From Herbaspirillum huttiense (GTDB lineage Bacteria; Pseudomonadota; Gammaproteobacteria; Burkholderiales; Burkholderiaceae_D), in assembly GCF_004367745.1 (NCBI RefSeq), contig NZ_CP037993.1:496001-560000 (forward strand): a stretch of 64,000 bases of DNA, in the 5' to 3' direction. Position 1 is the first letter of the stretch, and each line of letters begins with the position of its first letter. Positions 1-64,000 of the stretch are shown here, one piece after another. A model generated the notes under the pieces. It was not told the origin of the DNA. It was given only the letters and a program-made list of their open reading frames with translations, and searched no databases. The position numbers were made by a program, and so were the translations under genes.

Positions 1-273
1 GGTACCGACCATGGGCGACTTGACGATGTAGCCTTCCGGCACGGCCGGCGCCGCCGGTGCGGCAGCGGGAGCAGCAGCAGCCGGGGCGGCCGCGGCCACG
101 GGGGCAGCGGCGGGAGCGTAGGCTTGCTGTTGCGGCACCATCACGACCTGGTTCTGGGCATTCGGGGACGACTTGACGATGCGGACCTTGCTTTCGCCTT
201 CGGTGACTTCCAGCTCTTCGATGGCCGATTCAGCAACCAGGTCGATCAGCGTCTTGAGTTTTCGTAAATCCAT
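1..273 (-). CDS. accB: Biotin carboxyl carrier protein of acetyl-CoA carboxylase, N-terminal part (cut by window edge)
   Basis: AccB carries the biotin that shuttles CO2 between biotin carboxylase and carboxyltransferase in the first step of fatty-acid synthesis. The 91 visible codons start with MDLRKLKTLIDLV, the usual AccB N-terminus, followed by a conserved EGE...VRIVK stretch, a long Ala/Pro linker (about residues 50-80) and the beginning of the biotinyl domain (YIVKSPMVGT), where the window ends. The lysine that takes biotin lies outside. It sits 123 bp downstream of aroQ on the same strand, the aroQ-accB(-accC) order common in proteobacteria. Start is the ATG at 273. Confidence 0.93.
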   Translation of the reverse strand, partial: MDLRKLKTLIDLVAESAIEELEVTEGESKVRIVKSSPNAQNQVVMVPQQQAYAPAAAPVAAAAPAAAAPAAAPAAPAVPEGYIVKSPMVGT

Positions 274-396
274 TTGAATCCCTCGGAATGTAGATGAGTA
301 GTGTTAAACGAAACGCCGGCGCTCTGTGGCGCCCGGCGGGTTCAGTCTGGGTCTTGCAGTACGTGAAGCGATCCGTTCGAAGCGGCGTGTCCGCCC

Positions 397-834
397 TCAG
401 GATTGACGCAGCCAGAAATCAACGGCCATACGATAGCCATCGACCCCGAAGCCGCACAGGACTGCCCGGGCAATGCCGGACAGATAGGAAAAATGCCGGA
501 ACTCCTCGCGCTGGTGCACATTGGAGATATGCAATTCCACGAAGGGGATCGCCACCCCGGCCAGCGCATCGCGCAGGGCCACGCTGGTATGGGTCAATCC
601 ACCCGGGTTGATGATGATGCCATCGACCCCCTCCAGGCGTGCCTGGTGGATGCGGTCGATCAGCGCACCTTCGTGGTTGCTCTGGAAGGTGGCCAGGGTC
701 GCGCCGGCGGCGCGGGCCTGTTCTTGTGCACGCTGTTCGATATCGGCCAGCGTGGTGGATCCGTAGACTTCCGGCTCCCGGGTTCCGAGCAGATTGAGGT
801 TCGGTCCATTGAGCAGGAGAAGCTGTTTTGCCAT
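397..834 (-). CDS. aroQ: 3-dehydroquinate dehydratase, type II
   Basis: Cytoplasmic shikimate-pathway enzyme that converts 3-dehydroquinate to 3-dehydroshikimate. The 145-residue length is normal for the dodecameric type II family. The N-terminus has the family signature [17 protein letters not shown] followed by the catalytic Tyr24. SNHEG, the INPGG(L)THTS loop and the ELHISN motif, which form the rest of the active site, are all present. It lies upstream of accB on the same strand and may be co-transcribed with it. A later step of the same pathway (aroE) lies at 7.9 kb on the other strand. Confidence 0.96.
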
Positions 835-965
835 GGAGATTAAGCTCCGTTTGACGACGATGCGCGCATTTTGCCGTCAAATGCCATCATTTGGCAAGAA
901 AAACTTTCTTTTCACGGATTTGCGTTTGCGGGCCGCCGAGGTGGCCCTGCAAGTGACTCTGCGAT

Positions 966-1487
966 TCAGAGCTGTGACAGGTCGGCGCGCAGTTCATCGA
1001 ACTTGATGCGGCCCAGGTAGACCTTTTTGACGTTGCCGTCCTTGCCCACCAGAGCGGTGAACGGAAGACCGCCCGCCTGATTGCCGAATTGCCGCAGCAA
1101 ATCGGTGGCGCCGGTTCCGGCAACGAAGAGAGGATAGCGGATTTGGTACTTTTGCGCAAACTTGGCGATATTTTCCTGACTATCGACGCCAATTCCGAGG
1201 ATTTGCACCGGCGCGATCTCCTGCTGCAAGGCCGTCAGCTCGGGCATTTCTTCCACGCAGGGGCCGCACCAGGTGGCCCAGAAGTTCAGGACCAGGGGTT
1301 TGCCCTTGTATTGCGCCAGCGATTGGGTCTGGCCGCTGGCATCCGGCATCGATTGCGACAGCAGCTTGTTGAGCGCCTGGGTCTCGGGGGAGGCGGGCGG
1401 GTTGGCGCGATGGCTGGCATAGACGCCAACACCCACGCAAACGACCGCAACCACGGCCAACAGGATCACATTTTTCAGTTTCGTCAT
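966..1487 (-). CDS. TlpA-family thioredoxin-like protein, membrane-anchored
   Basis: A 173-residue periplasmic thiol-disulfide oxidoreductase of the TlpA/ResA type. Residues 6-24 form an uncleaved-looking hydrophobic anchor, followed by a thioredoxin fold with the active site WCGPC (Cys74, Cys77) and a cis-Pro region (GGLPFTALV). Such proteins reduce or protect periplasmic cysteines, for example during cytochrome c maturation; the specific partner cannot be told here. The start lies 3 bp after the stop of the upstream nucleotidyltransferase-like gene, with a GAGGAC ribosome site inside that gene's end, so the two form a tight operon. Confidence 0.88.
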   Translation of the reverse strand: MTKLKNVILLAVVAVVCVGVGVYASHRANPPASPETQALNKLLSQSMPDASGQTQSLAQYKGKPLVLNFWATWCGPCVEEMPELTALQQEIAPVQILGIGVDSQENIAKFAQKYQIRYPLFVAGTGATDLLRQFGNQAGGLPFTALVGKDGNVKKVYLGRIKFDELRADLSQL

Positions 1488-1490
1488 GAA

Positions 1491-2123
1491 TCAGTCCTCG
1501 GAGGGGGCATCGATGAGCGCCGCCAGCGCGGCCGCATCGCCGCGCTCGGGGCGTTTGCCAGGGGCGGCACGCAGGCTGCCGCGCAGGTCGTCTTCGTCAT
1601 ACAGGGCCAGATGGGCCAGTTCGGGGTCGGCACCGCGCTGGGGCAGCAGGAAGCTCAGGGTTTCCACCGTCTGGCCGGTGCGGAAGTGGCTGGTTTCGCC
1701 GACCTCGAAGTTCACATTCTTGTTCAGAAGAAAAATCTCGACATCCTTGGCGCTGGGCGAGAACAGCTGCAGGTGGATGTCCGAATGTTCACCTGCCGTG
1801 CCATTCCACACCGCGCCGGTAATATAAGGATTGAACTGCTGCAGGTCCTGCATCAGCTGCAGGGCCACCTGGCGCAGGTGCAACAGGCGCGCCGGCTGGG
1901 TATCGGCAAAGAAGAGTTCGTTGTAGATGCGGACTTCTTCTTCGATCTGCTCGTTATCCGGCATGATCTCGCCGCGCACCTTCTGGTTGCCCAGGATCTG
2001 TTTGGCCGCCTTGCGCTTGGCGCTGCCGTAGTCGGCGCCATCTTCGGCGATCATGCGCGCGGCGGCGGCGGCGATTTCTGCACGCAGCTGCTCGGTGGGG
2101 GAGGTGAATTCAAATTCAGACAT
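1491..2123 (-). CDS. Conserved hypothetical protein resembling a nucleotidyltransferase fold
   Basis: A 210-residue soluble protein whose family I cannot name. Residues 103-122 (GAVWNGTAGEHSDIHLQLFS) resemble the GS...DxD core of the polymerase-beta nucleotidyltransferase fold, but the second acidic residue is His117 (DIH), so catalysis may be lost or altered. The N-terminal 60 residues look helical (a region with AKRKAAKQILGN), and the C-terminus ends in an acidic and Ala-rich tail. The start was set at the ATG at 2123; in-frame ATGs at 2132 and 2135 are also possible, and the open frame running further upstream into mpl antisense is not credible. Divergent from mpl and followed closely by the TlpA-like gene. 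Confidence 0.75.
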   Translation of the reverse strand: MSEFEFTSPTEQLRAEIAAAAARMIAEDGADYGSAKRKAAKQILGNQKVRGEIMPDNEQIEEEVRIYNELFFADTQPARLLHLRQVALQLMQDLQQFNPYITGAVWNGTAGEHSDIHLQLFSPSAKDVEIFLLNKNVNFEVGETSHFRTGQTVETLSFLLPQRGADPELAHLALYDEDDLRGSLRAAPGKRPERGDAAALAALIDAPSED

Positions 2124-2166
2124 GGGCGACATCATACTCGTTAGCAGGTGCAGCCGCCGGCTCAGG

Positions 2167-2182
2167 TAAAATCGCGGGATTA
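2167..2182 (+). promoter_or_regulatory. Probable -10 element and discriminator of mpl
   Basis: TAAAAT at 2167-2172 is followed directly by CGCGGGATTA and lies about 27 bp before the mpl start. The same -10 plus CGCGGGAT arrangement precedes ruvA and uvrD in this window. No convincing -35 box is visible. Confidence 0.5.
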
Positions 2183-2198
2183 CACCCCAAGATTCGCT

Positions 2199-3581
2199 AT
2201 GCATATACACATCCTCGGCATCTGCGGCACCTTCATGGGCGGCCTGGCCGTGCTGGCCAAAGAGGCCGGCCATACCGTGACCGGCTGCGACGCCAACGTC
2301 TATCCCCCCATGAGCACCCAGCTGGAAGCCCAGGGCATCACCCTGACCCAGGGTTTCGAGCCGTCGCAGGTGGAGATCAAGCCGGATCTGTTCGTCATCG
2401 GCAACGTGGTCTCGCGCGGCAACCCGCTGATGGAGGAGATCCTCAACCGCGGCCTGCCCTATGTCTCCGGCCCGCAATGGATGGGCGAGAACATCCTGCA
2501 GGACAAGTGGGTCCTGTCGGTGGCCGGCACGCATGGCAAGACCACCACCTCGGCCATGCTGGCCTGGGTGCTGGAACACGCGGGCTACCAGCCGGGCTTC
2601 CTGATCGGCGGGGTGCCGATGAACTTCGGCATATCGGCACGCCTGGGCAGTGATGGCCAGGGGGGACCGTCGCCCTTCTTCGTCATCGAGGCCGACGAGT
2701 ACGACACCGCCTTCTTCGACAAGCGCAGCAAGTTCGTGCACTACCGCAGCCGTACCGCCGTGCTGAACAATCTTGAGTACGATCACGCCGACATCTTCCC
2801 CGATCTGGGGGCCATCGAGACGCAATTCCACCATCTGGTGCGCACCGTGCCCGGGCTCGGCCGGGTCATCGTCAATGGCCGTGAAGCCGCATTGCAGCGC
2901 GTGCTGGCGCGCGGCTGCTGGAGCGAACGTGAAGATTTTGGCGTAGCCGCCGACCAGCCCGGCTGGTCGCTGCAGACCCATGAGGATGGCCGTTTCGAGG
3001 TCTTCTTTGAAGGCCAGTCGCAAGGTACGGTGGACTGGTCGCTGACCGGTGAACATAACCGCATGAACGCCCTGGCCGCGATTGCCGCTGCCCGCCACGT
3101 AGGCGTGCCGGCGGCCCAGGCCATCGAGGCATTGGGCGCTTTCCAGAGCGTGAAGCGGCGTATGGAGCTGCGCGGCAGCGCCAATGGCGTGGCCGTCTAT
3201 GACGATTTCGCCCATCACCCGACCGCCATCGCCACCACCGTGGCCGGCCTGCGCAAGAAGGTCGGTAGCGCTCGCATCCTGGCCGTGCTGGAGCCGCGCT
3301 CCAACACCATGAAGCTGGGCACGATGAAAGAAGCTCTGCCGGGCAGCTTGACTGATGCTGACCTGGTCTTCGGTTTCGGCGCCCAGTCCGGGCGTGATGC
3401 GCTGGGCTGGGACCTGGCCGAGGCGCTGGCCCCGTTGGGTCAGAAAGCCGCTGCCTTCCACGACCTCGACGCGCTGGTGCAAGCCGTCAAGGCCGCCGCG
3501 CAGCCGGGCGACCATGTGCTGGTGATGAGCAATGGCGGCTTCGGCGGCGTACACCAGAAGCTGCTGGACGCGCTGGCATGA
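2199..3581 (+). CDS. mpl: UDP-N-acetylmuramate:L-alanyl-gamma-D-glutamyl-meso-diaminopimelate ligase
   Basis: Cytoplasmic murein-recycling ligase that attaches the recovered tripeptide L-Ala-D-Glu-mDAP to UDP-MurNAc using ATP. The 460-residue protein starts MHIHILGICGTFMGG, the Mpl version of the Mur N-terminal Rossmann motif, followed by the ATP loop AGTHGKTTTSAM (about 109-120), the EADEYDTAFFDKRSKF segment typical of Mpl rather than MurC, and the C-terminal YDDFAHHPTA motif. The ATG at 2199 is preferred to an upstream in-frame ATG at 2148 because it begins the conserved strand. Its stop overlaps the next gene by 4 bp. anmK and mtgA in the window belong to the same cell-wall metabolism. Confidence 0.96.
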   Translation: MHIHILGICGTFMGGLAVLAKEAGHTVTGCDANVYPPMSTQLEAQGITLTQGFEPSQVEIKPDLFVIGNVVSRGNPLMEEILNRGLPYVSGPQWMGENILQDKWVLSVAGTHGKTTTSAMLAWVLEHAGYQPGFLIGGVPMNFGISARLGSDGQGGPSPFFVIEADEYDTAFFDKRSKFVHYRSRTAVLNNLEYDHADIFPDLGAIETQFHHLVRTVPGLGRVIVNGREAALQRVLARGCWSEREDFGVAADQPGWSLQTHEDGRFEVFFEGQSQGTVDWSLTGEHNRMNALAAIAAARHVGVPAAQAIEALGAFQSVKRRMELRGSANGVAVYDDFAHHPTAIATTVAGLRKKVGSARILAVLEPRSNTMKLGTMKEALPGSLTDADLVFGFGAQSGRDALGWDLAEALAPLGQKAAAFHDLDALVQAVKAAAQPGDHVLVMSNGGFGGVHQKLLDALA

Positions 3582-4168
3582 TCCTGTACCTGCACGGCTT
3601 TCGTTCCTCGCCGCAGTCCTTCAAGGCGCGCGTGATGGGACAGCGCATGGCCGCCCTCGGCCTGCAGGACCAGTACGTCTGCCCGCAACTGCCGGCCTCG
3701 CCGGCCGGGGCCATCGCCCTGGCCGGTGCGCTGGTGGCAGGGGTGGACCCGGCGCAGCTGACCGTGGTCGGCTCGTCGCTGGGCGGCTACTACGCCACCT
3801 GGCTGGCCGAACACACCGGCTGCCGGGCGGTGCTGGTCAACCCGGCGGTCAAGCCGCCGCGTGACCTGGAATCCTATGTCGGCGTGACCACGCAATACCA
3901 CTCCGACGAAACCTTTGAATTCAAGCGCGAGTACATCGCCGAGCTGCTGGCCCTGTCGGTGCCGGCGATTACGCGCCCGGAGCGCTATTTCCTGCTGGCT
4001 GCCACCGGCGACGAAGTGCTGGACTGGCGCGAGATGGTGGCCCATTACCCCGGCGCGCGCCAGACCGTCATCGAGGGCAGCGACCATGGCATGGCCGAAT
4101 TTGCCGACCATCTCGACGAGGTGCTGGCCTTCTGCGGCGTGGACCTGCCCGGCAAGGCGGTGCGCTGA
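3578..4168 (+). CDS. YqiA/YcfP-family alpha/beta-hydrolase (putative esterase)
   Basis: A 196-residue minimal alpha/beta-hydrolase. It has the oxyanion region LYLHGFRSSPQSFK at the N-terminus, the nucleophile elbow GSSLGG (Ser67), an aspartate in the GDEVLDW segment and the catalytic histidine in GSDHGMAEF. E. coli YqiA is a short-chain acyl esterase; the physiological substrate here is unknown. The ATG overlaps the mpl stop (ATGA) and its own stop abuts the ubiC start, so mpl, this gene, ubiC and probably the RNB gene form one transcription unit. Confidence 0.85.
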   Translation: MILYLHGFRSSPQSFKARVMGQRMAALGLQDQYVCPQLPASPAGAIALAGALVAGVDPAQLTVVGSSLGGYYATWLAEHTGCRAVLVNPAVKPPRDLESYVGVTTQYHSDETFEFKREYIAELLALSVPAITRPERYFLLAATGDEVLDWREMVAHYPGARQTVIEGSDHGMAEFADHLDEVLAFCGVDLPGKAVR

Positions 4169-4782
4169 TGCCCCATGCTGTCCGCAAGGCGCGCTGGATG
4201 GCGCATCCGCAGGCATTGGCGGCGCTGCTGGCGGCCGATGGCGACCTGGTGCGGCGCACCCGCGCCTGGCTGGCCGACCCCGGTTCCATGACCCTGAAAT
4301 TGAAGAAACGGACCGAAAGCTTCAGCGTGCGCCTGCTGCGCCAGCGCCCGGGCCGCATCCTGGCCGATGAGCATGAAGCCTTGTGCATATCGCCCCGTAG
4401 CCGGGTGGTGGAGCGCGATGTCATCCTGCTGGGCGACGGGCAGCCGGTGGTGTTTGGCCATACGGTGCTGTCGACCAGCTCGGTCAAGTCTGACTGGCCC
4501 TTTTTCAGCAAGCTCGGCAGCACGCCACTGGGGGCCAACTTGTTCTTTGATCCGCTGGTCGGGCGCAGCCCCATCCAGTATGCTCGGCTGTCCGCCGGCC
4601 ACCCGCTGATGCGCCGCATCGCGCAGGCCTTGCCCGGGTCCGAATTGCCGACCAGTTTGCTGGCGCGCCGCTCCCTGTTTACCCGGCGCGGCGGCGTGCT
4701 GATGGTCACCGATGTTTTCCTGCCGGCACTGGAGGCGCTGATGCGTCCGCTGCCGGCCCACGTACCGATTGAAAAGCGATAG
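4168..4782 (+). CDS. ubiC: Chorismate lyase
   Basis: Removes pyruvate from chorismate to give 4-hydroxybenzoate, the first committed step of ubiquinone synthesis. The 204-residue sequence has the features of the UbiC family: WL.DPGSMT at the N-terminal strand, the FSVRLLRQ and RVVERDVILLGDGQPVVFGHTV core, and a C-terminal RRSLFTRRGG...LMVTDVFLPA segment. Its start overlaps the stop of the esterase gene, and the RNB gene begins 6 bp after its end. Chorismate is also the substrate of the lipoprotein chorismate mutase at 44.8 kb. Confidence 0.92.
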   Translation: MPHAVRKARWMAHPQALAALLAADGDLVRRTRAWLADPGSMTLKLKKRTESFSVRLLRQRPGRILADEHEALCISPRSRVVERDVILLGDGQPVVFGHTVLSTSSVKSDWPFFSKLGSTPLGANLFFDPLVGRSPIQYARLSAGHPLMRRIAQALPGSELPTSLLARRSLFTRRGGVLMVTDVFLPALEALMRPLPAHVPIEKR

Positions 4783-4788
4783 AAGCAG

Positions 4789-6921
4789 ATGAATTTATTG
4801 TTCGAAGAATCCGGCGATTTCAAGGCCGGCTCCATCATGACCCAGCAGGGCGAGTCCTACCAAGTCGAGATGGCCTCCGGCAAGCGCGCCAAAGTCAAGT
4901 CGCGCGATGCGCTGCTGCAATTCGCTGCCCCCGCGCCGCAGGAGCTGATGCAACAGGCCCAGGCCATCGCTGATGAAGTCGACCTGGATTTCCTGTGGGA
5001 AGTGGCCGGCGAAGAAGAATTCGGTTTCACCGACCTGGCCGCCGAGTATTTCGGGCATGCCCCGCTGCCGCCGGAAGCGGCCGGCCTGCTGCTGTGCCTG
5101 CATCGCGCGCCGATCTATTTCTACAAGAAGGGTCGTGGTCGCTACAAGGCGGCCCCGCAAGCCTCGCTGCAGGCCGCCCTGGCCGGGCTGGAAAAGAAGA
5201 AGCAGCAACTGGCCGCACAGGCCGTGTATGTGGAAGAACTCAAGGCCCACAAACTGCCGGAAGCCTTCCGCCCCATCGCCCTGCAACTGCTCTTCAAACC
5301 GGACAAGAACGGCATCGAATTCAAGGCCCTGGACGCCGCCGCCAAGGAAATGCAGACCACCCCGCAACGCCTGATGCTGGCTGCCGGTGGCGTGGCCTCG
5401 CCCAAGGATCTACATTACGCGCGTTTCCTCTACGAATTCTTCCCGCGCGGCACCGGCTTCCCGGCCATCGATATCCCGCCGGCGGCTACCGACCTGCCGC
5501 TGGCCGATGTCCAGGCTTTCTCCATCGATGACGTGACCACCACCGAGATCGATGATGCCCTGTCGGTCACCCGCCTGCCGGACGGCAAGCTGCGCGTGGG
5601 CATCCACATCGCCGCACCGGGTCTGGCCATCAAGCGTGGCGATGCGATCGATGCGATTGCGCGTGCGCGCATGTCCACCGTCTACATGCCGGGCGAAAAG
5701 ATCACCATGCTGCCGGACGACCTGGTGGCCACTTATACGCTGGATGCCGGGGCTGCGCGTCCTGCGCTGTCGCTGTATGCCACGCTGGATGCAGCCAGCT
5801 GGGAAGTGCTGGGCACCGAGACCCGCGCCGAGCTGGTGCCGATCGCCGCCAACCTGCGCCACAACGACCTCGACGAGCTGGTCACCGAGGAAGCGCTGGC
5901 CGAGAATCGCGGCGACTATCCGCACAAGGAAGAGATCGCGCTCCTGTGGCAGTGGGTGCAATTGCTGGAACAGGGCCGCATGGCCAAGCGCGAGAGTTTC
6001 GGCCTGCGCCCGGAACAGAACAATCGCGTCGACTTCAATTTCTATGTCGAGAACGATGTGGTGAGCATCGTGCGCCGCCGCCGTGGTGCGCCGCTGGACA
6101 AGATCGTGGCCGAGCTGATGATCTTCGCCAACAGCACCTGGGGCAAGCTCATGGCCGATCACGGCGTGCCGGGCATCTACCGCGCACAAGGCGGCGGGGC
6201 CGGTGGCTGGGCCGCCAAGATGCAGGTGCGCATGGTCACTCACGCCGCGCCTCACCAGGGCCTGGGCGTGGATCAATATGCCTGGAGCACCTCGCCGCTG
6301 CGCCGCTATACCGACCTGGTCAACCAGTGGCAGATCCTGGCCTGCATCGAGCACGGCGTGACCGCGCCGCTGGTGGCGCCCTTCAAGCCGCGCGATGCCG
6401 ATCTCTTCGCCATCGTCTCGGGCTTCGATGCGGCTTACTCCGGCTATGCCGATTTCCAGTCGACCATGGAACGCTACTGGTGCCTGCGCTGGCTGGCGCA
6501 GGAAAACGCCCGTACCGTGGAAGCGGTGGTGCTCAAGGATGAAATCCTGCGCCTGGTCGAGATCCCGCTGGTGCTGCGCATGCCGGGCCTGCCGCAGCTG
6601 GCGCGCGGCCTGCAGGTCAAGCTGGATCTGCTGCGCTGGGACGAGGTCGACCTGACCGTGGAGGCGCGCCTGCTGGAAGTGCCGGCCGCTGCGGCTCAGG
6701 CGCTGGCCAGCGATCTCGGTGAAGACGATGATGAGTTGCTCGAAGGCATGGCCTCCATGGGCAGCGAAGAACAGGGCGAGGAAGCCGCTGCCGAGCAAAA
6801 TTCGGTACAGAACAATGTACAGAACGATGCACAGGATTCCGTACAGGAAAATGCACAGGAAGAGCGACATCCCGACGCCGCCGATGCCGACGAAAACCCG
6901 TCGGCCCAAGCCGCGCAATGA
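4789..6921 (+). CDS. RNase II/RNB-domain protein with divergent active-site motifs
   Basis: A 710-residue protein with a helical/winged-helix N-terminal half, an RNB catalytic domain (about 245-560) and a degenerate S1-like end. RNB motif I reads AFSIDDVTTTEIDDALSV: the aspartates aligning with E. coli RNase II D201, D209 and D210 are kept, but the D207 position appears to be Glu. The late motif is YAWSTSPLRRYTDLVNQW instead of YxHxTSPIRRYxDL. This subgroup is usually annotated as an RNB-domain exoribonuclease; activity on RNA is likely but unproven. The acidic C-terminal tail contains a five-unit tetrapeptide repeat encoded by a 12-bp tandem repeat. Co-directional and close to ubiC. Confidence 0.85.
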   Translation: MNLLFEESGDFKAGSIMTQQGESYQVEMASGKRAKVKSRDALLQFAAPAPQELMQQAQAIADEVDLDFLWEVAGEEEFGFTDLAAEYFGHAPLPPEAAGLLLCLHRAPIYFYKKGRGRYKAAPQASLQAALAGLEKKKQQLAAQAVYVEELKAHKLPEAFRPIALQLLFKPDKNGIEFKALDAAAKEMQTTPQRLMLAAGGVASPKDLHYARFLYEFFPRGTGFPAIDIPPAATDLPLADVQAFSIDDVTTTEIDDALSVTRLPDGKLRVGIHIAAPGLAIKRGDAIDAIARARMSTVYMPGEKITMLPDDLVATYTLDAGAARPALSLYATLDAASWEVLGTETRAELVPIAANLRHNDLDELVTEEALAENRGDYPHKEEIALLWQWVQLLEQGRMAKRESFGLRPEQNNRVDFNFYVENDVVSIVRRRRGAPLDKIVAELMIFANSTWGKLMADHGVPGIYRAQGGGAGGWAAKMQVRMVTHAAPHQGLGVDQYAWSTSPLRRYTDLVNQWQILACIEHGVTAPLVAPFKPRDADLFAIVSGFDAAYSGYADFQSTMERYWCLRWLAQENARTVEAVVLKDEILRLVEIPLVLRMPGLPQLARGLQVKLDLLRWDEVDLTVEARLLEVPAAAAQALASDLGEDDDELLEGMASMGSEEQGEEAAAEQNSVQNNVQNDAQDSVQENAQEERHPDAADADENPSAQAAQ
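6805..6864 (+). repeat. 12-bp tandem repeat, five imperfect copies, inside the RNB gene
   Basis: Copies of the form GTACAGAACAAT start at 6805, 6817, 6829, 6841 and 6853. In frame they encode the units VQNN, VQND, AQDS, VQEN and AQEE in the hydrophilic tail. As the unit is a multiple of three, copy-number change would leave the frame intact. Confidence 0.85.
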
Positions 6922-6976
6922 CGCGGTGCTGGCGTAGAATTGGCGCTGTGAATATCGTCGTTGCTCCCCGTCTGCT

Positions 6977-7858
6977 GTGAATCTGTTTGCCCAACATCGT
7001 CTGCTGAGCGTCGCGCTCGGAATCTCGCTGCTGGTGCATGGCCTGCTGCTGGCCGTGCACTTCGCCGCGCCCGACGCCTTCCGCTTCAAGCCGTCCGATC
7101 CGGAACTGGAAGTCATCCTGGTCAACGCCAAGCATGACAAGAAGCCGGTCAACGCTCAGGCGCTGGCGCAGGCCAACCTGGATGGCGGCGGCAATGCCGA
7201 CGACGGCCGCGCCCGATCGCCGCTGCCGGACATGCAGCACGTGGAGAGCGGTGACAGCGTCAAGGCCGCGCAGCGCAAGGTGGCTGAACTGGAACAGCAG
7301 CAGCGCAAGATGCTGGCGCAGTTGCAGGAGGCGCGCCAGCACGTGGCCAGCGCCGAGCAGCAGAAGCCGGTCGAGACGCCGCAGCCCAACGCGCGCGACC
7401 TGACCGAAACCGCCAAGGCCATGGCGCGCATGGAAGCCGAACTGGCCAAGGACATCGCGCAATACAACAAGCGCCCCAAGAAGACCCAGATCACGCCAAG
7501 CACCCGCGAAGTCGGTTATGCCCAGTACTTCAAGGCGCTGCAGGACAAGATAGAAAAGGTCGGCACCCTGAACTTCCCGACCCGCGACGGCAAGAAGCTC
7601 TACGGTGAACTGCTGGTAGTGATCCCGGTATTCCAGGATGGCAGCATCTACGAGCGCGATGGCGGGGTGGTGGTGCGCACCAGTTCCGGCAATGCCGCGC
7701 TGGACCAGGCGGCGGTGGCCATCGTGCGGCGCTCGGTGCCGTTCGGCCGTTTTCCGGAGAACATGCGCACCAGCGGCAAGGATGATGTGTGGGAAGTCAT
7801 CGTGACCTTCCGTTTCACCCGTGACCAGGGCGTGCAGGCAGAACTGGGGGCCGGCTGA
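6977..7858 (+). CDS. TonB-like energy transducer / TonB C-terminal domain protein
   Basis: A 293-residue inner-membrane protein: one N-terminal transmembrane segment (about 12-31), a Gln/Glu/Lys-rich coiled-coil (about 95-135), and a C-terminal TonB/TolA-like domain with YAQYFKALQDKIE... and GNAALDQAAVAIVRRSVPF. Proteins of this type span the periplasm and couple the proton-motive force to the outer membrane, but no exbB/exbD partner is nearby, so a role other than siderophore uptake is possible. The start codon is GTG at 6977. A -10-like TAGAAT at 6935-6940 followed by TGGCGC may be its promoter. aroE follows 80 bp downstream. Confidence 0.8.
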   Translation: MNLFAQHRLLSVALGISLLVHGLLLAVHFAAPDAFRFKPSDPELEVILVNAKHDKKPVNAQALAQANLDGGGNADDGRARSPLPDMQHVESGDSVKAAQRKVAELEQQQRKMLAQLQEARQHVASAEQQKPVETPQPNARDLTETAKAMARMEAELAKDIAQYNKRPKKTQITPSTREVGYAQYFKALQDKIEKVGTLNFPTRDGKKLYGELLVVIPVFQDGSIYERDGGVVVRTSSGNAALDQAAVAIVRRSVPFGRFPENMRTSGKDDVWEVIVTFRFTRDQGVQAELGAG

Positions 7859-7938
7859 TATCGCCAGCGGCGCAGCGGTCCGATACAAGAACAGCAAAGA
7901 GCAGTCAGAACATATAACGAGGGAGCAGGCAAACCACC

Positions 7939-8754
7939 ATGGATGAATACGTCGTCATCGGCAATCCGATTGCCCACAGCAAGTCGCCCGAGATCCATGC
8001 GCAGTTCGCCGCCCAGACCGGCCAGTCGCTGCATTACGATCGCCTGCTGGTTCCGCTGCACGGTTTCAAGGCAGCGGTGCAGGTGTTCCAGCGGCGCGGA
8101 GGACGCGGTGCCAACGTCACCGTTCCCTTCAAGCTGGAAGCGCATGCGCTGGCCGATCAACTGACCGAACGCGCGCGTCTGGCCGGTGCGGTCAATACGC
8201 TCAAGTTCGAAGGCGGCCGCATCCTCGGCGACAACACGGATGGTGCCGGCCTGGTGACCGACATCATGGTCAATGCCGGCCAGGCGCTGGCAGGCCGTCG
8301 CGTGCTGTTGCTCGGCGCCGGCGGTGCCTCGCGTGGCGCGCTGCTGCCGCTGCTGCAACAGCAGCCGGCCGAACTGGTGATCGTCAACCGCACGCAAGCC
8401 AAGGCCGATGAACTGGCGCGCCAGTTCCGGGAATTCGGCCCGGTACGCAGTGCGGCCTATGCCGAACTGGAGGGCGTGTTCGATGTCATCATCAACGCTA
8501 CCTCGGCCAGCCTGTCGGACGATCTGCCGCCGCTGCCGGTATCGGTGTATGGCAGCGAGACCCTGGCCTACGACATGATGTATGGCCGCCAGCCTACGGT
8601 CTTCATGCAGAGCGCCCAGCAACACGGGGCCAGCGTGCGCGATGGCCTGGGCATGCTGGTCGAGCAGGCCGCCGAAGCCTTCCAGCTGTGGCGCGGCGTG
8701 CGGCCCGCCACCGCAGAGGTGTTTGCCAGCCTGCGCCAGCAGTTGTCGCAATAA
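7939..8754 (+). CDS. aroE: Shikimate dehydrogenase (NADP+)
   Basis: Reduces 3-dehydroshikimate to shikimate. The 271-residue protein shows the substrate-binding [19 protein letters not shown] with the catalytic Lys65, the AGAVNTL segment and Asp101 in GDNTDGAGL, then the NADP-binding loop GAGGAS (126-131) and [10 protein letters not shown]. The end carries [16 protein letters not shown], as in other AroE proteins. A ribosome site GAGGGAG lies upstream of the ATG. mtgA follows on the same strand; aroE-mtgA adjacency is common in Burkholderiales. Confidence 0.96.
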
Positions 8755-8778
8755 GCACTAAGCACCAAGCACCAAGCA
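8754..8778 (+). repeat. Short direct repeats (AAGCACC-type) between aroE and mtgA
   Basis: Three to four 7-bp copies of AAGCACT/AAGCACC start just after the aroE stop. The rest of this 164-bp gap has further slippage-type repetition (GAGTGCAT twice, AGGA/GCAGG runs) and a GTCCTC...GAGGAC dyad at 8790-8811. No function is evident. Confidence 0.6.
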
Positions 8779-8918
8779 AAAGGCCGGCAGTCCTCCACAG
8801 ATGTAGAGGACCGCAGGAGTGCAGGACGGTATGAGTGCATGAGTGCATCTCTGCAGGATCGCACCATGACGGAATTTCCCGGATCGACAGAACACGGCAA
8901 CAAAACAACAACCGGCTC

Positions 8919-9626
8919 ATGAAATCGCTACGCAAGCTGCTCTTCTGGATCATCGTCCTGCCCATCACCCTGGTACTGCTGCTGCAGCTGTACTTCTTCG
9001 TCCAGATCTGGTGGTGGAAGGATCACAATCCGGAGTCCACCAGTTTCATGCGCCAGCAGTTGTCGATCCTGCGCGAGAAGGACCCGAATGCCCAGCTGCA
9101 ATTCCGCTGGGTGCCTTACGCTCGCATCTCCAACAATCTCAAGCGCGCCATCATCGCCTCGGAAGACTCCAACTTCTCCGAGCATGACGGCATCGACTGG
9201 GAGGCCCTGCAGAAGGCCTACGAAAAGAACGAGAAGAAGGGCAAGGTGGTGGCCGGCGGTTCCACCATCACCCAGCAGCTGGCCAAGAACCTGTTCCTAT
9301 CGGGCGAGCGCAGTTACCTGCGCAAGGGCCAGGAATTCATCATCACCTACATGCTGGAATTCCTGCTCGACAAGCAGCGCATCTTCGAGCTCTACCTCAA
9401 CGTGGTGGAGTGGGGCAACGGTGTCTTCGGTGCCGAGGCCGCAGCCCAGCATTACTACCGCACCACGGCCGCCAATCTCGGCGCCGAACAGGCGGCACGG
9501 CTGGCGGTGATGCTGCCGCGTCCGCGCTATTACGACCGCAATCGCGGCTCCGGCTATCTGGCCGCGCGCACCAGCCTGATCCTGCGCCGCATGAACGCAG
9601 CCACGCTGCCGCCCACGCACAAGTAA
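8919..9626 (+). CDS. mtgA: Monofunctional biosynthetic peptidoglycan transglycosylase
   Basis: A 235-residue GT51 glycosyltransferase that polymerises lipid II into glycan strands at the inner membrane. Residues 5-27 form the N-terminal signal anchor. The GT51 motifs are present in order: [18 protein letters not shown] with the catalytic Glu, [15 protein letters not shown], a Lys/Arg-rich [12 protein letters not shown], and [29 protein letters not shown]. No transpeptidase domain follows, so it is MtgA and not a class A PBP. The ATG at 8919 was chosen because it directly precedes the membrane anchor; the open frame upstream lacks conserved sequence. Confidence 0.95.
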
Positions 9627-9823
9627 TCCTGCGCTGCTGCCGCAGCCACATGACCGCCGTATGACAGCGCACTCGGTTCGCCACAGCCGTGCGGCATGCG
9701 GCGCATTGGCGCTTGCCTGGCACGGGGCTTGAACGTACACTTGCGCACGTTTCGCGCCTGTCGCCACGGGCTGCCGCATTTCACCCGGGACTCTTCCCCC
9801 CGCGTTCCACCGAGCGAGAACCC

Positions 9824-10789
9824 ATGATCAATGTATTCGTGTTGCAAAACGGACGGCTGAGCCAGGTCAACATCGACAGCCGCACCGACCTCGAACAGGC
9901 CGCGCCGGTCTGGGTGGACCTGACCGAACCGAATGACGAAGAGCGCGCCTGGGTCAAGAGCATCTACGGCGTGACCCTGCCCGACGAGGACGAATTCAGC
10001 GACATCGAAGCCTCGGCCCGTTACTTCGAAGCCGAGAACGGCGACCTGCACCTGCGCACCGACTTCCTCTTCGAAGGCGACGACGATTCTTCCTCCACCA
10101 TGACGGTGGCCTTCATCCTGGCACGCAACATCCTGTTCTCGGTGCATGCGGAAGACCTGCCGGTGTTCCGCCTGGTGCGCATGCGTGCGCGCTCGCGGCC
10201 CGGTTCCATCGGCGACTACCGCGACGTGCTGCTCGACCTCTACGAGACCGATGCCGAATATTCGGCCGATGCCCTCGAAGGCATCTACCAGAAGCTCGAA
10301 GCGGTGAGCACCAGCGTGCTCAAGAAAAGCCTCTCCGACCAGGCCGCCGCCGAAGTGCTCAACACCATCGCCCACGAAGAAGACTTGAACGGCCGCATCC
10401 GCCGCAACATGATGGATACGCGGCGCGCGGTCAGCTTCCTGATGCGCGGACGTCTGCTCAGTTCGGAGCAGTTCGAGGATGCGCGCCAGATCCTGCGCGA
10501 CATCGAATCCCTGGATGGCCACACCGCCTTCCTCTTCGACAAGATCAACTTCCTGATGGATGCCACCGTCGGCTTCATCAACATCAACCAGAACAAGATC
10601 ATCAAGATCTTCTCGGTGGCCTCGGTGGCCTTCCTGCCGCCGACGCTGATCGCCAGCATCTACGGCATGAACTTCAAGGTCATGCCGGAACTGGATTGGG
10701 TGGTGGGTTATCCGCTGGCCATCCTGATGATGGTCGGGTCGGCCATCGCGCCGTTCTGGTATTTCCGTCGGCGCGGCTGGCTCAACTGA
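9824..10789 (+). CDS. corA: CorA-type magnesium/cobalt transporter
   Basis: A 321-residue CorA protein. The N-terminal two thirds form the cytoplasmic funnel, with the typical VWVDLTEPNDEERAWV start. The last 60 residues hold two transmembrane segments, with the signature YGMNF between them (SIYGMNFKVMPELDW), then a short basic C-terminus (FRRRGWLN). CorA pentamers carry Mg2+ into the cell down the membrane potential. The start was set at ATG 9824 (MINVFVLQNGRL), the conserved N-terminus; the frame open upstream to 9689 is not homologous-looking. Apparently monocistronic. Confidence 0.93.
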   Translation: MINVFVLQNGRLSQVNIDSRTDLEQAAPVWVDLTEPNDEERAWVKSIYGVTLPDEDEFSDIEASARYFEAENGDLHLRTDFLFEGDDDSSSTMTVAFILARNILFSVHAEDLPVFRLVRMRARSRPGSIGDYRDVLLDLYETDAEYSADALEGIYQKLEAVSTSVLKKSLSDQAAAEVLNTIAHEEDLNGRIRRNMMDTRRAVSFLMRGRLLSSEQFEDARQILRDIESLDGHTAFLFDKINFLMDATVGFININQNKIIKIFSVASVAFLPPTLIASIYGMNFKVMPELDWVVGYPLAILMMVGSAIAPFWYFRRRGWLN

Positions 10790-10924
10790 GACTGTCTGCT
10801 GACGGCGACGTCCTCATTTCTCCGACAAGCATTGCCGGGCTTCTCCGATGCCGCGCATGCAGGCTGCGCGGCACACTGCGAACATCGTCCATCGCATTCG
10901 TGCATTTGTGCAGAGGAGAACACC

Positions 10925-11395
10925 ATGTCCGTCCGTCATCACTACATCTCGCTGGCCGTGATCAGCGCCAGTTTCGCCGGTCTGCTGATCGGCTGCGCGA
11001 GTCCGCAGCAAGCCCCTTATGGCGCGGCACCGACCTCGCAGAACTATGAACGCGTGGCGTCCTATTCCGGTACCGGCGTCGTGGAAGCCATTGAAGTGAC
11101 CCACAAGGAAAGCAGCGGCGTGGCCGGTGCGGTGGTGGGTGGCGTGGCCGGTGGCCTGCTGGGCAATGCCGTCGGCGGCGGCACCGGCCGCGTGCTGGCG
11201 ACGGTCGCGGGTGCCGCCGGTGGTGCCTATGCCGGTAACCAGGTCGAGCGCAATAACTCTGCCGGCCGCCAGGTTTACAACATCCGCGTGCGCATGAGCG
11301 ATGGCTCCTTGCAGACCTTCGCGCAGGAAGACAATACCGATTTCCGCGTGGGGGATCGTGTGCGACTGGATAACGGCCGCATCAGCCGTTATTGA
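10925..11395 (+). CDS. Glycine-zipper 2TM outer-membrane lipoprotein (SlyB/Pcp-like)
   Basis: A 156-residue lipoprotein. The signal peptide ends in a lipobox (LLIGC, Cys at about residue 24). A central glycine zipper (AVVGGVAGGLLGNAVGGGTG, then a second Gly/Ala-rich helix ending in GGAYAGNQVE) matches the 2TM glycine-zipper domain of SlyB/Pcp-type proteins. A C-terminal small beta domain follows (YNIRVRMSDGSLQTF...DFRVGDRVRL). Homologues sit in the outer membrane and help its stability. AGGAGA at 10914-10919 is a good ribosome site. A terminator lies about 120 bp downstream. Confidence 0.88.
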   Translation: MSVRHHYISLAVISASFAGLLIGCASPQQAPYGAAPTSQNYERVASYSGTGVVEAIEVTHKESSGVAGAVVGGVAGGLLGNAVGGGTGRVLATVAGAAGGAYAGNQVERNNSAGRQVYNIRVRMSDGSLQTFAQEDNTDFRVGDRVRLDNGRISRY

Positions 11396-11457
11396 TCGCC
11401 GTCAGCAAGCGTCATCAAGCGCCATTACTGATATTACTGATTGTTGAATTCATTTTG

Positions 11458-11476
11458 ATACCGACCCGTTCGGTAT
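11458..11476. other. Small inverted repeat
   Basis: ATACCGA (11458-11464) and TCGGTAT (11470-11476) form a perfect 7-bp dyad with a 5-bp centre, between the lipoprotein gene and the terminator. It could be a hairpin or an operator; no promoter is evident next to it. Confidence 0.4.
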
Positions 11477-11514
11477 TGAAACAGGCGCCAAACATCATGA
11501 AGCGCTAAAGAGAA

Positions 11515-11546
11515 AGCCGTTCGTGCCATGCACCGGACGGCTTTTT
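11515..11546 (+). terminator. Rho-independent terminator
   Basis: Stem AGCCGTTCG (11515-11523) pairs with CGGACGGCT (11534-11542), one G-U pair, loop of 10, followed by TTTTT. It closes the lipoprotein gene; its reverse complement may also serve anmK, which ends at 11565 on the other strand. Confidence 0.8.
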
Positions 11547-11564
11547 CGTTTCTGCGATCGGACC

Positions 11565-12683
11565 TCAGGCCGGGTGCAACGCGCCGAGCGCCCGCAAGCC
11601 GCGTGCCCCGGTCACCGCCGGCAGGTTGCCCGGCAGCCGCAGATCAAAGCGCCGCGCCAGCCAGGCAAAGGCCAACGCCTCCACATGCTGCGGAGACACG
11701 CCCAGAGCGGCCGTCGACTGCACGGTTGCGCGGCTGTCCAGTTGCTGCTGCAACAGCCGCATCAGGAAGGCATTCTCGGCGCCGCCTCCGCATACATAGA
11801 CCTGCTGCGCCGTGGGTGCGTGCGCGACGATGGCGTCGGCAATGGTGCTGGCCGTGAGCAGCGTCAACGTGGCCTGCACATCTTCCGGGGCGATTGCATC
11901 GCCCGTGCGCAGCAGGGCCGCCTGCAGCCAGTCGAGATGGAACAGGTCGCGTCCCGAACTCTTGGGCGGCGGCAAGCGGAAGAAGGGTTCATCGCGCAAT
12001 TGCGCCAGCAGTCCTGCGTGCACTTGTCCCGAGGCGCCCCAGTCGCCGTTGGCATCATAGGCGCGCTGCTGGTGCAAATGAATCCAGCCATCCATGAGCG
12101 CATTGCCGGGGCCGGTATCGAAGCCGTAAGCGCCGTCTTCCCCCGCCGGCAGGATGCTGATGTTGGCGATGCCGCCGATATTGACCACCACCCGCGACTG
12201 CGCCGCATCGCCGAAGATGGCGCGATGGAAAGCCGGCACCAGCGGTGCACCCTGGCCGCCGGCGGCGACGTCGCGGCTGCGGAAGTCGGCCACCACATCG
12301 ATGTTGCACAGTTCGGCCAGCAGTGCCGGGTTGTTGGTCTGGCGGGTAAAACCGAGTTCGGGACGGTGGCGGATGGTCTGTCCATGCACGCCCACCAGGT
12401 GCACGTCGGCCGCCGTCTTGCCAGCCTGCAGCAGCAGTTGCGCCACGCAGTCGGCGTAATGCACGGCCAGCGCATTGGCGGCCAGGGCTTCGCGTTCGAT
12501 CTCGTTGGGCCCGGCGGCCTGCAGGGCCATCAGGTCCGCGCGCAGATGGGCGGGGAAGGGCACGTAAGCCGCCGCCAGCGTGGCGGTGATCGTCTGGCCA
12601 TCGAAGGCGGCCAGGACGCCGTCGACGCCGTCAAGACTGGTGCCGGACATCAGGCCGATGGTCAAAAAGGGAGAATCGTTCAT
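11565..12683 (-). CDS. anmK: Anhydro-N-acetylmuramic acid kinase
   Basis: Phosphorylates and opens 1,6-anhydro-MurNAc to MurNAc-6-phosphate, a step of cell-wall recycling that complements mpl in this window. The 372-residue protein opens with the family signature TIGLMSGTSLDGVDG, has HGQTIRH, NIGGIANIS and GFDTGPGNALMDGWI in the hexokinase-like fold, and ends with a GARGLRALGALHPA tail. It is on the same strand as the M23 peptidase and starts 80 bp after it, so the two may be co-transcribed. Confidence 0.95.
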   Translation of the reverse strand: MNDSPFLTIGLMSGTSLDGVDGVLAAFDGQTITATLAAAYVPFPAHLRADLMALQAAGPNEIEREALAANALAVHYADCVAQLLLQAGKTAADVHLVGVHGQTIRHRPELGFTRQTNNPALLAELCNIDVVADFRSRDVAAGGQGAPLVPAFHRAIFGDAAQSRVVVNIGGIANISILPAGEDGAYGFDTGPGNALMDGWIHLHQQRAYDANGDWGASGQVHAGLLAQLRDEPFFRLPPPKSSGRDLFHLDWLQAALLRTGDAIAPEDVQATLTLLTASTIADAIVAHAPTAQQVYVCGGGAENAFLMRLLQQQLDSRATVQSTAALGVSPQHVEALAFAWLARRFDLRLPGNLPAVTGARGLRALGALHPA

Positions 12684-12763
12684 GGCAGGCAGCTCGTAAA
12701 AAGAAAAGGGCGGCCGCTGATTCTACAGCGCCGCCCTGGTCGGGGAGTTCGGACAGCCCAGTC

Positions 12764-14161
12764 TTACTTGGCTGCCGCCAGCTTCACATCGGGCGCACCC
12801 GGCACGCGCAGCATGGCCATGCGATGCTGCATGTCGGCGGCCACGGTGCGGAAGCGCTGCAACTGCGGGCCGGTCAGGGCCTGGTTGTTGGGCACCTCCA
12901 CCGACAGCGGATTGCGCGGCTGGTTGTTGACGCGGAACTCGTAGTGCAAGTGCGGGCCGGTGGCCCAGCCGGTCATGCCGACGAAACCGATCACGTCATT
13001 CTGGCTGACCTTCATGCCCTTCTTGATGTTGGGCGCGAAGCGGCTCATGTGGCCGTAGGCGGTGGAGTAGCCGCTCCAGTGCTTGATGACGACGATGTTG
13101 CCGTAGCCATTCTGCTGGCCCACGAAATCGACCACGCCATCGGCTGCTGCATGGATGGGCGTGCCGGTCGGGGCGGCGAAGTCCACGCCGGTATGCTGCT
13201 TCCACTGCCCCAGGATCGGGTGCAGGCGCATCGAGAAACCGGAAGAGATACGGGTGAAGGCCAGGGGCGACTTCAGGAACGCCTTCTTGAGCGACTTGCC
13301 ATCGAAGGCGTAATAGCCGCCACCGCCGGTCTTGCTGGCCGGGTCGCTGAACCACACGGCCTGGTAGCGGTTGCCGGCATTGTCGAATTCACCGGCCAGC
13401 ACGCGGCCGGTGCGCACCAGGTCGCCATTCTGATAGAAGGTCTCGTAGACCACGTTGAAACGGTCGCCACGGCGCAGGTCGGAGGCGAAGTTGATGTTGG
13501 TGGCGAACATGTCCACCAGCTGCATGGCCACCGCATCGGGGATCTGCGCGTTGTCGGTGGCGGCGAAGAGCGAGGAGAAGATGGTGCCGGCGCGCATTTC
13601 CACGCGGCGCTCCAGCACGGCGGGCTGGGCTTCGGCGGTGAGCTTGCCGTCGTGGCGCGCGATCACCAGGTTCTTGGGCGTGTCACTGCCGTCGTCGAGG
13701 GTGGCGGAGAGCTTGATGAGCTCGCCGTTGTCATCGGTCTGGGCCACGACGCGCTTGCCGGCGCGCAACTGCATCACGGTGCGCGCCAGGGTATCGGACT
13801 TGATGAAGGCGGTGGCCTCATCGTCATCCACACCGAGGCGGTTGAGCAGGGTGGCCAGGGTGTCGCCGCTGCGGACCTTCTCTTCGTTGACGTAATACTG
13901 CGAACGCTCTTCCAGTGCACTGATCTGCTGTTGCAGGTCGGGCAGGGCCAGCTCCTTGGAAATCGGGTTCACCGGGGCATCGCGCAGGTCCGGCTCGGCC
14001 GGGGCGAAGCCGGCGGCACCGATGGTGAAGGCAGCCAGGAACAGGGCGCTGGCACCGATGATGCGGGTCTTGGGCGAGGAAGCGGCGACTTTGTGGTGGC
14101 AGGACTGCAACGCGGAGAAGCACAGGGACGAGACGTGCTTGAGTTTATCTTGTGGGAACAT
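12764..14161 (-). CDS. M23-family metallopeptidase (MepM/NlpD-like murein endopeptidase)
   Basis: A 465-residue cell-envelope peptidase. One membrane/signal segment lies at about 33-52, followed by a periplasmic region with an OapA/LysM-like part (VRSGDTLATLLNRLG) and a central domain (YETFYQNGDLVRTGRVLAGEF), as in E. coli MepM. The C-terminal M23 domain (about 320-420) has the zinc ligands in HTGVDFAAP and GPHLHYEFR plus the YGHMS motif. It probably cleaves peptide cross-links in murein during growth. Divergent from tyrS across a 244-bp gap. Confidence 0.9.
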   Translation of the reverse strand: MFPQDKLKHVSSLCFSALQSCHHKVAASSPKTRIIGASALFLAAFTIGAAGFAPAEPDLRDAPVNPISKELALPDLQQQISALEERSQYYVNEEKVRSGDTLATLLNRLGVDDDEATAFIKSDTLARTVMQLRAGKRVVAQTDDNGELIKLSATLDDGSDTPKNLVIARHDGKLTAEAQPAVLERRVEMRAGTIFSSLFAATDNAQIPDAVAMQLVDMFATNINFASDLRRGDRFNVVYETFYQNGDLVRTGRVLAGEFDNAGNRYQAVWFSDPASKTGGGGYYAFDGKSLKKAFLKSPLAFTRISSGFSMRLHPILGQWKQHTGVDFAAPTGTPIHAAADGVVDFVGQQNGYGNIVVIKHWSGYSTAYGHMSRFAPNIKKGMKVSQNDVIGFVGMTGWATGPHLHYEFRVNNQPRNPLSVEVPNNQALTGPQLQRFRTVAADMQHRMAMLRVPGAPDVKLAAAK

Positions 14162-14405
14162 GCAAACCGAATACGTTAAAATCTGACGTTTCCGTGGCGG
14201 ATGGCGGGTGATGGCTGCAATGCGGCGTTTCCTGTCCCCCCGCCGTGTTGCGCCCGCGTAACATCGCCTACGGGTCGAGAACGTTTTCCTGCTGCTGAGC
14301 TTCTGAGGCCGCGTCCTGGCGCTGGGCAGAAAAAACGAAAGTCGGAATTATAGCAACACGATTTAGCGGTCCTGTCCTACAAAAGCCAATTTTTTAGTTA
14401 TATCG

Positions 14406-15668
14406 ATGAACGCCGACCAGTCCACCTCCGCCGCCGCTGCCCAAGCAGCTCCTTCCCGCCTGCCCCTCACCGACAAGGTGCAGGAAGCGCTGGCCATCAC
14501 CAAGCGCGGCATCGATGAGCTGCTCATCGAAAGCGAATTCGCGCAAAAGCTGGCGCGCGCCGAGCAAAGCGGCCAGCCGCTGCGCATCAAGCTGGGCCTG
14601 GACCCGACCGCGCCCGACCTGCACCTGGGCCACACCGTGGTCCTGAACAAGATGCGCCAGCTGCAGAACCTGGGCCATCAGGTGATCTTCCTGATCGGCG
14701 ATTTCACCTCGATGATCGGCGACCCGTCCGGCCGCAATGCGACGCGCCCGCCGCTGTCGCGCGAGCAGATCGAGATCAACGCCAAGACCTATTTCGCCCA
14801 GGCCAGCCTGGTGCTGGATCCGTCCAAGACCGAGATCCGCTACAACTCCGAATGGTGTGATGCCCTGGGCAGCCGCGGCATGATCCAGCTGGCCTCGCGC
14901 TACACGGTGGCGCGCATGATGGAGCGCGATGACTTCACCAAGCGCTTCAAGGAAGGCACGCCGATTTCGGTGCATGAATTCCTCTACCCGTTGATGCAGG
15001 GTTATGACTCGGTGGCCCTGAAGTCGGACCTGGAGCTGGGCGGCACCGACCAGAAATTCAACCTGCTGGTGGGCCGCGAACTGCAAAAGGATTTCGGCCA
15101 GGAGCCGCAGTGCATCCTGACCATGCCGCTGCTGGAAGGCCTGGACGGCGTGGAAAAGATGTCCAAGTCCAAGGGCAATTACATCGGCATCACCGAGCCG
15201 GCCAACACCATGTTCGCCAAGGTGATGAGCATTTCCGACGTGATGATGTGGCGCTACTACGAGCTGCTGTCGTTCCGTTCGATGGCCGAGATCGCCGGCT
15301 ACAAGGCCGAGGTCGAGGCCGGCAAGAACCCGCGCGACATCAAGGTGGCGCTGTCCCAGGAAATCGTCGCCCGCTTCCACTCGCAGCAGGCCGCGGAAGA
15401 TGCGCTGGCCGACTTCGTGAACCGCTCCAAGGGCGGCATCCCGGACGATATCCCTGAAGTCTCGCTGTCGGGCGCGCCGCTGGGCATCGGCCAGCTGCTC
15501 AAGCAGGCCAACCTGTGCGCCTCCACTTCGGAAGCGCTGCGCATGGTCGAGCAGGGCGGTGTGCGCATCGACGGCACCGTCATCAGCGACAAGGGCCTGA
15601 AGGTCGAGGCCGGCCAGTGCGTGGTGCAAGTGGGCAAGCGCAAGTTCGCCCGCGTCACCCTGGCGTAA
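14406..15668 (+). CDS. tyrS: Tyrosyl-tRNA synthetase
   Basis: Class I aminoacyl-tRNA synthetase that charges tRNA-Tyr. The 420-residue protein has the HIGH-like motif HLGHTVV (about residue 78), the KMSKSKGNY motif (about 250) and a C-terminal S4-like RNA-binding end ([13 protein letters not shown]...[12 protein letters not shown]). The HLGH/KMSKS pair and Asp/Asn-rich tyrosine pocket match the TyrZ-like subgroup common in betaproteobacteria. dtd starts 12 bp later, so the tRNA-charging enzyme and the D-Tyr-tRNA proofreader are co-expressed. Confidence 0.96.
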
Positions 15669-15680
15669 GCTGGAACGCGC

Positions 15681-16163
15681 ATGATCGCCCTCTTGCAGCG
15701 GGCCAGCCAGGCCTCGGTGGTGGTGGATGGCCAGACGCTGGGCAGCATCGGCACCGGGCTCATGGTGCTGGTCTGCGCCGAGCGCCATGACACCCCGGCC
15801 GAAGCCGACGCCCTCTTGAAGAAGCTGCTGGCCTATCGCGTCTTCAGCGACGAGGCCGGCAAGATGAATCGCAGCGTTGCCGACGTGCAAGGCGGCTTGC
15901 TGCTGATCCCGCAATTCACGCTGGCGGCCGATACCAATTCAGGCACGCGCCCGTCCTTCACGCCGGCGGCGGCACCGGAACTGGGACGGCAACTGTTCGA
16001 CCACTTCGTGGCCCAGGCGCGTGCGCGCCATGGCGAGGAACGGGTGGGAACAGGGCGCTTCGGAGCCGATATGAAGGTGTCGCTCACCAACGACGGTCCG
16101 GTGACCTTCTGGCTGCAGGTCAAGCCCAAGGCGCCGGCTGCCGATATGAACGTTACTGAATAA
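15681..16163 (+). CDS. dtd: D-aminoacyl-tRNA deacylase
   Basis: Hydrolyses D-amino acids wrongly attached to tRNA. The 160-residue protein has [13 protein letters not shown] at the start, the PQFTLAADT segment (usually SQFTL) and the cross-subunit NDGPVTFWL motif with the Gly-Pro that excludes L-amino acids. It is about 15 residues longer than E. coli Dtd owing to a C-terminal tail ([13 protein letters not shown]). The gene directly follows tyrS. Confidence 0.95.
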
Positions 16164-16169
16164 AACCGA

Positions 16170-16189
16170 GCCCGGCATTGAAGCCGGGC
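16170..16189. other. GC-rich hairpin after dtd
   Basis: GCCCGGC (16170-16176) pairs with GCCGGGC (16183-16189), loop of 6. No T run follows, so it may stabilise mRNA or act as a weak terminator. Confidence 0.5.
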
Positions 16190-16250
16190 GGCGCGTCCCC
16201 AAATGGATTCGTAATGCGTGTTGCATGTGGCCTTACTTTTAGGAGGTGAT

Positions 16251-16898
16251 ATGAAATTCTGGAGCGATTCTTTCAAGGACGGTGCCAACATCCCGGGCGA
16301 ATTCGCCTTTGCGGTGATGGATCCCAAGACGCACGTGGCGCTCTCTGCCAATCGCAATCCGCACTTTGCCTGGAGCGATCTGCCGGCCGGCACCAAGTCG
16401 CTGGCGCTGGTGGTGCATGATCCCGACGTGCCTTCGCTCGGCGATGATGTGAATCAGGAAGGCAAGACCGTGCCGCTGGAACTGCCGCGTGTGGATTTCT
16501 ATCACTGGACGCTGGTGGACATTCCGGCGGGCGTGAGCGAAATCAAGGCCGGCCAGTTCAGCAACGGCGTGACCGCGCGCGGCAAGCCGGGTCCGGCGGT
16601 GCTGGGCGATGTGATGCCGGGCGCGCGCCAGGGCATCAACGATTACACCGGCTGGTTCGCCGGTGACGGCGACATGCGCGGCGACTACTTCGGCTATGAC
16701 GGCCCCTGCCCGCCGTGGAACGATGCGCTGGTGCACCGCTACATCTTCACGCTGTACGCGCTGGACGTGGAACAGCTGCCCGTGGTCGGCAACCTGGAAG
16801 GTTCGGTGGTGGTCACTGCGCTGCGCGACCATGTGCTGGATCAGGCGTCCCTCACCGGCCTCTACACCCTCAACCCCAACGCGGTACCGCGTAGCTGA
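16251..16898 (+). CDS. PEBP-like protein, YbhB/YbcL family
   Basis: A 215-residue phosphatidylethanolamine-binding-protein fold. The family core is visible: ALSANRNPHFAWSDLPAGTKSLALVVHDPDVP, FYHWTLVDIPAG, and YFGYDGPCPPWNDALVHRYIFTLYALD, the last containing the GPCPP and HRY elements that line the ligand pocket. No signal peptide is present, so it is cytoplasmic. Bacterial members are poorly understood. The start ATG is fixed by a perfect AGGAGG at 16241-16246. It precedes the phosphatase gene by 14 bp. Confidence 0.9.
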   Translation: MKFWSDSFKDGANIPGEFAFAVMDPKTHVALSANRNPHFAWSDLPAGTKSLALVVHDPDVPSLGDDVNQEGKTVPLELPRVDFYHWTLVDIPAGVSEIKAGQFSNGVTARGKPGPAVLGDVMPGARQGINDYTGWFAGDGDMRGDYFGYDGPCPPWNDALVHRYIFTLYALDVEQLPVVGNLEGSVVVTALRDHVLDQASLTGLYTLNPNAVPRS

Positions 16899-16912
16899 CC
16901 TGACTGCACTGC

Positions 16913-17557
16913 ATGACCGACATCCTGCTGATCCGCCACGGCGAAACCGACTGGAACGTGGACAAGCGCCTGCAAGGGCATATCGACATCGGCTTGAATG
17001 AAGCCGGCCAGCGCCAGGTCCTGGCGCTGGGCGAGGCGCTGGCGGGGGAGGGCATCGATGCCGTTTTCGCCAGCGACCTGCAGCGTGCGCGTGATACGGC
17101 CCAGGCCGTGGCCGGGCCAGCGGGATTGACGGTGCAGATCGATGCGGGCTTGCGCGAGCGCTGCTACGGCGGCTTCGAGGGCTTGCGCCATACCGAGATC
17201 GAAGCGCGCTATCCGGAGGCGTATCGCCAGTGGAAGGCGCGCGAGCCGGACTTCCGCTATCCCGCCGGCGAGCGCATCGCCGAGACCATGCGCGAATTCT
17301 ATGAACGTTCGGTGGCGGCCGTGCAGCGCGTGCTGGCTTCGGGCCGCTATCGCAAGGTGGCCATCGTCACGCATGGCGGCGTGCTGGAGTGCGTGCATCA
17401 CTGGGCCAGCCAGACTTCCTTCGCCCAGCCACGCAGCTTTGACATCTTCAACGCCAGCGTCAATCGCCTGCACTGGGATGGCGAACGTGCCCACATCCGC
17501 TCCTGGGGCGAGATCGGGCATCTCCAGCGCGAGACGCTGGATGAGGTGGATCGCTGA
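16913..17557 (+). CDS. Histidine phosphatase family protein (phosphoglycerate mutase-like)
   Basis: A 214-residue phosphatase with the catalytic LIRHGETDWN motif near the N-terminus, the second catalytic region ERCYGGFEG, and a C-terminal VTHGGVLECV carrying the second histidine. Substrate is not predictable; homologues include GpmB-like and alpha-ribazole phosphatases, but no cobalamin or glycolytic genes are near. Follows the PEBP gene closely and probably shares its transcript. Confidence 0.88.
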   Translation: MTDILLIRHGETDWNVDKRLQGHIDIGLNEAGQRQVLALGEALAGEGIDAVFASDLQRARDTAQAVAGPAGLTVQIDAGLRERCYGGFEGLRHTEIEARYPEAYRQWKAREPDFRYPAGERIAETMREFYERSVAAVQRVLASGRYRKVAIVTHGGVLECVHHWASQTSFAQPRSFDIFNASVNRLHWDGERAHIRSWGEIGHLQRETLDEVDR

Positions 17558-17577
17558 CTCTTTTCCTTTTCACAACC

Positions 17578-17671
17578 TGTGGTTTGTAAATTAAAAATAC
17601 AAATTTAAATTTGTTTTGGCCAAATACAAACCACAACGCGTAAATGTGCGAAACAACGTATGATTTGTTTC
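17578..17671 (+). promoter_or_regulatory. hipBA control region with three dyads
   Basis: An AT-rich island upstream of hipB. TGTGGTTTGTA (17578-17588) and TACAAACCACA (17625-17635) are a perfect 11-bp inverted pair, 36 bp apart. Between them lies a perfect 16-bp palindrome, ACAAATTTAAATTTGT (17599-17614). Further on, GAAACAA (17650-17656) and TTGTTTC (17665-17671) flank a -10-like TATGAT (17659-17664). All share a TTTGT core. They are likely HipB binding sites for autoregulation; the sites differ from the E. coli TATCC-N8-GGATA operator. Confidence 0.65.
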
Positions 17672-17694
17672 ACATCACTTCGTAGTGGGGTTGT

Positions 17695-17964
17695 ATGAGT
17701 GAATTTCCCGTCCGTACTGGCCACCAGCTGCCACAGCTGCTGCAGGCCTACCGCAAGCAATCCGGCATGACCCAGACGGAGGTTGCCCGTCGCCTGGGCG
17801 TGACCCAGCAGAACCTGTCTTCGCTGGAGCGCAACGCTGACAAGGTCAGTGCCGACCGGCTGGTAGAACTGCTCAACATCCTGGGCGTTGAGCTGGTCCT
17901 GCGCAAGGCGGACGATACGCTCCCGAAGAGCGATACCCCCCCTTCCGACGACGCTTCATGGTGA
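17695..17964 (+). CDS. hipB: HipB-like antitoxin, XRE-type helix-turn-helix repressor
   Basis: An 89-residue DNA-binding protein. The helix-turn-helix spans about residues 25-45 (MTQTEVARRLGVTQQNLSSLERN), and the flexible C-terminus ends in Trp89 (PSDDASW), like the HipB tail that influences degradation in E. coli. It should bind and neutralise the HipA kinase and repress the operon together with it. It overlaps hipA by 7 bp, the usual antitoxin-first order. The AT-rich dyads upstream are its likely operators. Confidence 0.88.
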   Translation: MSEFPVRTGHQLPQLLQAYRKQSGMTQTEVARRLGVTQQNLSSLERNADKVSADRLVELLNILGVELVLRKADDTLPKSDTPPSDDASW

Positions 17965-19325
17965 CCGCGCAGCGTCGCAAGCCCAGGGAGCTGGGCCTGT
18001 GGATGAATGGCAGTTTCATTGGCACCTGGGCCATCACGGCGCAAGGCGACAGCCTGCACTACGACCCGCAGTGGGTGGCATCGCCCGGCGGCCGGCCCTT
18101 GTCGCTGTCGCTGCCTTTCAAGCCCGGCAATCCACCCCATCGCGGCGAGATCGTCCATCACTATTTCGACAACCTGCTTCCCGACAGCAAGCTCATCCGC
18201 GAACGCCTCGCACGCCGCTACCAGGCCGCCGACACCGATGCCTTTGCACTGCTGGCCGAAGCGGGCCGAGATTGCGTGGGCGCGCTCCAGATTCTGCCGG
18301 CGGGCGTGGTGCCCTCAGCCAGACCGGTGATCGAGTCCAGGCCCTTGAGTGACAACGAAGTCGCAGAGTTGCTGCATCAGATTACGGAGCCCATGCCCCT
18401 GGGCCTGAAGAACGATGAAGAGCTGCGTCTCTCGTTGGCAGGTGCCCAGGAAAAGACCGCCCTGTTGTGGTACCAAGAGCAATGGTGCCTGCCTCACGGC
18501 AGCACTCCCACTACGCACATCCTGAAATTGCCCATGGGTGTGGTCGGTGGCCTCAAGCTCGATCTGCGCCATTCGGTCGAGAATGAATGGCTGTGCTCAC
18601 GTATCCTGGCGGCCTATGGCATGCCGGTGGCCACCTGCGAAATCTTGCGTTTTGGAGCGCAGCGGGTGTTGTCGGTGGAACGCTTCGACCGCCGCTGGCA
18701 TCGCGATCCGGTCAGCGGGCAGACCGTATTGCTGCGTTTGCCGCAGGAAGACCTGTGCCAGGCCAGCGGGATTTCACCCTGGCGCAAATATGAAGCCGAC
18801 GGTGGTCCGGGCATGAAGGAGATCATGGCGCTGTTGGGCGGTGCCATCGATCCGGTGGCCGCGCGTCGGTACTTCTTCCAGGCCCAGATGTTGTTCTGGA
18901 TGTTGTGGGCTACCGACGGCCATGCCAAGAATTTCTCGCTCTTCCTCAAGCCCGGTGGCCGATACGAACTGACGCCGCTGTATGACGTGCTGTCTGTCTT
19001 GCCCCTGATCGGCGAAGGGCCCGGCAAGTTGTCGCCGCATCGGGCTGCCATGGCGATGGCAGTACGGTCCCGCAACGTGCATCGCAGGATGAAAGATATC
19101 CTGCCACGTCACTGGGCGGCCCTCGGTGCGCACTTCGGGATCGTGGCCGAGAACGGCGAAGGGCCGCTGGCGCTGCTGCGCGAACTGGGCGAGCACACCG
19201 AGAAAGTCATTGCCACCGTGCAAGCCGATCTGCCGGAGGGGTTCCCGCCCAAAGTGGCCGCTGCGATCCTCAAAGGCTTGCGCCAATCGGCAGACAGCCT
19301 GCTGGCCTTCGTGGAATCAGCGTGA
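17958..19325 (+). CDS. hipA: HipA-like serine/threonine kinase toxin
   Basis: A 455-residue type II toxin. In E. coli HipA phosphorylates glutamyl-tRNA synthetase, halts translation and promotes persistence. The N-terminal subdomain (LGLWMNGSFIGTW...) is followed by the kinase: LSLAGAQEKTALL (about 159-170, nucleotide loop with the autophosphorylation region), ILKLP with Lys190, and catalytic Asp320 and Asn325 in TDGHAKNFSLF. The later YDVLS segment holds the metal-binding aspartate. All catalytic elements are intact, so the toxin should be active. The neighbouring genes are housekeeping, so the pair is probably an acquired chromosomal module. Confidence 0.92.
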   Translation: MVTAQRRKPRELGLWMNGSFIGTWAITAQGDSLHYDPQWVASPGGRPLSLSLPFKPGNPPHRGEIVHHYFDNLLPDSKLIRERLARRYQAADTDAFALLAEAGRDCVGALQILPAGVVPSARPVIESRPLSDNEVAELLHQITEPMPLGLKNDEELRLSLAGAQEKTALLWYQEQWCLPHGSTPTTHILKLPMGVVGGLKLDLRHSVENEWLCSRILAAYGMPVATCEILRFGAQRVLSVERFDRRWHRDPVSGQTVLLRLPQEDLCQASGISPWRKYEADGGPGMKEIMALLGGAIDPVAARRYFFQAQMLFWMLWATDGHAKNFSLFLKPGGRYELTPLYDVLSVLPLIGEGPGKLSPHRAAMAMAVRSRNVHRRMKDILPRHWAALGAHFGIVAENGEGPLALLRELGEHTEKVIATVQADLPEGFPPKVAAAILKGLRQSADSLLAFVESA

Positions 19326-19442
19326 GATTCCCGTCGACTGATACTGCGAATTGGCATTTATCCAACAATCTCCGCTGCCCAATAAATAATCAGCCCCAAA
19401 GATGTAACCGCGCCCGATTCTTGTTGGGCGAGGCAGGCAATC

Positions 19443-19457
19443 GCGCTAAAATAGCGC
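19443..19457 (+). promoter_or_regulatory. dusB-fis promoter candidate with symmetrical -10 region
   Basis: TAAAAT at 19447-19452 lies inside a perfect dyad GCGCTA-AAA-TAGCGC (19443-19457). TTGTTG (19421) or TTGGGC (19424, 17-bp spacer) could be the -35. The GC-rich discriminator GCGCCC follows. The GTG start of dusB is about 30 bp downstream. Confidence 0.45.
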
Positions 19458-19486
19458 CCTTCCCCGTATCTCCCCCTATCCACGTC

Positions 19487-20506
19487 GTGAACATTGGGCC
19501 CTATTCCCTGCGCAACAACGTGTTCGTCGCCCCCATGGCGGGTGTGACCGACCGTCCGTTCCGCCAGCTGTGCAAGCAGCTGGGGGCGGGCTATGCCGTC
19601 TCGGAAATGGCCGCGTCCGATCCGCGCCTGTGGCAGAGCGAGAAGACCTCGCGCCGCATCAACCACGATGGCGAGATGGAACCCAAGGCGGTGCAGATCG
19701 CCGGGGCCGATCCCGTCATGCTGGCCGATTGCGCGAAGTACAACGTCGAGCGCGGGGCGCAGATCATCGACATCAACATGGGCTGCCCGGTCAAGAAGGT
19801 CTGCAACAGCTGGTGCGGTTCGGCCCTGCTGCAGGACGAGGAACTGGTGGCGCGCATCCTGGACGCTGTGGTCTCGGCGGTGGATGTGCCGGTGACCCTG
19901 AAATTCCGCACCGGCTGGAACCGCGCCAACAAGAACGCCCTCAAGATTGCCGCCCGCGCCGAGGCCGCCGGTATCGCCATGCTGACCCTGCACGGCCGCA
20001 CCCGCGCCGACGGTTACAGCGGTGAAGCCGAGTACGAGACCATCGCCGCCGTGAAGGCGGCCGTGAAGATCCCGGTGGTGGCCAATGGCGACATCACCAC
20101 GCCCGAGAAGGCGCGCGAGGTCCTGCGCCTGACCGGGGCCGATGCCGTCATGGTCGGTCGTGCCGCCCAGGGACGGCCCTGGATCTTCCGCGAGATCGAT
20201 CACTTCCTGCGCACCGGCGAGCACCTGCCGGCACCGCTGGTGACCGAGGTGGCGCACCTCATGGATGAGCACCTGCAAGCCCACTACGCTTTTTATGGCG
20301 ACTACCTGGGCGTGCGCACGGCACGCAAGCATATCGGCTGGTATGTGCGTGACCTGCCGGGCGGCGAGACCTTCCGCCGCAGCATGAACCGCATCGAAGA
20401 CTGCGGCCAGCAGTTGCAGGCGGTGCGGCAGTTCTTTGCCGAGCAGGCCGTGCATGGCGATCGCCTGCAATACGGACTGGCCGACGAGGTAGCCCTGGCC
20501 GCCTGA
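19487..20506 (+). CDS. dusB: tRNA-dihydrouridine synthase B
   Basis: FMN-dependent reductase of uridines in the tRNA D-loop. The 339-residue protein has the start NIGPYSLRNNVFVAPMAGVTDRPFRQLC, the catalytic-cysteine motif NMGCPVKKVCNSWCGSALL, the phosphate-binding VANGDI and DAVMVGRAAQGRPWIF, and the RKHIGWY end typical of DusB. The GTG at 19487 was chosen since it precedes the conserved start and follows the promoter; the frame open back to 19322 overlaps that promoter. dusB-fis is a conserved gene pair. Confidence 0.93.
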   Translation: MNIGPYSLRNNVFVAPMAGVTDRPFRQLCKQLGAGYAVSEMAASDPRLWQSEKTSRRINHDGEMEPKAVQIAGADPVMLADCAKYNVERGAQIIDINMGCPVKKVCNSWCGSALLQDEELVARILDAVVSAVDVPVTLKFRTGWNRANKNALKIAARAEAAGIAMLTLHGRTRADGYSGEAEYETIAAVKAAVKIPVVANGDITTPEKAREVLRLTGADAVMVGRAAQGRPWIFREIDHFLRTGEHLPAPLVTEVAHLMDEHLQAHYAFYGDYLGVRTARKHIGWYVRDLPGGETFRRSMNRIEDCGQQLQAVRQFFAEQAVHGDRLQYGLADEVALAA

Positions 20507-20516
20507 AGCAACACCG

Positions 20517-20548
20517 CAGGACGGCAGGACGGCAGGACAGCACGACAG
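20517..20548 (+). repeat. 8-bp tandem repeat, four copies (CAGGACGG-type)
   Basis: CAGGACGG occurs twice, followed by CAGGACAG and CACGACAG, directly after the dusB stop. It lies in the 192-bp dusB-fis spacer, which shows no other feature. Confidence 0.8.
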
Positions 20549-20698
20549 GACAACAAGGGTATCGGATGCGCTCGCGCAAGCAGCAACAGCGGCGCAATTG
20601 ATCAACAACACGGCATCGCCACGCACCATCGCGCCCGCGGGAAAACGGCGCATTCAGGTTTGCGGGGTGACACCGACAAGAACAGAAGCAGCAGAGCA

Positions 20699-20932
20699 AT
20701 GAGCAAAGAAAGTATTGAGGATGTCGTCAAGAAGAGCCTGGAAAAATATTTCCGGGATCTGGGTGAACAGCTACCGACCAATGTCTACGACATGGTGCTG
20801 GCCACGGTCGAAAAACCGGTCTTCGAGACCGTGATGGCGCGCGCCGAGGGCAACCAGTCCCAGGCCGCCGAGATCCTCGGCATCAACCGCAACACGCTGC
20901 GCAAGAAGCTGCAGCAGCACGGCCTGCTGTAG
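20699..20932 (+). CDS. fis: DNA-binding protein Fis
   Basis: Nucleoid-associated protein that bends DNA and stimulates rRNA promoters in fast-growing cells. The 77-residue form is shorter than the 98 residues of E. coli, as is usual in betaproteobacteria: the N-terminal beta-hairpin arm is reduced, and the helical core plus the C-terminal helix-turn-helix NQSQAAEILGINRNTLRKKL are complete. It lies 192 bp after dusB and 108 bp before purH on the same strand. Confidence 0.95.
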   Translation: MSKESIEDVVKKSLEKYFRDLGEQLPTNVYDMVLATVEKPVFETVMARAEGNQSQAAEILGINRNTLRKKLQQHGLL

Positions 20933-21040
20933 CCGCCAGCGGCCTTGCCGGCGCGCCAGGGCGGGCGCCGGGAGGGTGCGCGGGTGCAGCTTCCTTCCAC
21001 GGTTTTTCAGGTTTCCTTTTCCTTACCAGTCTTGCCTACC

Positions 21041-22612
21041 ATGATCAAACAAGCACTCATTTCCGTATCCGACAAGGCAGGCGTGCTCGACTTCGCGCGC
21101 GCACTGTCCGCCATGGGCGTCAACATCCTGTCCACCGGCGGCACCGCCAAGCTGCTGGCCGACAATGGCGTGCCGGTCACCGAAGTGGCCGACTACACCG
21201 GTTTCCCGGAAATGCTGGATGGCCGCGTGAAGACGCTGCATCCCAAGGTCCATGGCGGCATCCTGGCCCGTCGCGATTTCCCCGAGCACGTCGCTGCGCT
21301 GGAACAGCACGGCATCCCCACCATCGACATGGTGGTGGTGAACCTGTACCCGTTCCAGCAGACCGTGGCCAAGGATGAGTGCTCGCTGGAAGATGCGATC
21401 GAAAACATCGACATCGGCGGCCCGGCCATGCTGCGTTCCTCGGCCAAGAACCACAAGGACGTGATCGTCATCTGCGATCCCACCGATTATGAAGGCGTGC
21501 TGGCCGAGCTGAAGTCCGGTGGCGACCTGCCCTACGAAAAGCGCTTCGCGCTGGCCAAGAAGGTTTTCGCCCACACCGCCCAATACGATGGCGCCATCAC
21601 CAATTACTTCACCGCCCTGGGTGAAGACAAGCAGCACAGCACCCGCAGCGCCTACCCCGCGACCCTGAACCTTCATTTCGAGAAGGTCCAGGACATGCGC
21701 TACGGCGAGAACCCGCACCAGAGCGCTGCCTTCTACCGCGACATCAAGAAGGTCGATGGCGCGCTGGCCAACTACACCCAGCTGCAGGGCAAGGAACTGT
21801 CCTTCAACAACATCGCCGATGCCGATGCTGCCTGGGAATGCGTCAAGAGCTTCGACCCGGCCACGGAAGCAGCCTGCGTCATCATCAAGCACGCCAATCC
21901 CTGCGGCGTGGCCATCGGTGCCCACCCGCTGGAAGCCTACAGCAAGGCCCTGCAGACCGACCCGACCTCGGCCTTCGGCGGCATCATCGCCTTCAACCGC
22001 GAAGTGGACGCGGCAGCGGCCGAAGCGGTGGCCAAGCAATTCCTGGAAGTGCTGATCGCCCCGTCTTTCAGCGCTGAAGCCAAGCAGATCTTCGCTGCCA
22101 AGCAGAACGTGCGCCTGCTCGAAATCCCGCTGGGCACCGGTCTGAATGGCTACGACTTCAAGCGCGTCGGCGGTGGCCTGCTGGTGCAGTCGCCGGACGC
22201 CAAGAACGTGCTGCTGGCCGATGTGAAGGTGGTCAGCAAGAAGCAGCCGACCCAGCAGCAATTGCAGGATCTGATGTTCGCCTGGCGCGTGGCCAAGTTC
22301 GTCAAGTCCAATGCCATCGTGTTCTGCGGCAATGGCATGACCTTGGGCGTCGGTGCCGGCCAGATGAGCCGTATCGATTCCGCGCGCATCGCCTCCATCA
22401 AGGCGCAGAATGCCGGCCTGACCCTGGCCGGTTCGGCCGTGGCGTCGGATGCCTTCTTCCCGTTCCGCGATGGCCTGGATGTGGTGGTCGATGCCGGTGC
22501 CACCTGCGTCATCCACCCGGGTGGCTCCATGCGCGACCAGGAAGTCATCGATGCGGCCAATGAGCGTGATGTCGTCATGCTGCTGACGGGGACACGTCAC
22601 TTCCGTCACTGA
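21041..22612 (+). CDS. purH: Bifunctional AICAR transformylase / IMP cyclohydrolase
   Basis: Carries out the last two steps of purine synthesis: formylation of AICAR and ring closure to IMP. The 523-residue protein has an N-terminal MGS-like cyclohydrolase domain ([43 protein letters not shown]) and a C-terminal transformylase domain with the KHANPCG catalytic His, SAFGGI and the terminal [12 protein letters not shown] and TGTRHFRH. The ATG at 21041 starts the conserved sequence. A strong terminator follows directly. Confidence 0.97.
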
Positions 22613-22630
22613 TCGCTGCCAGATCCAACG

Positions 22631-22659
22631 AAAACGCCCGGCTTCATGCCGGGCGTTTT
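22631..22659 (+). terminator. Rho-independent terminator after purH
   Basis: AAAACGCCCGGC (22631-22642) pairs perfectly with GCCGGGCGTTTT (22648-22659), loop TTCAT. The symmetrical A/T ends make it usable from both strands, so it can also stop the regulator gene that ends at 22693 on the minus strand. Confidence 0.92.
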
Positions 22660-22692
22660 AGTTGGTGCTTCGTGTGCCGCAGTGCGCAGGGC

Positions 22693-23712
22693 TCAGCTGT
22701 TCTCGCTGATCATTCCTTCATGGATGGCAATGCGAGTCAAGGCCGCCTCAAACCGCTGCCGCGATTCCGAGGTCAGCTGCTGCAGGTATTGATGCAATTG
22801 TGCGTCAGCCACGTTGCGGTTGGCGCATTGCGCGCTGTAGCGCTCGAACTGCGACAGCTGCATCAGCAATTCCGCCACGTGGCGCGGGCACTCGCAGGCC
22901 ACCGTGGTGGACTGGTTGGCAAAGGCGATCAATTCATTGTCATCCCAGCGGCGCGGCGGCAGCGCCTTGTCGCCTGCCTCTTCATCGCGCGCCGGTGACG
23001 ACAGTGCCGCCAGGCCGCGCAGCCATTGCAGGATCACCACATCGGGCTGCGGCGCACGCAGCAGGCTGATGCCCACCGCCGCCAGCGTCTCGCACACGGC
23101 TTCGCTGGCAAATCCATACAGCACCGCCATCGGCAGCCCGCTCAGTGCCGGTGCCGAACTCTCCAGCGCGCCCAGCCAGCCGGCGTGCAACTGCGGCTCG
23201 TGCAGCAGCAGGGCATCCACTTCTTCCCGCTTCAAGGCCATGGCCGCCTGTTCGATGCTCTCGAACGGACCCAGCAACTGCAGCGGACGGCCCAGGCGCT
23301 GCAGCAGGCCGGGTTTGTCCAGGCGCTGCGCCAGGGTGGAGCCGATCACCGCCAGCCGCCATTGCCCCTGCACCGCTTCCGGTGGCGTCGGGCGGGCTGC
23401 GTGCAGTTCCGCGTGGGTGGCCGCCACCTGCTGCAACTGATCCATATCCAGTCCGGCCAGGCTGCCGATGGCGTGGCCCAGTTCGGTCAACTGCCGGATC
23501 AGCGCCAGGCGCCGCACATCGGCTTCCGAATACAGGCGCTGGCCGCTCGGTGACAGCTGGCCCTGGGTCAGCGCATAGCGGCGCTCCCACACCCGCAGCG
23601 TGGCCACCGGCATGCGCAGCATGCGCGCCACCGCGCCAGTGCGGCGCAAGGCTTCGCCAGCAGGTTTGTCGGCCGCAAGGGCAGGGGAAGAGGTCGATTG
23701 CGCAAGGCTCAT
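22693..23712 (-). CDS. MerR-family regulator, LitR/CarH-like but without cobalamin motif
   Basis: A 339-residue transcription factor. Residues 23-92 form a MerR winged helix (RTGAVARMLRMPVATLRVWERRYAL, then SGQRLYSEADVRRLALIRQL), closest in style to the LitR/CarH light regulators. The rest resembles their helical-bundle plus Rossmann-like sensor region (WRLAVIGSTLAQRL..., VDALLLHEPQLHAGWL), but I see no DxHxxG cobalamin signature. It may therefore be a class II LitR-type protein that needs a separate photosensor (inference). Start at 23712 follows a CCGGAG ribosome site; the longer frame to 23775 would run through its own promoter. Divergent from the photolyase operon, which it likely controls. 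Confidence 0.82.
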   Translation of the reverse strand: MSLAQSTSSPALAADKPAGEALRRTGAVARMLRMPVATLRVWERRYALTQGQLSPSGQRLYSEADVRRLALIRQLTELGHAIGSLAGLDMDQLQQVAATHAELHAARPTPPEAVQGQWRLAVIGSTLAQRLDKPGLLQRLGRPLQLLGPFESIEQAAMALKREEVDALLLHEPQLHAGWLGALESSAPALSGLPMAVLYGFASEAVCETLAAVGISLLRAPQPDVVILQWLRGLAALSSPARDEEAGDKALPPRRWDDNELIAFANQSTTVACECPRHVAELLMQLSQFERYSAQCANRNVADAQLHQYLQQLTSESRQRFEAALTRIAIHEGMISENS

Positions 23713-23743
23713 GATGGGCTCCGGTGAATCATGTTTGACACAG

Positions 23744-23784
23744 ATTATAGACGCTAATTTGGCGTCATGAGTCAAGTGTGACGC
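23744..23784. promoter_or_regulatory. MerR-type promoter and three-half-site operator between regulator and photolyase operon
   Basis: On the minus strand TTGACT (23770-23775) and TATAAT (23744-23749) are separated by 20 bp, the lengthened spacer typical of MerR-controlled promoters. The spacer holds a GACGC-N7-GCGTC dyad (23750-23766). A third half site at 23780-23784 makes a second dyad GCGTCA-N11-TGACGC (23762-23784) on the side of the photolyase operon. A plus-strand -10 (TACAAT, 23795-23800) lacks a good -35. Confidence 0.7.
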
Positions 23785-23808
23785 ATTTATTCAGTACAAT
23801 CCTGAGTC

Positions 23809-23985
23809 ATGAAACAGAAAAGCCAAGTCACCGGACATCGCGGCAACAAGGCGCACTTGCCCAGCAAGCCCTGCGCCGTGTGCGGCCTGCCCATGACCTG
23901 GCGGCGCGCCTGGGCCAAGAACTGGGACGAGGTCAAATACTGTTCCGAAGCCTGCCGCCGCAAGCGCGCCCACCCTGGCCTTTGA
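23809..23985 (+). CDS. DUF2256 small zinc-ribbon-like protein
   Basis: A 58-residue basic protein with two cysteine pairs (Cys22, Cys25 and Cys45, Cys49) arranged CX2C-X19-CX3C, and the conserved PSKPCAVCGLPMTWRRAW...WDEVKYCSEACRR pattern of DUF2256. Genes of this family frequently sit beside or are fused to cryptochrome/photolyase genes; the function is unknown. Its ATG lies only 9 bp after a TACAAT -10 box and has no Shine-Dalgarno sequence, so the transcript may be leaderless. The next gene starts 11 bp after its stop. Confidence 0.85.
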   Translation: MKQKSQVTGHRGNKAHLPSKPCAVCGLPMTWRRAWAKNWDEVKYCSEACRRKRAHPGL

Positions 23986-23996
23986 GGAGTCGAGCC

Positions 23997-25322
23997 ATGT
24001 ATCGCAAACATCAATTCGACCTGGTGCTGGAGTCCCCTTCCCCGGAAGACGCACCCGCCGCCCCTGCTGCTGTCGCTGCGCTCCCTGCACCACGACCGCT
24101 GGCGCTGCTGCCCTTGCTGCCGACCCTGGCCGCCGCGCGCGAGCGCATCGCCGCCGTGCGTCCCGGCGCCTATGCCCGCACCCGCAACAGCCTCGATGGG
24201 GCGGTGACCGGCTTGTCGCCCTATCTCACGCACGGTTTCGTCAGCCTGCGCGAGGTGCTGGCGGGCGTGTGCAGCCGCCAGGCGCTGGATGTGCAGCACA
24301 AGTTCGTCTATGAGCTGGGCTGGCGTGCCTTCTATCGCTACGTGTGGGCCAGGCGCGGGGCGCGCATCTTCGATTCGCTGCACGCCGGCCCGCTGCCGGA
24401 GTCGGCCTATGCGCGCGAACTGCCGGCCGATATCCGCGAAGCTGCCACCGGCCTGCCGGTGATCGACCAGGCCGTGCGCACCCTGTATGCCACCGGCACC
24501 CTGCACAACCACGCGCGCATGTGGCTGGCCAGCTATGTGGTGCATCTGCGCAAGGTGCATTGGCGTGCGGGGGCGGACTGGATGGTCGGCCATCTGCTGG
24601 ATGGCGACCTGGCCAGCAATCATCTGAGCTGGCAGTGGGTGGCCGGGACCGGCAGCCACAAGCCTTATCTGTTCAATGCCGAGAACGTGGCCAAGTACGC
24701 CCCGGACGAGTGGCACAGCCCAGGCACGGTGGTAGACACCTCATATGAAGTGTTGGGCGAAATCGCCCTCAATCCCGACCCGGTAGCCGCCGAACCCGCC
24801 CAGCGCGCGCGGGAACGCTGCAAGGAGCCGGCCCTGCTGCCAGTGCCACCTGAACATTTGGGCAGTTTGACCCCGGAGGCGGAAGCGGTAGCCGGACGTG
24901 ATGTCTGGCTGGTCCATCCGTGGAGCCTGGGCGAGTTGCCCGCCGATCTGCCGGCTGACACCATAGTGGTGGGACTGTATCTGTCTGACTTCCATCTGCT
25001 CTGGCCGTGGGACCAGCGCCGTTGGGAGTTCGTCGGTGCGCGCATGCGCGAGCTGACCTCGCTGTGCTGGCACGGCGACGCAGCCACCGTCGGCCGCGCC
25101 CTCAAGACTGCCCGCAGCGTTCGTTGTGTGGCCGATCCGCATCTGGCCCCCTGGCTGCCGCTGTGGGCACAATGCGTGGCAGCGCCGGAACTGTTCCCTG
25201 TGGTGGACAAGCCCAGCGACCTGTTCACCCAATGGTGGCGGCGCAGCACGCAAGGCCTGCAGAGCGCCGCCGAGCTGTTGGCGCGCACCGAGCGCAAGGA
25301 GCGGCGCGATGGCGGAGCCTGA
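23997..25322 (+). CDS. Photolyase-like FAD-binding protein with apparently permuted domains
   Basis: A 441-residue protein. The photolyase FAD-binding helical domain comes first (about residues 60-250): LSPYLTHGFVS, ELGWRAFYRYVW, GLPVIDQAVRTLYATGTLHNHARMWLAS in overlapping order, and DGDLASNHLSWQWVAGTGS (202-220) with the conserved Asn and WQW. The usual N-terminal alpha/beta antenna domain is absent from the front. Instead residues 301-385 (RDVWLVHPWSLGEL, TIVVGLYLSDFHLLWPWDQRRWEFV, WHGDAATVGRALK) look like a diverged version of that domain, placed after the FAD domain. GAGGAG at 23984-23989 fixes the start at 23997. Substrate (DNA lesion or signalling) is unknown. Confidence 0.8.
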   Translation: MYRKHQFDLVLESPSPEDAPAAPAAVAALPAPRPLALLPLLPTLAAARERIAAVRPGAYARTRNSLDGAVTGLSPYLTHGFVSLREVLAGVCSRQALDVQHKFVYELGWRAFYRYVWARRGARIFDSLHAGPLPESAYARELPADIREAATGLPVIDQAVRTLYATGTLHNHARMWLASYVVHLRKVHWRAGADWMVGHLLDGDLASNHLSWQWVAGTGSHKPYLFNAENVAKYAPDEWHSPGTVVDTSYEVLGEIALNPDPVAAEPAQRARERCKEPALLPVPPEHLGSLTPEAEAVAGRDVWLVHPWSLGELPADLPADTIVVGLYLSDFHLLWPWDQRRWEFVGARMRELTSLCWHGDAATVGRALKTARSVRCVADPHLAPWLPLWAQCVAAPELFPVVDKPSDLFTQWWRRSTQGLQSAAELLARTERKERRDGGA

Positions 25323-25731
25323 CCCTGACCCTCGTCCGCCACAGGAAGAGATTACCGTGCTGTATGACGGTGCCTGTCCGCTGTGCCGGCGCGAGATCGG
25401 CGTGTACCAGCGCGGCGCGGAGGATGCCCCGCTGCGCTTTTGTGATATCAGCCGCCCGGATCTGCCCGCCACAGAGCTTCCTGCGGGCATGACGCGCGAG
25501 CAGTTGCTGGCGCGCTTCCATGTGCGTCGCGCTGATGGCGTGGTCTTCAGCGGTGCCGAGGCCTTCGTGCAGTTGTGGGCCACCTTGCCTGGATGGCGCT
25601 GGCTGGCCCGGCTGGCGCGTCTGCCCGGCATGCTGTGGCTGATGGAGCGCAGCTATCGCGGCTTCCTGCGCGTGCGTCCGGCCGTGCAACGGCTGGTGGT
25701 GCGGCTCGAACGCCGCCAGGACCGAGGCTGA
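25309..25731 (+). CDS. DCC family thiol-disulfide oxidoreductase-like protein (DUF393)
   Basis: A 140-residue protein with the DUF393 signature LYDGACPLCRREIGVYQ, whose CxxC resembles a thioredoxin active site, followed by the typical later motif FSGAEAFVQLWATLPGWRWLARLARLPGML. No signal peptide, so cytoplasmic. DCC proteins often accompany photolyase and SDR genes in light-inducible clusters; the biochemical role is not known. The start overlaps the preceding photolyase-like gene by 14 bp, with AAGGAG at 25297-25302, and the next photolyase gene begins 1 bp after its stop. Confidence 0.85.
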   Translation: MAEPDPDPRPPQEEITVLYDGACPLCRREIGVYQRGAEDAPLRFCDISRPDLPATELPAGMTREQLLARFHVRRADGVVFSGAEAFVQLWATLPGWRWLARLARLPGMLWLMERSYRGFLRVRPAVQRLVVRLERRQDRG

Positions 25732-25732
25732 C

Positions 25733-27199
25733 ATGAGCGTCGGCCTGGTCTGGTTCAAGCGCGACCTGCGCTTGCGCGATCACGCGGCGCTGGCCGAGGC
25801 GGCGCGGTGTGAGCGTGCGTTTGCGGTCTTCATCATCGAGCCTGCATGGCTGCAGAGTTTTGAATGTGATCCGCGTCATGTGGATTTCCTCTTGCGCTCC
25901 GTGGCCCCCCTGCAGATCGAATTGAAGCAGCGCGGCCTGCCGTTGCTGGTGCGCATTGGCGAGGCGGTGCAGGTATTGGAATCTCTGCGCCGCGAGTGGG
26001 GCGTGACCCATCTCTTCAGCCACGAAGAAACCGGTCCGGCCTGGAGCTATGCGCGCGATATTTCGGTGAACCGCTGGAGCCGCATCCAGGGCGTGCAGTG
26101 GCAGGAGTTTCCTCAAACCGGTGTGGTGCGCCGCCTGCGCAGCCGCGATGGCTGGGCCGCGCGCTGGGTGCAGCGCATGGAGGCGGTGCAGATTGCCAAT
26201 CCTGTCGGCTTTCGTGCGCCGCAAGGGATGCAGCCCGACAAGCTGCCCACATTGACCGCACTGGGTTTGCCCGAGGCGCGCCTGCAACCGCCCGCCGGCG
26301 AGGCGGCAGCGTGGGATACGCTGCGCGCCTTCCTCGGTGGCGGCGGGCGCGATTACCGGCGCGGCATGTCCAGTCCGCTGACCGCACCCGACGCCTGCAG
26401 CCGGCTCAGCGCGCATCTGGCCTTCGGTACCATTTCCATGCGCAGCGTGCACCAGGCTACCGAGCTGGCCATCGAACACACGGCTGACCGCGAGCTGGCG
26501 TATGGCCTGCGCGGCTTTTCCAGTCGCCTGCGCTGGCATTGCCACTTCATGCAGAAGCTGGAAGACCAGCCCGATATCGAATGGCGCAACGTGGCGCGTT
26601 CGCTGGATGGCTTGCGTCCGGGCGATGGCGGTCCGTGGGGCGTGGAGGCGCAGGCGCGTTTCGATGCCTGGTGCGAAGGCCGCACCGGCTATCCCATGAT
26701 CGATGCCTGCATGCGCCAGCTGTGCGCCACCGGCTGGCTCAACTTCCGCATGCGCGCCATGCTGGTCAGCTTTGCCGCCTATCACCTGTGGCTGCACTGG
26801 CGCGCACCGGGGCTGTTCCTGGCGCGGCAGTTCCTGGATTTCGAACCGGGCATCCACTGGAGCCAGATGCAGATGCAATCCGGCACCACCGGCATCAATA
26901 CCCTGCGCATCTATTCGCCGGCCAAGCAGGCGCGCGATCATGATCCGCTGGGCGAGTACGTGCGGCGCTGGGTGCCGGAAGTCGGTACGGCGGCTTATCC
27001 CGACCCCATCGTGGACGAGAAGACGGCGCTCAAGCAGGCCAAGGATGCCCTCTACGGCCAGCGCAGCAGCAGTAGCGCGCGCGCGGAAGCCGATGCCATC
27101 CAGGAGAAGCACGGCTCGTGCAAGAGCGGCCTGCCCTCGACCACCCAGCGCCGCACGCGCCAGAAAATGGCGGATCCGGGGCAGGGCGTCTTGTTCTGA
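25733..27199 (+). CDS. Cryptochrome/photolyase family protein with atypical active-site loop
   Basis: A 488-residue flavoprotein of standard architecture: an N-terminal alpha/beta domain (LVWFKRDLRLRDHAAL) and a C-terminal FAD domain (GGGRDYRRGMSSPLTAPDACSRLSAHLAFGTIS in pieces, GYPMIDACMRQL, GWLNFRMRAMLVSF). In the loop that in CPD photolyases reads DGDLAANNGGWQWAASTG, this protein has DFEPGIHWSQMQMQSGTTG (about 370-386), so the flavin-proximal Asn appears to be His and the WQW Trp residues appear to be QMQ. It may repair another lesion or act as a photoreceptor. Last gene of the light-responsive operon. Confidence 0.85.
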   Translation: MSVGLVWFKRDLRLRDHAALAEAARCERAFAVFIIEPAWLQSFECDPRHVDFLLRSVAPLQIELKQRGLPLLVRIGEAVQVLESLRREWGVTHLFSHEETGPAWSYARDISVNRWSRIQGVQWQEFPQTGVVRRLRSRDGWAARWVQRMEAVQIANPVGFRAPQGMQPDKLPTLTALGLPEARLQPPAGEAAAWDTLRAFLGGGGRDYRRGMSSPLTAPDACSRLSAHLAFGTISMRSVHQATELAIEHTADRELAYGLRGFSSRLRWHCHFMQKLEDQPDIEWRNVARSLDGLRPGDGGPWGVEAQARFDAWCEGRTGYPMIDACMRQLCATGWLNFRMRAMLVSFAAYHLWLHWRAPGLFLARQFLDFEPGIHWSQMQMQSGTTGINTLRIYSPAKQARDHDPLGEYVRRWVPEVGTAAYPDPIVDEKTALKQAKDALYGQRSSSSARAEADAIQEKHGSCKSGLPSTTQRRTRQKMADPGQGVLF

Positions 27200-27200
27200 C

Positions 27201-27235
27201 GCGGGAAGCCCGCCTGATCGGTTAGACTGGCGGGC
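27201..27235 (+). promoter_or_regulatory. Mutually exclusive hairpins directly before ruvC
   Basis: GCGGG-AAG-CCCGC (27201-27213) and GCCCGCC (27208-27214) with GGCGGGC (27229-27235) share the CCCGC strand. The second stem ends one base before the ruvC ATG and would bury its GGCGGG ribosome site. Confidence 0.5.
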
Positions 27236-27774
27236 ATGAAAATCCTCGGTATCGACCCTGGCTTGCGCACCACCGGTTTCGGGGTCATCCACAAGCAGGG
27301 CAACACGCTCTCCTATATCGCTTCCGGCACCATCAAGACGCCGGATGGCGACCTGCCTTCACGCCTGAAGGTGATCCTGGCCAGCGTCGGCGAAGTGGTG
27401 AAGTCCTATGCACCGGACTGCGCGGCCATCGAAAAGGTGTTCGTCAACGTCAATCCGCAATCCACCCTGCTGCTGGGGCAGGCGCGCGGCGCGGCCATTT
27501 GCGCGCTGGTGGCCGCCGACCTGGCGGTAGCCGAATACACGGCCTTGCAGGTCAAGCAGGCCGTGGCCGGCCATGGACGCGCCCAGAAGGCGCAGGTGCA
27601 GGAGATGGTGGCGCGGCTGCTGAAGCTGCCCGGCCTGCCGGGCACCGACGCCGCCGATGCGCTGGGCGTGGCAATCTGCCATGCGCATGGGGGAGGAGTC
27701 TTGTCGGACCTCGGGGCGCTGGCCCCGGCGCTGGCGCGCAAGGGCATCCGCATGCGCGGCGGGCGTCTGGTCGG

Positions 27775-27778
<4 letters not shown>
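27236..27778 (+). CDS. ruvC: Holliday junction resolvase RuvC
   Basis: Dimeric endonuclease that cuts Holliday junctions processed by RuvAB. The 180-residue protein keeps the four acidic catalytic residues at the E. coli positions: Asp7 ([12 protein letters not shown]), Glu66 (AIEKVF), Asp138 and Asp141 ([14 protein letters not shown]). It is separated from ruvAB by a DUF808 gene on the opposite strand and shows no LexA box of its own. Its stop overlaps the end of that convergent gene by 4 bp. Confidence 0.97.
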
Positions 27779-28716
<938 letters not shown>

Positions 28717-28755
28717 GTTTTTCCTTTGTCTTCATCTCTGAGGGTGGCTTGGATA

Positions 28756-28771
28756 CTGTTTATCCGAACAG
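28756..28771 (+). promoter_or_regulatory. LexA (SOS) box of ruvAB
   Basis: CTGT-TTATCCGA-ACAG fits the CTGT-N8-ACAG LexA operator, with one further symmetrical A/T pair outside. It lies just upstream of a -10-like TATCAT (28777-28782) followed by CGCGGGATTA, so bound LexA would block RNA polymerase. The ruvA ATG is 58 bp downstream of the box. Confidence 0.85.
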
Positions 28772-28828
28772 TGCTGTATCATCGCGGGATTATCACAGAA
28801 GCTGCCTCCCACGCACATCCCTGACGCC

Positions 28829-29407
28829 ATGATCGGTCGCCTCTCCGGAATTCTTCTAGAAAAAATCCCCCCGAACCTGCTGGTCGACTGCCAGGGCGTC
28901 GGTTACGAAGTGGCCGTGCCCATGAGCACCTACTACAACCTGCCGGGCCTGGGCGAGAAGGTCACGCTGCTGACCCATCTGGCCATCCGCGAGGATGCGC
29001 ACATCCTGTTCGGGTTTGGGACCGCCGAAGAACGCAATACGTTCAAGGAGCTCATCAAGATTTCCGGCGTGGGGGCGCGCACGGCGCTATCCATCCTCTC
29101 CGGCATGTCGGTGGCCGACCTGGCCCAGGCCGTGACCCTGCAGGAAGCCGGCCGCCTGACCCGCGTGCCCGGCATCGGCAAGAAGACCGCCGAACGCCTG
29201 CTGCTGGAACTGAAGGGCAAGCTCGGTGCCGATCTTGGTGCGGTGGCCGGCGTGGTCCACAGCGACGCCTCGGCCGACATCCTCAACGCCCTGCTGGCGC
29301 TGGGCTATTCGGACAAGGAAGCGACCCTGGCCATGAAGCAGGTGCCCAAGGACAGCAGCGTCTCGGACGGCATCAAGCTGGCCCTGAAGGCGCTCTCCAA
29401 GGGCTGA
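28829..29407 (+). CDS. ruvA: Holliday junction branch-migration protein RuvA
   Basis: Tetrameric junction-binding protein that loads RuvB. The 192-residue sequence has domain I ([28 protein letters not shown] in pieces), two helix-hairpin-helix motifs ([19 protein letters not shown] and [20 protein letters not shown]) and the C-terminal UBA-like domain III ([19 protein letters not shown]) that contacts RuvB. Expression should be damage-inducible through the LexA box at 28756. ruvB follows 24 bp later. Confidence 0.97.
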
Positions 29408-29431
29408 GCCCGGCCAGACAAGGATTAGAGC

Positions 29432-30487
29432 ATGAGCATCCAGACCGACGATTTCTCCGAACAGCGCATCATCTCCGCCACCCCGGCCTCGGCCAACGAG
29501 GAAGCCATCGAGCGCGCCCTGCGGCCCAAGCAGCTGGACGAATACGTCGGCCAGGAAAAGGTGCGCGCCCAGCTCGAAATCTTCATTTCGGCCGCCCGCA
29601 AGCGTGGCGAGCCGCTCGACCACACCTTGCTGTTCGGCCCGCCCGGCCTGGGCAAGACCACCATGGCCCACATCATCGCCCGCGAAATGGGCGTGAACCT
29701 GCGCCAGACCTCGGGCCCCGTGCTGGAGCGCGCGGGCGACCTGGCTGCGCTGCTGACCAATCTCGAAGCCAATGACGTGCTCTTCATCGACGAGATCCAC
29801 CGCATGTCGCCGGTGGTGGAGGAAATCCTCTACCCGGCGCTGGAGGATTATCAGATCGACATCATGATCGGCGAAGGCCCGGCCGCCCGTTCGGTGCGCC
29901 TGGACCTGCAGCCTTTCACGCTGGTGGGGGCGACCACCCGTGCCGGCATGCTGACCAATCCGCTGCGCGACCGCTTCGGCATCGTCGCCCGGCTGGAGTT
30001 CTACACCCCGCCCGAGCTGGCCCGCATCGTCACGCGCAGCGCCGGCTTGCTCAATGCCCCCATTGTCGAGGAAGGCGCGCTGGAAATCGCCCGCCGCAGC
30101 CGGGGCACCCCGCGTATCGCCAACCGCCTGCTGCGCCGCGTGCGCGACTATGCTGAGGTCAAGGGGGAGGGCCGCATCACCCGCGAGATGGCCGATGCCG
30201 CCCTGGTGATGCTGGACGTGGACCCGGTCGGCTTCGACCTGATGGACCGCAAGCTGCTGGAGGCAGTGCTCTTCAAGTTCGGCGGTGGGCCGGTCGGGCT
30301 GGACAACCTGGCGGCGGCCATCGGTGAAGAACGCGACACCATCGAAGACGTGCTGGAGCCCTACCTGATCCAGCAAGGCTACCTGCAGCGCACCCCGCGC
30401 GGGCGCATCGCCACGGGCCTGGCCTATCAGCATTTCGGCGTGACCGCGCCGCAAACCGGCCCGAACGGTGAACTCTGGGGGGCATGA
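29432..30487 (+). CDS. ruvB: Holliday junction branch-migration ATPase RuvB
   Basis: Hexameric AAA+ motor that drives branch migration. The 351-residue protein has Walker A GPPGLGKT (69-76), Walker [10 protein letters not shown], sensor 1 [18 protein letters not shown] including the arginine finger region, and a C-terminal winged helix ([14 protein letters not shown]). Co-transcribed with ruvA. Its stop codon overlaps the ATG of a possible 34-codon frame (ATGA). Confidence 0.97.
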
Positions 30488-30588
30488 GCTCTGCCATTCT
30501 CAAGCTGGACAGCACTGTTGCAGCCACTGAAAAACAGCATGACGCGGAGCAGGTCAATCTGATGAATTTTTTGTCAGATCTCGTATAA
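30484..30588 (+). CDS. Possible 34-residue peptide coupled to ruvB
   Basis: An ATG overlapping the ruvB stop opens 34 codons ([12 protein letters not shown]...[10 protein letters not shown]). The 4-bp overlap would allow translational coupling, and the sequence is soluble and helix-prone. A small CTCG...CGAG hairpin followed by TTTTT sits right at its stop. No homologue is known to me; it could simply be chance in a spacer. Confidence 0.3.
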
Positions 30589-30621
30589 AAGCGAGTTTTT
30601 GCTTGTGCAAAAATTAATCGT

Positions 30622-30657
30622 CATCGACAATGGATAGCTATTCACTATCTTTCGATG
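30622..30657. promoter_or_regulatory. Nested dyad upstream of the hydratase-like gene
   Basis: CATCGA (30622-30627) mirrors TCGATG (30652-30657), and GATAG (30633-30637) mirrors CTATC (30644-30648), nearly concentric. The region is AT-rich and ends 10 bp before the gene start. It may be an operator or a leader hairpin. Confidence 0.45.
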
Positions 30658-30667
30658 TGAGCCCTCC

Positions 30668-31510
30668 ATGCTAATGTCGAGCCAAGCCCTCCGCTACGCG
30701 CATCAGTTGCTGGATGCCCGCGCTCAGTCCCGCATCATCCCGCGTATTTCCGAGTCCGAGCCGCTGTCGGTCGAAGACGCCTACGAAATCGCTCATAACA
30801 TCCGCAACATCCGCGTTGCCCAGGGCGAGCAGCCTATCGGCCGCAAGATCGGCTTTGTGGTGCGCAAGAACTGGGAGCGCTACGGCATCATCGATGAAGC
30901 GCGCATTCCAACTTGGGCACCGATGTACGACGCCACCGTCCGCTTCGCCGACGACAACTACGGCGCGCAATCGCTGACCGGGGCCGTGCAGCCGCGTATC
31001 GAACCCGAGATCGTCTTCAAGCTCGGCAAGACCCCGGCCCCCGGCGCATCGCTGCTGGAGCTGGCCGATTGCCTGGAGTGGATGGCGCATGGCTTCGAAA
31101 TCGTGGTCTGTCCCTTCCCCAACTGGGAATTCACCGTAGCCGATTCAATTGCCGCCTTCGGGTTGCATGGCACCCTGATCGTGGGCGAGCCGCACGTGCT
31201 GTCTTCGGCGACCAAACACCACCTGCCGCAGATCCTGGCCAGCGCCAGCGTCTCTCTGTCCTGCAACACGGAGTCGTCCAGCGTGCTGCGTGCCGCCGGC
31301 TTCTGCAATGACGAGATGGACAGCCCCCTGCACGCCCTGTGGCACCTGCACCAGCTGCTGCAGAAGCAGACCCGCTTCCGCCAGCTGCAGGCCGGCGAGA
31401 TCATCAGCACCGGAACGTGGACCGACGCCTGTCCCATCGAGCCCGGCCAGACCTGGACCACGGCCTTCTCGGGCGTGACCCTGCCGGGCCTGACCGTGTC
31501 CTTCGTCTGA
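30668..31510 (+). CDS. 2-keto-4-pentenoate hydratase-like / FAA-hydrolase family protein
   Basis: A 280-residue enzyme of the 2-oxopent-4-enoate hydratase and decarboxylase group used in meta-cleavage of aromatics. The metal-binding EPEIVFKL motif, the IGRKIGFV strand and the [11 protein letters not shown] segment near the C-terminus are recognisable. No other aromatic-degradation gene is close, so the true substrate is open. The ATG at 30668 is used; another in-frame ATG follows two codons later. A nested dyad just upstream suggests dedicated regulation. The next gene starts 19 bp after its stop. Confidence 0.8.
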
Positions 31511-31529
31511 CGCGGGCGAACGCGCGCTG

Positions 31530-31985
31530 ATGGCGATCTGGGTGGATGCCGATGCCTGTCCGGGTGTCATCAAGGACATGCTGTTCCGGGTGGCCGACCG
31601 CACCACGATCATCGTGACGCTGGTGGCCAACCGCCCCTTGCGCACACCGCCTTCGCGTTACATCAAATCCATGGTGGTGCCGGCCGGCTTCGACGTGGCC
31701 GACAAGGAAATCGCCCGCCAGTGTGAACCCGGCGACCTGGTCATCACCGCCGACATCCCGCTGGCCGCCGACGTGGTGGCCAAGGGCGCGCTGGCGCTCA
31801 ATCCGCGCGGCGAGCTCTATACGGCCCAGAACATCGGCCATCACCTCAGCACCCGCAATTTCATGGAAGAGCTGCGCAGCAGCGGCGTCGAGACCGGCGG
31901 CCCGGCCGCATTCAGCGCCAGCGACGGCCGCGCCTTCGCCCGCGAGCTGGACCGTTACGTGCTCAAAGCTTCACGTCCGGCCTGA
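31530..31985 (+). CDS. YaiI/YqxD family protein (UPF0178, DUF188)
   Basis: A 151-residue protein with the family pattern [16 protein letters not shown] at the N-terminus, the central [32 protein letters not shown] in pieces and a C-terminal DRYV segment. The acidic cluster VDADACP and the TADIPLA motif resemble the PIN-like/NYN nuclease fold, but no function has been shown. Co-directional with the hydratase gene. Confidence 0.92.
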
Positions 31986-31995
31986 CGCACCGGCG

Positions 31996-32460
31996 TTACT
32001 GCTCCCGCAGCCAGGTCTGGGTGCGGCCCAGCATGGGCATACCGACATAACCGCGCACATTGAGCTTTTGCCCGTCATCGACCACCGTCAGCTTGCTCTT
32101 GTAGACCTTGCCATTGGCCGGATCGATGATCTGACCGCCGTTATACTCCTCGCCGTCCTTCTTCAGGCCCGACAGGATGGTCATGCCGATGACCGGCTTG
32201 TCCTTGAGCTCGCCTTCACACTTCTGGCAGACCGGGTTCTGGTCTTCTTCCGGCGCACGGAACAGCTTCTCGATCTTGCCGCTCAGTTCGCCGTTGTTCT
32301 CGCTGATGCGGATGAGCGCCTTGGGCTTGCCGGTGGCGTCATCGATGCTCTTCCACAAGCCCACCGGCGAGCCATCGGCCCAGGCGGCAGCACTGGCCAG
32401 CAAAGTAGCGGCCAGCAGCGACAGCGTGGCCAGACGGGAAGGGGAGGAAATACGGTTCAT
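31996..32460 (-). CDS. DUF2147 secreted protein
   Basis: A 154-residue exported protein. A Sec signal peptide (about 1-28, ending AAAWA) is followed by the DUF2147 domain: VGLWKSIDDATGKPKALIRI, GKIEKLF, a Cys pair VCQKCEGELKDKPVIGMTIL, and the C-terminal NVRGYVGMPMLGRTQTWLR. The domain forms a small lipocalin-like barrel; the role is unknown. Convergent with yaiI and apparently monocistronic. Confidence 0.88.
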   Translation of the reverse strand: MNRISSPSRLATLSLLAATLLASAAAWADGSPVGLWKSIDDATGKPKALIRISENNGELSGKIEKLFRAPEEDQNPVCQKCEGELKDKPVIGMTILSGLKKDGEEYNGGQIIDPANGKVYKSKLTVVDDGQKLNVRGYVGMPMLGRTQTWLREQ

Positions 32461-32555
32461 GCTGGTCTCCTGTTATCAAGTCGAATGCCATAAAAAAGCA
32501 CGATTGTTCTAATTTTTTCGATCCAGTCTAGACAAGCCCGCGCCGCAAGGCAAGC

Positions 32556-32594
32556 AGAAAAAACAAAAGCCGCCGTCCCTTGCGGGACGACGGC
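32556..32594 (-). terminator. Rho-independent terminator of valS
   Basis: On the minus strand GCCGTCGTCCC pairs with GGGACGGCGGC around a GCAA loop with one mismatch, followed by TTTTGTTTTTT. It lies 22 bp after the valS stop. Confidence 0.85.
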
Positions 32595-32615
32595 TTCATG
32601 AAGAAACAGGCTGGC

Positions 32616-35426
32616 TTACTTGAGCTTGGCCAGCTGTTCCTTCACCTTTTCCAGCGTAGCGCTGAAGTTGGCGACACGCTCCTTCTCCTGCGCCACCACG
32701 GCTTCGGGCGCACGGGCCACGAAGCTTTCATTGGACAGCTTGCCATTGGCCTTGGCGATCTCGCCGGTCAGGCGAGTGACTTCCTTGCCCAGGCGTTCAC
32801 GTTCGGCGGCCACGTCGATTTCCACCTTCAGCATCAGCTTGACTTCGCCGACGATGGCCACCGGTGCCGGCGACTCCGGCAGTTGCGGCACTACCGTGGC
32901 TTCCGACAGGCGCACCAGGCCTTGCAGGTAGGGCAGGAAGGATCCCACGGCCGACGCATCGGCGGCTTCCACGATCAGCGGCACGCGCAGCGACGGCGCC
33001 AGTTGCATCTCGCCGCGCAGGTTGCGGCAGGCATCGGTGTAGGCCTTGAACTGGGCGACCCAGGCTTCGGCATCGGTGTCGATCTTCTCCAGGTCGGGAC
33101 GCGGATAGGCCTGGCGCATGATGGAATCGCCCGCCGGATCCGGCTTGCGATCGGTCAGCGGGGCCACGCTTTGCCACAGCTGCTCGGTGATGAAGGGCAG
33201 CACCGGATGGGCCAGGCGCAGCACGCTTTCCAGCACGCGCAGCAGGGTGCGGCGGGTGGCGCGCTGTTGCGCTTCATTGCCGCTCTGGATCTGGGCCTTG
33301 GCCATTTCCAGGTACCAGTCGCAGTACTCGTCCCAGACGAACTTGTAGATGGCGGTGGCGATGTTGTCGAAGCGGTAGTCGGCAAAGCCCTTTTCGACTT
33401 CGGCCTCGGTACGCTGCAGCAGCGACACGATCCAGCGGTCAGCTTTGGAGAACTGCAGCTTTTCCTTGTCGCAGACACCCTTCTCGTGGCCGTCGAAACC
33501 GCAGTCCTGGCCTTCGGTATTCATCAGCACGAAGCGGGTGGCGTTCCACAGCTTGTTGCAGAAGTTGCGATAGCCTTCGCAGCGGTTCAGGTCGAAGTTG
33601 ATGTTGCGTCCCAGGGTCGCCAGTGAGGCGAAGGTGAAGCGCAGCGCATCGGTGCCGAAGGCCGGGATGCCGTCCGCGAATTCCTTGCGGGTAGCTTTCT
33701 CGATGCTGGCCGCCTGCTTGGGATTCATCAGGCCGACGGTACGCTTGGCCACCAGTTCATCCACGCCGATGCCATCGATCAGGTCGATCGGGTCCAGCGT
33801 ATTGCCCTTGGACTTGGACATCTTCTGGCCAGACGCATCGCGCACCAGGCCGTGCACGTAGACGGTGTCAAACGGCACCTTGCCGGTGAAGTGCGTGGTC
33901 ATCATGACCATGCGCGCCACCCAGAAGAAGATGATGTCAAAGCCCGTCACCAGCACCGAGGAGGGCAGGAACAGCTTGTAGTCCGGCGTTTCTTCCGGCC
34001 AGCCCAGGGTGGAGAAGGGCACCAGCGCGGAAGAGAACCAGGTATCGAGCACGTCTTCATCGCGCTTGACGGCGCGGCCGCCGGCTTGCTTCTTCGCTTC
34101 TTCTTCGGTGCGGGCGACGTAGATGCCGCCATCCTCGTCGTACCAGGCAGGGATCTGATGGCCCCACCACAGTTGGCGCGAGATGCACCAGTCCTGGATG
34201 TTGTTGAGCCACTGGTTGTAGGTGTTGGTCCAGTTCTCGGGGACGAACTTGATCTCGCCCGAGGAGACTTTTTCCAGCGCCGTTTCGGCAATCGACTTGC
34301 CGGGGAAGAAGGTCCCTTCCGGTGCCGGCTTGCTCATGGCGACGAACCACTGGTCGGTCAGCATCGGCTCGATCACCACGCCGGTACGGTCGCCACGCGG
34401 CACCATCAGCTTGTGCGGCTTGACCAGTTCCAAGAGGCCCAGCGCGTCCAGGTCGGCCACGATCTGCTTGCGCGCCTCGAAGCGGTCCAGGCCCTGGTAC
34501 TTCTCGGGCGAGTTCTCGTTGATGGTGGCCTTCAAGGTGAAGACGCTGATCATTTCCAGGTTGTGGCGTGCGCCCACCTGGTAGTCGTTGAAGTCGTGCG
34601 CCGGGGTGATCTTCACGCAGCCGGTGCCGAATTCCTTGTCGACGTATTCATCCTTGATGATGGGGATCTCGCGGCCCACCAGCGGCAGCTTGATCATCTT
34701 GCCCACCAGCGCGGCGTAGCGCTCGTCGGTCGGGTCCACGGCCACGGCGACGTCGCCCAGCATGGTTTCCGGACGGGTGGTGGCCACCACGATGTGGCCG
34801 CTGCCATCGGCCAGCGGATACTTGATGTGCCACATGGAGCCGTCTTCTTCTTCCGACACCACTTCCAGGTCGGAGACGGCGGTGCCCAGCACCGGGTCCC
34901 AGTTCACCAGGCGCTTGCCACGGTAGATCAGGCCCTGCTCGTAGAGGCGCACGAAGACTTCGGTGACGGCCTTGGACATCTTCGGGTCCATCGTGAAGTA
35001 TTCACGGGCCCAGTCGGTGGAGGCGCCCATGCGGCGCATCTGGCCGGTGATGGTGGAGCCGGATTTCTCCTTCCACTCCCACACCTTCTCGACGAATTTT
35101 TCACGGCCCAGGTCGTGGCGCGAGACCTTCTGCGCATCCAGCTGGCGTTCCACCACGATCTGGGTGGCGATGCCGGCGTGGTCGGTACCGGGGATCCAGG
35201 CGGTGTTGTAGCCGCGCATGCGGTGGTAGCGCGTCAGGCCATCCATGATGGTCTGGTTGAACGCGTGACCCATGTGCAGGGTGCCGGTCACATTGGGCGG
35301 CGGCAGCTGGATGGAAAACGAGGGCTTCTCCGCGTCGGTGGTGGCGGCGAAGTAACCGCGCTTTTCCCACTCCTCGCGCCAGAATTTCTCAATCTCGGCG
35401 GGCTCGAACGACTTGGCTAATTCCAT
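32616..35426 (-). CDS. valS: Valyl-tRNA synthetase
   Basis: Class I synthetase that charges tRNA-Val and edits threonine. The 936-residue protein has [16 protein letters not shown] with the HIGH-like motif near residue 45, the editing domain ([15 protein letters not shown]), [12 protein letters not shown] and a C-terminal coiled-coil arm ([22 protein letters not shown] in pieces). The start is [16 protein letters not shown] at 35426; the frame is open to 35861 but that part overlaps the thi promoter and riboswitch. A -10 box (TATAAT on the minus strand, 35457-35462) precedes it. Divergent from the thi operon. Confidence 0.97.
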
Positions 35427-35606
35427 GATTTGACGTGTGTTTTTGCGAAACCCAACATTATAAGGGACGGATAGGGCAAATCTCGCCACAGGCGCGAAAT
35501 TGACGCGCTCAACGCCGGTCTTGGGCCGCCCGCCAATCCATTGCCCCAGGGCATGTTGCCCGGTCCGAATGCTGCGCTGCACACCCAGCCCATCCGAAAT
35601 GAAGCC

Positions 35607-35634
35607 TTGTTCCTCACGCCAATTGGAGTAGAAT
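35607..35634 (+). promoter_or_regulatory. Promoter of the thi operon
   Basis: TTGTTC (35607-35612), 16-bp spacer, TAGAAT (35629-35634), then a CCGGCCC discriminator. Transcription from about 35641 would include the whole TPP aptamer. Confidence 0.6.
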
Positions 35635-35674
35635 CCGGCCCACGACAAGGACTGCGCAAGCGGCCCGCGTCGCA

Positions 35675-37789
<2,115 letters not shown>

Positions 37790-37794
37790 GCGCC

Positions 37795-37995
37795 ATGCAG
37801 ATCGAACTGAACGGCAAGCCTCACCCGCTGCCTGACGGCGCCACGCTGGACCAGCTCATTGCCGGCCTGTCACTGGCCGGCAAGGCGGTGGCCGTGGCGG
37901 TGAACCGCCAGGTGGTGCCCAGCGCGCAATGGCCTGCGCGCGCGCTGGCCGAGGCCGACAAGGTAGACGTAGTGCGCGCCATCGGGGGCGGATGA
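37795..37995 (+). CDS. thiS: Thiamin sulfur-carrier protein ThiS
   Basis: A 66-residue ubiquitin-fold sulfur carrier. It starts [25 protein letters not shown] in pieces and ends with the diglycine tail (AIGGG) that is adenylated by ThiF and thiocarboxylated before donating sulfur to ThiG. Its ATG lies 5 bp after the thiC stop. No thiF is in the window, so activation must come from a ThiF/MoeB encoded elsewhere. Confidence 0.95.
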
Positions 37996-38004
37996 AAGAT
38001 TGTT

Positions 38005-38033
38005 CCGCTGCGGCACGCCCGTGCCGCCAGCGG
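38005..38033. other. Strong hairpin between thiS and thiG
   Basis: CCGCTG-CGGCAC (38005-38016) pairs with GTGCCG-C-CAGCGG (38021-38033): 12 bp with one bulged C and a GCCC loop. No T run. It may adjust message stability or the ThiS:ThiG ratio. Confidence 0.6.
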
Positions 38034-38075
38034 CCGCCTCCCGTGGCACGCAGCTCTCACAGACAAGGAATCGAC

Positions 38076-38885
38076 ATGAACATGAACGACGCCCCCCTCC
38101 TGAGCGAGGACAAGGGCCTGACCATCGCCGGCAAGACCTATCGCTCGCGCCTGCTGGTGGGCAGCGGCAAATACAAGGACCTCGACGAAACCCGCGCGGC
38201 GACGGTCGCCAGCGGTGCCGAGATCATCACGGTGGCGATCCGCCGCGTCAACATCGGCCAGGACCCGAATGCGCCCAGCCTGCTGGACGCGGTGCCGCCC
38301 TCCGAATTCACCATCCTGCCCAATACGGCCGGCTGCTACAACGCTGCCGATGCGGTCTACACGCTGCAACTGGCGCGCGAACTGCTGGGAGGCCACAAGC
38401 TGGTCAAGCTGGAAGTGCTGGGCGACGAGAAGACGCTGTTTCCCAACATGCCCGAAACGCTCAAAGCCGCCGAGACCCTGGTCAAGGATGGCTTCGACGT
38501 GATGGTGTATTGCAGCGACGATCCGATCCAGGCGCGCATGCTGGAAGACCTGGGCGTGGCCGCCGTCATGCCGCTGGCCTCGTTGATCGGCTCGGGCATG
38601 GGCATTCTGAATCCATGGAATCTTTCGCTCATCATCGAACAGGCGCGCGTGCCGGTGCTGGTCGATGCCGGCGTGGGCACGGCCTCCGATGCGGCCATTG
38701 CGATGGAGCTGGGCTGTGATGGCGTGCTGATGAATACCGCCATTGCCGGTGCACGCGATCCGATTCGCATGGCGCATGCCATGAAGCTGGCCGTGGAAGC
38801 AGGCCGCGAAGCCTTCCTCGCGGGACGTATCCCGCGCAAGTTTGCCGCCTCGCCCTCCTCGCCGATGGCCGGCCGCGTGGCGTGA
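38076..38885 (+). CDS. thiG: Thiazole synthase
   Basis: Forms the thiazole phosphate from deoxyxylulose-5-phosphate, dehydroglycine and ThiS-thiocarboxylate. The 269-residue TIM barrel shows [43 protein letters not shown] with the Schiff-base lysine region, [18 protein letters not shown] in pieces and the [14 protein letters not shown] end. An upstream in-frame extension overlaps thiS and is rejected. Its stop overlaps the thiD start (GTGA). Confidence 0.96.
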
Positions 38886-39754
38886 GCATGCAGGCCGCTT
38901 ATCGTTCCACGCCGCCCTGCGTGCTGGTCTTCTCCGGCTCCGACCCCAGCGGCGGGGCAGGCATGCAGGCCGATATCCCGGCCATCACGGCACTGGGTGC
39001 GCATCCCTTGTCGGTGCCGACCGCATTGACGGTGCAGGACAACGTCAGCGTTTTTGCCGTGCATGCGCTCGACCCTGACCTGGTGCGCTACCAGGCGCAG
39101 GTGCTGATCAATCGTTTCGACATTGCCGCCGTCAAGCTGGGCATTGCAGGCAGCCGTGAGAATGCCGAAGTGATCGCCGACCTGATCCGCCATCTGCGCG
39201 CGCGCAATCCACACTTGCCGGTGGTGCTCGATCCGGTACTGGCCAACGGCAAGGGCGACCAGCTCTCGCGCGACGATGCCGCACGGGTGATCGAATCCCT
39301 GTACGAAATGGCCACCGTCATCACCCCCAACCTCAACGAGGCGCGGCGCCTGTGCGGGGATGTCGACCCGGCGCGGCAGGCGGCCCTGCTGATGGAGCGT
39401 GGCTGTGCGCATGTGCTGCTCAAGGGTGGCCATGGTCCGCAGGAGCAGGATGTGATCAATCGCTGGTACGGACAATCGTTGCGTTCCGGGTTTGCCGAAG
39501 AGGCCATCGAGAGCGCGCGCTGGCGCTGGACCCGCCTGCCCGATGAATTCCACGGCAGCGGCTGCACCCTTGCAGCCGCCCTGTCGGCCTGCCTGGCGCG
39601 CGGCCTGCCGATGCGCGAGGCCATCGACCTGGCGCAGCAGTACACGCAGCACGCGCTGTCGACGTCCTATGCGATTGCCGAGGGGCAGCGCATCCCCAAT
39701 CGCGTGCCTGCCTTTGAACCTGTTATTGACGCCGCCGTTGCGGCAGGAGCCTGA
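38882..39754 (+). CDS. thiD: Hydroxymethylpyrimidine/phosphomethylpyrimidine kinase
   Basis: A 290-residue ribokinase-fold enzyme that phosphorylates HMP and HMP-P. It has [40 protein letters not shown] and the catalytic [17 protein letters not shown]. The GTG at 38882 overlaps the thiG stop; an ATG two codons later (38888) is an alternative. The product of ThiD is joined to the thiazole by ThiE, encoded next. Confidence 0.94.
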
Positions 39755-39755
39755 C

Positions 39756-40388
39756 ATGAAACCCGAGTACGCAACGCATCTGCGTGGCCTCTACATCGTC
39801 ACGCCGGATTGGGATGACACCGCCCAATTGCTGGCTGCCACCGAGCTGGCCTTGCAGAACGGGGCCGCGCTGGTGCAGTACCGCCACAAGACCGCCGGCG
39901 CGGAGCAGCGCCGCGCGCAGGCATCGGCATTGCTGGCGCTGTGCCGGCGATACGATGTGCCGCTCATCATCAACGACCATGTGGACCTGTGCCTGGAGAT
40001 CGATGCCGATGGCATCCATGTCGGTGGTACCGATGCGTCCATTGCCGAGGTGCGCAAGGCCGTGGGACCGGAGCGCATCGTCGGGGCCTCGTGCTACGGC
40101 ACGTTGGAGCTGGCGCATGCGGCGTACCGCGATGGTGCCAGTTATGTGGCCTTCGGCGGTTTCTATCCGTCGCGCGTGAAAAAATATGATTTCCGGACCG
40201 CGCCGGAAATCATTGCGCAATCCAAGCGCGAGATCCCCTTGCCGGTGGTCGTGATCGGCGGCATCACGCTGGAGAACGCGCCGCCGCTGGTGGCGCAGGG
40301 AGCTGATATGGTGGCTGTCATCAGCAGTGTCTATCTGGTGCCGGTGGAGGAGCGCAAGACGCGGCAGTTGGCGGATCTGTATCGCTGA
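39756..40388 (+). CDS. thiE: Thiamin-phosphate synthase
   Basis: Couples HMP-PP with thiazole phosphate to give thiamin phosphate. The 210-residue TIM barrel has GLYIVTPDW, ALVQYRHKT, IINDHVDLCLEIDADGIHVG in pieces, GASCYGTLE, YVAFGGFYPS and VVIGGITLENAPPLV. The start follows a CAGGAG ribosome site and overlaps nothing. Last gene of the operon; a large palindrome begins 24 bp after its stop and could act as its terminator. Confidence 0.96.
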   Translation: MKPEYATHLRGLYIVTPDWDDTAQLLAATELALQNGAALVQYRHKTAGAEQRRAQASALLALCRRYDVPLIINDHVDLCLEIDADGIHVGGTDASIAEVRKAVGPERIVGASCYGTLELAHAAYRDGASYVAFGGFYPSRVKKYDFRTAPEIIAQSKREIPLPVVVIGGITLENAPPLVAQGADMVAVISSVYLVPVEERKTRQLADLYR

Positions 40389-40397
40389 GGCGCATCT

Positions 40398-40640
40398 TCA
40401 TACTCTCTGACCGTTCGGACTGAGTAGACCCGCTGGGTCGTATCGAAGACGCAGCGAAGACACTCCAGTGCAGCTGCGCCTTCGATACGCCGCAGTGCGG
40501 CTACTCAGTCCGAACGATAAGTGAATGACCAAACAAAATGTAAATGGCGTCGCGCCGGGTATCTGATGAACCTCGTCCCGAGTCATTCCGAATTTGAGCG
40601 GTTCGACGCCTACGTACGATGTGATGATGTGCTCTTGCAT
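40398..40640 (-). pseudogene. Truncated paralogue of the adjacent immunity gene
   Basis: From an ATG at 40640 the frame reads MQEHIITSYVGVEPLKFGMTRDEVHQIPG, which matches the N-terminus of the intact immunity protein (EIIPYIGAGKICFGMTPQEIEKIYG) in spacing and key residues (FGMT, E, I, G). After about 36 residues homology stops, and the rest of the frame is a translation of the palindromic element (40412-40516). The copy is thus a 5' fragment interrupted by, or ending at, the palindrome. The 190 bp upstream (40641-40831) has no credible gene and may be further degraded cassette. Confidence 0.65.
40412..40516. repeat. About 105-bp nested palindromic element (REP/MITE-like)
   Basis: CGTTCGGACTGAGTAG (40412-40427) is the exact reverse complement of CTACTCAGTCCGAACG (40501-40516). 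Inside, CGTATCGAAG (40439-40448) mirrors CTTCGATACG (40480-40489). The structure would fold into a cruciform or long RNA hairpin. No second copy was noticed in this window. It lies at the border between thiE and the low-GC cassette. Confidence 0.8.
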
Positions 40641-40831
40641 ACTTAACCTGTCCCGGCGAACTCTGGATCGCCTCGCCGAAGTTGCTAATAAAATATTTGA
40701 ATCTTTCGTCTCTCCTCTCATTTCCTTGCCACCACAGGTCCCAGTTTGAAATTCATGAACGGGCCCGATGTCTTGGAACTAGGTCGGCCAGTGTCAAGAA
40801 AGGAAGGAATCTTTGGTCGTGACTTTCCTCT

Positions 40832-41293
40832 TCAATGCTTTTGGGTAAACGGTTTGAGTTTTGGGATCCACTTGTCCCAAGCGCCGCGTGGGAACATGGT
40901 AAGAGCCTTCTGAGAAAGGTTTTGATCGTGAAATCCTGTGAGTGTTATTCCAAGTTTGAAAAGAACGATGAATCCAAGGTATGTGAACGGCTTGCCGTCT
41001 TCCGCGACCAGCTTCGCAAGAACGACGCTTTCTTCATCGAGGAATATATTGCTGTCCTTGAATCGGACGTTCTCCATCTGCCGTCCAAAGCCGATGTGAG
41101 ATACGGTTTCGGCAGACCCGGGCGAATAGCCTATATTTGTGAAGCTGCGGAATTCCACTCTCTGCTTCAGATGATTGAAAGTTACGCTGTCTGCGGGACC
41201 ATAAATTTTCTCAATTTCTTGAGGCGTCATACCGAAGCATATTTTCCCCGCTCCAATATACGGGATAATTTCGAACGATTCGTCTTCATTCAT
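40832..41293 (-). CDS. Putative immunity protein of the adjacent toxin
   Basis: A 153-residue cytoplasmic, mixed-charge protein beginning MNEDESFEIIPYIGAGKICFGMTPQEIEKIYG in pieces. The family is not named here, but the FGMT...EI..I.G start recurs in the truncated copy next door, and its position directly behind a polymorphic-toxin gene (6-bp gap) is the standard place for the antidote. Base composition is clearly lower in GC than the flanking thi and dps genes, in keeping with horizontal transfer. Assignment rests on context and is inference. Confidence 0.65.
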   Translation of the reverse strand: MNEDESFEIIPYIGAGKICFGMTPQEIEKIYGPADSVTFNHLKQRVEFRSFTNIGYSPGSAETVSHIGFGRQMENVRFKDSNIFLDEESVVLAKLVAEDGKPFTYLGFIVLFKLGITLTGFHDQNLSQKALTMFPRGAWDKWIPKLKPFTQKH

Positions 41294-41299
41294 TTCTTG

Positions 41300-42178
41300 T
41301 CACCTTAAAAGAGAGTTCTTCTCAAGACATTTAAAATATTCCAGCATTTCAAGCATTGCCTCGTTGTACCTTTTGGTCTCGCCAGCTCCTTTCGCAACCT
41401 TTCTTACATCTCGAATCTCGATCGCCATTGCATCTCTCCACTTTCCTTGTGAAAGTAACGATTCAATGGTATTTCTGTATGCGATCGAACCTGGCATTTG
41501 ACCGTTGCTAGCAGTCTTCGAGTGGTCTCCAGGGGCCATTTGGATTGCCGGTCCGTCATTGTGCTTCAATGGACTAGCATCATTAGCCGGCATGTGATGC
41601 GAATCTTTTCCATCGTTCCTTGGCCTGCTCGTCTTGCCGTGTGCTCCCCCTCGATATGGCCCTTTGCCACTTCCCTGTCGGAGATGATCACAAGGCCCCT
41701 TCTTCCTTCCCTTGATCGTGGTATCTTTGCCGCCCCTCTTGCCTCCGCCACCTCCTGAGGCCGTCGTCGCTGCATTGACGTCCCTCGCCACCTTGGCGTT
41801 TTCCTGCGCTTCTTTAGCGGCCTTGGCAGCCTTGAGCGCTTCTTCAGTTTCGCGGACTCCCTTGGCGACTCTTGCCGCGCTGACTGCTCGCTTGGCCACC
41901 TTGCCACCCGGGATCATGCTCGCCGCAGCAATCCCCGCTTCAACGTAGTCGCCCTCGGCGGTATAGATCGCCGCATCGATCGCACCCGTGATGACCGACA
42001 AGCCAGGAACGAAACTGGCCACGCCCAGCACACCGTGCACCCAGGGACTGGACTTCTGCCAAAACGTTTTCTCGGCCGTAGTCTCTGCCTTGATGGCTGC
42101 ATTGGCTCCGGCACCGTGCGGTTCGATGTGCGTGAACGACCTGTCAGCCTGTTCGAGGATGACGCCTTTGGTCGTCAT
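41300..42178 (-). CDS. Polymorphic toxin with pre-toxin (PT-TG-like) region and putative nuclease tip
   Basis: A 292-residue protein. Residues 47-92 (WVHGVLGVASFVPGL, DAAIYTAEGDYVEAGIAAASM, IPGG) match the hydrophobic pre-toxin module that precedes toxin tips in secreted effectors. An Ala/Lys/Glu helix (105-135) and a Gly-rich linker (142-150) lead to the C-terminal domain (160-292), with Cys163, His165, a SHHMPAND motif (His194, His195, Asp200) and GDH (Asp218, His219): a histidine-rich set that suggests an HNH-like nuclease. No PAAR, VgrG or RHS part is present, so delivery is unclear. Its ATG overlaps the stop of an 81-codon frame upstream. Confidence 0.75.
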   Translation of the reverse strand: MTTKGVILEQADRSFTHIEPHGAGANAAIKAETTAEKTFWQKSSPWVHGVLGVASFVPGLSVITGAIDAAIYTAEGDYVEAGIAAASMIPGGKVAKRAVSAARVAKGVRETEEALKAAKAAKEAQENAKVARDVNAATTASGGGGGKRGGKDTTIKGRKKGPCDHLRQGSGKGPYRGGAHGKTSRPRNDGKDSHHMPANDASPLKHNDGPAIQMAPGDHSKTASNGQMPGSIAYRNTIESLLSQGKWRDAMAIEIRDVRKVAKGAGETKRYNEAMLEMLEYFKCLEKNSLLR

Positions 42179-42420
42179 GACACTGCATCCCGCGTCATGT
42201 TGATCGGGGCGCAGGGCGAGTCGTTTAGTCCAAGCCAGGTGTGATCGGCCAAGCGCCCAAGAACAGGCGCGAAGTCGCGTGGCAACCGCGCGCAGGCGTC
42301 AAGCCGGTTGACTAGCCGTTCATGTTGGGAGACGAGGTGAAACGGGGAAACCCGCCGCAGAATGCGGACGGAGATATAGTCCGGAAGCAGTTGTTCCAGA
42401 CCCGGGGGCGCTTTGGGCAT
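42175..42420 (-). CDS. Small hypothetical protein coupled to the toxin gene
   Basis: An 81-residue frame (MPKAPPGLEQLLPDYISVRI...) whose TGA overlaps the toxin ATG (ATGA), with AGGA before its start. It has no signal peptide or membrane segment. It may be an adaptor/chaperone for the toxin or just a leader. A competing start in another frame (42458, with a much stronger GGGAGGG ribosome site) opens only 39 codons. No family recognised. Confidence 0.4.
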   Translation of the reverse strand: MPKAPPGLEQLLPDYISVRILRRVSPFHLVSQHERLVNRLDACARLPRDFAPVLGRLADHTWLGLNDSPCAPINMTRDAVS

Positions 42421-42472
42421 GCGAAGATCCTGTGCTCATCAAGTATCCCTCCCTGATGCAACACCGGCCCGC

Positions 42473-42502
42473 ATTGTAATGTTTCCATGCGGAAATCCGC
42501 AA
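42473..42502 (-). promoter_or_regulatory. Promoter candidate of the toxin cassette
   Basis: On the minus strand TTGCGG (42497-42502), 18-bp spacer, TACAAT (42473-42478), then GCGGGCC. It would start the transcript about 50 bp before the 81-codon frame. Confidence 0.5.
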
Positions 42503-42581
42503 CTCCCGGATGATGACTTCGGCAATGAAGCGCTGAAGACGCGACTGACTGATACCGGGCCTGCCGAGGGTATCGCTCGAT

Positions 42582-42618
42582 AAAAAAACAGCCCCGGTCA
42601 TGTGAACGACCGGGGCTG
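42582..42618 (-). terminator. Rho-independent terminator of dps
   Basis: CAGCCCCGGTC (minus strand, 42608-42618) pairs with GACCGGGGCTG (42589-42599), 8-nt loop, followed by TTTTTTT. Perfect 11-bp stem. Confidence 0.93.
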
Positions 42619-42673
42619 CAGGTTACAGCGTGCGAGCGCCTTGCGTGCCTCGCAAAAAGAGCCAGCTCTCCTA

Positions 42674-43168
42674 TCAGCCTTCCAGCAAGCTGCGCAGCAT
42701 CCACGCATTCTTTTCATGCAGCTGCATGCGCTGGGTCAGCAGGTCGGCGGTCGGTTCATCAGCGGCGGCATCGACGGTCGGGAAGATCGAACGTGCGGTG
42801 CGGGTCACGGCTTCCTGGCCGGCCACCAGCTGGGCGATCATCTCTTGCGCGTTGGGCACGCCTTCGGCTTCGGGGATCGAAGACAGCTTGGCGAATTCCT
42901 TGTACGAACCCGGTGCCGGATAACCCAGTGCACGGATGCGTTCAGCGATCAGGTCCACTGCCAGTGCCAGTTCGTTGTACTGGCCTTCGAACATCAGGTG
43001 CAGGGTGTTGAACATCGGACCGGTCACGTTCCAGTGGAAGTTGTGGGTCTTCAGGTACAGCGTGTAGGTGTCTGCCAGCAGTTTGGACAGGCCGTCGGCA
43101 ATCTTCTTGCGGTCCTTGTCGTTGATGCCGATGTTGATCGAGGGGGCTGCCACATTCTTCTTTGCCAT
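42674..43168 (-). CDS. dps: DNA-protecting ferritin-like protein Dps
   Basis: A 164-residue four-helix protein that forms dodecamers, oxidises Fe2+ with H2O2 and shields DNA in stress. The ferroxidase motif [27 protein letters not shown] (in pieces) with its two His and the Asp/Glu ligands, and the later [12 protein letters not shown], are complete. The lysine-bearing N-terminus (MAKKN) could bind DNA. The ATG at 43168 follows AAGGAG. A -10 box TAGAAT followed by CGCGG (minus strand, 43230-43235) lies about 60 bp upstream. I see no convincing OxyR site. Confidence 0.96.
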
Positions 43169-43346
43169 TATTCGCTCCTTAGCTGTTCGGTTTTTCGTAA
43201 GCGGGTACATAACACTGCGCAACACCGCGATTCTATTGCAAATCGCAAACGGACAAACTGCGACTACGCAACTATTGATAAGAGAGTGGGGCCGACGTTC
43301 CCCATTTCAATCGATTTTGGAGATAAATGCACGCCTATAAATCAAT

Positions 43347-43376
43347 CGGGCCGATAGATCAAAACCTATCGGCCCG
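43347..43376 (-). terminator. Probable terminator hairpin after the MFS gene
   Basis: CGGGCCGATAG (43347-43357) pairs perfectly with CTATCGGCCCG (43366-43376), 8-nt loop. On the minus strand it is followed by an AT-rich but not T-only stretch. It lies 30 bp after the MFS stop. Confidence 0.65.
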
Positions 43377-43405
43377 ACGTCTCATCGACTGCAACAGCAA
43401 TCAGA

Positions 43406-44647
43406 TCAGGATTTGGCACCCTGCTGCGCACTGCGATACAAGGACAGCGACAGGGCCACGCCACCAATGGCCGCAATGGCGGCGAAGAGGAACACCTGTG
43501 GATATCCCAGCTGTCCCGCGATGGCCCCGGCCAGCGGACCGGTGATGCCCAGCGCCAAATCGAGGAACACCGAATACGCTGCCAGTGCCGCGCCACGATT
43601 GGCCGGCGATACCAGGCTGACGGCTTCCACCCCGAGCGAAGGGAACACCAGCGCAAAGCCGAAACCGGCCAGCGCCGCGCCCAGCAATGCCAGCGCAGGC
43701 GTGGTGGCGCTCCACAACAGCAGCAGGCCGACCGATTCGGTCAGGAAGCACACCACCGCCACGCGATAGCCACCGAAGCGCGTGATGACGTTGGCAAACA
43801 ACAGACGCGCACCGACGAAGGCGGAGGAGAAGGCGGTCAACGCAAAGGCCGCGCCGCTCCAGTGCTGATCGGCGTAATACAGGGTGATGAAGGTGGCGAT
43901 CGACCCGAAGCCGATGGTGCCGAAGGCCAGGCCCATGCCATACGCAAACACCTTGCGCAGCACCAGCTTGAAGGACAGCTGTTCGCCCTGCACCACCGGT
44001 GTGACCGGACCACTGCGCGCCAGCACGAAGCCGAGTACGGTGAGCAGCATGCCGGTCAGGCCGATCATGGCAAAGCCCAGCGAGCGGTCCAGCACCACGC
44101 CCAGCGGCGCGCCGATGGCCAGCGCCGCATAGGTGGCGATGCCGTTCCAAGAGATCATCTTGGCAGTGTTCTCGGAACCCACGCGGCCCACGCCCCACAT
44201 GATGGCGCCGGTACCGACCAGGCTCTCGCCCAGGCCGAGGAAGGCACGGCTGGCAAACAGCAGCACCAGCGACAGGAAGGGCAGCGGCTGCGCCAGCGCC
44301 GAGAGCAGCAACAAGCCGCCGCTGGCCGAACACAGCAGCATGCCGCGCATGACGGTGTGCTTGGCGCCCATGGTATCGATCATGCGGCCGGCATTGGCGC
44401 GGCTCACGAAGGTCGCGAAATACTGCACGCTGATGCCCAGGCCCGCGATCACCGAGCTGTAGCCCAGGTCGAGGTGGATGTAACCCGGCAGCACCGCCAT
44501 CGGGATGCCGATGGCCAGATAAACCAGGAAGGTGAAGAAGGCGGTGGCGATGATCTGCCGCGTGACCTTGGCCGGCGTCAATGGACGCGGCGCAGCGGCG
44601 GGCACGGGCGTGCCGGTGGAACTGGGACTACAGGAATCGTCGGACAT
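43406..44647 (-). CDS. MFS transporter, YfcJ/YhhS-like
   Basis: A 413-residue major facilitator with 12 predicted membrane segments. After a Pro/Ala-rich cytoplasmic N-terminus (about 30 residues) come the first helix (IIATAFFTFLVYLAIGIPMAVLPGY in pieces) and the loop 2-3 signature RANAGRMIDTMGAK. The pattern, with LGYSSVIAGLGISVQYFATFVSR, resembles the YfcJ/YhhS (arabinose-efflux-like) subgroup, some of which export small molecules. The substrate is unknown and the neighbours give no clue. It stands alone with its own terminator. Confidence 0.85.
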   Translation of the reverse strand: MSDDSCSPSSTGTPVPAAAPRPLTPAKVTRQIIATAFFTFLVYLAIGIPMAVLPGYIHLDLGYSSVIAGLGISVQYFATFVSRANAGRMIDTMGAKHTVMRGMLLCSASGGLLLLSALAQPLPFLSLVLLFASRAFLGLGESLVGTGAIMWGVGRVGSENTAKMISWNGIATYAALAIGAPLGVVLDRSLGFAMIGLTGMLLTVLGFVLARSGPVTPVVQGEQLSFKLVLRKVFAYGMGLAFGTIGFGSIATFITLYYADQHWSGAAFALTAFSSAFVGARLLFANVITRFGGYRVAVVCFLTESVGLLLLWSATTPALALLGAALAGFGFALVFPSLGVEAVSLVSPANRGAALAAYSVFLDLALGITGPLAGAIAGQLGYPQVFLFAAIAAIGGVALSLSLYRSAQQGAKS

Positions 44648-44763
44648 GGCGGGAAAGTCGGAATGTGAATCCGGAAGGGCAAACCGGAATGAACAGGCCG
44701 CGCGCGCCGGTGTGCGCGTGAACAGCCAGACCGAATTTTACTCCCGCCCTAAAAATGCTGCAG

Positions 44764-44787
44764 GACAGCAAAAGATTTTTGCCTGTC
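44764..44787. other. Imperfect hairpin between chorismate mutase and MFS genes
   Basis: GACA-GCAAAA (44764-44773) pairs with TTTTGC-C-TGTC (44777-44787), one bulged base, 3-nt loop. On the minus strand a TTTTT run follows about 9 nt later, so it could be a weak terminator for the chorismate mutase gene. Confidence 0.35.
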
Positions 44788-44841
44788 AATTCAGCAACTT
44801 AGTCGTTTTTGTGCGACGTCCTGTTGCCAGCAGGCTGTACT

Positions 44842-45411
44842 TCAGCGCTGGCAGTGCAGTGCGTCGGTGGCCCGTTCGCGTACCGCGGGGGCGTAGTCGG
44901 CCCCCAGGATTTCCGGTGCCAGCTCGGCCAGATCGCGCTGCACGGCCGGCTCGCACCAGTGGCCGTTCAGGCGGGCCAGCGCCGCCAGCAGGTCGGGGGT
45001 GAGGCGGTCCAGCACCGGGCGCACCTGCAGCGCCAGGTCTGGCGGATTGGCGAAGGGCGGACGCTGCTCCACACGCCACTGGCGATGCAGGTCGCGCTGC
45101 ACGATCTTGCCGGCCTCGAACTGGTCCTGGAAGAAGCGCCGCGTCCATGCGGCATCCAGTCCCAGTTTCTGCGCACGGGCGGCGACGTCGTCGAGAATGA
45201 CCGCCTCACGCGCCGGATCATCGATGGGCGCATGCGAATTCCACTTGCTGCGTGCCACCGGGGCGGCCACGTCGAGGCGGGTCTTCTGCAAGGTCAGCAA
45301 TTGTTCGACATCGCTGCGCGCGGCCGGGGGTGGCGTGGTGGCGCAGGCGGCGAGCAGCAGGGCGGCGATCAGGGGCAGGGCGGCGAAGGAGCGGGAAGAC
45401 AGGCGGCGCAT
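44842..45411 (-). CDS. Periplasmic chorismate mutase (AroQ-gamma type), lipoprotein
   Basis: A 189-residue exported protein. The signal peptide ends in a lipobox (LLAAC), so it should be lipid-anchored. The mature part matches secreted helical chorismate mutases: LLTLQKTRLDVAAPVARSKW, PIDDPAREAVILDDVAARAQKLGLD in pieces, and FFQDQFEAGKIVQRDLHRQW, with the Arg, Lys and Glu/Gln of the active site present. It converts chorismate to prephenate outside the cytoplasm, where its purpose is unclear. Divergent from uvrD. Confidence 0.85.
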   Translation of the reverse strand: MRRLSSRSFAALPLIAALLLAACATTPPPAARSDVEQLLTLQKTRLDVAAPVARSKWNSHAPIDDPAREAVILDDVAARAQKLGLDAAWTRRFFQDQFEAGKIVQRDLHRQWRVEQRPPFANPPDLALQVRPVLDRLTPDLLAALARLNGHWCEPAVQRDLAELAPEILGADYAPAVRERATDALHCQR

Positions 45412-45519
45412 GGTCGGAAGAGTCGATTGCTGAGGTGAGTGGCGGGTTCGGCTGTGGATAAATCAACTGTGCGGCAGTATAGCGCCGTGCCTGCCCGCCC
45501 GGTCAGGGCACGCGCCCTT

Positions 45520-45525
45520 TATAAT
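45520..45525 (+). promoter_or_regulatory. -10 box of uvrD
   Basis: A perfect TATAAT followed by CGCGGG, ending 7 bp before the ATG at 45532. Transcription would then begin at or next to the start codon, giving a leaderless message. No -35 consensus is visible. Confidence 0.6.
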
Positions 45526-45531
45526 CGCGGG

Positions 45532-47811
<2,280 letters not shown>

Positions 47812-47847
47812 GTTTTTGCGTTGCCGTTGAATTGGGTTTGAGCAGTG

Positions 47848-47887
47848 AAACGCCCCGTTGCCATCAACAGCGCAACGGGGCGTTTTT
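47848..47887 (+). terminator. Rho-independent terminator of uvrD
   Basis: AAACGCCCCGTTGC (47848-47861) pairs perfectly with GCAACGGGGCGTTT (47872-47885), 10-nt loop, and TTTTT runs from 47883 to 47887. Confidence 0.95.
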
Positions 47888-47933
47888 CATGTGGGCGTGA
47901 TGCCGAGATGCACGCAGTGAAAGGAGATGCAGC

Positions 47934-48092
47934 ATGAAGGGGCGGGAAATTCTCTCTGAGCTGTTCGGCAAAACCAGAGCACAACGCTGGCATGAAGCAT
48001 CGCCTGCAGGAAAAAGAATTTATATCGTCGTGGTGGCATTGATCTTTGCGCTCATTGCGAGTGTCTGGACGTTCGGCGCATGGTGGCAATAG
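47934..48092 (+). CDS. Small single-pass membrane protein (52 residues)
   Basis: An ATG with a good AAGGAG ribosome site (47921-47926, 7-bp spacing) opens 52 codons: a hydrophilic, basic N-terminus (MKGREILSELFGKTRAQRW) and one C-terminal membrane helix (about 28-48, YIVVVALIFALIASVWTFG) ending WWQ. The positive N-terminal half predicts it stays in the cytoplasm. No family recognised. It lies between the uvrD terminator and the J-domain gene and must have its own promoter, which I could not locate. Confidence 0.6.
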   Translation: MKGREILSELFGKTRAQRWHEASPAGKRIYIVVVALIFALIASVWTFGAWWQ

Positions 48093-48192
48093 ACCGCCCT
48101 CGGTTTATCGAGGAGATACGTTGATGTGAGTCGTGGCTCATGCTTCAAGAGCATGTCTGAGATCCGCAAATGACAGGCCTCCAAGGAACGCC

Positions 48193-49290
48193 TTATTGTC
48201 TGCGCCCGCCTTGCTTCAACCAGGCCCTGACCTGCTCCACATCGTCAAACGATCCCAACACCATTCCAACATCGCGCATCTCCTGCCGCATGCCTGCAAT
48301 GACTTTGTTCAAATCGCGACCTATCCCTTTTGGCGACACCCGGGCGGCAGGCCCCAGTCCGAAGGTCTGCCTGAAATGCCGCTCCATGTGGGCGATCTCC
48401 TGATCCAGGTCGCCCAGTTGTTCCGTGAGGATGTGGTTGTAGTGCGTCAGCCGCTCCTCGCTGACGCCGTGGATGGAACGCTGGTCGATCTGTTCCAGTT
48501 CCAGTTGCAGTTCAAGCAGTCGTGAAAGATCGTTCTTTTCATAGGCCTGGTTGACCTGCTGCATCAGCGCCGTCTTGCGAGCGCGTTCGCTCTCGTCGAG
48601 CTCGCGATCCGGATGCAGGGCGCTGGCCAGCCGGCGATAAACGGCGCGGATCGACTGGCTCAATTCGATGCGCTGTTCCTGTTGCCGGGCTTCTGCAGCC
48701 CGCTGTTTCGGCGGCTTCTTGCGGCTGGCGCGCTGGGCCTCGCGCGCATGCGCGGCTTGCATGCGTTCGCGCTCCTGGCGTTCCAGCATCGCTTCCATAC
48801 GCTGCATGATTTCTTCCGGCGTGCCGGTGGTGAAATCGTCCTCGGCGAGCGCGGGCTCTGCTTGTATGGTCTTGTCTTCGTGTACTTCCGCAACGGAGGC
48901 GGGTTCTTCCGTCTCCTCTTCTTCCGCATGCTGCTGGTAGATCAGCGCCAGCTCCGCATCATCTGCCCGTTGCAACAGGGCCTGCGCCATGTCCGCGATC
49001 AGCGCCGAGAGTGCGATGCGCTCGCCCTTGCCGAGTGCCTTGTCGGGCCAGGCGGCATGCAGGCGATAGACCACCTGACGTTTGAGGGTGAGCAGTTCCT
49101 GCTCCAACGGGACATATTGGGCCGTGAATTTCTTGTGGAATTCATCACTGGCCGCTTCCCACTCCTTGAGCTGTGCACGGCGCGTGCCGATGGCGTCGAT
49201 GAGCGCATTGAACTGTTCCTGTGCCGGAGAAAGGCGCATGGCGGATTGGCCATCGACGATGGCAACAGTTTGCGGGGTGGGCTTGTTCAT
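48193..49290 (-). CDS. J-domain-containing protein with long coiled-coil N-terminus
   Basis: A 365-residue cytoplasmic protein. A J-domain-like segment sits in the middle (about 210-255: SIRAVYRRLASALHPDRELDESERA in pieces) with the HPD tripeptide at 226-228 and a final helix (MQQVNQAYEKNDLSRLLELQLELEQ). It is flanked by a charged, Glu/Arg/Gln-rich N-terminal region with coiled-coil character (about 160-210) and a helical C-terminus. J-domains stimulate DnaK ATPase; this protein lacks the Gly/Phe and zinc regions of DnaJ, so it is a class C co-chaperone of unknown client. Confidence 0.8.
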   Translation of the reverse strand: MNKPTPQTVAIVDGQSAMRLSPAQEQFNALIDAIGTRRAQLKEWEAASDEFHKKFTAQYVPLEQELLTLKRQVVYRLHAAWPDKALGKGERIALSALIADMAQALLQRADDAELALIYQQHAEEEETEEPASVAEVHEDKTIQAEPALAEDDFTTGTPEEIMQRMEAMLERQERERMQAAHAREAQRASRKKPPKQRAAEARQQEQRIELSQSIRAVYRRLASALHPDRELDESERARKTALMQQVNQAYEKNDLSRLLELQLELEQIDQRSIHGVSEERLTHYNHILTEQLGDLDQEIAHMERHFRQTFGLGPAARVSPKGIGRDLNKVIAGMRQEMRDVGMVLGSFDDVEQVRAWLKQGGRRQ

Positions 49291-49361
49291 GGAGACAAAG
49301 AAGAGCAGTGGTGCCGGATTCTAGCCATTCGCTCACGCGCCCACAAGCGCAGTCCCCCGCC

Positions 49362-50267
49362 TCAGGCCCCGGCTATCATGGCTTGCACTTCGTCCCAGGT
49401 CGCGGCATAGGCCCCGGCCTTGGAGGCGGCAATGGCCGCACCGGCCGCGGCGCATTGCAGGTGGACCTGCGCCGGGGCATCGGGCTGGCGCAGCTGGCTG
49501 GCGATCCAGCCGCCCATGGAGGCGTCGCCGCAGCCGACAGTATCGACCACATCGACGCGATAGGCAGGCTGGTCAATGACTTGCTCACCCTTGATCCACT
49601 GCATGCCCTTTGCACCCAGCGTGTAGAGAATTTCCGCCTGCGGGGCCAGCGCTTGCAGCGTGGCCAGCGCGTTGCCGTCGCCGGGGAAGAGGCGCTCCAG
49701 ATCTTCGTCGGACACCTTCACGTAATGCGACAGGGACAGCAATTGCTGGAACAGGATGCGATACGAGGGGCTGTCCATCAACTTGCGCCAGTTGGGATCG
49801 AAGGCGATCTTCTTGTTGCGCAGCGCCGCTTCCTGCGCGATCTGCAGCAGGCGCGACGCCAGTGGCTCGCGGGTCAGGCTGATGCAGCCGAAGTGCAGCA
49901 CGCGCGCTTCGTCCATCCAGCCGGCGGGCAGGCGCTGCGGGTCGAAATGCAGGTCGGCGCTGTCGTCGCCGATGAAGAAATAATCGGGTGGGGTGGTCGA
50001 GGTCACCATGGCCAGCAGCGGTGCCTTGGCGTGCTGCTGGGTGAAGCGCATGTCCAGTCCGGCCGCTTCGGTGAGCGCATACAGCTCGGCACCGAACACG
50101 TCAGTGCTGACGCTGCCGGCGTAACCGGTGGCCACGCCCAGGCGGGCGGCCGCGCGTGCCACGTTCCAGCAGGCACCGCCGGGAATGGCGCGCCACTGGC
50201 CGTCAGGCTGGCGGATGAAATCGGTGAGTGCTTCGCCGAAGACGACGAATGCGGCGCTCTGGGTCAT
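49362..50267 (-). CDS. PfkB-family sugar kinase, probably fructokinase
   Basis: A 301-residue ribokinase-fold kinase: VVFGEALTDFI start, the GGACWNVARAAARLG substrate region, and the C-terminal DTVGCGDASMGGW motif with the catalytic Asp (GCGD instead of the usual GAGD). Bacterial fructokinases share this layout. It is transcribed with the SorC regulator gene and divergent from the polyol transport operon. In that context it would phosphorylate the fructose made from mannitol or sorbitol. Substrate is inferred from context. Confidence 0.82.
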   Translation of the reverse strand: MTQSAAFVVFGEALTDFIRQPDGQWRAIPGGACWNVARAAARLGVATGYAGSVSTDVFGAELYALTEAAGLDMRFTQQHAKAPLLAMVTSTTPPDYFFIGDDSADLHFDPQRLPAGWMDEARVLHFGCISLTREPLASRLLQIAQEAALRNKKIAFDPNWRKLMDSPSYRILFQQLLSLSHYVKVSDEDLERLFPGDGNALATLQALAPQAEILYTLGAKGMQWIKGEQVIDQPAYRVDVVDTVGCGDASMGGWIASQLRQPDAPAQVHLQCAAAGAAIAASKAGAYAATWDEVQAMIAGA

Positions 50268-50318
50268 GCTGGTCTCCGTGTGCGTGTCGTTGTAATGGTC
50301 AGTAAATGCGTAGGCGGT

Positions 50319-51281
50319 TCAATCCTGCAAGGCGTGGCGCGCGCAGGTCTCGTCGGTCACCAGGCCGGTGAGCCAGCCGCCGCGCAAGGCGGCGCGCACG
50401 GCGTCGGCTTTCTTGCTGCCGCCGGAGAGCGCGATCACCGGCCGCTGCGGTGCCTGCGCCAGCGGCGGCGTGGTCACGCGCGCCGCCAGCGACGAGGGCA
50501 GCATGACGCCGTCGATGTCGAAGGCGTGGCAGATCATCTCGCCGATCGCCCCCTGGCGCTGCAGGTCGGCCACTTCCTCATCGTCGATGAAACCGTCCTC
50601 GTGCATCGCGCCCTGCAGGGCGATGGTGCCGATGCCCAGGAACGTCACATCGGCGCGCTCGGCCAGGCCGGTCACGATCTTGTAGGCGCGGTGGTTGCAC
50701 CATTGCTGGCGGTCGCGTTCACTTTCGGCCACGCGCGGGGCGGGCAGCAGGTAGAAGCGTGCGCCCAGTTTTTCTGCGGCTTGCAGAGCCACGTCGTAGC
50801 GATTGGCCGAACCGTCGGAAGCAAAGGCACCGATCATCGAGACGATCTGGTGCTGCGGACGCTCCAGTTCCGACAGGCGCTCGATGGCCGCCTTGAGCGT
50901 GCGTCCCGAGCCGACGTTGACCACCAGCGGTGCTTCCGAGCTGAGGTATTGCTCCATCACCTCGGCCCCGGCTACCGCCAGCATCTGCTGCACTTCTTGC
51001 GATTCGTTGGGATTGCCCGCGCCGCCTGCGCCCGGCACCACGCGGCACACTTCCAGCCCGTAGCGCTCCTGCAGGCCCTGCGCCAGTTCCAGGCAGGACG
51101 AGACCGGATGCGTGATCTGCACCTTCACCAGATTGGCATCGGCCGCATAGGCCACCATGCGCTGCGCCATCTGGCGCGAGATGCCGAGCCGTTCGGCGAT
51201 TTCGTTCTGGGTATTGCCGGCCACGTAGTACATCCACGCGGCGCGCGCCGCCAGGTCGAGTTTGGATGCGCTGCTAGACAT
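50319..51281 (-). CDS. SorC/DeoR-type sugar-binding transcriptional regulator
   Basis: A 320-residue regulator of the SorC family. The N-terminal helix-turn-helix (NTQNEIAERLGISRQMAQRMV, about 23-43) precedes a NagB-like effector domain (VVNVGSGRTLKAAIERL, VTFLGIGTIALQGAM, GGSKKADAVRAALRGG). SorC proteins bind phosphorylated sugars. It is divergent from the polyol ABC operon and lies beside an array of four related operators, so it most likely controls that operon and itself. Confidence 0.88.
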   Translation of the reverse strand: MSSSASKLDLAARAAWMYYVAGNTQNEIAERLGISRQMAQRMVAYAADANLVKVQITHPVSSCLELAQGLQERYGLEVCRVVPGAGGAGNPNESQEVQQMLAVAGAEVMEQYLSSEAPLVVNVGSGRTLKAAIERLSELERPQHQIVSMIGAFASDGSANRYDVALQAAEKLGARFYLLPAPRVAESERDRQQWCNHRAYKIVTGLAERADVTFLGIGTIALQGAMHEDGFIDDEEVADLQRQGAIGEMICHAFDIDGVMLPSSLAARVTTPPLAQAPQRPVIALSGGSKKADAVRAALRGGWLTGLVTDETCARHALQD

Positions 51282-51413
51282 GTTCTCCTCGCCAGCCGTC
51301 CCGTGGCTGCCTATGCAGGCGGGCGCGCGCTGTCTGTGTGATGTTGATTGCGTTGAATTCCCTGTTGGGTCGCCATTTTACGGCCAGTTGACCGTTCCAT
51401 TATTGCGAAGCTT

Positions 51414-51496
51414 GGGCAAATGCTCAATCAAAAAGCAAATGCTTGACACAAATTCGAGAATGGATGAATATTTGCCCATAAAAATAATATTTGCTC
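51414..51496. promoter_or_regulatory. Four-site operator array between SorC regulator and polyol operon
   Basis: GGGCAAATGCTC (51414) and AAGCAAATGCTT (51433) lie on the plus strand; GAATATTTGCCC (51466) and TAATATTTGCTC (51485) are the same motif on the minus strand. Each pair is spaced 19 bp and the pairs face each other. A TTGACA (51443-51448) lies inside, 17 bp before GAATAT. The remainder of the 337-bp spacer (51282-51618) holds no gene. Confidence 0.75.
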
Positions 51497-51504
51497 AAAA
51501 CGTA

Positions 51505-51530
51505 GTTAGCGAAAACCGTTAGCGAAAACC
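51505..51530 (+). repeat. Perfect 13-bp tandem duplication
   Basis: GTTAGCGAAAACC occurs twice in a row (51505-51517 and 51518-51530), just downstream of the operator array and about 90 bp before the binding-protein gene. Confidence 0.9.
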
Positions 51531-51618
51531 GCCTTTCCCTGCATGCGTACACCGGCATCGTCTGCCGCTGCCACCCAGGAAGAACGTGCAGGAGGGCCCA
51601 TAACATTCGGAGACCAGC

Positions 51619-52974
<1,356 letters not shown>

Positions 52975-52999
52975 GCCCTGCCGCTTGTGGTTCCGCCGG

Positions 53000-53067
53000 C
53001 ATGCAGCCCGTGCTGCATGTCCCGCGCGCGATGTGAGCGGCATGCCTGCATGCCTTGCACATCGCGC
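53000..53067 (+). other. Two consecutive intercistronic hairpins between smoE and smoF
   Basis: First: CATGCAG (53000-53006) with CTGCATG (53013-53019). Second: GCGCGATGTG (53026-53035) with CACATCGCGC (53058-53067), a 3x3 internal loop, then GGCATGC (53039-53045) with GCATGCC (53048-53054). No T run follows either. They probably stabilise the binding-protein mRNA. Confidence 0.75.
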
Positions 53068-53127
53068 CGTTCTCCCCGGCTGTCTGCACCTTGCGTGCGC
53101 CGCCCGGATTGAAATGCCGAGGCCGTC

Positions 53128-54102
53128 ATGTCCACGATCCACTCCACCCAGGTGTCGTCCACCTCACCGATGATGCAGAGTTCTTCCCAGCCTGCTGCAC
53201 GCAAGCAGCAGACCAGTCCGCCGCGCAAGGAGCGCTTCAATCCCATCCGCCTGATGCAGACGCCGTCGGTGCTGATCCTGCTGGCCTGGATGATCGTTCC
53301 GCTGGTGATGACCATCTATTTTTCGGTCAATCGCTACAACCTGATGGCCCCTGACCAGACCGGTTTCGTGGGTCTGGAAAATTATATTTTCCTGTTGCAG
53401 GACCCGGCCTTCTGGCCCTCCATCGGCAACACCGCGCTGCTGATCGGTTCGGTGCTGGCCATCAGCGTCATCGGCGGCACCCTGCTGGCGGTGCTGTTCG
53501 ACCAGCCCTTCCGCGGGCGCGGCATTGCGCGCCTGCTGGTCATCGGTCCCTTCTTCGTCATGCCCACCGTGGCCGCGCTGATCTGGAAGAACATGATCAT
53601 GCATCCGGTCTACGGCATCCTGGCCTACGTGATGCGCCACCTGGGGCTGGAGCCCATTGACTGGCTGGCCGAGTACCCCATGCTGTCGGTCATCATCATT
53701 GTGGCCTGGCAGTGGATTCCGTTTGCCTTCCTGATCCTGTTGACCGCGCTGCAGTCGCTCGATACCGACCAGAAGGAAGCTGCACAGCTTGATGGCGCAG
53801 GGCCGGTGCGCATCTTCTTCTACATCGTTCTGCCGCACCTGAAGCGCGCCATTACGGTGGTCATCATGATCGAGACCATCTTCCTGCTCTCGGTCTTTGC
53901 GGAAATCTTCACCACCACCGCAGGCGGCCCCGGTACGGCCACCACCAACCTGACCTTCCTGGTCTATTCGATCGGCCTGCAGCAGTTCGACATCGGCATC
54001 GCTTCGGCGGGCGGCATCTTCGCAGTCGTGCTGGCCAACATCGTCTCGTTCTTCCTGGTGCGCATGCTGGCCAGGAACCTCAAGGGAGTCAACGAAAAAT
54101 GA
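53128..54102 (+). CDS. smoF: Polyol ABC transporter permease (SmoF/MtlF-like)
   Basis: A 324-residue inner-membrane permease with six transmembrane segments and the EAA-type cytoplasmic loop (DTDQKEAAQLDGAGPVRIFFYIVLPHL, in pieces) that contacts the ATPase. An unusually long Ser/Gln-rich N-terminus of about 40 residues precedes the first helix, so a later start (for example Met at 53170) is conceivable. The stop overlaps the start of the next permease by 4 bp. Confidence 0.9.
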   Translation: MSTIHSTQVSSTSPMMQSSSQPAARKQQTSPPRKERFNPIRLMQTPSVLILLAWMIVPLVMTIYFSVNRYNLMAPDQTGFVGLENYIFLLQDPAFWPSIGNTALLIGSVLAISVIGGTLLAVLFDQPFRGRGIARLLVIGPFFVMPTVAALIWKNMIMHPVYGILAYVMRHLGLEPIDWLAEYPMLSVIIIVAWQWIPFAFLILLTALQSLDTDQKEAAQLDGAGPVRIFFYIVLPHLKRAITVVIMIETIFLLSVFAEIFTTTAGGPGTATTNLTFLVYSIGLQQFDIGIASAGGIFAVVLANIVSFFLVRMLARNLKGVNEK

Positions 54103-54914
54103 GCGATCCAAAGAAAAGTCCCCTGTGGGTGGCTGTGCTGGGCTGGGCCTGCGCCATCGTGCTGTTCTTCCCCATCTTCTGGGTGGCGGTCACGGCCTTC
54201 AAGACCGAGTCCCAGGCCTACACGCCCTCGCTGGTGTTCCTGCCCACGCTGGAGACCTTCCGCGAAGTCTTCAGCCGCAGCCACTACCTGGGCTATGTGC
54301 AGAATTCCCTGATCGTCTCGCTGGGCTCGACGCTGCTGTCGCTGCTGCTGGCGGTGCCGGCGGCGTATTCGATGGCCTTCTTCCCGACCGGCCGCACCCA
54401 GAAGCTGCTGCTGTGGATGCTGTCGACCAAGATGATGCCGGCTGTGGGCGTACTGATCCCCATCTATCTGCTGGCCAAGAACACCGGCCTGCTTGATACG
54501 GTAACCGGGTTGACCATCATCTATACGCTCATCAACCTGCCCATCGCGGTGTGGATGGCCTTCACCTACTTCAATGACGTGCCCAAGGAAATCCTCGAAG
54601 CGGCCCGCATCGACGGGGCCAACGCCTGGCAGGAAATGATTTACCTGCTGCTGCCCACCGCCATGCCGGGCCTGGCTTCCACGGCCTTGCTGCTGATCAT
54701 CCTGTCGTGGAATGAAGCCTTCTGGAGCCTGAACCTCACCAGCGTCAATGCGGCACCGCTGACGGTGTTCATCGCCTCCTATTCCAATCCGGAAGGGCTG
54801 TTCTGGGCCAAGCTGTCGGCCGCCTCCCTGCTGGCGATTGCGCCCATCATGGCGCTGGGCTGGCTGGCGCAGAAGCAGCTGGTGCGCGGCCTCACCTTTG
54901 GGGCGGTGAAGTGA
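54099..54914 (+). CDS. smoG: Polyol ABC transporter permease (SmoG/MtlG-like)
   Basis: The second permease subunit, 271 residues and six membrane segments, with the EAA loop VPKEILEAARIDGANAWQEMIYLLLP (in pieces) in its proper place before the fifth helix and a cytoplasmic end QKQLVRGLTFGAVK. Overlaps the first permease gene by ATGA and the next gene by TGATG. Confidence 0.9.
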   Translation: MSDPKKSPLWVAVLGWACAIVLFFPIFWVAVTAFKTESQAYTPSLVFLPTLETFREVFSRSHYLGYVQNSLIVSLGSTLLSLLLAVPAAYSMAFFPTGRTQKLLLWMLSTKMMPAVGVLIPIYLLAKNTGLLDTVTGLTIIYTLINLPIAVWMAFTYFNDVPKEILEAARIDGANAWQEMIYLLLPTAMPGLASTALLLIILSWNEAFWSLNLTSVNAAPLTVFIASYSNPEGLFWAKLSAASLLAIAPIMALGWLAQKQLVRGLTFGAVK

Positions 54915-55639
54915 TGATGGCGCGCCAGGCGATCACCCACCTGATCTGCGATTGCGACGGCGTGCTGCTCGACAGCGAGAGCATCGCCCTGCGCGTGCTG
55001 CATCGTGAACTGTTGCCGCTGCTGCCGGCCTGGAGCGGTGCCGACGATGACGAGCAGGAAGAACAGCGCAGCCAGGCCCTCCACACCGCCATCGCGCATC
55101 GGCTGGGCATGTACACCGACATCCTGCTGGGCGAAGTCGATCTGGAATTCGAACTGGGCCTGGATGCCGCCGCCGCCGAGCGCATCCACCAGGCCGTGGC
55201 CGTGGCCTGCGGCGAAGAAGCGCAGCCGGTGCCGGGCGTGGTCGAGGCCTTGCAGGCCATCCGCCTGCCGCGTGCGGTGGCCAGCAACAGCGATGCGCCG
55301 CGCATCGAAGCGGGCTTGCGCCGCTGCGGCCTGTATCCGCAATTCGCCGGCCGCATCTACAGCGGTCATGACGTGGCCCATCCCAAGCCGGCACCGGATG
55401 TGTATCTGGCGGCAGCGGCGGGCTTCAAGGTCGATCCGGCGCGCTGCGTGGCGGTCGATGACAGCGTCACCGGCGTGCGTGCGGCGGTGGCCGCCGGCAT
55501 GTACGTGCTCGGCTTCACCGGGGTGGCGCATGACCGCAAGACGATGGCGCGCAAGCTCAAGGATGCCGGCGCGCATCAGGTATTCGAGGACATGAAACAG
55601 TTTCCGCAACTGGTGAGTGAATTGATCTGGCTGCGCTGA
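54914..55639 (+). CDS. HAD-superfamily hydrolase (phosphoglycolate/sugar phosphatase-like)
   Basis: A 241-residue HAD phosphatase. Motif I ICDCDGVLLDSE carries the nucleophile and acid/base Asp pair, motif II is AVASNSD, motif III the lysine in HPKPAPDVYL, and motif IV VAVDDSVTGVRAA the metal-binding aspartates. The cap region lies between I and II. HAD enzymes placed in polyol operons may remove toxic sugar phosphates; the substrate is not known. ATG 54914 overlaps the permease stop; GTG 54911 or ATG 54917 are alternatives. Confidence 0.82.
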   Translation: MMARQAITHLICDCDGVLLDSESIALRVLHRELLPLLPAWSGADDDEQEEQRSQALHTAIAHRLGMYTDILLGEVDLEFELGLDAAAAERIHQAVAVACGEEAQPVPGVVEALQAIRLPRAVASNSDAPRIEAGLRRCGLYPQFAGRIYSGHDVAHPKPAPDVYLAAAAGFKVDPARCVAVDDSVTGVRAAVAAGMYVLGFTGVAHDRKTMARKLKDAGAHQVFEDMKQFPQLVSELIWLR

Positions 55640-55683
55640 GCAAAGCGTGCGCAGTCCCCCTACAAGAGAACGAGGAGAATCCC

Positions 55684-56802
55684 ATGGCAGCCGTGAGCAT
55701 CAGGAACCTGGCCAAGCGCTACGACGACAACGAAGTCATGCGCGACATCAATCTGGAAATCGAGGATGGCGAATTCGTCGTCTTCGTCGGCCCCTCGGGC
55801 TGCGGCAAATCGACCTTGCTGCGCATGATCGCCGGGCTCGAAGAGATCAGCGATGGCGACCTCGACATCGGCACCCGCCGCATGAATGACGTGCCTGCTT
55901 CCAAGCGTGGCGTGGCCATGGTGTTCCAGTCCTATGCGCTGTATCCGCACATGAGCCTGTACGACAACATGGCCTTTGGTCTCAAGATCGCCGGCAAGTC
56001 CAAGTCCGAGATCGATGCCGCCGTCCAGCATGCCGCCAAGATCCTGCACATCGATCACCTGCTGGACCGCAAGCCGCGCGCGCTCTCGGGCGGCCAGCGC
56101 CAACGCGTGGCCATTGGCCGCGCCATCACGCGCCAGCCCAGCGTGTTCCTCTTCGATGAGCCGCTGTCGAACCTGGATGCCGCGCTGCGCGTGAAGATGC
56201 GCCTGGAATTCGCCAAGCTGCACGATGACCTCAAGACCACCATGATCTACGTAACCCACGACCAGATCGAAGCCATGACCCTGGCCGACAAGATCGTGGT
56301 GCTCTCCGAGGGACGCATCGAACAGGTCGGTTCGCCCCAGCAGCTGTATCACCATCCGGCCAATCGTTTCGTGGCCGGCTTCATCGGTTCGCCCAAGATG
56401 AACTTCATCGATGGCACCGTGGCCGCCGTGCAGGCCGATGGCGTGCAGGTGCAATTGCCCGGGGGCGGTCTGCAGTGGGCTGCGGTTGACGGCAGCACGC
56501 TGCAAGCGGGGCAGAAGGTCACGCTGGGCGTACGTCCCGAGCATCTCAACATCGCCCAGGGCCAGGCCGCGCTGCAGGCACGGTGTACGGCGCTGGAACT
56601 GCTGGGCGATTTCTCTTACCTCTATGTGGCCCATGAAGGCAGCGACGATGCGCTGATCCTGCGCGTGCCCGACAGCCTCGATCCGCCGCACGGCAGCGTC
56701 CTGCAGCTGGCTGCCGATCCGGCCCGCTGCCATCTGTTCGGTGCCGACGGCCAGGCCTTGCCGCGCCTCACATCGGGCGTGGCCGCACCGCGCCCGCATT
56801 GA
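55684..56802 (+). CDS. smoK: Polyol ABC transporter ATP-binding protein (SmoK/MtlK-like)
   Basis: A 372-residue ATPase of the MalK/UgpC group: Walker [10 protein letters not shown] (36-44), Q-loop [11 protein letters not shown], signature [16 protein letters not shown], Walker [14 protein letters not shown] and switch histidine YVTHDQIEA. The C-terminal TOBE/OB region (about 240-360) includes [13 protein letters not shown]. It powers the SmoFG permease. The start follows a GAGGAG ribosome site; the dehydrogenase gene begins 37 bp later. Confidence 0.92.
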
Positions 56803-56839
56803 TCCCTTCGACCATTCACCTCCTCGACAAGGACCAGGC

Positions 56840-58273
56840 ATGACCCGTACCGCCACTTCCATCGACCAGGACGCCGCCGACAGCCTGACCTGGCTGCACA
56901 TCGGCGCCGGCTCCTTCCATCGCGCCCACCAGGCGGTCTACCTGAATGCGCTGCGCGAGAGCGGTGCCGACCGCCGCTGGCAACTGGCGCTGGCCAACAT
57001 CCGCGCCGACATGAGCCCGCTGCTGGAAGCGCTGGCCCGCCAGCAGGGCCAGTACACGCTGGAGACTGTCACGCCCGAGGGTGAGCGCAGCTACCAGCGC
57101 ATCGCTTCCATCGGCCGCATCCTGCCGTGGGATGAACGGCTCACGCAACTGATCGCCGCCGGTGCCGAAGAGCGTACCCGCATCATCTCCTTCACCGTGA
57201 CCGAGGGCGGCTACTACCTCGACCATCACTACCAGCTCGACACCGGCAACGCCGATCTGGCCGATGACCTGCGCTGCGCCCTCGATGGCAGCGGTGCACC
57301 GCGCACCATCTACGGCGCAATCGCAGCCATCCTGCGCGCACGCAGCCAGGCCCATCCGCAGGCGGCGCTGACCCTGCTGAACTGCGACAACCTGCGCCAC
57401 AACGGCGAACGTTTCCGCGATGGCCTGCGCCAGTTCCTGACCCTGCGCGGCGAAAGCGCACTGGTGGCCTGGATGGATGCCCATACCACCTGCCCCAATG
57501 CCATGGTGGACCGCATCACACCCCGCCCCACACCGGCGGTTGCGGCCCGTGTGAAAGAACATACAGGTGTCGACGATCCCTGCGCCCTCATGGGCGAGTC
57601 CTTCATCCAATGGGTGATCGAAGACGACTTCAAGGCCGGTCGCCCGCGCCTGGAAGCGGCCGGCGTGGAGATGGTGCAATCGGTGCTGCCCTACGAGGAA
57701 GCCAAGATCCGCATCCTCAACGCCAGCCACAGCTGCATCGCCTGGGCCGGCACGCTGGCCGGGCTGCAATACATCCACGAAGGTACGTTGCGCGAGGACA
57801 TCCGCCAGATGGCGCATGACTACGTGACGCAGGATGTGATTCCCTGCCTCACGCCCAGCCCCATCGACCTGGCGGCATATCGCGATACGACGCTGGCGCG
57901 CTTCTCCAATCCGGCCATCCAGGACACCAACCAGCGCGTGGCCGCCGATGGCTATTCCAAGATCCCGGGCTTCATCCGCCCGACCTTGCAGGAGAGCCTG
58001 GCGGCCGGCCGCGATCCGCAGGCTACAGCCATGCTGCCTGCGCTGTTCCTGGTATTCCTGCAGCGCTGGGCCGCCGGTGCGCTGCCTTACGAATACCAGG
58101 ACGGCATCTTCGACGCCGCTGCCGCGCGCAGCATGCTGGCGGCAGAGGATGTGGTGCAGGCCTTCTGCGCGGATGCCGTGCTGTGGGGCGAACTGGCCGG
58201 GGACGCGCGCCTGGTGGCGCTGGTGCGCTCGGCTTACGGACGCGTGCAGCAGTGGCAGGGGCAGGCGCACTGA
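56840..58273 (+). CDS. dalD: Mannitol-dehydrogenase-family polyol dehydrogenase, probably D-arabinitol 4-dehydrogenase
   Basis: A 477-residue NAD-dependent long-chain polyol dehydrogenase. Rossmann start [31 protein letters not shown], and the substrate region [22 protein letters not shown] in pieces, then [26 protein letters not shown], where the catalytic Lys and His/Asn lie. The KIRILN.SHS.IAWAGTL wording is closer to D-arabinitol 4-dehydrogenases than to MtlK mannitol dehydrogenases, and the next gene is xylulokinase, fitting arabinitol to xylulose. Activity on mannitol or sorbitol is not excluded; the symbol is tentative. Confidence 0.78.
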
Positions 58274-58336
58274 CGCTGCCTTTTGTGCCCAAGGCGTCAT
58301 AGAATTGCCGTTCAATAACGAATAACGAGGAGCACC

Positions 58337-59809
58337 ATGTATCTTGGGATCGACCTGGGTACGTCCGAGGTCAAGGCGGTGGTGATCGACGAGACGGGCG
58401 CGCTGCTGGCACTGGCCGGCAGTACGCTGACGGTGTCCCGTCCGCATCCGCGCTGGTCCGAGCAGAGCCCGGCCGACTGGTGGCAGGCGACCTGTGCCAC
58501 CGTGGACAAACTGCGCGAGCAGCTCGGCAGTGAGCGCTTCGGCCGCATCCGCGCCATCGGCCTGTCCGGCCAGATGCATGGTGCGGTGCTGATGGATGCG
58601 CAAGATGCGGTGCTGCGTCCGGCCATCCTCTGGAGCGATTCGCGCAGTGCCCCCGAATGTGCCGAGCTGGAACGCCGCGCACCGCGCCTGCACGGTATCG
58701 CCGGCAACCTGGCCATGCCGGGCTTCACTGCGCCCAAGCTGCTGTGGGTGGCGCGCCATGAACCGCAACTGTTTGCGCGGATCGCGACCGTGCTGCTGCC
58801 CAAGGATTGGCTGCGTTTCATGATGACCGGGCGCAAGGTGTGCGATCCCTCGGACGCCGCCGGCACGCTGTGGCTGGATGTGGAAGGCCGCAACTGGTCC
58901 GACGAACTGCTGGCCGCCTCCGGCATGCGGCGCGATCAGATGCCGGCGCTGGTCGATGGCAGCGCGGTCTCCGGCACGCTGCTGCCGGAAGTGGCACAGG
59001 CCTGGGGCTTGCGTGCGGACGTGATCGTGGCCGGTGGTGCCGGTGATGGCGCGGCCAGTGCAGTGGGCATCGGTGCGGTCAAGCCCGGCGATGGCTTCCT
59101 CTCGCTGGGAACTTCCGGTGTGCTGTTCGTGGTCAATGATCGCTTCCGTCCGAATCCGGGGCGGGCCATTCACGCCTTCTGCCATACCCTGCCGCAGCGC
59201 TGGCACCAGATGAGCGTGATGCTCTCGGCCGCCAGTTGCCTGCGCTGGTTCTGCCGCTTGTGTTCCGTGGATGAGAAGAGCCTCCTGGCCGAGATCGAAC
59301 AGCTCGATGAGGAAGCGCGCAACAATGCGCCGCTGTTCCTGCCGTACCTGTCAGGTGAACGCACCCCGCACAACGATCCTTATGCTACCGGCGTCTTCCA
59401 CGGGCTGACACCCGAACACCAGCGCGCCGCACTCGGCTATGCGGTGCTGGAAGGCGTGGCCTTCGGCATGGTGGATGGACTCGATGCGCTGCGCGCGGCG
59501 GGCACCGATGTGGCCGAATTGTCGCTAGTAGGAGGTGGCGCGCGCAGCGCTTATTGGGCACAGTTGCTGGCCGATGCGCTGCAGGTGCGCATCGTCACCC
59601 ACGTGGGCAGCGAGGCCGGTGGCGCACTCGGTGCGGCGCGCCTGGCCTGGCTGGCCGATGGCGGCGACGAAGCCGAGGTGTGCCGCAAACCGGCACAGCA
59701 GGCGCTGTACCAGCCCGATGCAGCACGGCATGCGGCCCTGCAGGTGCGGCTGCAACGCTATCGGGCAATCTATGCGCCGTTTGCGCCCTTGTATGGGGAG
59801 GGCGCTTAA
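58337..59809 (+). CDS. xylB: Xylulokinase
   Basis: A 490-residue FGGY sugar kinase that phosphorylates D-xylulose. It has the N-terminal LGIDLGTSEVKAVVID, the GLSGQMHGAVLMD loop, the catalytic aspartate region WSDSR and the C-terminal FGGY signatures GGGARSAYWAQLLADAL and GSEAGGALGAARLAW. Completes the route arabinitol, xylulose, xylulose-5-phosphate encoded by the operon. A -10-like TAGAAT (58300-58305) before it may allow separate expression. Confidence 0.93.
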   Translation: MYLGIDLGTSEVKAVVIDETGALLALAGSTLTVSRPHPRWSEQSPADWWQATCATVDKLREQLGSERFGRIRAIGLSGQMHGAVLMDAQDAVLRPAILWSDSRSAPECAELERRAPRLHGIAGNLAMPGFTAPKLLWVARHEPQLFARIATVLLPKDWLRFMMTGRKVCDPSDAAGTLWLDVEGRNWSDELLAASGMRRDQMPALVDGSAVSGTLLPEVAQAWGLRADVIVAGGAGDGAASAVGIGAVKPGDGFLSLGTSGVLFVVNDRFRPNPGRAIHAFCHTLPQRWHQMSVMLSAASCLRWFCRLCSVDEKSLLAEIEQLDEEARNNAPLFLPYLSGERTPHNDPYATGVFHGLTPEHQRAALGYAVLEGVAFGMVDGLDALRAAGTDVAELSLVGGGARSAYWAQLLADALQVRIVTHVGSEAGGALGAARLAWLADGGDEAEVCRKPAQQALYQPDAARHAALQVRLQRYRAIYAPFAPLYGEGA

Positions 59810-59828
59810 CTTCAATCAGAGGAGATAT

Positions 59829-60290
59829 ATGCAGGTCATCGAATGCAGTGAAGCCCAGCTCGATATCCTGGCCGGCTTGTTCAACGATTACCGGATTTTC
59901 TATGAATATGAGGACGACTTGCCGGCATGTCGTTACTTTCTGGAAGAGAACTTGCGGCTGCGGCGGTCTTCGATGTTCTTGCTGATTGATGACGCGGGAA
60001 GCGCGCTTGCTTTCGCGCAGTGCTATCCCGCAACCTGTTCACTGAGCATGCGTCCTTACCAGTATCTCTCCGACCTGTATGTCATTCACACTGCGCGCCA
60101 GCAAGGCCATGGCCGCAAGCTGATGCAGTACCTTCGCGATCACTTCAGCGCGCGGGGAGCGCAAAGGATCACGCTCGATACCGCCACGACCAACGTGACC
60201 GCCCAGCGGCTTTACGAAGCGCTGGGCTATGAGCGGGAGCAAGTCTATATCACTTATCACCAAGTGCTGGAGGAAGCTGCCCAGCCCTGA
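59829..60290 (+). CDS. GNAT-family N-acetyltransferase
   Basis: A 153-residue acetyltransferase. The coenzyme A motif lies in YVIHTARQQGHGRKLMQYL (Q/R-x-x-G-x-G/A form) and the end has TLDTATTNVTAQRLYEALGYERE, the standard GNAT C-terminus. Substrate unknown. It lies 19 bp after xylB with an AGAGGAGAT ribosome site, so it rides on the polyol operon transcript; the relation is probably positional only. Confidence 0.88.
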   Translation: MQVIECSEAQLDILAGLFNDYRIFYEYEDDLPACRYFLEENLRLRRSSMFLLIDDAGSALAFAQCYPATCSLSMRPYQYLSDLYVIHTARQQGHGRKLMQYLRDHFSARGAQRITLDTATTNVTAQRLYEALGYEREQVYITYHQVLEEAAQP

Positions 60291-60312
60291 GTGAGCCCTC
60301 CGCTGCAGGCCT

Positions 60313-60329
60313 GCTACCCGGGTGGTAGC
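60313..60329. other. Small hairpin between convergent genes
   Basis: GCTACC (60313-60318), loop CGGGT, GGTAGC (60324-60329). No T run on either side; a weak bidirectional terminator at best. It lies in the 42-bp gap between the GNAT and chemoreceptor genes. Confidence 0.4.
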
Positions 60330-60332
60330 GCC

Positions 60333-61895
60333 TCATCGCCGGTTGAACTTGAACACCGAGATCGCCTGCAGCAGGCGCATGGTCTGCTCTTCCAGACTGG
60401 TGGCCGCTGCGGCTGCTTCTTCGACCAGCGAGGCATTCTGCTGGGTGCTGGCATCCATCTGCGTGATGGCTTCATGCACCTGGTTGATGCCGGCACTCTG
60501 CTGCTGGGTCGCTTCGTTGATTTCGCTCATGATGCCCGAGACCCGCTGCACCGAAGCCACGATGTCGCGCATGGTGCTGCTGGCCTGCTCCACCTGGCGA
60601 TTGCCCACTTCCACCTTGGCCACCGAGTCGTCGATCAATTGCTTGATCTCCTTGGCCGCCGCTGCCGAACGCTGCGCGAGCATGCGCACTTCCGAGGCCA
60701 CCACCGCAAAGCCGCGTCCCTGCTCGCCGGCGCGCGCCGCTTCCACGGCGGCATTGAGTGCCAGGATATTGGTCTGGAAGGCGATGCTGTCGATCAGGCT
60801 GATGATGTCCACGATCTTGTTGGAGGATTCGCTGATCTCGTTCATCGTCGTGCCGGTGCTGGCCACGGCATCGCCGCCGCGCATGGCAATGGATGATGCG
60901 GTCCCGGCCAGCTCGTTGGCCTGGCTCGCGTGATCCGCATTCTGGCGCACGGTGCCGGCGAGCTGGTGCATGCTCGATGCCGTTTCTTCCAGGTTGGCGG
61001 CCTGTTGTTCGGTGCGGCGCGAGAGGTCCATGTTGCCGGTGGCGATTTCGCGCGTTGCCAGGTTGATGGTCTCGACGTTGGAACGCACGTCGCCGATGAT
61101 GGCGGTCAGGTTCACGTTCATCTGGCGCAGCGAGGCCAGCAGGCGGCCCAGTTCATCATGGCGGCCGGTCTCGATGCGCACCGAGAGATCGCCTCCGGTG
61201 ATGGCGTGGGTGATATCGAGGGCCTGCTGCAGCGGCTTGATGAGCGCGGCGCGCAGGGCGATCCACTGCACGATGGACAGCAGGGCTGACGCCGCCGCCA
61301 GCGCACTGATCCACCACTGGTGCAGCGTCATCATGCCGGCCAGTACGACGGCGATCTGGATCGCCAGCATCACGCCCATCGACCAGTTCAGGCGCGTATT
61401 CAACTGCATGCGCCCGAGCTTGCCCAGCCATCCGGCCAGCCCGGTACGGACCACTTCACCACGATGCAGGGCGATGCCCTTGGCCTGGCCACGGCGCATG
61501 CTTGCGTAGAGCTTCTCGGCGCCTTCCACCGCCGCGCGTTCGGGCTTGGTACGGACCGACATGTAGCCGACCACCTGGCCGCTTTCGCGGATGGGCGTCA
61601 CGTTGGCGCGCACCCAGTAATGGTCGCCGCTCTTGCTGCGGTTCTTGACCAGTCCGGTCCAGGGGGTGCCGCCCTTGATGGTGGCCCACATGTCGGCGAA
61701 GGCCTCGGGCGGCATGTCGGGATGGCGGATCAGGTTTTGCGGCGCGCCCAGCAATTCCTCTTCCTCGAAACCGCTGATCTCGATGAAGTAAGGATTGACG
61801 TAGGTGATGTTGCCCTGGAGATCGGTCTTGGAAACGATGGCCTTGCCATCGATGAGCAGGCGTTCCTGCCCCGTGACCGGCATGTTCATGCGCAT
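60333..61895 (-). CDS. Methyl-accepting chemotaxis protein with N-terminal PAS domain (Aer-like)
   Basis: A 520-residue chemoreceptor. A cytoplasmic PAS domain comes first (about 12-120: [47 protein letters not shown] in pieces), then two close membrane helices (about 172-215) without a periplasmic sensor loop, a HAMP-like region, and the signalling tip [33 protein letters not shown] (in pieces). This is the architecture of Aer, which senses redox through FAD; FAD binding is an inference. No C-terminal CheR pentapeptide (ends FKFNRR). Confidence 0.92.
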
Positions 61896-62054
61896 CTGAT
61901 ACCCCCGTGTAAGAAGCTGTGGTGATGGAAAGTCCAGCTGGCGGGGGCGGGCGGTGGAGCGGATGCTGTTCGCCTCTCCCTTGCGAACACATCGGACCGG
62001 GCGCGCCAGGCAGCGACAGCCTGGCGCAAGGTCCTGCCTGACGGGAATGACGCG

Positions 62055-62858
62055 TCAGACGATGGGATTGTCTCCGTTGTGCGGGCTGTCGGACCCTCTG
62101 CGGGGCTTTCCGAAGACGCTAGTGTAGGTCGGATAGAACGAACAGTACATGATGACCGTCAATATTATCGAGATCGGCAGCAGGATGAAGAACACCGCCG
62201 TAATGCTGCCGGTCAGCAGCGTGATGGCCATGCTGATGACCGTGGGCACCACGATGGCGATCATGATCCAGGCCATGCCGAAGACCAGGAACGCACGCCC
62301 GGCGCGGCGCACCGCGAAGAAGCTGTAGAACAGTGCCTTCCCCAGCGGCATCTGCTGCCACATGATCAAGGGGGCGGCATACCAGAACGCCATGGCCGCC
62401 GGCACGTAGAGGGCGGCCGCCACCAGCATGGCAATGCGCATGCTGCCAGCGGCGCTTTGCAGTTCCTCGGTCGACAGGCCGCCACCCATCATGGCTTTCC
62501 AGAAGCTGCCGCCGTCGGCCAGCGCCGAAGCCGCCACCACCAGCGTGGCCACCAGCAGATAGAGCAAGCCGAGCTTCAACAGCGTATTGCGCGCCGGGCT
62601 GCGGAAGCCGATCAACAGCAGGTTGGGGAACACCCGCTCACCGCGCTCGATCTGCGCGCAGGCCTGCATGAACGACATCGAGAACAGCGGGATCAGGATC
62701 AGCGGCAGCATCTGGCCGAGCACCGGGATGATGCCCAGCGCCAGCATCAGGAACATGTAGGCGAAGAACAGCGTCGAGATTTCGGCCGGTTGCTTTCTGA
62801 ACAGGGCGAAGCCCTGTTTGACCCAGGACCAGCCGGTGTGTGCGGGGATCTTTTCCAT
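62055..62858 (-). CDS. BPSS1780-family membrane protein
   Basis: A 267-residue polytopic membrane protein with about six hydrophobic helices. The recognisable BPSS1780-type N-terminus GWSWVKQGFALFRKQPAEIS is followed by a cytoplasmic loop (ARNTLLKLG) and a basic C-terminal tail (KPRRGSDSPHNGDN). Function unknown. It follows thrB by 11 bp on the same strand, a gene order often seen in Burkholderiales, and is probably co-transcribed. Confidence 0.88.
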   Translation of the reverse strand: MEKIPAHTGWSWVKQGFALFRKQPAEISTLFFAYMFLMLALGIIPVLGQMLPLILIPLFSMSFMQACAQIERGERVFPNLLLIGFRSPARNTLLKLGLLYLLVATLVVAASALADGGSFWKAMMGGGLSTEELQSAAGSMRIAMLVAAALYVPAAMAFWYAAPLIMWQQMPLGKALFYSFFAVRRAGRAFLVFGMAWIMIAIVVPTVISMAITLLTGSITAVFFILLPISIILTVIMYCSFYPTYTSVFGKPRRGSDSPHNGDNPIV

Positions 62859-62869
62859 GGCTCCAGTGC

Positions 62870-63823
62870 TTACAGCGTCGGTGGCGCATCCTGAATGCGC
62901 AGGCGCAGGATGCGTTCGAAGTGCGTCGGATCATGCGGCGTGAGCATTTCGGCTTCGCGCGGCAGATAGAAATCGTACAGGCGCGAGAGCCAGAAGCGCA
63001 GCGCGGCAGCGCGCAGCATCGGCTGCCACGCCACGCGTTCGGCGTCCGAGAACGGACGCACGGCACGATAGGCGGCCAGCATGGCTTCGCTGCGGGCAGT
63101 GTCGAGCACGCCCGTGTCCAGGTCCACGCACCAGTCGTTGACGGTCACGGCCAGGTCGAACAGCCAGGTATCGCAACCGGCGAAATAGAAATCGAAGATG
63201 CCCGACAGCTGCTCGCCCACGAACATCGCGTTATTGCGGAACAGGTCGGCATGCACCGCTCCACGCGGCAGGGCGCGGTAGTCGGCGGTGGCGGCAAAGT
63301 CCTTCTGGTACTGCACTTCGCTGGCGAGCAACTGGCCCAGTTTGGCCGGCAGGAAGGGCAGCACCGCCGGGGTGGTTTCCAGCCACCAGGCCAGGCCGCG
63401 CAGGTTGGGCTGCAGGATCTTGAAATCCTTGGCCGCCAGGTGCATGCGCGCCAGCATGTCGCCCAGCGCGGCGCAGTGCACCGGCTGTGGATCCAGCTGC
63501 GACTGGCCTTCGAGCTTGCTGACGATGGCCGCCGGCTTGTCGTTGAGCAGGTTGACGATGGCGCCCTTGTCGTTGGGCACCGGCGCCGGCACCGGGATGC
63601 CGCGCTGCGCCAGGTGGCGCATCAGTTCGAGATAGAAGGGCAACTGTTCGATGTGCAGCTTCTCGAACAGCGTCAGCACGTATTCGCCTTGCTCCGTGCC
63701 GATGAAGAAGTTGCTGTTTTCGATGCCCGAGGAGATGCCCTTGATCGAAGTGGCGCGGCCAAGCGGGAATTGTTCAATCCAGTCCGAGAGTTGTTCCAGA
63801 CTGACCGGTGTAAAGACTGCCAT
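62870..63823 (-). CDS. thrB: Homoserine kinase (choline-kinase-like type)
   Basis: Phosphorylates homoserine in threonine synthesis. The 317-residue protein belongs to the APH/choline-kinase fold form of ThrB, not the GHMP form: [19 protein letters not shown] start, [15 protein letters not shown], the catalytic loop [14 protein letters not shown] with HxDLxxxN and the metal-binding [11 protein letters not shown]. The ATG at 63823 lacks a clear Shine-Dalgarno sequence; the frame is open further upstream, but that part is not conserved. The last 177 bp of the window hold no further gene that I can support. Confidence 0.94.
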
Positions 63824-64000
63824 GACGAAAATGAAAAGAGGATGCTGGCTGGGGCGCGCTGCCGCCAAATCCGGCGGCTGCGCGAGGGGAAGGGCAGATG
63901 CGCCGTCCTTCCCGTTCCTGAACCGGCTGCGCAATGCGGCCGGGTGATGCGGTTGATCGCTGGCGATCGCGCGCCATCACCGTCTGGCGACGCGCGCGAT

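Follow-up and report, generated by a model that had tools for sequence, protein, structure and literature searches.

A putative light- or UV-response operon of Herbaspirillum huttiense encoding an inverted photolyase and a remodelled photolyase homologue, divergent from a LitR-like regulator

We analysed a 64-kb window of Herbaspirillum huttiense DNA (the whole stretch under study, G000:C1:496001-560000), which lies inside a 5.69-Mb single-contig genome. Genes were assigned with Pfam and NCBIfam. On the minus strand, positions 22693..23712 encode a MerR-type regulator of 339 aa with a LitR/CarH-like winged helix, called REG below. Its DNA-binding MerR_1 domain (E 3.2e-14) covers residues 24-83 (23464..23643, minus strand). 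A divergent promoter/operator region of 96 bp (23713..23808) separates REG from four genes on the plus strand. These encode DUF2256, a small Cys-rich protein of 58 aa (23809..23985; family match E 1.3e-21); PHL, an inverted photolyase of the NewPHL type, 441 aa (23997..25322; assigned by Pfam, structure and tree); DCC (DUF393), a thiol-disulfide oxidoreductase-like protein of 140 aa (25309..25731; DCC1-like, E 1.1e-24); and PHR, a photolyase homologue of 488 aa (25733..27199). The gaps at DUF2256/PHL, PHL/DCC and DCC/PHR are 11, -14 and 1 bp. A previous sequence-only reading of this DNA had given the same five genes and the same junctions, and the gene coordinates bear it out.

That reading described PHL as an FAD-domain photolyase homologue. 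The FAD domain is indeed present, and FAD_binding_7 is the only Pfam match of the protein (E 2.8e-25), but a second domain of ~150 residues located after it had been missed. The catalytic FAD domain is N-terminal (residues 36-268; 24102..24800, plus strand) and is followed by a C-terminal alpha/beta domain (residues 295-441; 24879..25319, plus strand) related to the N-terminal antenna domain of photolyases, so that the usual order of the two halves is reversed. The gap of only 11 bp to DUF2256 and the same architecture in relatives from many genomes ruled out that PHL is the product of a truncation or a frameshift. The inversion itself is not new: PMC13274461, with reference to Emmerich et al. 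2020, describes NewPHLs or SPLs as enzymes of inverted domain topology that repair CPDs in single-stranded DNA. Within this published class PHL probably forms a new branch.

The origin of the last domain was approached by profile and structure searches. The antenna-domain profile matched it with E 0.0034 in PHL itself and strongly in Deinococcus homologues, and its nearest structural matches were the N-domains of FeS-type photolyases. Foldseek with the PHL C-domain alone returned nothing at E<=0.001. A profile of FeS-type photolyases gave E 0.58, with an alignment outside their N-domain, and a first set of canonical photolyases (16 loci and the genome's own) gave E 0.026. The N-domain of PHR gave no signal as a relative (E 0.56). 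The Deinococcus homologues indicate that inverted photolyases end in a relocated copy of the usual antenna domain rather than in a new one. In the tree, PHL lies on one side of a branch with support 100/99, together with inverted proteins of Ruegeria, Asticcacaulis and Peteryoungia; these alphaproteobacterial proteins were used as proxies for the named NewPHLs.

For the active sites, PHL and PHR were compared with E. coli Phr, with residue roles that we take to be those of the E. coli enzyme. In PHL, counted over 32 of 64 aligned rows, the equivalents of E274, W277, R278, N341, R344, D372, D374, W382 and W384 are found in 31 or 32 of 32 rows and that of M345 in 27, the other five having Leu. 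R342 is replaced by His and T234 by Val in every row. W212 and W189 are retained in all 32, where the third position of the Trp triad is gapped. Judged by alignment, PHL retains most active-site residues of class I photolyases together with a Trp pair. Asn N208 is also present in all 32 rows, and a flavin-facing Asn is described as conserved in NewPHL (PMC12083526).

The incomplete triad and the exchange at R342, both without exception in these rows, would also suit a cryptochrome-like receptor or a dark-active flavoprotein in which the class I residues are inherited and unused, and the genome already has a normal photolyase. We regard such a role for PHL as improbable. E274, W277, N341 and W384, and in most rows M345, have been kept; a Dinoroseobacter NewPHL likewise has only a Trp dyad (PMC8948257); and single-stranded DNA CPDs are the substrate described for NewPHLs and SPLs (PMC13274461).

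PHR presents the opposite picture. Its domain order is normal, DNA_photolyase (PF00875, E 6.5e-26) followed by FAD_binding_7 (PF03441, E 3.1e-52), and its active site is remodelled. In 20/20 rows E274 is replaced by Arg, N341 by Phe, M345 by Ala, N378 by His and W384 by Met; W382 is lost in 20/20 and R278 has become His in 19/20. W277, R344, W359 and D372 are still there. These alignments leave PHR with its photolyase fold and some of the Trp path, and without what we take to be the dimer-binding site. Because residues of both dimer binding and electron transfer are replaced, a different flavin photochemistry or a signalling role is most likely, and PHR would thus act in non-CPD photochemistry or in signalling. 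A relative of PHR in Persicobacter aligns along almost its entire length with 35% identity. The unknown chemistry that the earlier reading suggested for the set does not apply to PHL, which is of the known inverted NewPHL/SPL type, and remains apt for PHR, which is truly atypical. We have here a conserved photolyase-fold family without the presumed repair residues beside an inverted enzyme that keeps them. Having discarded the very residues kept by PHL, PHR is a promising protein in which to search for new flavin photochemistry.

REG was then assigned among the LitR/CarH regulators. Its closest solved structures by profile are of the CarH type (5c8d and 3whp, E 1.4e-9), matched over the DNA-binding domain only. 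Pfam finds no cobalamin domain in REG at E<=1, and no B12 family, B12-binding_2 included, was found at E<=5 in any of the 17 members of the REG alignment, a search that had no class II or B12-free LitR as control. The proposal of a LitR/CarH-like regulator without cobalamin motif, divergent from the operon, is in agreement with these results. Its assignment to class II LitR is not: class II sites are given as TGTACA-N12-TGTACA (PMC9758184), and the 96-bp region contains no such site with <=3 mismatches and carries 11-bp repeats instead. The same source describes class III LitR as found mainly in Burkholderia and as undergoing a light-dependent absorption change suggestive of a novel mechanism (PMC9758184).

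REG fits the class III description by its LitR-type HTH, by a C-terminus unlike B12 domains and by a Burkholderia-type distribution, with one Methylomagnum homologue. Five plasmid records, from Burkholderia, Caballeronia and that one Methylomagnum, carry REG homologues with 92-94% coverage and 33-39% identity. In Burkholderia anthina the homologue is located near folE, sigma factor, SDR and photolyase genes, and in Caballeronia near folE, sigma factor, SDR and photoactive yellow protein genes; these two serve as stand-ins for B. multivorans LitR. The Methylomagnum homologue, one of three examined, has no such light-type neighbours. From these comparisons REG is probably of the class III LitR type, nearer to class III than to class II.

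The C-terminal part of REG carries the motif C273-x-C275-x2-H278 ... C296 ... H307 (22792..22896, minus strand), invariant in 17/17 rows and in 19/19 of a larger set. It is a candidate cofactor or metal site. The same Cys/His domain is found in a REG paralogue lying, by eye, between chemoreceptor-like genes, and in four stand-alone proteins of 104-112 aa without a DNA-binding part; a general metal- or redox-binding role of the domain is therefore equally possible. The stand-alone copies speak against a motif devoted to light alone. On this basis REG could be a sensor of redox state, metal or singlet oxygen, with an operon answering photo-oxidative or oxidative stress and not light. We consider this rather unlikely, given that genes for photolyases, folE and a gene for a photoactive yellow protein are associated with the family and that class III LitR is reported to change its absorption in the light (PMC9758184).

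The 96-bp region contains two pairs of 11-bp direct repeats that had been overlooked: TGAATC-N5-TGACAC (23725..23741, plus strand) and TGAGTC-N5-TGACGC (23768..23784, plus strand), the second enclosed in an inverted repeat GCGTCA...TGACGC (23762-23784). To see how general this layout is, we scanned 17 upstream regions of the REG family, in which the window and three others are Herbaspirillum and from which four of 20 REG loci were omitted. The pattern, framed after the sequences had been read, was TG[AC]NN[CT]. It gave 32 pairs at the 11-bp period, compared to 2.0 +/- 1.5 in shuffled sequences (300 shuffles, maximum 8), and <=9 pairs at any other spacing in the range of 6 to 33 bp. In 16/17 regions at least one 11-bp pair was present. 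With the tighter TGANNC, 14 pairs were found at 11 bp and <=5 at other spacings. The strict repeat pattern occurs twice within the 64-kb window, both times in the REG/DUF2256 region. The pattern TGARTCRNNNTTGANNC occurs at four places in the genome; the genes close to the other three show no obvious connection. The surroundings of the genome's FeS-type photolyase, its canonical photolyase and the REG paralogue yielded no strict pair. A promoter scan of the 96-bp region gave no sigma-70 match. CarH operators are described as tandem 11-bp repeats (PMC9304148), and the repeats found here have the CarH-style layout of putative REG operators.

Elsewhere the genome encodes a single FeS-type photolyase and one canonical photolyase, each at another locus, and one short BLUF protein (E 3.8e-31). 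The BLUF gene follows the GTP cyclohydrolase I gene (folE) by a few bp in the same direction. It is a candidate for a further scheme, in which a separate photoreceptor takes REG off the DNA, in the way that class II LitR is displaced by a short LOV protein; LOV anti-repression is known for a B12-free LitR (PMC9758184). The BLUF gene is however far from the operon, and the 7 kb around it contain no strict 11-bp repeat pair. Such a division of labour between sensor and regulator seems to us a minority option, on a par with the redox sensor.

Conservation was examined around PHL genes of relatives. The nearest named relatives of the window PHL are two Herbaspirillum proteins with 91% (L032) and 89% (L033) identity. 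A near-full-length PHL is found in seven of eight Herbaspirillum genomes, our own included; the copy of G129 has an internal stop, and G142 gave only a weak photolyase match. The PHL C-domain was detected in 40/399 genomes of the order (16/158 genera) and in 1/398 genomes drawn from the phylum, that one being the window's own. In the neighbourhood scan, 80 of 123 loci were kept, 75 of them non-Herbaspirillum. The five Herbaspirillum loci share the gene order of the window, although in L035 and L036 the DUF2256 gene seems to be disrupted or to have moved.

Among the kept non-Herbaspirillum loci, a FeS-type photolyase, a partner that the earlier reading had not noted, lies <=600 bp upstream of PHL in 34/72 with enough sequence, DCC directly downstream of PHL in 7/70, PHR somewhere in 22/75 and REG in 19/75, numbers which come from single-sequence searches that may miss distant copies. 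DUF2256 is often encoded next to the FeS-type photolyase in relatives (22/62 kept non-Herbaspirillum loci). PHL and PHR are adjacent in some Burkholderiales. Persicobacter JZB09 has a PHL-like, a PHR-like and a FeS-type gene in succession; in P. psychrovividus the PHL-like gene is followed by the PHR-like one, and no FeS-type gene is among those seen in the stretch. The neighbourhood expected to be conserved in related genomes recurs in part, in other Burkholderiales, and the complete lack of conservation that the earlier reading had named as a refutation was not observed. But of 39 PHL loci in which the gene is flanked by >=7 kb on its upstream and >=5 kb on its downstream side, 15 gave neither FeS-type photolyase, DUF2256, DCC, PHR nor REG in these single-sequence searches. 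Among the literature matches listed, none names this gene set in its title or the start of its abstract.

Partner sets varying so widely would be expected if the products shared no pathway and were independent light-response genes under one switch, DUF2256 being the leftover of a lost FeS-photolyase gene. The location of the genome's FeS-type photolyase at another locus and the DUF2256 genes that seem damaged or moved in two Herbaspirillum loci would agree with it. In contrast, the window junctions are overlapping or 1-11 bp long, PHL directly precedes PHR in both Persicobacter records, with the FeS-type gene next in one, and the two are neighbours in some Burkholderiales. We see independent genes as a serious contender, somewhat short of even odds.

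Our main reading, to which we give a probability of roughly 0.6, is that of a light- or UV-response operon switched by REG and making PHL, PHR, DCC and DUF2256. It builds on what is visible in the sequence: the order of the genes, the inverted domains of PHL, the conserved residues, the operator repeats and the partial synteny. Light control of the operon is likely. In the dark, REG would most likely sit on the 11-bp repeats of the 96-bp region and repress the operon, and perhaps also itself. It would be released by light, for which either REG or another protein would be the photoreceptor. The products would then include PHL, an inverted flavin photolyase likely to repair CPDs and, by analogy with its class, preferentially in single-stranded DNA; PHR, a photolyase-fold flavoprotein with most probably another activity; and DCC and DUF2256, which may act as small helpers. 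A bolder version makes REG a new photoreceptor-repressor, with a light-sensitive cofactor in its Cys3-His2 domain, driving a single photochemical pathway of PHL and PHR, often with a FeS-type photolyase, in Burkholderiales and Bacteroidota; we think it quite doubtful. The Cys/His motif and the operator repeats narrow the question of light sensing by B12-free LitR of the Burkholderia type to a few mutants and a gel shift.

Compared to known systems, PHL shares with NewPHLs and SPLs the FAD domain placed first and the alpha/beta domain last, the Trp dyad and the conserved flavin-contacting Asn, and it shares an FAD-domain clade with the alphaproteobacterial proxies of the named NewPHLs. It differs by a C-domain too diverged for a profile match to the alphaproteobacterial one, and by an operon context in which another photolyase homologue is encoded with it under a MerR switch. 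With class I CPD photolyase (E. coli Phr) it has most active-site residues in common, whereas its domains are inverted. PHR resembles the same enzyme in fold and two-domain order and departs from it at E274, R278, N341, M345, N378, W382 and W384. FeS-BCP/CryB prokaryotic (6-4) photolyases, whose N-domains are structurally nearest to the PHL C-domain without a profile match, have genes that often adjoin DUF2256 and PHL in relatives and are absent from the window operon. REG, finally, is close to CarH by its winged helix and its putative 11-bp direct-repeat operators, and to class III LitR by the lack of a recognisable B12 domain and by light-type neighbours at two of three plasmid homologues. 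It is set apart from LitR/CarH by a TGANTC-like half-site, in contrast to TnnACA or TGTACA, and by its C-terminal Cys/His domain.

The photolyase cluster is flanked by purH and ruvC (window 20945-30484). The ruvC gene starts 36 bp past PHR, the photolyase homologue that closes the operon, and on the same strand; the transcript of PHR may therefore be shared with the Holliday-junction genes.

The FeS-type photolyase of the same genome is encoded elsewhere (locus L116:5281-9611). There, genes for a chalcone-isomerase-like protein and an MFS transporter precede the photolyase gene, which is followed by a gene whose product combines a receiver domain with a MerR-like helix-turn-helix in one fusion protein. 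Around this photolyase in L116, neither a REG-type match nor the strict 11-bp repeat pair was found. In two Herbaspirillum loci, L035 and L036, DUF2256 is apparently broken or displaced, while the remaining four genes are present in the same order. This state of DUF2256 fits with the loss of its usual FeS-photolyase neighbour.

A second REG-type regulator carrying the Cys/His motif of REG is found on the genome's own contig (locus L148, G000:C1:1526815-1527777), flanked on both sides by genes that by eye resemble those of chemoreceptors. The 14.5-kb stretch of L148 contained no match to proteins of the operon other than REG, and the 11-bp repeat pair was not found upstream of the regulator. 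The C-terminal domain of REG also occurs alone, as proteins of 104-112 aa (loci L255-L258). In one genome, such a stand-alone domain lies between an amidase (gatA-like) gene and gatB (Pfam assignments); in a second, it adjoins a gene that is gatB-like by eye. As for light input, a possible candidate is the sole BLUF protein found in the genome (L264, G000:C1:5611846-5612121), whose gene lies a few bp behind that of GTP cyclohydrolase I.

In Deinococcus sp. QL22, two overlapping genes encode one lobe each, FAD and alpha/beta, of an inverted photolyase (L261:2836-4127). In two further inverted photolyases from Deinococcus (L223:4857-6230 and L224:3866-5236), the lobes are separated by a region containing a C-x2-C ... 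C-P-F stretch. Judged by eye, this stretch looks similar to the Cys-rich end that FeS-type photolyases have; PHL, the inverted photolyase of the window, differs from both in lacking this stretch.
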